DNA of 64,000 nt from Antedon mediterranea. Taxonomy: Eukaryota > Echinodermata > Crinoidea > Comatulida > Antedonidae. Where the stretch lies: the NCBI RefSeq assembly GCF_964355755.1, contig NC_092680.1, forward strand, positions 1,651,001 through 1,715,000. Reading direction: 5' to 3'. The notes below the pieces were generated by a model. It searched no databases, was not told the DNA's origin, and saw only the letters and a list, made by a program, of their open reading frames with translations. Positions 1 to 64,000 of the stretch are shown one piece after another (position 1 is the stretch's first letter; every line of letters starts with the position of its first letter). Made by a program: the position numbers and the translations under genes.

Positions 1-58
1 ACTTCCAAAGCAGGAATAACAGTGTCAGTAAAAACGCATGAATTTGTTTGTTTTGTAG

Positions 59-1197
59 AAAAACCAGGCTTCAGCAGCATATGCAAAGTTCCGTCAAAAC
101 AGCTATAGGAATGCAATAGATACAGATGATGATGATGATTCAGATGATGAGAATTTATGGAAAAGAAAAAAACAAAAAGTATTTCAACCTCCAAAAATCA
201 AGGATGATAAAAATAGTGTTCGTAATCCTGTGATAGCAAAAAGGACTGGTGATAAAAAAGTGAATAACATATGGGGAGCGGTCATGCTTGAACAAACACA
301 GGACATGGTGTCATCCAGATTGACAACAGTGGGGCTAGATTTCAGTGCCAATCGTGGCGTTGAAAGTTACAATCATCAGAGAGACTTAGAAACAGAGACG
401 CATCTACCCTTTGGTACCCACACACAATGTCAACAACCCCGCAGAGATATCCCGCAAGTGGCCGACGATTTATTTTCAGAACAGATTGATCCAGTTGAAG
501 TTAAAGAGGATGAGAATATTGATGATAATGATGGCGAAAATAGAAAACAGAATGTAAAGGAAAGACTAGGAAAGCGGCCACAACATCTTTCATCCGTAAC
601 TGCCAAAAAAATTGATATAAATCCCGATGACGGAGTTAAAATCGTGGCCGGGAATATTGCTTACAGTTTGTGGGAACCAAAAAGACATCTTGTACGCAAG
701 ACAGTTGAAATGATAGGAACAGAAAAGTCTGTTGAGATTTATAATCAAGTGATTGAAATTGAAGAAAGTGGCGGTCTGTTGATTAATGTAAGAGTAATAT
801 TTAATTAAAAATAATTCTCTAGGATCTTCTTTTTAAAGCTCTGTCTACACTATCAAATAAGTTTGACAAAAAATGTGTGATGTTCCCAAATATGATATTT
901 AATAATACAGTATTAAAATAATAATAAAAATTAATAATTAATTATATACATTGTATTGATTTTTTTTTTTTACAGAATAAACGGCGAAGGAGGTCACCAG
1001 GTGGTGTTTTCTTTCACTTGCTTAGAAATTCATACGGTATAGAAACTGAAATATTGGAAGAAATATTTGCAGTAGATGCTGAGTATCCACAGTATAAACA
1101 AAAAGAGAAGAAAGATAAAAAGAAACGAAAGAAAAGTAACAATATCAAAATGGAAGTATCAGAAACAAAGGTTGAACTTCTGGACAGTATTATTTAA
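59..1197 (+). CDS. PHAX: PHAX (phosphorylated adaptor for RNA export), 3' part
   Basis: Two 3'-terminal coding exons, 59-787 and 976-1197, joined in phase 0; earlier exons lie outside the window. PHAX bridges capped U snRNA, through the cap-binding complex, to CRM1 for nuclear export. The first exon encodes an acidic stretch (five Asp then SDDE), LWKRKKQKVF, and NNIWGAVMLEQTQD, which matches the conserved NNIWGAV block of PHAX. It then encodes KERLGKRP and the start of the RNA-binding domain (YSLWEPKRHL, ESGGLLIN). The second exon supplies RRRSPGGVFFHLLRN, the counterpart of RRRTPGGVFLNLLKN in vertebrate PHAX, then a Lys-rich tail ending in LLDSII. An acceptor (ttttgtag) precedes 59 and the frame is open from there. 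An AATAAA at 1196-1201 overlaps the stop. The intron holds a partial MITE. Identity is from family knowledge and is very secure. Confidence 0.95.
836..900. mobile_element. MITE-A, partial copy
   Basis: One half of the MITE-A consensus (AAGCTCTGTCTACACTATC, then a GTGTGATG..CCCAAATATG core), lying in the last PHAX intron. The other terminus is missing. Confidence 0.7.
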
Positions 1198-2353
1198 TAA
1201 ATGTGTCGAATTGTGTTTTATAGCAAAAGGAGTACTATTTTTTTAGTTTTAATTCTTATTCTTTCTGTGGTGGAATTTTTAATTTAATTTTTAAAAAGCA
1301 TTGTTTTGTTGAGAATCATGGCAAAATATCAAGAAATTCTAGCAAATTGAGGGCGCTATGTTTTGGCAAAACAGGTGAACAATTTTTTAATTACCTATTT
1401 GGCCAAAGCATAGCGTCTAAATTTACTCACAATTTCGGCATATTTTGCTATGATACACTAGCCCAAATGTTAATTTTTTTAATAATCTGGGGTTACTATA
1501 GAAATTGCTGATGAAATATAATAAATAAAAAAAAAATATATTGTATCGATTTGTTAATGCTGTTATAAATGTCATAAAATACACATCTAGAATTTATTTC
1601 AGAAAAATCATCTTTTATTTGGCCAAAATTTAACATACAAAAGAAAAAGAATACAGATATGTATGCCCATAACCCGCCAAAGTTTAAAAAACTGAGTCCA
1701 TTGAATATCTGTGAGGCAAAATCCACAAATGTTATTCTGTGAATTATTCTATAAAATGTCTTAATTACAAAAAATTAAGAAGGGTGTCCAACCTAGTTAC
1801 CCAGAGACCAACTCGGGGGAAAGAAGGTGGTGAGAAGACATGATGACCTACGTTGATCAGCTTCAAGAAGACGGACAGAGATCTATAAATCCGTATGCAG
1901 AATAGACATGATTGGAGAACCTTCAGAGTCCGTCAGAGTTAGTGAGTGACTAAAAAAAAATTGTTTTACTTATTTACAATCTCTTAATTAGTTTTTGTTC
2001 AATTGCTTGAGATTGAATATTAAAACAGTTTCATTGGCACGTTATTTCCAGTTTTCTTTCAAATTACGGGTGGTTTATAATAGTATTACATAATTATTAT
2101 TCTTCAGTGCCTTTAGAAATCTGTCTGAGTACCACATGTATCTGCTATCTTTGCGGTAGCTATTGACCCTAATAAACCTACTAAATATCAGTCTATTGTT
2201 TGTATAAGATCTCTGTCAATAATATAAAGGAGGTATACAACCTCGCCGAAAAATTGATAAATTTTAATTGATTGTTTAAATAATCAACTTTATAGACGCA
2301 ACACAAAGATGTAGAGTTCATTTATTGGATACAGTACTCAGCGAAAGACGACA
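1198..2353. other. Intergenic, PHAX to MAM gene
   Basis: No exon with coding support. It contains a 140-base foldback element (1315-1454), AT-rich sequence and presumably the PHAX 3' UTR and the MAM-gene promoter. The start ATG at 2354 sits in a segment ending ..gaaagacgacaATGG. I see no clear TATA element. Confidence 0.6.
1315..1454. mobile_element. Foldback element with long TIRs
   Basis: The left arm begins ATCATGGCAAAATATC and the right arm ends with its near-complement GATATTTTGCTATGAT-like sequence. Pairing continues through the inner GGCGCTATGTTTTGG / CCAAAGCATAGCG segments. The arms are about 55 bases with a short AT-rich loop, typical of a small non-autonomous DNA transposon. Only one copy is seen in this window. 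Confidence 0.65.
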
Positions 2354-5300
2354 ATGGATAGACGGTTGAAACTTGTGCTTTTGGTTGCTGTATCAGGTGC
2401 TCTTGCAAATGGTAAGTAATCGTATTAAATCAAATTGTAATTTCCATTGACTGTAAAAAATATGTACTAGCTATAGTATTCAAAATATCACCTTGATTCA
2501 ATAGCAATATTACTAATTATGTCTTTCTCTATGTTCTTCTCTATGCCTTTATGTTCTTCTCTATGCCTTTCTCTATGCCTTTATGTATTTCTCTATGTCT
2601 TTCTCTATGCCTTTCTCTATGGGTTTCTCTATGTCTATCTATATGTCTTTCTCTTCTTTCTATGTTACTCTTGTTAGAAGTACGAATTTCGAATTAACAC
2701 AAACTGTTGTTTATGCCAATTAACGTGTATTTTTATGTGAAACGGTAATCAAAGATGCACCAGTACATGTGGAATGTTCCATTTTATCCAAGTGTTGTGG
2801 TGAAGAATTTCTGTGTATTATATATGTCCGTATAACCAGAGAAGAGTGAAATTGAAAATACAATTTCACTCTTTCCTGCTATTACCCTTTCTTTACCTGT
2901 GGCCCTTCGTTTGATCCGATAACCATTGATAAAATCCGAAATATAGGACTCATGATACCCTGCATTTTAAAAGGAAAATGTAACTATTGCTTACGATTGT
3001 ATGATTGAATAAGGCGATATTTACATTGCTTAAATGATGCAAATGCAAATGCAACCGGAGAGTCTGGTGAGATCCTTACTGAATTAGCATGGCAGCGAGA
3101 ATATTGGTTGTGGAAGAACGGTAAGAAAGATTTCAAATCCAGAGAAATAAAAAATCTGAGACGCCAATCATAAAATAGGCATACTACCAATGTATTCGCC
3201 GCCAGTTAAAAAGTTATAAGTTGCTTATGAATAACGTCTTCCTTTGGCCTAAAAATAATATAGAAAATCATTATCAATTTTAAACTACAACAGGTGTGTG
3301 GTGACGTAATATATCGATATCTAGTAGGTTGACCTCGTGACTGGTACCGTCCTAACATTTATTATGTCTAATTTTTTTATCATTACCATAAATTCCTTCC
3401 GACGGAAACTTTATGTTCATGTGTTGATGTCCTAAATTTGTATTTTATTACTATTATCATCTTTAATACACACATTTCATTACCATGTAAATAGTTCAAT
3501 TGTGTGTAGTTATTGATAAGGACGACCGATAACATGCTGATTACACGTCGTCTACTTGAATTGCTGTATCACCAGTAACGGTAATAACACAACTAATGCT
3601 TTTACCATATCATCAGTGTGATATCTCTCTTAGTAAATTAGAAAATAACCAGCAATTAGAAAACAATACGGATATGATTTACCACAAAAATCAATTAACT
3701 ATTTCATCAATATCCGTATATTTACAATCGCATTTATTTAAAATAAATAAAAAGAAAAAAATGGATAAATAACCTTCATTAATTCTGAAGTGGAGTCAAT
3801 AATTTTAAATTAATCGGTAAAGCTTGGTGACTACTAGGACGTAACGCAAAGACGACATGAGCGCAACGCAAAGACGTACGCGCAACCCAAGCAATTTGCC
3901 CAATCACAAGCAATGAATTATTCGATTGTCAATCGCTGCAGCCATGTTTATGAATCCATACATTATATATATATTTAAAAAGTTTTTTTTTTTAGTTTCC
4001 ATTGCGTCACGTCCTAGTTAGAACTAAGCTTAAACTCTCGCGTGACCAACTGGTATCTCAGTTCAGCAACAAGTACGTTAGATTTTTCACTCAAAAATTT
4101 AATAAAGAAAGTGTCCATTTGGATAACGTATTCTATAATTCGTTTTGCTTCATTTCCGAAAACTTTATTTTTAGTATCAACAGATACATCAAACCCATCT
4201 GTGATGAGCTACAACGACACTGTTAACTGTGACTTCGATCTAGGTTTATGTGGATATACTCAGGACACGGATGACGAGTTTGATTGGACTAGACGTAATC
4301 GTCCAACCGGCACAGTCGATACTGGTCCACCAGCGGACCATACGACAGGAAATGGAACTGGTAAGACATTTATTTATTAGGCCTATCATCTTCAAAACAT
4401 TCTGAAGAAATTACAAATCTAATGTAACGGTAACTCCTTTGCTTTGTGGGTTTTTTGGAGGGGGAGGGGGAGGAGTTGTGGGCGTTGGGGGTTTCAAGAA
4501 AAGTCTAAAGTATTTAAAATAATGGTGTGTATTTAAAATAATTAGTAACTTCTCTTGAATATATGTTCAACACAAAAACTACTAGGCTTAGATAGATTAT
4601 TAGAATACGAGTTATAGTGCCATATTTTGTTAGATTTTAAATTGTCTATAGATCTGTTTTTCTTACCGTATGAGACGTTGGTTATTATTGTGCTAATGTT
4701 GTTCCTTAGGTTACTACATGTATATAGAAACATCGTCTCCTATTAAGAAACATTGGAGTGCGAGACTTAAGTCGCCTATGGTAGATGGACCAAGATCTAA
4801 TTCATGTCTTCAGTTCTACTATCACATGTATGGTCTCAGGATCGGAACACTGAACGTGATTATGACGAAAACGGCGAATGACGTCCAAGTCATATGGACC
4901 AAATCTGGTGACAAAGGCAATCGGTGGTTTCAGGGGTTGGTAGATATACCAATGATGACAGATGACTTTCGGGTATAGTACAAATACGAAAACAATAACT
5001 ATTATGTACTATAAAGTTTGCGGTAAACCACGTGTATTAGTTCTGAAAAGAATATGCTTTGATCGTCCCCAGGAGTGAGAAATGATTTCTCCCTCCTGAG
5101 GATGATCAAAGCATATTGATCGAAACGTCGAGAAACTCAACAGTTCTTTTCAGAACTAATACACATTTGATTTCGCCATGCAAACCTTCAAACAATATAA
5201 TTATTATTATGCACTAATCAATATAATTTCCCCTATTATCTATAAGTTACAGTACTACTTTCCAATTTGTAGTATCAGCCGATATTTTAAAAAGTGCAGC

Positions 5301-8300
5301 ATTTAATTATGACTGGTTAATAATAAATATAAACAATAAAATATTCAACCATTTATTTTACAGATAACATTTGAGGGAATAAGAGGGGAAGGAATATACG
5401 CAGATATTGCAATTGATGATATCAAGTTGCTGAACGAAAGCTGTTTTATTGGTAAAAAAAAATTAACATAATAATTACAATCTTAATGATAATGCTTTAC
5501 TTTATAATGCGATCACAATTTGATGAAACATTATCAATATAAACATTTTTATTCTAATTAATATCGTTCTTGTATTTTTAAATCAATTATTAGATATTTA
5601 TTTTGGAAACATGACTTAACTACCAGTGACTTATTTTATTTATTTAACAACATCTTTATACAGATTACACAATACGGTAAAATAAACCCAGTTTTGCATT
5701 GCATTGTGGTCCTGTCTTGAATACAAACAAATCAAGGAAAAAATGTTTTGTGAAAAAAATGAGATCATTAAAGTGATTCATAATTTTTGAATTTTTGTTT
5801 GTTGTGTGGTTAACTAAGGTTAATATAAAAATACGTTATTTGTATTCAATATTTTTTTTACTGGGACGCTTCACAAAGTTGGTTATGTAGACCTGTCAAT
5901 CAAATAAAAAACAACTTTTGCAAATTGTTAAAATCTTGCAGGTCATTCGTGTGACTTTGAAGCTGATAGATGTCTTGATCAAGTTACTAACGATGATTTT
6001 AATTGGAGAAGAATATCCGGAAGTACTGGTTCTACCAATACTGGACCATCAACTGACCACACGACGGGAACAAGTGCAGGTAAATGAAACTGAAACATTC
6101 AAATCAAAATAACATGATAATGGGATGCTCAAGAGTTACTTTTCAGCAAATTCCGCTACTTCATAAAACCGTTCACGTATTTATGCTTTTCATAGGTGGG
6201 TCCTTGCAAGAAAAGTGATCGTTTTCCTATTATTCATTACATAATTAATTCATTGTATTTGAAATATAACATTATTTTGTATAACATGTATTTTAAGTAT
6301 GATTAAAAACAGTTTATCTGGTTTTTAATATATTATTGGTTCTTTTTTAAGCCCCCCCCCCCCCCCCCCCCCCCTAAAAAAAACAGGACAGCGAAACTGT
6401 TAAGGTTACTGTAGTTCGGTAGATTTTGGGGGTTTTTTTTCAAAAAGAACCAATAACTCATGTATTATGTAATTGGCGTATACCTTAAGTAAATTAAATG
6501 TCATTATGGTTACTGTTATGGCTTAGCATCAAAATACGAAGATTGTAAATGAGAATTATGTTGGACAAAATACGGAGATTGTAAATGAGAATTATGTTGG
6601 ATGATATTGATATCAATTTATATTAATTTATAATTATACGTATTTCGTGTTTTCACTATTTACAGATATTGCTTATAATTTTATTTTTAACAATTTTAAT
6701 TAAAGGGTTTTACATTTACGTTGAAACGAGTGCACCCAGGCGCCCTAAAGAAGTAGCCAAAATATCAACTCCAAGAATTCGCACAGGATCTGCAGCATGC
6801 CTCACATTTTGGTACCACATGTATGGTGTACACGTCGACACACTCAATGTGGTCGTGAATTCAACACAGGGAGATATTTCCAACAAGATCTGGTCCAAGA
6901 CAGGAAACCGTGGAAATGTTTGGAGACCGGCTGAAGTTACAATCAATGACGTGGGTGATGATTATAAGGTATGCCTAAGCTTTAGAAACTACCAGTTCCT
7001 TCTGAGTAACTTCTTCATCTGTTTTTTTTTTTGGAAATACCTTTCTTAAACAAACATTGTTGCTACTACAAATTCAACTTAAGTCTTACTCTATTAATTT
7101 ACTCGCACTTTCCTTTGAAAGGTGGTTGTATATATCCTACAAAAAAAGTGTTATGAATCTGTGGGGAAGAGATGTAGGCCTATGAGAGATGGCAAACCGT
7201 ACATGTTTGTTAAGCTTGGTTCCTACTAGCGACGCAAAGATTTGACCAATCACAAGCGATTGATTATTTGAACATTGCCTTGTCATTGGTCGTCTTATTG
7301 CGTTGCGCGTACGTCCTTGCGTTGCGTCTGGAAACCACGCTTTATTATGCTAGTTTATAGTGCCTGGTGGTAACATATTTGTTTTTGTAATTAAAAGGTA
7401 ATTTTTGAAGGTATAGTTGGCATAAGTTTTCAAGGTGATATTGCAATTGATGACGTCACCGTAGCTGATTATTCATGCACGTCATCAAATAATGGTAAGA
7501 TAATTTAGAATAATATGATAGTAGATATATATAATACGGTTAGATAAACATAATCGGTAAAGTAAAAAAAGTATTTAAATACACAGAACCCTTCTTGGAT
7601 AAGTGTTTCCCTTAGCTGAATGGTGAACACTTCTTTTCAGAACTAAAATGTACGTGGTGTAGTACCGCAAACTTTATACAGTATCAACATATATTACAAT
7701 ACAATATCTTGTATGAAACGTATATGAAACGTATATTTCGCTACCAATGTAGCAACAAACACAGTCGGTGATACGGTAGAACAATATCAAGATATCAAAA
7801 TCAAAATATAACAGTGCGCGGCAAATAAATATTCCATCTTCCCTACCACACCTACAAAAACTCATTGCATAACAACACACGGCATACCAAACTACGATGA
7901 GATATAATTTTTTTTAAACAATATCATCGCACTACATTCCTAGCTTCAGTGTACAGGAGAACATTGTTTATCTGCATCATCTAGATTATCGTTGACCTTA
8001 TTTATGACATTTCTCTCTTTTGTGTGTGCTTTAGGAACAAGTAATGTTGTAATAGGAATCAGTTGTACGTTTGAGGAACCAGAAATATGCGGATATACCC
8101 AGGATACTAGTGACGACTTCAATTGGATTTGGCAAAACTATGCGACAGGAACACTTGGTACTGGTCCATCGTCTGATCATACCCTTGGCACTGGTCTTGG
8201 TAAGTTTACACGTGCACAGTAACTCAATAATCAATTGTTCAAAGACTGTATCCATAATTGTAGGAGCAACGAGTATAGCCTACTACGGAACTACACGATT

Positions 8301-8818
8301 TATATAAACACTTTATTGTTTAAAGCTATGTGTAGACAGAGCTTTAAAAATGTGTTATTTTTTGTAACTGTCTTTTTAGGTTTCTATGTGTTCATTGAAA
8401 CGTCGTTGCCAAACAAACTTGGAGACACAGCTCGATTAATATCCCCGTATCAAAACAGCACAGTTTCATCATATTGCGTAGAATTCTGGTACCACATGTA
8501 CGGGCCTACAGTTGAGGAACTAAAAGTTTTCTTGAAATATAAAGGCGAGACATTAAGCAATAAAATAACTGACTTGGAGGGAAATTTTGGAGATTATTGG
8601 CACAGAGAGACTGTTGTTATTCAACCAACAAAACAATTTGCTGTAAGATGTTTTTTTCTATCTTTTAAAGATGTTTGCTTTAACAACAGAAAGCGGGCTC
8701 CATATTAAATTGATGTTGACGAAATTATTATTAGGATTTTAAATAATATATGATAATTATGATAATAATGATGTTGATGTTGATGATTATGATGATGATG
8801 ATGATGATGATGATGATA

Positions 8819-8867
<49 letters not shown>

Positions 8868-11800
8868 CGATCAGATGTAGGCCTACAGCATCTCGTGTAT
8901 GTCTTATGAACACACAGGGTTGCCACGTAGGCCTACGTTTGTCTATCCTCAAAAATATAGCTAAATTTAGAACATTAATTAGATATTATGTATTTATTTT
9001 CTTGATAATTCAGATTGTGTTCGAAGGCATGGCTGGCGAGGCTAGGTTTGGTGATATTGCGATAGACGATGTACACATTTATGAACAAACCTGTCCGACA
9101 CGTAAGTACTATTACATTCATTGAATAAAATATATAGTGTACATGTTGTTAGTGTAGTGATATGTGAATATTTGCATATGTTGAAAGTTTTGTCACCGTT
9201 GAATTCTGAGTTTTAGAATTAGGATTATACCATCCCCTCTCAAACTCTTCCCTACCCCCATAAGTCGGATTTCAAAGTTATCTGTATCCGGTAGGCTTAT
9301 TTAATTCAATTGAAGATGATTAATTGAAAATTTGTTTTTTGGTTATTACCGTACATTACACAAATGATTAATTTAATTAATTAATTTGGTTTAGTCATAA
9401 CTACCCCATTACCACCAACTGATCCACCTACTGTGTATGATGACGGAAACTGCAATTTTGAAGATGGTTGGTGCGACTACACCCAAGAAATATACGATGA
9501 TTTTGATTGGTCAAGGAAAAGGGGAAGCACATCATCTTTTGGAACTGGTCCATCGACCGATCACACTTACAATAATGCAACCGGTTAGTGACTTCAAATT
9601 CATTCACTTCAAATTCTGGTTAATCACTAACAAATGTATTCACCACAGTATTCATTTACTATGTTATAAAAATATGCATACTATACAGTACTAGGCCTAT
9701 AACTATTTATAAAACCGATTTTCTACTAGGCGAATTTGTTCGCGCGAATCGAAAGCGTCAGCTTATACGCATGCGTATTCACGATTCTATCTTCTAAATC
9801 TATCCATGCATATAAGCTGACGATTCGCGCGAACACAATCGCCTAGTGAAAAATAGGCTTAAAGTGGTATATCAATAGGAAACTTAAGATTTGCGTCTAA
9901 CTACAATCCACTAAAATTGTGTCGCGGAATCAATCCCAATTTTCACGCATGCGCACCATGAATGAATTCTGCTCGGGTCATACGTCGTTTCAAATCAAAA
10001 GCTTCTTTTTCTTATTCAGGTTATTACATTTACATCGAAACATCTATACAATCCTATGACGCAAGAGCTCGCTTGTACTCTCCACTAATTGCTAAATCTG
10101 CCAACTCAATGTGTGTACAGTTTTGGTGTCACATGTTTGGAAACACAGTTGATTTTCTGAATATCTACGTCATGAATCGCAAGAATGAGTACATACTGCC
10201 AATTGATGCGTTACTCTCTGTGTACGGTGATCATGGAGATAAATGGTTCAGTCAGCAATTTGAAGTTAAACCGACCACAGACAACTTCTACGTAAGTTAA
10301 CTGTTTTATCCCAAGAATGTTACCATGGCTCTACAACAACCTCATGAGATATATACGGTATCTTTCTTGCAACTACGAACTAAAATGATCAATCAATTAT
10401 TACCCATCAATTAAAATTTTTAAAATAAATACAAATATTGAATCTGTTGCCAAGTATAGTACTGTACTTGCTTTGTTCGTTTATTAGCACGATAGCGCCT
10501 ACAATTTTTAATTTATCATTCTGAATGTTTCGGTCTAAATAGGTATATATTTACAAAATATGCCTAGTGACATTCAAGAGAATCGGTACAATAATAACTT
10601 CACAAATAACAAAAAGGAAAAATATGTATTCTTTGAACATGGTCTGAAATATCATCATGCTCCCTCTGTGGAAATATTTTGCCAAGTACTTCACGCTTTC
10701 ATTTTATACCGTATTAACAATCTGTTAATAGATTGTGTTTGAAGGCATCCAAGGTAAAAGTTTTACTGGAGACATTGCGATAGATGATATTCAGTTTACA
10801 AGATCAGCCTGTCCACCAAGTAAGTAGTAGGAGGGGTGAAATGGTTAGTTCGGGATATACCCGAACTTATATGACTAGATTCCTTCATATAATACTCATC
10901 TCTCTGCAATATCCGTCTCTAGCACATCAATGTATGTGAGTGCTGGTTTAAAACTGTTTATGTATTATTATTATATGCTGAAAAAACAGTAGTGCTCGTG
11001 TATGTTATTAACCACGCACTTTGTGTAATTGTTTGTCCAGAGTTGGTTGGTATAATATTTTCAAACAAGCTACATATTGATATAAAGTTTGCGATATACC
11101 ACGTTTATTAGTTCTGAAAAGAACGTTGGTCGTCATTAGGCGTGTGAATGCTACATATAGCAATTGTACTAGCTATCAAATTTATAAAACAAGTAGGGAA
11201 AACCAGTTCAAGTTGTTTAATCCTTGACCGTTATATTATTCTTTGTTACTTATTCTTCTTTGTAACTAATTCTTATTTTTAGCGACGTCACCGCCAGTTT
11301 TGTTGGAATCGTTTTGTGATTTTGATTTTGGATATGAACCATGTGGATACACTCAGGAAACCGAAAATGACCAATTCGACTGGACATTAACATATGGTGA
11401 AACACCAAGTGATGGAACCGGACCAACGAATGACCATACAAGAGGAAATGAACTTGGTAGGTTGTATCTTATCTTATTAATCTGGGATTCTTTCTTAAAT
11501 TGGAATCATGAGAATTGATTCGACAAACTCCTAACATTCTTTCTGGTAATCATTTTGTGTATAATGTATTTTTTACACCTCTTTGTGTACCAGGGAGTGA
11601 CTCTAAAATAATTAATGATTACCAATAGGTTTAGACAGAAAACTACGAGTTTCTATTATCCATAATAACATACAAAAGTGAGTAGTTAAATATGTATTAC
11701 TTTAGATATGTTGATGGTTCTTGTATAGGGAGTGTTTTTGTTTCTTAGTTGTTGAAAACCTTGGTCTATGTGAATTAATCTATCTTAGAATTATATTTAT

Positions 11801-14541
11801 TATTTAATAGGTCGTTACATCTACATCGAATCTTCACAACCACGGAGGCCATTAGAAACGGCTGTTATCCGCAGTCCCACAATGGACGGCACTGCTACGG
11901 TACCATGCTTACAGTTCTGGTACCACATGTACGGAATGAACGTTGGCACGCTGACAGTGTTCAAAGAGGAGCCTGGGTTCGAACCGACACGGCTGTGGTG
12001 GAGAGGTGGTGATCAGGGCAACGAGTGGATCGAAGCTAAAATTAACATACCACCTTATTCATATTTCCAAGTAAGTCGACTCTTGTTCGGAAGATTCTTG
12101 TACGGAACATGTCTAGCGACAACACACAATGTTATTTAGAATATATATTATTGGTATTACCTCCGCCAGAGAGGTTATGGGGTCAATCGGGTGTTAGTTT
12201 TTTCTATATTTGTTAGTTATCAGAATTATCCAACAAGTTATTGCGACCAATTTTCGTAAGATTTTAAAGGATGGTTCCATAGTTGTATGGGAACACGTGA
12301 TTCAATTTTCATATGCCTAGGCAGAGGTTTGCTCTCCCTGAGTGCCCTTCTAGTTGAACTTGTAATCCTAATTTCCCCTATACCACTAATGTGCTATTAC
12401 GTTTATTTATTAAACCTGACCACTAAATGCATTTTATGACAGGTATCATTCGAAGCAAGTGTTGGGTCGCAGCATAGTGATATTGCATTAGATGATATAC
12501 GAGTATCTCCCCATCCCTGTGGTACACACCTTGCCACACCAACACCGGCGCAACAAATTGGTGAGGAGAAGTGTGATTTTGAAAACGGACCCGACGCATG
12601 TGGAATAGTACAGTTAGAAGATACGGACCAATTTGACTGGGAGTATTTTGATGCGAAACATCATTTTGGCATCACAGATTTGCCAAGTAAGTGAAATCTA
12701 GACATTGGTTAGTTGCTGTCTCATTCTGTTCATTGAGAGGTACCGGGTAGAAATGTTTTTATCGTGCCGAGGTGAAAGTTATATAGATAAATAATATGGA
12801 AAATGTCTGTGATTCTATTCTACTATCGGGGTGATATTGGCTTAATGTGTCCTCCTCACACAATTATATTTATTAATTTATGTTCTGTATATTGTATTGT
12901 GTGGAACAATAAACTTAAACTTGAATATACACATGTAAGCATTCACTACTGTAACATTGGTAAAGTTGGGTTTCGGTACATAATGTGTTACAAAAGATTA
13001 AGTGTGCTTTAGAATGTCTCGGCGTTCCATTTTGTTGATCCTACTAGCGTGTTCTGGAGAATGAAGTGAAGTGTTTCACTTTTATTCTTCTGTAAACACA
13101 TGGTGCCAACGTAACTTTACTGGTATTTATTTGCCTATCAAACCTCTAGTTAAATAACAAATCACTAACAATAGTTTCTAATTATTTTAAAGCAAATACG
13201 TCATACTTGTTCGTCAGTTCGGCTGGTGGCCGAGAAATTTATGAAATGGCCCAGATTGAGACGCCGATAATTATCAATGAGAAGCAGTCATGCATGTCAA
13301 TGGATTATATTTTACGATATGATCCGTCTCTCAAGATAATGATTTACAGTAATGAAGAAACTACAAGGAAGCATATATTTACAATAACAGGATCAGAATC
13401 GTACTACTGGAACAATACAATTATAGAAATTCCAAAGGCTCCTTTATTCTCCGTAAGTAGAAGTGGTAAAAAACTGATCTACCCCCGGTGCGTCTGGCAG
13501 CGCCCGGTTTTTTATGATATAAAATCATAAAATGACATCTTCATGACAGAGCTGTGTGTACTATCAAAATAGTTTGACAATAAAAAGTGTGATGTGGCCA
13601 AATATGGTAGTGATATGACATCATCATGTCCATATATGGACATTCTTAAGAATAGTAAGATGTTTCTCATTCCAGATTCTCATCGAAGCTGTTATTGGTG
13701 AAGAAGATCGTGGAATACTAGCAATTGATAATATCATGATAGATAGTAGTATTTGCACAGGGGGAGGAGATTCAGGTAATAGTTATTAGGGACCTTCTAT
13801 TTGCGACGGATTGTCTGAATATACAATCCATAAAAAATGTGTCAAGGAATCATGTGAGAGTGAATTAACATAACGTCCTCTAGTTTATATCATATCCTAC
13901 AGTAGTAGTTCCTAGATAATACTCAATCAATCAATGTTCGTCTGCTCTGTCTACACTATGATACTAGTGTAACAAAAAAATGTAATGTGCCCAAATATGG
14001 TGGTGATATGACATCATCATGTCCATATTATGAGCATATTACATTTTTTTGTCACACAATGTTGACAAGGTTTTAAAATATTTTATTTCTCAATAAAGCT
14101 TGGTTCCCACATGAACGCAGCGCAACCCAATGACAAGCGACAGTTCGAATAATTCATGTGATTGGTCAAATCCCTTACGTTGCGTTACGTCACGTCGTTG
14201 TGTTGCGTCTCTAGTGGAAACAACATCAAACTAATATCTGACTTTAAATAAGAACGCATTGTATTATCGTTTTTGTAGATGACGGTTCAGGCAGTGTTGT
14301 CTTCATCGTCGTCGGTGTTGTATTAGGAATCGTTGCCGTTTTCACTGTCGTCCTCAGTTTTTGGTTTTATAAGCGTCGACAGCAATCGTACGCATCAAAT
14401 GCCACTACTGGGATAACATCAGTGGGTTATAAGGAGACCACGAATGACGTGGCTGTGTTGGTAGCTTCCGAGATGAATGTCGACAACCCGCTGTACAACC
14501 AGCAAGGCAATGGTGCTTCTACTAATTCTTCAAAAGCATAA
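2354..14541 (+). CDS. Type I membrane protein with six MAM domains
   Basis: Nineteen exons: 2354-2411, 4175-4360, 4710-4972, 5364-5451, 5942-6079, 6706-6968, 7398-7494, 8035-8199, 8380-8642, 9014-9101, 9395-9583, 10020-10291, 10732-10819, 11283-11456, 11811-12070, 12443-12686, 13193-13452, 13676-13775, 14279-14541. They total 3459 nt, or 1152 aa. The order is signal peptide ([19 protein letters not shown]), six MAM domains (about 32-198, 199-364, 365-536, 537-719, 720-895, 905-1065), a transmembrane helix about 1072-1097 and a short cytoplasmic tail with NPLY at 1135-1138. Each MAM carries the FDW, TGPSx[10 protein letters not shown] and DIAIDDI blocks and its cysteines; MAM6 lacks TGPSxDHT. 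MAM domains mediate extracellular adhesion or oligomerisation. No LDLa, Ig or catalytic domain is visible, so it is not a meprin or receptor phosphatase; MAMDC4/MALRD1-like proteins are the nearest architecture. Function is unknown. Confidence 0.92.
2519..2655. repeat. Degenerate TTCTCTATG simple repeat
   Basis: Irregular tandem units of ttctctatgyctt in intron 1 of the MAM gene. Low-complexity; no other role visible. Confidence 0.8.
3819..4031. mobile_element. MITE-B, full-length copy
   Basis: The left end AAGCTTGGTGACTACTAGGA is matched in inverted orientation at the right end (..TCCTAGTTAGAACTAAGCTT), with GACGTAACGCAA-type subterminal repeats and an internal CCAATCACAAGC. It lies in MAM-gene intron 1, ending about 140 bases before exon 2. 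Confidence 0.8.
5013..5191. mobile_element. MITE-C, longest copy
   Basis: Starts with AAAGTTTGCGGTAAACCAC and AGTTCTGAAAAGAA and ends with the inverted TTCTTTTCAGAACT. A central hairpin is formed by ATGCTTTGATCGTCC and its complement around 5055-5120. Located in MAM-gene intron 3. Related fragments occur near 7625, 11092, 16688 and 25661. Confidence 0.75.
6333..6456. mobile_element. Small foldback element containing a poly-C tract
   Basis: TTATTGGTTCTTTTTT at the left is mirrored by AAAAAGAACCAATAA at the right. Inside is an uninterrupted run of about 23 C (6352-6374) and, further on, GGGGG followed by T8. Located in MAM-gene intron 5. The poly-C length is probably variable and prone to sequencing error. 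Confidence 0.6.
7212..7343. mobile_element. MITE-B copy
   Basis: AAGCTTGGTTCCTACTAGCGACGC at the left; GCGTTGCGTCTGGAAACCACGCTT at the right is its inverted counterpart. Internal TTGACCAATCACAAGCG. In MAM-gene intron 6. Confidence 0.8.
7625..7680. mobile_element. MITE-C, one end only
   Basis: Contains CTTCTTTTCAGAACTA and GTACCGCAAACTTTAT, the right-hand terminus of MITE-C. In MAM-gene intron 7. Confidence 0.6.
8749..8869. repeat. (GAT)n microsatellite
   Basis: Long, nearly perfect run of the ATG/GAT trinucleotide in MAM-gene intron 9. It opens all frames on both strands, giving spurious poly-Met, poly-His and poly-Ile reading frames that are not genes. Confidence 0.95.
9720..9852. mobile_element. 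Foldback element with GC-rich arms
   Basis: The left arm (TTCTACTAGGCGAATTTGTT then CGCGCGAAT) and right arm (ATTCGCGCGAACACAATCGC then CTAGTGAA) are inverted copies. Inner GTCAGCTTATA and TATAAGCTGAC also pair. This is one palindrome of about 130 bases in MAM-gene intron 11. No second copy is seen in the window. Confidence 0.7.
11092..11128. mobile_element. MITE-C, one end only
   Basis: AAAGTTTGCGATATACCACG followed by TTAGTTCTGAAAAGAACG, the left terminus of MITE-C, in MAM-gene intron 13. Confidence 0.6.
13549..13650. mobile_element. MITE-A, partial copy
   Basis: Left end and core (AGTGTGATG..CCAAATATGGTAGTGATA, CATCATCATGTCCATATATG) without the right TIR. In the last-but-one large intron of the MAM gene. 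Confidence 0.7.
13944..14070. mobile_element. MITE-A copy
   Basis: GCTCTGTCTACACTATGATA at the left, GTGCCCAAATATGGTGGTGA core, and TTTTTGTCACACAATGTTGACAAGG at the right. Both ends are present but diverged. Confidence 0.75.
14096..14224. mobile_element. MITE-B copy
   Basis: AAGCTTGGTTCCCACATGAA at the left and GTTGCGTCTCTAGTGGAAAC at the right, with internal GTGATTGGTCAAAT. It ends about 55 bases before the transmembrane exon of the MAM gene. Confidence 0.8.
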
Positions 14542-14554
14542 AATATCAATATTA

Positions 14555-14560
14555 AATAAA
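14555..14560 (+). terminator. Polyadenylation signal AATAAA
   Basis: Canonical AATAAA 14 bases after the MAM-gene stop codon. A second AATAAA lies near 14670. The distal one would give a more usual 3' UTR length. Confidence 0.45.
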
Positions 14561-15329
14561 TGTATATATGATTCAACTGATACTGATTCAAAATACTTAT
14601 ATAAACACAACTATGACGTAATAGGGGCCTACGTCAGAACATTTAACATTGAATTTACCATCGGTATAAAATAAAGAGTATTGTACATTTTTATTCTAGT
14701 CAAAATATAATTATAAAGTTTTGTATTCATGGATTTCAATGTTGATACATTTTTAGAATGTAACTATTCATTGATTTTGAATTATTATATTGAAGATGAT
14801 CGAATTTTAATTCTTTTTATAACTCTTCTCATTTTCTACTTTGAATTTATTTCGCTTTTTGTGTAAACTCGTCATTTTTAAAACTCTTTTGTTTCTTTGT
14901 TTTGTTACCGCGGTCCTTCTTTGACGAAATGAATGAAAGGAAATTAAAAAACGAAGCCTACTTAACCAATATTATTATTAAATTTCACAATTATTTAGCT
15001 TTGCAATTACATGGATCTTACAAAAAATGTTTTTTTATCTGTAAAAACGACTAAAAAAACCCCAAATCAACTTCCAATTTGAGTTTTATGGGCCCCTACA
15101 ATCTAATAATAAATATTGTAAATACACACATTATACATTATAACCATATAAAGTGTAAGCGTTTGATATTATGTTCAAAGGATTTAAACTTTTCTTCAAA
15201 TTAAATATCATAAAACTACAATTGTTGTTATTTATGTAACGTTTATTACAAGAAATAGTAGAAGAATTTCCCAAACAGAACGACCAGAATTGAGATCTAC
15301 TTCTCAATTAGGAGCCTACCTACATGAAA

Positions 15330-15490
15330 GTAAAACGACCCGTAGGAAGACCAAGAAATAACTGGATGAATCAAATAAAGAAAGGCTTACAAGGACTAGT
15401 AGACACTAACACAATAACAAACCATCCTGCCATAAACAGAAAAAAATGGAAAAATTGTGGAAAGCGTAATGTCGGAGACGGAAAACGTTA
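15330..15490 (+). mobile_element. Non-LTR retrotransposon (LINE) 3'-end fragment
   Basis: Translates as KRPVGRPRNNWMNQIKKGL..NRKKWKN, then after a frameshift IVESVMSETENVN. GRPRxxW and the WxxIVESVMS ending are characteristic of the C-terminus of many LINE reverse transcriptases. It ends in an (AAC)n tail. Heavily 5'-truncated and inactive. Confidence 0.7.
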
Positions 15491-15749
15491 ACAACAACAA
15501 CAACAACATATCATATACAAAAGCAAACGAAACAGAATAATATAATAGAGGAACACGAAGAATAGAAAAAGTACCCCCTGAATAGGAAGATATTGGCGGG
15601 GTTCTAGTCTCAAATTATGTATGCAACTTTGAGGAACGTCTACCGTATTCTAAGTATGTAATACAAAAACTACATATTCAACAATGTTGTCGTTCACTTT
15701 TTCCAAACGAAAAATATATGCGAGTCTCTTTTTTTTTGTAAAGTGCCTT

Positions 15750-15890
15750 ACACAGTACAGTTGGAGAAAATGGCAAAATCAGCACTGTGGTCATGTTACA
15801 AGAGTTGTCAAAACAATATATATTATCTGATAAAACTCCTAGAAAGTAGGAAGCCTTTTGCCATTTTCCCCCGACCAACTGTGTAATCCT
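15750..15890. mobile_element. MITE-D copy
   Basis: The left end ACACAGTACAGTTGGAGAAA then ATGGCAAAA is mirrored by TTTTGCCATTTTCCCCCGAC then CAACTGTGT at the right. A second copy of the family is at 29751-29861 in the opposite orientation. Confidence 0.75.
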
Positions 15891-16259
15891 GAAATATGAA
15901 GTTGAGAATTCGTACAGTACGCCCTCTATAAAAACCAACACTATTAACTAAATTGCTATTGCTAGGAAGCGTGTCAACAACTAGCTTGTAGAGCGAGACA
16001 TCGATACTCCGTCTAAAGTGGTCTGCAAATTCAAACAAATCGAACTCTTCTTGCAATCCATGGCTGATATATTCAACCTTTCACATCATTAAACATATTG
16101 TACACGCAGTATAGAAATTTAGTTGATGAACATCGCTGAGTTGAACGCCAAGTAGAAGGCCGTTCTGCTCGCAGGCAAAGTAAAAGCTTCGCTGCTAAGT
16201 TTGTACTTGTTTTGTTGTAGCCTACTCCGTCACGGTTACGGTAGACTAGGTAGTGAATA

Positions 16260-22847
<6,588 letters not shown>

Positions 22848-22921
22848 AACAGCAGTTTTCGACATGATATCCTTTCGTTTTAAAAGTAAGGGCAGAAAAT
22901 CATACACTACGGCCTATATGT

Positions 22922-23073
22922 AAAGCTCTGTCTACTCTAAATGACAAAAAAGTGTGATGTGCCCAAATATAGTAGTAATATGCCCAAATATGGTAGTGAT
23001 ATGAAATCATCATGTCCATATATGGGCACATCACATTTTTTGTCGCATAAAGTTGAGTTGAGACAGAGCTTTA
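22922..23073. mobile_element. MITE-A copy
   Basis: AAGCTCTGTCTACTCTAAAT at the left and GTTGAGTTGAGACAGAGCTT at the right. The inner GTGTGATGTGCCCAAATATR segment is duplicated and then inverted as GGGCACATCACATTTTTTGT. Confidence 0.85.
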
Positions 23074-24210
23074 AAGGTTTCTTGTAAATGTCTACAACTC
23101 TATTCTTGAGTGGAAACTCAATAATTATACAGTAGTGTGAAGATGAATATTTAAAGGTCACTTTCAAAACTAGCTATTATTAATAATTTAATTATTAATT
23201 AATAATACAATTCCTTTCAACATTATTTTTAAAGGTTTGCATGGCAAATAAACACTAATAAAGTAAGGTTTACGGTACATCATGCATAAAAACAGAAACA
23301 TTTAAGTATATAATATGCTACCGTCTATAAAGATGTAGCACAACAATCAAACATCAAGACAATTGAGTTCATTTTGTTTCCTTTTTGAAATACATGGTGT
23401 ATCGCAAACCATACTTTATCTTTTAACACGTATTATTCTTAAAAGGACTTTTTTTTATTTTTAGCAAGTTTACACAGGATTATTTAACAATATTTATTAA
23501 TATTTAAATACTATTAATATTTAAACAGCATTATATAATGGTTTTTCATGTGTTTGTGAATCTATATATTTATTTTTATTATATTAAAAAAACTGCATAG
23601 TATAAAACAGCATTAATGGATTACTGAATTATATTTATGTTTTATACCCAATAGATATTTTAAAAAGGGTGGGTCACATTTTATTGTTTCTTTCTAAATC
23701 AAAATTACAGATTAGATGACATATAATAGTATAACTGATCTATTTTTAACATTTGAGGAGTAAAAACATATTTTTTTCACTCAATATCATTTGCCTTGTT
23801 GGGAATGGCCCATTCCAAAGGTTGGTGATGTCCGTAGAATTCAGGAGCAAATCCAGGATTTTTTTTTATTTGGGGAGGGCACCCTGCTGGTTCCACCCTC
23901 GGTATTCCATGTTGTATATTTTATTACGTATATAAAGCTTTCTTTCTAGAATTGTTAATGATTATTTAGTTTATATGTGAATTAAATATTTTAAATGATA
24001 CTGTTCTACAATTATGATTAAGATTAATTGTAGAACCTAAGTGTTTATTATGTATGTGTATGCTGTATATAATTTTATTTAATATGCTTTTTTTGTGTTG
24101 TTATATAAACAACGTATTTTATTAATTGGCTGATTGTTTTGATCTATTTTATTTTAATTCAAATAAAATATTTCAAGTTATTTTTTATCTTATTCATATT
24201 TTGTAACCAT

Positions 24211-24890
24211 AGTACAGGGATTTTTTCGAAAAAAGGCCAGAATATCCACTTTTAAAATTCAATAATTATGCAATAATATTGCCATATATGCACATATATG
24301 GTGTTATCATCATCTTAGAGAGCCACAGTAACTAGTTATGTCAAAAAATGAAAGGGTCGAAATTCGGACATTTTTCGAAAATATCCCTGTACTATAGTAC
24401 AGGGATTTTTTCGAAAAAAGGCCAGAATATCCACTTTTAAAATTCAATAATTATGCAATAATATTGCCATATATGCACATATATGGTGTTATCATCATCT
24501 TAGAGAGCCATAGTAACTAGTTATGTCAAAAAATGAAGGGTCGAAATACAGCCATTTTTCAAAAATATCCCTGTACTATAGTACAGGGATTTTTTCGAAA
24601 AAAAAGGCTAGAATATCCACTTTTAAAATTCAATAATTATGCAATAATATTCCCATATATGCACATATATGGTGTTATCATCATCTTAGAGAGCCATAGT
24701 AACTAGTTATGTCAAAAAATGAAGGGTCGAAATACAGCCATTTTTCGAAAATATCCCTGTACTATAGTACAGGGATTTTTTCGAAAAAAAAGGCCAGAAT
24801 ATCCACTTTTAAAATTCAATAATTATGCAATAATATTCCCATATATGCACATATATGGTGTTATCATCATCTTATAGAGCCATAGTAACA
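24211..24890. repeat. Head-to-tail array of a TIR element, 3.7 x about 185 bp
   Basis: Units begin at 24211, 24396, 24580 and 24766. Each unit starts AGTACAGGGATTTTTTCGAA and ends with the inverted TTTTTCGAAAATATCCCTGT then ACT, so every monomer is flanked by its own terminal inverted repeats of about 22 bases. Junctions read CCCTGTACTATAGTACAGGG, a perfect palindrome. The last copy is cut off. Unit-to-unit differences are few, indicating recent expansion. Confidence 0.9.
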
Positions 24891-25660
24891 ATATACAAAA
24901 AGATCTTATGAATAGAGAGATTTTTTAAAATTAAATTTGTCAATTTTACCACAGTAACGTGAGTTGTAATCAATTTATTTCCACCAAAGCAATCTAACCA
25001 AGTGATTTATATTGAAGTGAGCCTAAACAAAATAGAAGTTTACTGTAATAGTAATATTAGGAAGGTTTTGATATGCAACGACCGACGACCTACAAGGTCA
25101 GGACAATTCATTGTACACATGCTTTATTGTTCCACAAAGTTTAGTTCGTTGCTAAGTTCAGACAACGACCAGCTACGTTACCTCATGATCTAGCTTGCTC
25201 AGTAGGTTATCGCAAATGGAAAGCTTCCTCTTAATGATTTTTAATAATGATACAACAAGAATTGTATTGTAAAAGCTAAATATTAAACAAAATGAAATAA
25301 CATATTGGTTTATTATATTGAACTAAACATGCTTTGCTTTAAAAAGATAGTTAAGATAATCAAAGTATGAAGACTATAGTAATGCTAATACTATGAACAC
25401 AGGTTGCTATTGGTCAGTTTTCTCTTGACCACTACAACAAACATTAATTTAGATCGAATTTGACATGCAAAAACAAAATTGATAGTATACAGTAGTATTA
25501 GTTAATAACAGTAAAATTAATAATATAGTAATACTAGTCAAACTAAAATTTATTGTTAGTCATTAAATAAAAATAGATGAAAAACTAGAAAAACAATATC
25601 ATATAATCTTAAACATGCATAAACAATATTACTAGCAAGAATAATAGTTAATATATTGTT

Positions 25661-25780
25661 TGAAGGTTTGCATGGCGAAATCAAATGTTGATATTAAGTT
25701 TGCGGTACACAAACGTAGAGAAATTCAACAGTTCTTTTCAGAACTAATACATGTGGTGTACCACAAACTTTATATCAACA
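25661..25780. mobile_element. MITE-C copy with both ends
   Basis: GAAGGTTTGCATGGCGAAAT at one end, GTTTGCGGTAC inside, then TTCTTTTCAGAACTAATACA and ACCACAAACTTTATATCAAC. It lacks the central hairpin of the 5013 copy. Confidence 0.65.
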
Positions 25781-25975
25781 AGAATAATAGTTAAGTTAAG
25801 TATTTAATTAGTGATATTATATAAGCAAAATATGTTATAAAGGCTTGGCAAGTGGTAAACTACATTTATAGAACTTGGAAACATAGAACAACTAAAAAAA
25901 CTAAGCATGCGTAGCAAAAAGGGTGAAACAAGAGTAGTATTAATTATATAGTAATATCAACACTAGAACTCTTTT

Positions 25976-26275
25976 AAGGTGACACCTCTATTCACAGCAC
26001 ACTTGTCCATGAGATAAACAAGAGAAAACATGTTTTAACATATAGGCCCTACTCAGGGGATATCCCATTTAAGGTGACACCCTCTATTCACAGCACACTT
26101 GTCCATGAGACAAACAAGAGAAAACATATGTTTTAACATATAGGCCCTACTCAGGGGATATCCCATTTAAGGTGACACCTCTATTCACAGCACACTTGTC
26201 CATGAGATAAACAAGAGAAAACATATGTTTTAACATATAGGCCCTACTCAGGGGATATCCCATTTAAGGTGACAC
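25976..26275. repeat. Minisatellite, 3 units of 95-98 bp
   Basis: Units start at 25976, 26071 and 26169 with AAGGTGACAC and end with GGGGATATCCCATTT; a partial fourth begins at 26267. Very similar to each other. Confidence 0.9.
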
Positions 26276-26808
26276 TTGTTGGATGTCCCCTGTAATAAGG
26301 TTCTACTGTTAATATTCCATTCATAGGGGTGGTAGTCACCCAACTAATCATTATCCTGACTTATTACCCCCATTTACTTCAGTCCTATTTTTTTCATTAC
26401 AAAACAATTTATTTCATCAAACGGATCTCTATAAATGTATTAATAACATTATAATTATAATTCAATTTTTATCAAAACAATGTCATGTATATTGTTAAAC
26501 AGAACATACTTGCAAAAAAGCAAAGGTTAACCTTAAGAAGCTACTGATAATTATAATTTCTTCTGACATTTAAACTCTTACAAAAAAAAAATCTTCTACT
26601 TCTTACACCGGGCCAGGTCAGTCTTAGGTATAAAGTTGGTTCCTACCCCCCAAAGTTGGCACCAACTGTTTCTATGCAACCAAGTAACTCGGGGAAAAAC
26701 TTAAGCTAAAATACGCCCACTGTCTGTTACAAATAGAAAAACACTTATAATTGCCAAAATGGTAACAAACAGCATAAAAGTTGTTGGGTTGCTGTACTAA
26801 CCCCATTT

Positions 26809-38212
<11,404 letters not shown>

Positions 38213-39307
38213 GATGAATGTCAACAATCAAACTATCTAGGCCCTGATGTGTGAGGTATGCCTAACAGCAGCAGCAAGACTTGGATGGATGGATGGATGG
38301 ATGTAAACCGTGTGTGATCGACTGCTGTTGATCGACTGCCTAGGCCTTCGTACGTACGTACGTATAGTAGGCTGCTAGGACAGGTAGGCCTAGCTAGGCC
38401 TAGACTTAAAATGCAGTGCGAAAAAACAGAAAAAGAATTCAGAAAGCAAATCAATCAAATCTACAAACTAAATGGAACCTAGACCTGACTAGGCAGGCTA
38501 TATATATGAACTAACTAATGGTTTGAAATCTATTTTTGCCATGTGAAATTAAACCAAGTAAATCGCGCGAAAATCTGTCAACTTGTTGATTGATTTACTT
38601 CGCTCTTTTAACCTTCTAATCTTGTATGGCACGTCACATGTGCCTTATTGAAATCATGGATATCACAATTTTATCTCCTCATCAGCATGTGATCCAATCA
38701 ATATTAGTTTCAGATTTGTGGCTGCGTGTTGGATTAAAGAAGGTATAATTTCACTCTTCTCTTGTATAATAAATAATACAGAATCGCTTAATGTACTTTC
38801 AATACTTTTTTAATGAATATTTTAAAACAGTGTGGCATCATCACCATCTGGTAAATTCATTTAATGAAGTGTTGCTATGATCCCCAACTAATTAATGTTA
38901 ATGTTAATACTTGTTCTGTATTTTTACATTATGTACATCAGAGACAGAAAAATACTGCAGCAAATGTTATTTTATTTATATACAAATACAGGTTATTTGT
39001 TGATTCATTTCATTTTTTTTTTCCATTTTTACAAAAAACATATATAACAGGATATTTATAGAATATACAAACAAAAATATTGTAAAAAAAAATTAAAAAC
39101 AACCCACAGACTGAAAATCCTTATTATTATTTTGAATATTTTAAGAACACACTCAAAATGTTTTTCTACTGCATTTTATATTACATCTATTTTCTTATTA
39201 ATTTGTACATACTGTTTTTCTTAATCAAATTAAAATATTAAATTTAAATACTACAGTATTACTGTACTCTAATACAAATATAAAACTTTAACAGATAAAA
39301 CACACAA

Positions 39308-39375
39308 AAATGGCCAAAAGTTGTGGAAAGCGTCATTTCGCAAGACGAGAGGTGTTAACCGGATAATAATAACAA
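39308..39375 (+). mobile_element. LINE 3'-terminal fragment
   Basis: Reads WPKVVESVISQDERC then stop, followed by an (ATAATA)n tail; the same ending as the fragment at 15330-15490 (KIVESVMSETENVN). Too short to classify the clade. Confidence 0.5.
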
Positions 39376-39672
39376 TTTTTAGCTTACCGTAGTTATTCCA
39401 GGAAGGTATAAAAATACCTCTCTGGTTATTCTATAATGGTAGTCGGTTGCATCACATGTAGGCTCTATTATTTTCATTTTGTGATCAACAATATATTGAA
39501 ATATACATGTAATATTAAAAGCATTTTATAAATAAATAAAATGGCAAAACAACCAAACATAGGCCTACATGCTTTTCATATTTTTTTTTTTACACTTTTC
39601 ACATATTCATCTTGAAAAACTAAAGATACATCTGTATTTAATTTATACACACATTTAATAAATATTAACACA

Positions 39673-39905
39673 TTTCTGTCCAGGCCCTATTACTCGGTGG
39701 GTTGTTCAAGCAAAGATATTTGGTAAAATCCATGGAAGAATAATTTACAGATTTGTTCATTAAAAACATTTTCAAATACAACTAAAAGTACAAATCGGAT
39801 TAATAATTTTTCTGTCCAGGCTTATTACTCGGTGGGTTGTTCAAGCTAAGATATTTGGTAAAATCCATGGAAGAATAATTTACAGATTTGTTCATTAAAG
39901 AATTA
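39673..39905. repeat. Duplicated segment, about 100 bp at 137-bp spacing
   Basis: TTCTGTCCAGG..TTACTCGGTGGGTTGTTCAA through AGATTTGTTCATTAAA occurs at 39673 and at 39810. Between CFAP141 and SMC5. Confidence 0.85.
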
Positions 39906-40045
39906 TCAAATAAAAATGAAAAATACAAATTTGATAAATAATCATATTTTTTATTTTAATTACTGTTACACAGAAATAAAACGATCAATAAATATATTAA
40001 AATATTAAAAATGATTTCCCAATCGTATTTCCTGATGTAGGTTAG

Positions 40046-41599
40046 TTAGTCACGTTTGAAGTAAAAAGCTTTTCCTTGCAGTTGAAGTTCTTTTTCATAC
40101 AAGTCATATTCTTTTTGTAGTAAAGTCTGAAGAGATTTTCTTCTAACCTAGAAAACAAAAACAATGATGATGATGATCAAATCATAGAAAAGAACCTGTA
40201 TCTTTGTTATATTAGGTAGCTGGTTATATTATACAAAAGATTAAAAGTCATATAGACCCTTTGGGTGGATGCAGGGTTTGTGCTTGTACAGCATGTTGAC
40301 ACTTTACCCCAGCTAGACAGGTAAAATAAAATCACAGTAGGAAGAACTACTATTTGACTATTGACTGACCCATTTGAAAATCCAGGATCTGCCAATATGA
40401 ACTCTGCCAATATGAACTCTGCCAATATGAACTCTGCCAATATGAACTCTGCCAATATGAACTCTCCCAATATGAACTCTCCCAATACCGGACACACTAT
40501 TGGGCCAATATATATGGAAATTCTGGTGGTTTTTTTAATGGTATAAAAAAGGAAGGGATCATCAAGAAAAGTCTGGTATTACTGAAGGCCTATTTATATG
40601 TATTTGTTAAGCTCTCTCTACACTATCAAACTTTATGTGACAAAAAAGTGTGATGTGCCCAAATATGGTAGTAATATGACATAATCATGTTCATATAATT
40701 ATGGGCACATCACATTTTTTTTGACACATAAAATTTGATAGTGTATAGACAGAGCTTTAGTTATTTTTCATTGAACAGCTATTATTCACATCTACTAGTG
40801 CTTTTCCAGTCATTTGCATTTCTTGTTTCATTCTTCTTATGTCTTCACGAATTCTTCCACTTGACGTCTCAAGACCTTCAGACCATTCAGCCTGCTCACT
40901 GGTCTGCTGTTCACTAAACAAATATAAATAAACGTTTCTCTACAAATAGTGGTCAAAGAATATACGTAATACAAATTGGAAAAAATCTAAAGGAATGATT
41001 ATTGGCCTACCTAATGATCTTACTCCGGATCTATATACCACAATAGGTGATATTTTGAATTTTGGCGACTCAATATGTACTTGCTGAGTTTAGCCTAGGC
41101 CTAGCCTGGTCTACTACTAAATAGTAAATTACTTAATATTATAATATTTACCAACCTTTTTACAATTGCTTCTCTTGTCACCATAAGTTCATCATACTAA
41201 AAATAAAACAAAAAAATTGAAAACAAAATTGGAGTGGAGACAACTAAAAAGCACGATAAACATAATTAATAATAATAAACGTGTTTGTGAAGTTACAATA
41301 GGCCTTAAAAATGCAGGTGCGTAGGCCCTTCCTAGATAGGTTTGGCCTAGGCCAAGTAGTAGTAGTTCTAGTAGGCTAGGTCTAGGCCTAGCCTCTAGTA
41401 CTAGTAGCCTAGTAGTTAGCCTAGGCCCTAGTACTACTAGTAGTAGAGTAGCCTCCTCTATATAAGGCCTATGTATGCCTAGACTAGCTAGCCTGTGAAT
41501 ATTACCTACCTTTATACGTTCTTTTTGGCGGTTTAAGGCACGTTTTAAACTTGCTTTCTCGGTTTGTTTTTCAAATCGATAAGATGTATTAAGACTCAT
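40046..41599 (-). CDS. CFAP141: CFAP141-like cilia and flagella associated protein
   Basis: Four exons, high to low: 41599-41510, 41196-41156, 40913-40796, 40147-40046; 116 aa. The start is MSLNTSYRFEKQTEKASLKR. The C-terminus LLQKEYDLYEKELQLQGKAF then YFKRD aligns without gaps to the end of human CFAP141 (formerly C1orf189; [20 protein letters not shown]..). CFAP141 is a small microtubule inner protein of ciliary doublets. The protein is Lys/Glu/Gln-rich and helical, with no signal peptide. The exon 3 donor is a choice: GCACTA/GTAGAT restores the gap-free alignment across the junction, whereas read-through would stop 13 codons later. A MITE-A copy sits 38 bases beyond that donor. Identification rests mainly on about 35 C-terminal residues. 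Confidence 0.83.
40391..40487. repeat. 15-bp tandem repeat x 6.5
   Basis: GCCAATATGAACTCT repeated, the last two units with C for G (CCCAATATGAACTCT). In the last CFAP141 intron. It keeps frames open on both strands (NMNSA or AEFIL pentapeptides), which I do not take as coding. Confidence 0.95.
40609..40758. mobile_element. MITE-A copy
   Basis: AAGCTCTCTCTACACTATCA at the left and AAATTTGATAGTGTATAGAC then AGAGCTTT at the right, in the last CFAP141 intron. Confidence 0.9.
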
Positions 41600-43983
41600 T
41601 ATTTATTTCACTAATAATACCAACGGTATTATTAATAATATAATTAATTAAAAAGTTAGTTTTTACACCACGTTGGTGTATCAAACAAATCACAAAAACA
41701 ACAAACCTGTGATCAATCCGATCCCATTTGTTGATACGTTGCTTAGCAACACATAATGGGACGTCCAATGGGAATGGATTATTATAATCCTATATTAAAC
41801 TTTGGGATCCGCGTTCTGTCTTCCTGACAAACAAAAACAAAAGCATATAATTATAAGTAGGCCTAATAATAGAGTTTACAAAAATATAAACTGGGCCTAC
41901 AATTAAAAGTAAAACAGGGGAAATCACTGCGAAGCCAATGGACGAGCAATTATACTTCTAACAAAAATATGTTCTGGAGCGGATTGTTATAAGCGGTCTA
42001 TATTCCACTCGATCGACTCGATCGACCGGGTAAGGTTTACACCCGAACTAAATTCAATCTATTTATTTTAGGTCTATAGGCTAGATACATCATAATTCTT
42101 TTAACCAATTTAAAAATTGGTTAAATCAATTTGCAACTTGTTAATAAGTTTATCGATATAAACCTTTTATGTCAATTTTTAGAAATAAATAATATATGCC
42201 ACCCTGAACCATTAAATCTCTACATACGATTTTGTATTTCTAGTCACAATTCATTTTCATCATCGTACAACAAAGGCCTATTCACTCTCGGGAAATGAAT
42301 CTCTGGTGAACAAACACACTTTGAAAGAGCCGTACGCAAAGGCATATACGTCTTTTGATATCCATTTCGGCTTCATTCTTGAACAAGTGAGCATCTACCA
42401 ACATCAACAAGACTATAAACAAGTAAGTTACTGTGTTTCACAAATTTAATTAATTACGAGTTATAGGACTAAGATTTTTTAATTAATTATTAAATTAGTA
42501 CCACCGCTAAGAAAAATATAAGGTTCAGCGAAATCAATATAAAAGTACCGTATGATAATAAGATACAAGATTTTAAAACGGTGTTTCCTACTTACTAATT
42601 AGTAGTTTTTCTAAAACTTTTTCGTTGTAAATCATAATAATATTAAAGAGTTTTCAATATATTATTTTGTAAAGAATTGCTAACTAATTTCACAAGTAAC
42701 TCATAGGCCTAATTACCGTAAGCTTAATTATTTTTAGTTTGTAAAGTTGAGTTTTCGATCTTTCCAGCCTTTAAATAAATATAGTCCAATCGTTGAGTAT
42801 CGGGTCCAAATCTTGCAAGATACTGGGTTCAAATATTGATAACATTCTGGTAAAATTCTTCTGCTATATGTATCAATTTTGAAAACAAAAGTATGTAATA
42901 TATGTATATAATATATGTATGGAAATAGCCGAAACGTAGCAAGTAAGTACTTGGCAACTGGTTTATCAAAAATCAAAAAAGTTAACATTTATTTTTAAAA
43001 GTATGTACATTCATAGTCAAATGAGAGTAGAAATGTGAACACACAGTTTTGATTATCAATTTAGAAAATAAGTTTAATATAAATATTTATGTATTATTTT
43101 TCATATGTTTTCTTAAATTTCAAAATCATTATACCTGTGCTTTCGTTTAATTTCGTTTTGAAAGGAAAACCGTAATAAATAGAGAGAGTGTCAGTAGAAC
43201 CATAACGTGGCATAGGCATACTGTGCTAACATGCCTAGGAATGTTCAGGTTACCTATTGTATAAAATGTCAATAAAGGTGTAGATAATAAAAGAAGAATA
43301 CAGAGTAACAGAGAGTTATACTCTGGTAGTAAATATATAAAGGTAGGTAAAATGTAAACACTTAATGCTACTGCATTCATCCCACGTAAAGAACGAATGA
43401 GTTCAGAATAAAACGTTCTTTCATAAAGTGGCATTCAAACGTAAGCGTTCAATTGGTAAATATGTCGAAGGAAGGTGAAAAGTCAAACTAAACAGAAGGA
43501 TTTCTTAAGTGGCCTAAGGGTGATGAACACACAATTGAATGGAGCAAAGTTGGAATCTGGTACAACCGAAAAGAACATTTTAATACTGTGCAACTAATAG
43601 TCTTCCTTGCAATATTTAAAAAAATTACATTAACAAAAAATAATAAACGAAATTGAATTCTCTTTCTTACTGAACCACCGTAATAATTGGATTTATTTAT
43701 TTTATCATTTTTTTTTATAATATAGGCATTATATCTGTGAACGACTTTTAAATCAGTATGTGACACTGACAATGTTATCGCGTACCGTATAAGTCAGAAA
43801 CAAATGTGCTTATTCTAATATATTATTTATATTTCATTTTTTATGATGGTTGTTAAATATGAATTCAGTGTTCTAGTAAGATTAACACAAATATATCATT
43901 GTCATCATTTTAAACTGATCATAAATGTAACTAAATGAGTAAAATTAAATGTAAAGTCAGTGATTTTTTCTTCTCCTTCAGAA
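41600..43983. other. Intergenic between CFAP141 and the EGF-like gene
   Basis: The two genes diverge here. A likely 5' UTR exon of the EGF-like gene ends at about 42420 (..GACTATAAACAA/GTAAGTT), because the coding exon is preceded by an acceptor (CTTCAG at 43976-43981) only two bases before its ATG. The exon's start is not determinable. The remainder shows no coding support. Confidence 0.5.
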
Positions 43984-44785
43984 ATGAAGTGGGTTGTTTT
44001 AATCGCCGTTGTGATAGCCGCTACTCATGTGTACGCCGACAGATTTGACGGTTAGTGTGTCTGCTCAATTCAATTCAACTTTTATTTAAGACAAACTTTC
44101 CAGATGATACAATAGAAAATAAAATACATTTAATTATGTAACAACCTTCCAACAAAAATGATGCTGGAGGAGAAAGGATCAATAATTATCTGATGACATT
44201 ATAGTGCCTCTCTCCATTTAGACAAATTCTTAAATATATCAATATTTTCTGGATGTTTTACTTTATCGTTTTGATTTAGCTTTTCGCTTTTTTTTTGTAT
44301 CTCCATTGAGATCCAGCCACTGATACCCACAGCATTGTCATTTTTTAAGTAATTTGCCTTTCGATTAATATATTCATAATTATATACAATTTTTGTTTTT
44401 GCTTTTCATTATTCTGGCAGAAAACTGTAAATTGATAACCTCACATCTTTAAGGATGAAATATATTGTGATAACGTTATGATTTAAGTTCTTATTAGATT
44501 TTAGGCCACGATTTTAGTTTGTTTTAATTAACGTTGTTGTCATTTTTATCTACTAATACTTAATAAATCAATATTTTCTTGTTAGTAGATGATACCAATC
44601 TCCTGCAGGTGCTGCGGGAATTGTTAGACACACGTCATTACCCGGCGTGCGGCCCGAGGTACAGAAATATCTGTTCTGAAAACGGTAAATGTGAGGAGTT
44701 TCCAGGAGGACGAGGGGCATATTGCCACTGCAACCCTGGATATAAGGGATCAACATGCTCGACAAAAATTATTAATAATTATTAA
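43984..44785 (+). CDS. Small secreted single-EGF-domain protein
   Basis: Two coding exons, 43984-44050 and 44589-44785, joined in phase 1; 87 aa. Residues 1-18 (MKWVVLIAVVIAATHVYA) are a clear signal peptide. The mature part has a short helical-looking leader (NLLQVLRELLDTRHY) and one EGF-like module with six cysteines in the order C-x7-C-x5-C-x10-C-x-C-x8-C, including the typical CHCNPGYKGSTC. It ends in IINNY with no membrane anchor, so it is probably a secreted ligand or matrix peptide. The second exon could also start three bases earlier (44586), giving one extra residue, because the acceptor reads TTAGTAG. I do not recognise a named orthologue. Confidence is moderate: the splice sites and signal peptide are good but no homologue is known to me. 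Confidence 0.72.
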
Positions 44786-44845
44786 CGGGTACGTTTTTAT
44801 GTTCGCACAAAATATTGGCCACTCCAAAATATAGCCTTATAGTGT

Positions 44846-44945
44846 AAGCTTCAAACAAGCGACAGTTCGAATCTCTTGTGATTGGTCTGTTGTGTTGCGC
44901 TTACGTCGTCTTTTGCGCTGCCTCCTAGAATGGGAACCAAACTTA
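44846..44945. mobile_element. MITE-B, short copy
   Basis: AAGCTTCAAACAAGCGACAG at the left, CTTGTGATTGGTC inside, and CCTAGAATGGGAACCAAACT then TAA at the right. Part of the left half is deleted. Confidence 0.7.
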
Positions 44946-46320
44946 ATGATTTTTTTATATACACACAGATCAAAAGACTAGTATAATTCCTGTATTTTAA
45001 TTTATCCCTTGTCGCTATTAAGACGTACTGTAGTACGTCTGCTCAAACTCAATTGATATTTTGGATATTGGATATTCTGTTTGTTTGCTTCTCATAGACG
45101 TAGGCCTAATACCAGTGCCGACAACAGTGTATGTCAACTCATGGTTGAGGTTCATATGGTATACAATAGTCAGCTCGGATGTCCAATTTTAAAGAAACTT
45201 TGATATTGTAGGATTAGTTACAGAGATAATAATAAAATAATATCAGCAAACTAGAATCAATTTTTTGTTTCATTGATTATACAAAACCATTTCATTTCTT
45301 TTCATCATTGGTCAGTATGTCAGAGTATGCACTGCCCAATTCATTCTACTTCGCAGTAGTATAGGCATATAAGTAGTTATAACAGAATAGTCAATTTAAT
45401 TTCAATTCATCAACCACGTGGCCTGTGAGATATTAGGAGTTTTACGAAACAGGACGGGAAGCTACAGCAGCCCTACAGGATGTTTATGGGAGAAGGGGGG
45501 GGGGGAGGGGAATACATCTTTAATATTTGTAAAAATAAAAACACACATGGCACATCTTAACTCTACTTGTGAGCTGGAAGAAACTCAAAACGTTCGCTGG
45601 TGGCGCTACATAAAAATAAAATAATTTTTAGAGTTGTAAAAATAAATTCAATAAAAATAAACGTAGACGATTACACATTGAAATATTCCTTTTATTTCGT
45701 GTTACTGAACACAGCAATTTGTGTGAGGTTGCAGCGGTGAATATTACGTATTTCTAATTTTCACAGCAGAGTGATTCTTCAAAATCAACATGAATGTATT
45801 ATACAATAAAAGAAAAAAAAAATTTATAATGACAGACATATTTATGAAAATATTAATATTAAACTTAAGAATTAATAAAATCACAGAAATGTTTATAACT
45901 AATGTTTGGAATCAGTGAATGTATCGGTACATTCAATAAATAAACAAACATCACAATCTCAAATATACACCTTTACCAGTGTATAATTAGACTATACTTA
46001 ACTTATTCAAAATACTAACAACTATTTGATTAGGAGATTCATAGAGAAACGACATACAGTAATATATTTCTCTTTACTATACATTATTAAATATAGTATT
46101 ATATAGTTATTACATGGAGCTATAAAATTAGACCTCCACAGTTATTAAAATACCATAATATTATCATTCTAAGCCTTGTTATAATAATTGGTTATAATTG
46201 AATTTTTAATAGAATATGTATATAGTGTTGTATGAGGGAATATCAATTCAGCTGGTGGTTGGTCATATTCATATTCACTTTGTACAGACAAATGTGAGCA
46301 GATGATGACAGATATATATA

Positions 46321-46570
46321 TATACTGTATAGATGTGGATAACTGGTTTCAGAACATATATGTATCTATATGTAAATTCTAATGATATCTTCCAATTACT
46401 GTGCCTATACCTTTAGTTCAAAAAGATATTTTGATTACAAAGTTATATATTATACTGTATAGATGTGGATAACTGATTTCAGAACATTACACACTGTATC
46501 TATATGTAAATTTTAATTAGATCTTCCAATTACTGTGCCTATACCCTAGTTCAAAAAGATATTTTGACAG
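46321..46570. repeat. Imperfect tandem duplication, 130-bp unit
   Basis: TATACTGTATAGATGTGGAT begins at 46321 and at 46451; both copies run to CAAAAAGATATTTTGA. Confidence 0.85.
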
Positions 46571-48586
46571 AAAAAATTAAATTACTGTATAAAATACTAT
46601 TTTTTATATTATAAGCGCTAATTCGTTTACAAATTCTGGGTCCGCCCCTGTTGAATTCGGATGCCCTACGAAAGAGGCTCTGTATGTGTAGGTACACATT
46701 GGATTAAAAAATTGTGATGTAACAGTTTAAGAGGATAGAAATTAGAAACTTGCCATTGGATGATTATATTACAAAAATGTCAAGTACACATTTTTATATT
46801 AAATCTATGTTTACAATACTGAACTATCTATCTGCATAGAGCATGGCCTAATATTATTTATTTTAGGGGACAAATAAAATGTTTTTATTATCAGAAACAA
46901 AAAGTTTTAAGAACTGCCATGTTATATTTTCTCTTCATACATGAAAAATACTTTTTAACTATTCTAAAATTATTCACATCCGCCCTCTTTATTTATAATA
47001 ACTCTCATGACCTCCATTAACCTCTCTCTTAAGTTAAAGAATATCATGCATTTATTTAAACTAATTTATAGTAAAAAATCAATTAATATACAACTACAAA
47101 ATTATACATTCCAACCAAAGTTTTTTTAAATTACCAATCAATTTACACATTTGCTGATTATTACAAATTATTTAGACCAAAAACTAAAATAATTATGATA
47201 ATTTTTCAATAATAAATTATTAGTTAAATTCAGCAAACAAGATATCCAAAGTCTGTTGCATAAGTTGGAGATCTTGTTTGCATCATATGCACAAGATAAC
47301 ATATTTAATAACATACTCAGAAATGCCGCCACAGGTGAATAATGTACAATATCTATACAGTGGTATAACACAGAGAGGCCTGAGGCCCCTAGTGCAGGAA
47401 CTCTAAGTGGCCCTCCAACGGTCCGGGGCCCCTGGGTTTAGCCATTGAGTACTCATAGCCGTTACGTCACCGTGTCTGTATGATTAAATTGACATGCTAT
47501 AAATCAACACAATCAGACGTGCGTAGTTAAAGTTGTGATGAAAGCTCCCAAATGGAATGCGCACAAAATTGCTTTACAAAATGTTAACCAAGTTCATGCT
47601 CAGATTCAGCCCGGTTCCAAGGAGAAAACTTCGGCTTTCTTCCATTTTTCATCTTACGATTATTCTATACACTATAGGATCCGGTCTGGTCACAAGAACA
47701 AAATCTGGACTCGGCATTAACAGGCCATTATATGAAAACAATGATACGAGTGGAATGAAAAAAAACGAGCGCTGTTCAGTGAAGATTAGCAACTATTATA
47801 TTGATGAGAGCGAGCCCATAGCAGTGTATAAATTGCTAGTATACTGTAGGCCCAATCTAACCTATGTAGCAGGCATATTCTATCAACAAGGCCTAAAGCA
47901 ATCTTTTCTTCAGAACCTTCCTTCTTTGGCTCTCTAGTTCCATAGTTGCAGCTTTTTTTGGGGGGGGGGGGGACCTGTAACAATCCTGGCTACAAGGTTG
48001 CATAGCACTTGTGGTTACATACATATGTTTTGAACTTATTTTGAAAACTGCATTGCTCCTAAAGGTTTCAACTGCAATCTGTAATTTACCACAATCTATG
48101 TATACTGTATTCAAATTCAGCTTAAATGTTATCTTTTTTCAACCAAATATTTTACCCACTACCCATTAATTTACAGTACATCAAATTAAAAAAAAATAAT
48201 TACATAAATTTAAAATTTACACCAAGATTTATGTGATTTCTAACAATCTTCCAAATATGTAGATGGTTTAATATGTAGTTACAGGATAATACAAAATCTC
48301 CAATACTAGAAGACTGCGGAAGTGAAAGCCTAAACAATTGATTTTGTTACCAAGACTGAAAAAATCTAGTATTAGTTTTCTTTACAAAAGGTTTTTAATA
48401 CAAAAATATTTTCAGGAAAGCTGAATGAGAAAAATGTGCTTTCAGGTATTTAAAAGGTAGCACTCTGTCGTCGATTTGTGATTGACCGGTGCCATCATTC
48501 TTTTGACCAGGCCTGGTATCTTGACCGACTGACCGCCACTGAGCAACGCAGTTTTTAAGGTCTTATTAGGAATATAATTCTATAAT

Positions 48587-51500
48587 CTAGAAGTTATTAA
48601 TTAGAGATTGACCTGTAGTAGTGTTACTTGACTCCATCTCTGACGTTCTGTCTTCTGTATCCTCTGGTGGACCATTCTCATCTTCTTCTGTAAAATCATT
48701 TCTGGTATATCGACCATCTAAACTTTTTCTGCATACAGGACAAGTATTATGCTGTAATACAGAATATACACACAATTTACATCATTGTAATTTCAATTTA
48801 TATATAGTGGTATAGTTAAAAATGTGTTTGTTACAAATAGAGGTTCCAACTTTGAAAATAAGTTATAAAATGATGGCCAAAACAAAAAAGCGTGCTATAC
48901 AAATTATATCGAACTAGAGAGGGTGCTATTAAAATGGATCTACATCTATAGTAAACCAGATATGCAAAGGGCTTTCAAGGCATAACATAGCCTACACCAG
49001 AAATCCCTTTCATTATAATAAATACATTCTGGAACAGGTACTACTGTGTGTACAATTATAATATAAGATAAATCATTTCCTAAAGCTCTGTCTACACTAT
49101 CAAACTAGTTTGACAAAGAAAGTGTGATGTACCCAAATATGGTAGTGATATGCCCAAAATATTGTAGTGATATGACATCATCATGTCCATATATGGGCAC
49201 ATCACATATTTTTGTCACATAAAGTTTTGTAGTGTAGACAGAGCTTAACATGCAAAAGGTTTATTTACCATTTCCAACCAGGGTATGATGCAATCTGAGT
49301 GAAACAAATGCTCACATGGCATTTTGCGTACTTCTTCATCTTCTGTGTATTCTTCTTTACATACTGCACATTCAGAGTGATTTTCTACATAAAGTTACCA
49401 ATAATAATAATTATTTGAACTTACACCTTTTTATGGGCGGTACATCAACGCAATTGGTGCGCTCGTGTATCGGTGGCACTCGATGATAATTGGTGCGCTC
49501 ATGTAAACAAAATTTTAAAACGCACTTAAAATAAATCTATAAAAATATACACACACCTACTGTAATTGTGGAAACATTACCCATATCAACAATACAATAA
49601 GATAACCAACTACAATACTTACAAAACAGTACTAACAATAAAAATCTAAAATTATACTGCAAAAAAATGTTATAATCCTGCACTGATGAAGGGCTAGTGT
49701 TGCCCGAAAGCTCTGCTAACTTTTCTCGCTGTTTCACTTATTGTTTTCATTTAGCTTTTCCAGCCACTGATACCCACAGCATTGTCATTTTTTCAGTAAT
49801 TTGCCTTTGGATTTATAATCCTGTACACACATACATACACAAATGAAACCATGAATGTTAATATTTTCTTCTTTCTATTAGTTACATTGCACAGATGAAA
49901 ATGTAAATTTTACTTACCAACCATAATTTTTGTGATCTTCACTATCGGTAATTTGTCAATATCTGTCTTCTCTGCTGGAGGGGGTCCACCTCCTTCTAAA
50001 TTACTTAACAACTAAAAATTATAACAAAATCTGTTGGAAAGTGCTGGATCAGCAAAACATTATTTATAATATTCGCAGTCAAAAAATACAATATAAGCTA
50101 GGTTCAATTCTCTCAATGCGATCATATTTCTGGTGGTAAAAGTCTTTTTTGAAAAAGACTTTAAATTTGAAGGTCTACTAAAAAGACTTTAAACTTGAGG
50201 TCTACTAAAAAGACTTTTAAACTTGAGGTCTACTAAAAAGACTTTTAAACTTGAGGTCTACTAAAAAGACTTTAAACTTGAGGTCTACTAAAAAGACTTT
50301 TAAACTTGAGGTCTACTAAAAAGACTTTTAAACTTGAGGTCTACTAAAAAGACTTTTAAACTTGAGGTCTACTAAAAAGACTTTAAACTTGAGGTCTACT
50401 AAAAAGACTTTAAACTTGAGGTCTACTAAAAAGACTTTAAACTTGAGGTCTACTAAAAAGACTTTTAAACTTAAGGTCTACTAAAAAGACTTTTAAACTT
50501 GAGGTCTACTAAAAAGACTTTAAACTTGAGGTCTACTAAAAAGACTTTAAACTTGAGGTCTACTAAAAAGACTTTAAACTTGAGGTCTACTAAAAGAGAC
50601 TTTAAACTTGAGGTCTAGTGTACACATCTGGCTCTTATTCAAGAACTATGGTAAAGCTCTGTCTACACTATCAAACTAGTTTGGCAAAAAAAAAGTGTGA
50701 TGTGCCCAAATATGGTAGTGATATCCTCAAATATGGTAGTGATATGACATCATCATAAATGTCCATATATGGGCACATCACATTTTTTGTCACATAAAGT
50801 TTGATAGTGTAGACAAAGCTTTAAGGAGAGTTTTGAACCCATTTCAATTGTATGACAATTGTTTTCAGCACCTCTACATCACTCGGCCAGTTGAATTCAA
50901 GACTAAGTTTGTAAGAAAGATGTGACATGTGTAAGATACATAAAGAGAAGTACTTACTTGTGTTATTATTGTATCTAGACCACGCTCACCCCATGCATAA
51001 TCCCCAGGCCTTCCATGTAGATTCATTAATTGTCTGAAATCAACAAAGGCGATACAACTATACTGTAATGCACGCACCTCAAAAACCCAGAATAGAGGTG
51101 TTATAAAGAGTCAACATTACTGTCTGTATACCAAGCATAGAGGTATTATAAAGAGTCAATATTACTGTCTGTATACCAAGCATAGAGGTATTATAAAGAG
51201 TTGACATTACTGTCTGTATACCAAGCATAGAGGTATTATAAAGAGTCAATATTACTGTCTGTATACCAAGCATAGAGGTATTATAAAGAGTCAACATTAC
51301 TGTCTGTATACCAAGCATAGAGGTATTATAAAGAGTTGACATTACTGTCTGTATACCAAGCATAGAGGTATTATAAAGAGTCAATATTACTGTCTGTATA
51401 CCAAGCATAGAGGTATTATAAAGAGTCAACATTACTGTATGTATACCAAGCATAGAGGTATTATAAAGAGTTGACATTACTGTCTGTATACCAAGCATAG

Positions 51501-54500
51501 AGGTATTATAAAGAGTCAATATTACTGTCTGTATACCAAGCATAGAGGTATTATAAAGAGTCAATATTACTGTCTGTATACCAAGCATAGAGGTATTATA
51601 AAGAGTTGACATTACTGTCTGTATACCAAGCATAGAGGTATTATAAAGAGTTGACATTACTGTCTGTATACCAAGCATAGAGGTATTATAAAGAGTCAAT
51701 ATTACTGTATGTATACCAAGCATAGAGGTATTATAAAGAGTTGACATTACTGTCTGTATACCAAGCATAGAGGTATTATAAAGAGTTGACATTACTGTCT
51801 GTATACCAAGCATAGAGGTATTATAAAGAGTCAATATTACTGTCTGTATACCAAGCATAGAGGTATTATAAAGAGTTGACATTACTGTCTGTATACCAAG
51901 CATAGAGGTATTATAAAGAGTTGACATTACTGTCTGTATACCAAGCATAGAGGTATTATAAAGAGTTGACATTACTGTCTGTATACCAAGCATAGAGGTA
52001 TTATAAAGAGTTGACATTACTGTCTGTATACCAAGCATAGAGGTATTATAAAGAGTTGACATTACTGTCTGTATACCAAGCATAGAGGTATTATAAAGAG
52101 TTGACATTACTGTCTGTATACCAAGCATAGAGGTATTATAAAACTAGAGCGTCAACATTGTGCACAAAACCAAAGCTTTAAACCGACATGAATGTATTCT
52201 TGAGCTTAAGTTCATTTCTATCTTGGTGTCCATAGCTGTGATGCTAACTATTACGATTTACAGTGAAAATATATTATACCCCTTTAACACCAAAAGCAAA
52301 ACTCTGGAGACACTCCGGAGTTCTGGTGTGTAAGGGGTATTACACAACTGTGATCAGTCTGTTGTATATTTCAATAAAACTCATAATTTTGGATTTGTTT
52401 TTTTAGTTGTGCACAAAAGTTTTATAAATAATTTACAATCATCTACTTACACTGGAAATGGATGACCACTACCGACCCCACCCATACCTAATAAATGTTG
52501 CAAAATCCTGCAAACAAAAACATCAATCATAACATATAATATGCTGCAAACACTATGTATGACACACATATTGTGGTACATACTGTATCTATAGAGTTTG
52601 TAGGTTTGTAAATGATACAGATTTTTAGTAACACATCCATATACATATACAATAATGAGCAGAATTGTACTTTTAAACTATATTTCAAATCAGGTATTTT
52701 ATTTATTTGCTAGTTTAATATAGACATGAGAATTTTTCATTTTAAAGGTGTTTTTTTATGCTAGTATGAATGGTGAACACAGCCGCTAACATTTAAGCTC
52801 TGGGTCTACACTATCAAACTAGTTTGAAAAGTGTGATGTGCCCAAATATGGTAGTGATATGCCCACATACTGTATGGTAGTGATATGACATCATCCATAT
52901 ATGGGCACATCACATTTTTATCACATAAAGTTTGATAGTGTAGACAAAGCTGATATTCACAAAGGGTGATAAGAATTGTTTGCAACTGGCTCAATAACTA
53001 AAATGGATCATTGTTGAGCATCGTATAAGTCACTACTCAAAACTCACATTTTCTAATATTTTTGGCAGCACCATGAGCAATGACTGTTGGAATGACTATT
53101 TAAAATTCCCTACTGTATCCATGCGACAATAATTTGATGAGGCTTTGTACTCTTGATATTTATAATGATTGTGGTGACTTACATTATCATGTCTTGCGCA
53201 GGGTCAGCTGCATCTCTTCCTAATTGTCTTACTCTTACTGGAAACCGTCTACGACCGGTAGTAATTACTGGAGCTGCTGGCTCTTGTGGCCCATCTGCTG
53301 ATCCAAGTTGCATCCATAACTAAGTACAATGTTAAAGTAATAAAAGTAATATGGTTTCAGAATTGGAACTGTACTCTATGAGGAAGGGAACACACATTTG
53401 TTTTTATCTGTTTTTTATTTGTTAAATGTAGAGAATATTTCATTGGTTTCACTGCTCTAGTTTAATCCGGATTGTTTCATTTTCATTTATTAGACAAGGT
53501 CAAGGGGTCAAGGTCAAGGGGTTGCGATGGCAACAATGCGCCAATCGTGTGAGTGTCCACAACCCCTAAATTAGAGCATTTTTTTACTCTTTCTCTCATG
53601 TATTCATTATTTGTATACCAATTTACCTGATTGAACACCGTTAGTGAACTATCAGGATCTGTACTTGGTCTTGATTCTCTCTCATGTTCTGTTGTCCTAA
53701 AATAAAAAATAAATTTAATGAGTTAAATGTATATAAAAATCACAATTTTTCGAGATTTTCTTGCAATTTTATTTATTAATATTGGTTTGGGATATATGCA
53801 AATTAGTATGTTAAAAGCAAAATAACATTATTATTGTAGAGTAACCTTTCGGTCTGTTGTGTTGTTCCACCGTCCAATTCTTCAACAAATCCTGTACTAC
53901 ACCTTGGACATGTGTAATCCTATATGAAGATAAGATAAATATTTCATAATAATTGATATTATAACATGGGTTCAAGTACTGTCTGATTCCTCCATTATCA
54001 GTTAGCTATTCCAAGAAGACCATGATTTCGTGTTAAACATTAATATAAAAATAATGCACTTGTCTAAATTCATATGTTAGTGGAGATGTGGCGTACTCTT
54101 GGATGGATATTTACAATGTCGTGTAACATGCACTCAGCTGTGCCTTGTGCATTATTGTAACTACTCTCGAGTGCGCGGCATCTCCACTAATGCACTCTGA
54201 CTCTGATATAATTGAGGAATCAGCGGGTAGCTTTTCATCAGAGACTAAGTTATTGGTCAGATGTAGTACAATTACGTCAGGGTAGGATAAAACATCTGTC
54301 TGACCAATACCAACCTATTTATTTACGATGGACAAAGAAAAATAGAAAGATTTAACATATATATATTAATATAAGCAAGGTGAAATTTCAATAACGCTTA
54401 AGCCTAGGTCTATTGTTTTATGTAAAGCAACACCATGGAGTTACTCCATGGCAACACATACCTCTCATTTATTACTCCCTGGGTTTAGGAACGTAATGTA

Positions 54501-54925
54501 TTGGAAATCCCCTTAGCCACAATTTATCAAAAGGCACAATTAGCCTATTATATTATACCCTTTTTATAAATACATAATATCATCATAAACCTTCCGAGTT
54601 TTTTAACATACCGCTAACAGCCGAACGTAACCTCTCATTAAAACAACGTCACCACATATGCTAGGCCTACCCACCAGCCGAGCTAGTAGGACTATAAAAG
54701 CAAGACGTATGACACCACCACACACACAAACACAGCTCTTGTCTATCACATACGTTGTTTACATATAAATAGGCCTAGTATTTTGTTATATTAATAAAGA
54801 TTCCTCCGTCCGAATCAACATCCCAATCAGAAAAACATATTTATATTTACCTGTTTCAGAGCACTGATTTCCTGTTTACAATTATGGCAAAAAAAGTGAG
54901 GAGTTTCAACAACCGCTTCCGCCAT
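48587..54925 (-). CDS. RNF126: RNF115/RNF126-like RING-H2 E3 ubiquitin ligase
   Basis: Nine exons, high to low: 54925-54851, 53919-53846, 53696-53627, 53319-53183, 52507-52451, 51033-50958, 50011-49918, 49384-49269, 48751-48587; 287 aa. The N-terminal BCA2-type zinc finger has C13-x2-C16 and C29-x2-C32. The linker contains [15 protein letters not shown], the family's DYAWGxxGLD block before the RING, and GGGPPPAEK. The RING-H2 is C200, C203, C218, H220, H223, C226, C237, C240 ([28 protein letters not shown]). The tail is acidic and Ser/Thr-rich, ending SLINNF. All zinc ligands are present, so it should be active as an E3. Invertebrates usually have one ancestor of the vertebrate RNF115/RNF126 pair, so the symbol is by subfamily only. 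Introns 5 and 6 are expanded by minisatellites. Confidence 0.95.
49083..49247. mobile_element. MITE-A copy
   Basis: AAGCTCTGTCTACACTATCA at the left and GTTTTGTAGTGTAGACAGAG then CTT at the right. Its right end lies about 20 bases from RING-ligase exon 8, in intron 8. Confidence 0.9.
50150..50620. repeat. Minisatellite, 28-29-bp unit x about 16
   Basis: AAAAAGACTTTTAAACTTGA then GGTCTACT repeated; units differ mainly by three or four T in ACTTT(T)AAA. In RING-ligase intron 6. Confidence 0.95.
50654..50823. mobile_element. MITE-A copy with duplicated core
   Basis: AAGCTCTGTCTACACTATCA at the left and GTTTGATAGTGTAGACAAAG then CTTTA at the right; CAAATATGGTAGTGATAT occurs twice inside. Lies directly next to the 28-bp minisatellite. 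Confidence 0.9.
51079..52140. repeat. Minisatellite, 45-bp unit x about 23.5
   Basis: The unit is ACTGTCTGTATACCAAGCAT then AGAGGTATTATAAAGAGTYR then AYATT. Three main unit types differ at GAGTCAACATT, GAGTCAATATT and GAGTTGACATT. Because 45 is a multiple of three, the minus strand is open for 349 codons with a 15-residue repeat ([15 protein letters not shown]). It lies in RING-ligase intron 5 and stops 46 bases before exon 6, so I call it non-coding. Confidence 0.95.
52280..52331. repeat. Imperfect hairpin
   Basis: CCTTTAACACCAAAAGCAAA..CTCTGGAG pairs imperfectly with CTCCGGAGTTCTGGTGTGTA then AGGGG. In RING-ligase intron 5. Possibly a decayed foldback element. Confidence 0.4.
52795..52951. 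mobile_element. MITE-A copy
   Basis: AAGCTCTGGGTCTACACTAT at the left and GTTTGATAGTGTAGACAAAG then CT at the right. In RING-ligase intron 4. Confidence 0.9.
54078..54191. mobile_element. Foldback element
   Basis: TATGTTAGTGGAGATGTGGC then GTACTC is mirrored by GAGTGCGCGGCATCTCCACT then AATG. In RING-ligase intron 1. One copy in the window. Confidence 0.5.
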
Positions 54926-55085
54926 TATTGTGCTAGGCTATATATCGCGAGGAGCGGAGCTCTAGTTTTTAGAGTGGTGCTGGGGGAGTAGAGGAGGATC
55001 GGAGCGAGCTGGTGAAGAAGCTCGAGCGAGCACAGTTTGTGTGTACTGTGTACGACGAGCGAACATTATGTACGCCCTCTGTAGT
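54926..55085 (-). promoter_or_regulatory. Probable RING-ligase promoter segment
   Basis: Distinctly more GC-rich and CpG-containing than its surroundings, immediately upstream of the ligase ATG. A TATATATCGCG stretch lies about 10-25 bases away on the coding strand. The ATG context (ATAATGGCGGAAG) has G at +4. No transcription start can be placed. Confidence 0.35.
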
Positions 55086-56126
55086 CAGTAGTAGAACGAA
55101 TAGAGGATATACACTGTGTTCTGAATACAATTACGTCATCGAACGTTATATATAAATTATGGTTAATTCAATATAATCATAGATAAGTGTTACAGTAGCA
55201 GGCCTATATATTTATTTACTTTATTCTGTATTTAATATAGAACATCATTCGGGATTTGAAAATGCAGATTAGGAATTTGCAAAGTATGCATACCTTTAAC
55301 TAGACTTGCCCCAAGTCTGTATTGTTTTTTTAAATAATTTATTTGTTTTTATTTCGACCGCGATTTTTGTCTGAAAATACAGACTTGTGAAACACGTATA
55401 GAAATCGATTTGCAGACCGCAAACAACTGATAAGAATGACGTAGGTTATCATACCGTATTTGGCTATATGGGGCGGGCGGTATGTAAATATGGATTTCAA
55501 ATCAACCAATGATCATTTTGTTTCAAAATGAAAAAGATCGAGTACGTACAGTGCTGAATGTACGATCGAGACTGTTGAAATATGAAATCGTGTTGCCAAG
55601 TTGTTTTGTTTATTAATTGTTTAGTCCTTAGCCTAGGCCTACTTCAACTCGCACGTATGATCTGCCAAATAAAACGCCAATAAGAGGTAGGCCTACATAC
55701 CACCACCGGCACACAACAGGATTCACACACAACAGACAGGGCTACGACACCACTACACAGAACAGGACAGGGTCTAGGCCTAGGTGGGATTTAAATCAAA
55801 TTATCTCCGCGTAATATTAAATGATCCATTCAATGTTTGATTTGCGGAGAAGCAAGACGAGTTTTCATGTTCTTGGGGAAAATCCCATCAAAATCATTTC
55901 TAGCCTTCAGAAACTTTCATCAATGTCCCGATCAATGTAAATTGTCTAAACGTAACATAGCGCATGCGTACCATCTTAGTTGTTGAGTCTTTGAAATTCT
56001 GAAATATGAATATTAAAACGGTGTACGAGTGAGTAGCCAATCGCATGCAGCTGAAACTAGTCAACCGGATAATCTATGCACCAAGAATTCTTGGTGTCAA
56101 ACCACGTGACTTTTGCGTGTTTCCCC

Positions 56127-56238
56127 AGCCAGACGGAGTATCCAAACTCAAGTAATACACGTATGAAACGCCATATGTGCAAAAATGTTTATATTTTTAC
56201 TAATATTAAGAAAAAAACTCCGTCTGGAGCCCAGACTA
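56127..56238. mobile_element. MITE-E copy
   Basis: AGCCAGACGGAGTATCC at the left and AACTCCGTCTGGAGCCCAGA at the right are inverted; the inside has CACGTATGAAACGCCATATG then TGC. Shared with 62090-62183. Confidence 0.7.
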
Positions 56239-58186
56239 ACCTTTAACATGCGCGATGTGCGCATTTATTAGGCCTAGCGGATACTCTTTTGCAACGAAAA
56301 TGCTAAAGTTTAACAGGCACATCACCGTATTGATTTTTTAATTCGTTTAAAAATCCATCTCGAAAATATCGTGCAAACACATTAAACAATCTATGTTATA
56401 TTTTTCTAATGTAATATGACATAACTAATATATTTGATTATAGGCCTATTAATTGTTTATATAATGTAAAAAAAGGAAAATAAATAACAATCGAATTATT
56501 ACAAGTGGCGGACCTAAAAAAAAAATGCAATCTTATCATAGGAAAAAATTGGGGAAAAAATCGTAAGAGTAAAGTACTTTCAATTTTGATTATTAAAACA
56601 CATTGTTTCAGCGCCGTGCTATACAGGTCACCATTGATGTTTAAAGTCTGAACACACTCTTTCACTATGTATATTATTTAACATAACTGCTATATAGGCT
56701 ATAGGTGATATTCTTTAACAGGTCGACATTAACTTAACGCGCTCCTTTCACCATGTGCGTTATTTATTATTATTAATACAGGTGCCATTTCAGGAATTTT
56801 ACGTGCGAGAGTACCATTTCCGACCCGGCTAGGTGTGTCATTTAACCAAATTCGCGCGTCACAAAAAAAAAAATATTCAAAATCAGAAAGTTGTATGGCA
56901 TTAATTTTTCCATTAAATAGACTACCATAACCTCGAAAAGAAGCCCATGTGCAAACAAAGCATTTTTTCCACAAACGCTGACTTGCGCGGAAGCGCCCAT
57001 CTGTGGTGACGCCTTTACTTAAAATATAGGGGAAAATATCACCTTTTAATTGGCTATTACCGTACCTCAGTTTTCATTTCATCATTCATTATCAATTTAA
57101 CGTTAGAGTGCCATTTTCGACCATCTATGTGTCATATTGGACTCTACAGTTACAGTCCCACTTTCACAACATGCTGGGTCCGCCCCTGGTTACTAAAACG
57201 TTATTTAACGTTTAAAAAACCCACAAAATCACGTTTTTAAAGCTGAAATATAACTTTACAACTCTACAAACCACACGTTTTCATAACGTTTGTTAACGTA
57301 ACAGATTATAAATATGTTTTATTATATTGCATCATGGTTTTATGGCGCCGCGATTGGGCCTATAAAATAATCAATAGACATTTCTCCCACAGTTAAAATT
57401 CGCATAAACCAGGCTAATAATACACGGTGCATTGTTCGGAAATCCCCCGATGTTATTTATGTTTTTCCGCTTGCCTTGGCACGACGTTTTATTGTCTTCT
57501 CTGCTGCGTTGCTTCCGTAGAAAAATGGTATCCAGCAGTAGTACCTAGGCAGTTTACACGGTTATGCGTACTTGTTTTGGATTTTTGGCCTACCTCACAC
57601 AGCTGGGAGTGACCCCACATAGGTTGTAAGTTAACTTATAGGCCCTACTACAATCTCAAATTTACGCACAAAGTCATAAAAGCCTTGTTTGAATTATATG
57701 TAAGGCATATCTGCTGTATAAATAGGCCTACTATGTACATATAGGCCTACCTCAGTCTATGTGTTATTTAATAATCCTATGTTATTAAGTTAGTTTTATT
57801 GAAACTTAAGGAATAGGCCTATACTACTTTCTGATTAACAAAGTTGGCATCTGCAGCATAAGGATATCCGTTAGGTTATGTGATGAAAAAGAGACGTGTT
57901 ATTTATCTTTGTAAAAGGCGCCTGTTTTAATACGCCTATATTACATGACAAGATAAGATGTCAAGTCCACTAAAACTAAATGTAAATCACACGAGAGGTA
58001 GAAAACTGTTAGCCCCATCTTTGATAATGTGAGCTGTGTTTGCATCTGTTATTGGCTGGTAGCTTGTGTAGTAGACCTAATTTGTAGTCTAAGTCATTGT
58101 TTCCTAACATTATCCAATTTTTAAATTATTTTTTCAGTAGTAAAGACAAAAACCTTCAACGAGTTTTGTAATAGCCATTCGATAGC

Positions 58187-61100
58187 ATGGCTGCATCAGG
58201 TATGATTATTAATATTGAGCCTAAATGAACAAGGCCATACATGGCTGCAGTCGCGTGCTCAAGTTAATGTTTACCGACGACCTACCGACCAACCAACCGA
58301 CGACCGACATAGTGAGCTGTAGAAAATAGGAAATCACGTACTATTAAAAAGAAATTGGCTCACAAAAAAAATAAAGAAATAAATTAAAGTTCTAAAAAGT
58401 CTTATTGTGATTAACTAACTTGTTATCACAAAAACCGAAGAAGTTTGTCTAAATCTAAACGTTGTTTGGTACAGATGTGAAATAGTGAGTAACAGGCATT
58501 ATGTTAACTTTATATCGTAAACTGCTTGTCAGCGAAGATTTATATTAATATTGGAAACAATTATATTTCTAGGTATCAGTGAAAGCAAAGTAACCGGCAC
58601 TTACAAGCCATTTGCACAACTGCGTCAATTCCTGGAACAAACCACTGAGGAGGCAGATTCCTCAGAAATGTTGCCCACCCTCCATCGCTTAGCCAGCGAA
58701 GGAAATGAGTCTGAGCTCAGTGACGTGATTAACAACGGAGGTAACGTCAACGAAGAGGACAACGATGGCTACACATCTCTTTATCATGCTGTTAGTGGAG
58801 GGCATGTAAAAGTTATTGAAATATTGCTAAAAAATGGTGCACATGTTATTGGAAAACATAGCCTTTTTCACGTTGTCTCCGATTTAGAATCTGCCCAATT
58901 ACTGCTTCAAGCCAAGGCTAACCCGGATGGCCGTAATGAATATGGAGACTCTCCATTACAAACAGCAATAAGAAAGGGCAAACATGAACTTGTAGATTTT
59001 TTCTTGACAGTTGGTGTCGATGTTCTAAACAGAAATAATAAAGGAGAGACTCCACTTCACACACTCTGTTCATCATTTATGGAAGATGAAAATCTAACCA
59101 AAAAATTGATTAAAATCGGAGGTAGGCCTACTGTTAATTCGAAAGACGCCCAGGGCAGGTCTCCGTTACATTTAGCTGTCATGCATTCTTCTCTCGAGAA
59201 AAGAAAAACAGTAAACATTCTGGTAAAGGCAGGAGCATCTGTGACAGACTTAGATCTGCAGGGAATGAATCCTATTCATTATCTCGTAGAGAGTAGCTGC
59301 AGACCATATTATTCCGAAGTTGATAATAAGTTGTTATTCGATTACATTGATCTGCTAGTCATTCATGATAATGCAGCAAATTCGCAGGATGCAATTGGTC
59401 AAAGCATCCTACATTTAGCAATACCCGCAGGAGCACCATTACAAGTGCTGGAATACCTTGTACAGAAAGGATGTGTACCCACCGCTGAAGACGGCCGAAA
59501 ACGCAGTTTACTGCATTGTATTGTAGACCGAGATGTTGATGACGCAATTGATATTTTAAAATTCTTATTGGACAAGAAACTTGATATCAATTCTCCTGAT
59601 AAGTGGGGACAGACAGCCTTGCATCAAGCTATAGAGAAGGGTAAGAAGGAACTTTTTAAAGCTTTGCTTAAACGTGGAGCAGACGTGAACGTGAAAGATT
59701 CAATCGGCAGACAACCGATACACATTGCAGCAGAGAGTGGTTCTGACGTCATTTGCAATTCTTTAATCAAACTAGGGGCAGATATCAACGCACAGGACAA
59801 CTATCAGTCCACGCCACTCCATTTTGCCGCGTGGGGAAACAGTGCTTCTGTGGCAAATGTTTTGATCCAAGCAGGATGTGATGTTGAACTTTGCGATGCA
59901 TGTGATCAAACAGCGCAAGAGGTGGCAACATTTTGGTCAAATGTTGATTTTATGCAGATAATACATGAAAAAGACGGAACTCAAAAACTTGAATTGGAAC
60001 GACCAAATAAACCGTTCGCAAAACATGGTGGTAAGTGTTTGCAGCTTGAAGATTTTCAAGATATCATCGACTCTAGTCCGGAATCAACACGGACGTCGGG
60101 CACGTTAAGTGAATATTTAAACTGCTTAATTTCCACACCAGGAATGGGGACTGTTTTTGAACATCTCGAAGCGATGGAAATCCGGGATGCTTTAGACAGA
60201 TTTGTGGCAAATGTGGTGAAACGTATAGCAGTCAATAATCCAAAAATGCGTTGTAGTCTGTACCACGTAGGTAGTTCATCAGAAAGCACCAAGACAAAAT
60301 ACCCGGATGAGTTTGACTATGTTGTCTGTCTTGATGAACTGAGTGAAAATATTTATCCAGAACATGAAACCGAGGACGTTCAAGAAAATGTCTATTTTGT
60401 TCCAGATAAGGAAGGAAATGAGGAAGGAAAAGAGGTGTTAGAGAAGGGAGTAGACTATAAAGAAACTTCTTCTTCAGTGTCAATTTACACTCAAATATTT
60501 CTGAAAGATCAGACAAGCTACGAGTACTCGGAGTTTACACACGACGGCCTAGAACTGAAAAACATTTCAAATTGTATGATGTTTAATGTATTCTCAAGGC
60601 AACTGTCGAATATCGTTTTCAATGAAAGCTTCCCACAAGATGAACGTTTGGTAGTAAAGGACGTCACCAATGACCCCAAGTTCTGCTTGTTGTGGAAAGG
60701 ATCGAGATATAAAACTATGGCTATCGAAGTTGATTTTGTTCCAGCAGTACGCCTTCCTTCTTGGGCAGACAATTTTCAAGATCAGTCTCCACTCCTCGTT
60801 CCAGACATTATACAACTTCCATGTCTCGCTGTTCCAAAAATGACGAGTGAAGAAGATGACAGACTTTGGAGATGCTCTCTGTGTCTTGTTGAAGTTGCTA
60901 TTATGAAAAGATGTCTAAATCGAATTCGAAACAGCTACATAGCTGCCAAGTCAATGATCAGCTCGGTTATTTGTCCATTTGTTAGTTTCGAAGACTACAC
61001 AGACGTAAAGATACAGTATGCACGTGAACATGGCAGTTTGGCTTCTGATGAGGACCCTATTATGTTTGAACCAATCGAAGGTATAATACCATCATATATA

Positions 61101-61388
61101 CTAAAAATGGCCTTCTTCCACTCCATAGAAGAGAAAGCAATGAAGAATGGAGTGGAAAGTGTCTTTGGTTCTGAGAGTGCTTCTGATGTTTCGTCGAGTG
61201 AAGAACCCGACCCAGAAATAGTTAAGGACATATTCACAAAATGTGATGATTGGCTTTCGAATCGGTTTGTTCCATCGTTCTTCAACCCACGACAAAATGT
61301 AATGGGGTCAACGATGCTGGAAGAAAATAGTGTTAAAGCGCATATGTTTGTAAAGTATATTTTGAAGCTTTTAAATGAAAAGTGTTGA
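58187..61388 (+). CDS. Ankyrin-repeat Mab-21 / cGAS-like nucleotidyltransferase
   Basis: Two coding exons, 58187-58199 (MAAS plus one base) and 58573-61388; 942 aa. The 5' exon begins at about 58138 after a TTTTTTCAG acceptor and joins as MAASGISESK. About twelve ankyrin repeats span residues 38-472 (TPLHxAxxxG and LLxxGAxxN signatures). They are followed by a Mab-21 nucleotidyltransferase domain, about 500-942. Catalytic features are GS at 571-572, E584 and D586 in PDEFDYVV, and D725 in MAIEVDFVPAV. The 12-residue step from Ser to Glu is the same as in cGAS (S213 to E225). The C-lobe has LWRCSLCLVEV, IPSYILKMAFFH and FVPSFFNPRQNV like other Mab-21 proteins. This suggests a cGAS-like receptor making a cyclic dinucleotide after sensing a ligand, in innate immunity. 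Ligand, product and a zinc-binding thumb cannot be established. It could instead be a non-immune Mab-21 protein, but those often lose these residues. Confidence 0.93.
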
Positions 61389-61481
61389 GTTTTACACACC
61401 AGATATGAAACGAATGTCTATGCATTTCTATCATGGCCAGTCACAACAAAAACCCTGTATCCGATTGGATGAAATTCATTG

Positions 61482-61635
61482 TGCGATACCACTATGACGT
61501 AACGCAATGACGAAGTTTTGACCAATCACAAGCAATGGATTATTATTATATAACTGTCGCATGTGATTAGTCAACTTGCTTTCATTGCGTTTACGTCGTC
61601 GTGTTGCGTCCAACAAGAGGGAACCGGCCAAGCTT
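61482..61635. mobile_element. MITE-B copy
   Basis: TGACGTAACGCAATGACG at the left, TTGACCAATCACAAGCAATG inside and GTTGCGTCCAACAAGAGGGA then ACCGGCCAAGCTT at the right. About 95 bases after the ankyrin/Mab-21 stop, so probably inside its 3' UTR. Confidence 0.75.
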
Positions 61636-62089
61636 AAGAAACAAAATGCTTTATTTCGTATTTTTTAAACAAATTGTGAAAACTCAATCAAGGTACATTT
61701 CTTCCGATGGTACATCATAAGAAAATCACGATTGCAGACACTCTAATTAAGGCGGCTCACTATCACGCCATCATTCATGTTTCTATGGTAAAACGCATAA
61801 TGAGGTCGTCCATTATTTATTAAGTTTTCACACTAAATCATCTAAGGCACTGAAACAGATACAGTATTCTACAGTTAGAAATAAAATGACTTTCTGAATA
61901 ATGCAAATATATAATAATAATCTATAATTTTTTGTTACAGTAACAGACGTATAGTGAGATTTAACATGAATGTCTTTTGCCAATAGTGCCCAAACTGAAA
62001 ACGATTTACAATCGCGAGGCGACCCACAATTAGTATTTAGTTCGAGGCTTTTCGTTGTTCAAGTCTGAACCTAAAATCTGGCTAGTTTC

Positions 62090-62183
62090 AAGCTCAAATA
62101 GTATACGTATGAAACGCCATATGTGCCAAAATATTTATCTTATTACTAATGTTAAGTCAAAACTCCGTCTGGAACCCAGACTA
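62090..62183. mobile_element. MITE-E copy
   Basis: GTATACGTATGAAACGCCAT then ATGTGC, and AACTCCGTCTGGAACCCAGA then CT, match the 56127-56238 element; the left terminus is diverged. Confidence 0.65.
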
Positions 62184-63831
62184 CAGTTGCTAGTGTGACT
62201 AAACTGTGTAGGCTATCATTGTCTAATTTAAATTCATTCAAGAATCCCCTATTTTACTAGACTGATCAACACATGAAAGCTCAGTTAAATATTGAATTTC
62301 TAAAAGATCAGAAAGCATGAAATTAGCAGACATATTAATGTGCATTCACAATATGCATATGGACGTAAACACATTTATATTATGATAAAACTATTACTAC
62401 AAGTAGGCCTGTGTATTCTCCTAATAATATATGAGAGCGACGTTTTAAACATTGCAGAATACAACTCTTTGACTGACAAACTAAAGACATTTTAGGTAAC
62501 AAATCCTCAATAAATTGCAATATAATCTCTCATCGCAAAATGTTTGATTCAAAAGTGGATAAAAGACATACAAGAAAAATAATATTTACAACTTATTCGA
62601 TTATACTACGTATTCTAAGAACATGTTGCATTCAATTCTAGCCCTACTATATATACATTACAGTATACACTCTGGCAGTAGCCTACTATTGTATGTGCTC
62701 TTTTCACACCCTATACTAGGCCTACACAAATATATTTATTATATTGCATCATAAATCCAGCAGAGTGCTCATAAATACAATCTCATTGATCCAATGCAAA
62801 TGGAACATGTGCAGATGAACAACACGAATTGAGTACACTATTTGTCTCTATGATTTTTCTCTTTTCACTATGATTTTATATACATGCAGTAAATGATTAT
62901 TTTGTAATAATATTCTATTATATTCAATATAGTTTGTATCAAAAATTAGTTGTTAATAATAATAATCAGTATACTGTATTCCGAGTATTGAGTATCTTTA
63001 ACGAAAGGTGCAACTAACTCAGTTCACCAAACTTTCCAATCGAAAAAAAACAATACTTACCAACTTAATTACACAAATGGTACAATAAAATATCTAATAA
63101 TGTTAACATTAATTAAACCAATAACATATTAGTTACAAAGATACATCATTTTTGGTTATAAATAAGATATTTGCACAATAGATAAATTTCTTTTTTTAGA
63201 AATATATAAAAAAAAACGATTAGTGAAGAAAATGCATGTTATGAATTAATCTCTATATTGATGCTGTACTCTCTCTGAAATCAGACAAATTATAAGAAAA
63301 TATTTGATGAATACAAAAAGTTGATTCATCTATATATAAGTTAGTAGAACGCCTTCTTTGAGACACCTTTATTAAAGGTACAGTTTCCCGGGAAATGAAT
63401 GAGGGACCAGAGAAGATTTCACTCTTCTTCACTCATTATGTCTTAACACTATGGTCAACTCCAGCAAACGCTTTGTTAGGTCCCAAAGATGTCCCCTTAA
63501 TAGTGGTTCTACTATATATAACACACTTTTAATGAAAAACCCATTTAATAGGTTTTGGTAAAATAAATTTTCAAATTATATAAAACAAAAAATTAATGTT
63601 AATAACAGTAATAATATTGAGTCAGGGTTTAAACTTTAAGGAAAAACAGTACATATTTAACTTCAATTCTCAATTTTTTTTTTTTTTTTCAATTAATATT
63701 GTTTATAACATAATAAAACAATAGAATAGCACACATTGTAACAACATCACTTAATTAATAGAAATGCTTAAGCTACTAAAACTTTGATTTCAATAAACAA
63801 AAAGTTATGGCCAAGTGAAGGGGGTTTGAAT

Positions 63832-63940
63832 AAGTTTGGTTCGCACTTGGAAGCATCATAAGGACGCCAGCTGCAACGTAAGCGTGTTGATTAATAACAA
63901 GCGGCAGTTTGAATATCCATCGCTTTGTGGGAACCATGCT
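63832..63940. mobile_element. MITE-B copy
   Basis: AAGTTTGGTTCGCACTTGGA at the left and TTTGTGGGAACCATGCT at the right are inverted ends; internal GCAACGTAAGCG. Confidence 0.7.
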
Positions 63941-64000
63941 ATGGTAGTAAAATGTTTATTTACAGTAGCTTCGTATATGGACAAATACAATTGTTTAACT

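Follow-up and report, generated by a model that had tools for sequence, protein, structure and literature searches.

We report that a 64,000-nucleotide stretch of the Antedon mediterranea genome (NC_092680.1, positions 1,651,001 to 1,715,000 of the forward strand; here called the window) contains a gene for an ankyrin-repeat cGAS-like receptor (cGLR), and we give roughly even odds (about 0.5) to the overall explanation that this protein is triggered through its ankyrin repeats and signals to STING. Under this explanation, the protein would most likely be cytosolic and switched off at rest. Binding of a partner by the ankyrin repeats, whether a microbial or a host protein, would release or order the enzyme half, which would then join two nucleotides into a cyclic dinucleotide, and this in turn would be detected by at least one STING protein encoded in the genome. 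We consider enzymatic activity itself probable, a prediction supported by the sequence, the modeled fold, and the retention of the site in paralogues that diverged deeply. That the product is a cyclic dinucleotide that signals to STING is a step to which we assign an even chance.

The encoded protein of 942 amino acids starts with MAASGISESK and is obtained by splicing positions 58187-58199 to positions 58573-61388 of the window, which yields a frame without interruption on the plus strand. The first exon (58187..58199) supplies MAAS and the first base of codon 5, and is followed by a GT...AG intron of 373 bases (58200..58572); both are inferred from sequence. The second exon (58573..61388) supplies the remainder of the protein, including both domains, from a stop-to-stop frame of 955 codons. 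The splice signals (donor CAG/gtatga, acceptor ttctag/G) restore the frame, and the ATG stands in a good context (-3 is A, +4 is G). The four-residue first exon is a plausible prediction. Resplicing exactly reproduced the gene coordinates and the residue numbers (G571, S572, E584, D586, and D725) given in a preliminary description of this DNA. Because the ankyrin and Mab-21 halves are both located inside the single 955-codon frame, the fusion is independent of the gene model, on which exon 1 alone depends. The length of this open frame, together with the Pfam E values reported below, excludes chance as its origin. Two separate genes misread as one were ruled out, since a single open exon holds both halves and three paralogues repeat the fusion. 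A pseudogene was ruled out by 2.8 kb of sequence free of stops and frameshifts and by a GC content of 41% in the coding sequence versus 33% in the window, and a recent duplicate or transposon was ruled out by a search of the genome for further DNA copies, which found none. No viral relatives of the gene were confirmed among viral contigs.

The N-terminal half of the protein is composed of 12 to 13 ankyrin repeats (58668..59975, plus strand; ORF residues 33-468; Pfam Ank_2, 5e-59). In the full-length AlphaFold model this span forms approximately 13 helix-pair repeats, mostly with pLDDT values of 80 to 92, and one of them is degenerate, so that the count of about twelve made earlier from the sequence was a fair one. 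The linker that follows (59976..60152, plus strand; ORF residues 469-527) is mostly predicted to be disordered, with pLDDT values of 26 to 53 over most of its length, and is 13 to 16% identical to the paralogues. The full-length model has a pTM of 0.45, at which the orientation of the ankyrin half relative to the enzyme half is without confident prediction.

The enzyme half consists of a Mab-21 nucleotidyltransferase core (60153..60863, plus strand; ORF residues 528-764) and a C-terminal helical lobe (60867..61385, plus strand; ORF residues 766-938), the latter carrying Ser and Tyr of the SY-x-x-K motif, which binds nucleotide. The core matched Pfam Mab-21 at 1.8e-5, barely above the cutoff (25.3 bits versus 24.1), and the lobe matched Mab-21_C weakly (0.02), below the cutoff. 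We attribute these weak scores to sequence divergence, because a profile built from the ankyrin clade itself (this gene and four relatives, n = 5) matched Cv-cGLR1 (3e-21) and mammalian cGAS (4e-12) over the full extent of the two lobes. Two other proteins matched this profile far more weakly, at just 0.011 for the developmental protein MAB21L1 and just 0.7 for OAS. Structure prediction followed by an overlay on cGAS, as the preliminary description had proposed, revealed that the enzyme half takes the cGAS fold. The AlphaFold model of this half, built with 12 sequences, had a pTM of 0.73 and pLDDT values of 83 to 91 in the catalytic stretches, compared to values below 50 for the GS loop in the full-length model. 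VIA-align placed it on cGAS with a Z score of 24.7 (3.6 Å rmsd, 326 residues) and on Cv-cGLR1 with a Z score of 23.9, the fold alignment spanning domain-model residues 53-479, and Foldseek ranked Cv-cGLR1 at the top (3e-11).

The catalytic residues that had been read from the sequence are all present in the spliced protein, namely, the GS motif G571-S572 (60270..60275), the first two catalytic acids E584-F-D586 (60309..60317), and the third catalytic acid D725 (60732..60734), which aligns to the third acid of Cv-cGLR1; all are on the plus strand, and none of them varies among the 12 family members. The distance from Ser to Glu is 12 residues and equals that of cGAS in an ungapped alignment, as had also been claimed. 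Positions matching S378, K414, S435, and Y436 of cGAS, which we take to be nucleotide-contact residues, were invariant in all 12 aligned proteins, and so were S382, Y383, and K386 in the alignment (n = 12). On the strength of the alignments and the fold match, the three acids are predicted to converge on one site.

In Li et al. 2023 (PMC9980059), the cGLR motif is given as a strict h[QT]GS, with a looser G[S/G] in the methods, and as [DE]h[DE] plus a third acid, with 50 to 90 residues separating the second and third acids. Our protein has the acids of this pattern in E584-F-D586 and D725. With a V before GS (A, S, T, and A in the four paralogues), it fits the looser form of the first element and not the strict one, and the 138 residues between D586 and D725 fall outside the published range. 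The corresponding gap is 107 to 118 residues in the four paralogues, so that the entire ankyrin clade exceeds the limit, and in human cGAS it is 91 by hand count, one above the limit. The excess in our protein coincides with an acidic, disordered, low-confidence insert of approximately 50 residues (60366..60533, plus strand, limits approximate; pLDDT below 50 over domain-model residues 140-178) that is shorter or absent in the paralogues. We regard the overlong gap as a limit of the published pattern rather than as evidence against activity. The V ahead of GS and the presence of a disordered insert between the acids do count against an active enzyme, and intact residues are no guarantee of activity, because many animal cGLRs were inactive in vitro in the same survey (Li et al. 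2023, PMC9980059).

Relatives within the genome gave the strongest indication that the ankyrin clade is held to a catalytic function. A genome-wide Mab-21 search gave 44 matches; these loci were read in part, and the gene counts for ankyrin/Mab-21 proteins and cGLRs are lower bounds. At least four further genes have ankyrin repeats adjoining a Mab-21 domain. Three of these, at C2:2.08 Mb (887 aa), C3:27.86 Mb (974 aa), and C6:9.06 Mb (723 aa), carry both domains in a single frame, as does the gene in the window, and the fourth, at C6:19.36 Mb, has its ankyrin and enzyme parts in two adjacent frames, probably with an intron between them. The five ankyrin-type enzyme halves are only 23 to 26% identical in pairwise comparisons, and all five keep the GS motif and the three acids. 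Their alignment has 289 ungapped columns, of which 24 do not vary, and a random placement would put all five of these site positions within that set with a probability of approximately 3e-6. In a tree, the five genes form one clade (support 100/99) with long branches, apart from both the seven single-domain cGLRs and a large group of Mab-21 proteins of approximately 700 aa. A single clade with branches of this length implies that the catalytic residues have been retained for a long time, and its depth rules out a recent chance fusion with leftover residues. In contrast, the MAB21L-like protein of this genome reads EGRFEGLEVVAPTEFEV and IVQITP, having lost GS and the third acid, in line with the earlier remark that many Mab-21 proteins have lost these residues.

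This conservation bears directly on the main rival explanation, in which the protein is a noncatalytic scaffold whose Mab-21 domain makes no messenger and signals by binding other proteins. There is a precedent for such a role in shrimp, where Mab21 proteins are reported to activate IKKepsilon with no nucleic-acid binding or cGAMP involved. The ankyrin repeats would suit it as protein-binding modules, and loss of the site is seen in Mab-21 relatives, MAB21L among them. A scaffold would not, however, need the catalytic triad or the nucleotide-contact residues, which are invariant although three quarters of the positions differ among the five members. We consider a scaffold unlikely. Nor does the gene belong with the developmental MAB21L sequences: MAB21L1 and MAB21L2 have the Pfam family and the fold in common with it, but their degenerate site and the poor profile match of MAB21L1 set them apart from a protein whose site is intact.

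Returning to the reading of this protein as an active cGLR, its charge offers some indication of what the trigger might be. The enzyme half has a pI of 4.8 and a net charge of -29. The enzyme halves of the other ankyrin members have pI values of 5.2 to 6.2, and the seven single-domain cGLRs have values of 8.5 to 9.4. According to Li et al. 2023 (PMC9980059), nucleic-acid-sensing cGLRs have pI values above 8.5, and acidic cGLRs, with values down to 5.0, were active without added ligand, for which a non-nucleic-acid ligand was suggested. The difference between acidic ankyrin-type and basic single-domain enzyme domains argues weakly for a trigger other than nucleic acid. Ankyrin-type and single-domain cGLRs are not clearly different in the charge of the two helices on which the ligand surface is expected, and the platform helix, with a net charge of +5, is inside the single-domain range. 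Because the pI values fit and the helix charges fail to separate the groups clearly, we propose the ankyrin repeats as the trigger-sensing part only tentatively, at somewhat less than even odds.

The platform helix would suit an active nucleic-acid sensor, which would bind dsRNA or dsDNA on the back face of the enzyme while its ankyrin repeats just localize or gather it, and Cv-cGLR1, the closest solved relative, is activated by dsDNA. Such a sensor is improbable here, given an enzyme half far more acidic than either the single-domain cGLRs of this genome or the published nucleic-acid-sensing cGLRs, and given the absence of the zinc-thumb motif; all 12 proteins lack the pattern H-x5-CC-x6-C.

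A search for STING in this genome, another step put forward in the preliminary description, returned several copies. STING ligand-domain fragments resolved into approximately seven tandem genes on one strand, within 34 kb (C1:19073747-19107246; loci L009-L016). One of these genes (L010) combines an exon for the transmembrane part with an entire ligand domain, the best match of which is the solved STING structure 5cfp (2e-31), which we take to be STING from Nematostella. In L010, the segments KDRPY and EYVT stand where human STING has its pocket residues R238, Y240, and T263. It is plausible that this array serves as the receptor for the ankyrin-cGLR product. Animal cGLRs do vary in what they make (2'3'-cGAMP, 2'3'-cUA, 3'3'-cUA, and further products) and sequence does not fix the product, but a product that is not a STING-type cyclic dinucleotide, such as a linear oligonucleotide or one read by another receptor, is very unlikely when both the fold and the profile point to cyclic-dinucleotide synthases as the nearest proteins, OAS being a distant match, and STING is expanded in the genome. 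The array represents a local expansion, and L010 has no long C-terminal tail, ending shortly past its ligand domain.

The ankyrin-cGLR architecture is already known, and our gene is a further member. Whether such fusions had been described was left open initially; Li et al. 2023 (PMC9980059) does describe them, both as a feature of some cGLRs generally and specifically in Stylophora pistillata, a coral, and proposes that the ankyrin repeats of cGLRs interact with ligands. Those proteins likewise combine a cGLR nucleotidyltransferase with ankyrin repeats in animals that have several STING genes, a likeness at the level of overall architecture. A literature search covering the main text of openly accessible papers found no biochemical characterization of any ankyrin-cGLR. 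The closest solved sequence to the clade, the Crassostrea virginica protein Cv-cGLR1 (PDB 8gjw, in which residues 288-633 of the longer chain are solved), makes 2'3'-cUA and shares with our protein the GS...E.D...D site and a D-x-V-P-A motif, at approximately 17% identity over the aligned fold. Vertebrate cGAS has the fold, the catalytic residues, the Ser-Glu spacing, and the SY motif in common with the ankyrin-cGLR, which differs from it in having no zinc thumb, in being acidic rather than basic, and in carrying a long insert ahead of the third acid and an ankyrin N terminus.

The 2023 survey (PMC9980059) raises the question of non-nucleic-acid ligands for animal cGLRs, and A. mediterranea provides a test set in one animal: five acidic ankyrin-cGLRs with kept sites, seven or more single-domain cGLRs that are basic, and approximately seven STINGs. 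If the ankyrin-cGLR is triggered by protein, the pathway would take in effector- or guard-type sensing in addition to the sensing of nucleic acids. More speculatively, and with a low probability in our estimation, ankyrin-cGLRs could constitute an old animal clade that has lost nucleic-acid sensing, made up of protein-triggered or guard-type cyclic-dinucleotide synthases whose interchangeable ankyrin sensors supply an expanded STING set.

Two other sets of Mab-21 genes were observed in the genome. The proteins of approximately 700 aa (L041-L042, L045-L056, and others) form their own clade (99/98) and are encoded by mostly intronless genes clustered on several chromosomes. Their motif is GS-x-x-E-G-M-P...D-x-D, in which D replaces the first E, and they have a C-terminal extension of approximately 330 aa, with no Pfam match in the one protein tested. 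L043 and L044 (C6:30.526 and 30.538 Mb) are two near-alike multi-exon Mab-21 genes in which the GS loop is longer (GSTSEGFAI...YVDDEMD); they may represent another Mab-21 subfamily, for example, one that is ITPRIP- or MB21D2-like.

The window also holds genes on the plus strand for PHAX (59-805), a multi-MAM-domain protein (approximately 4.0-14.5 kb), and a protein kinase (20.5-22.2 kb), and one on the minus strand for an SMC5-like coiled-coil protein (32.9-37.3 kb), recognized by eye only. These genes, at window positions 1-37300, do not suggest an immune gene cluster around the ankyrin-cGLR. Positions 24209-24889, 25973-26275, 27246-27884, and 50152-50617 are taken up by tandem arrays, whose repeat units measure 186, 97, 104, and approximately 28 bp, respectively. 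At 51085-52142 there is a minisatellite of 23.5 copies of a 45-bp unit, and the repetitive 349-aa ORF on its minus strand is almost certainly not a gene.
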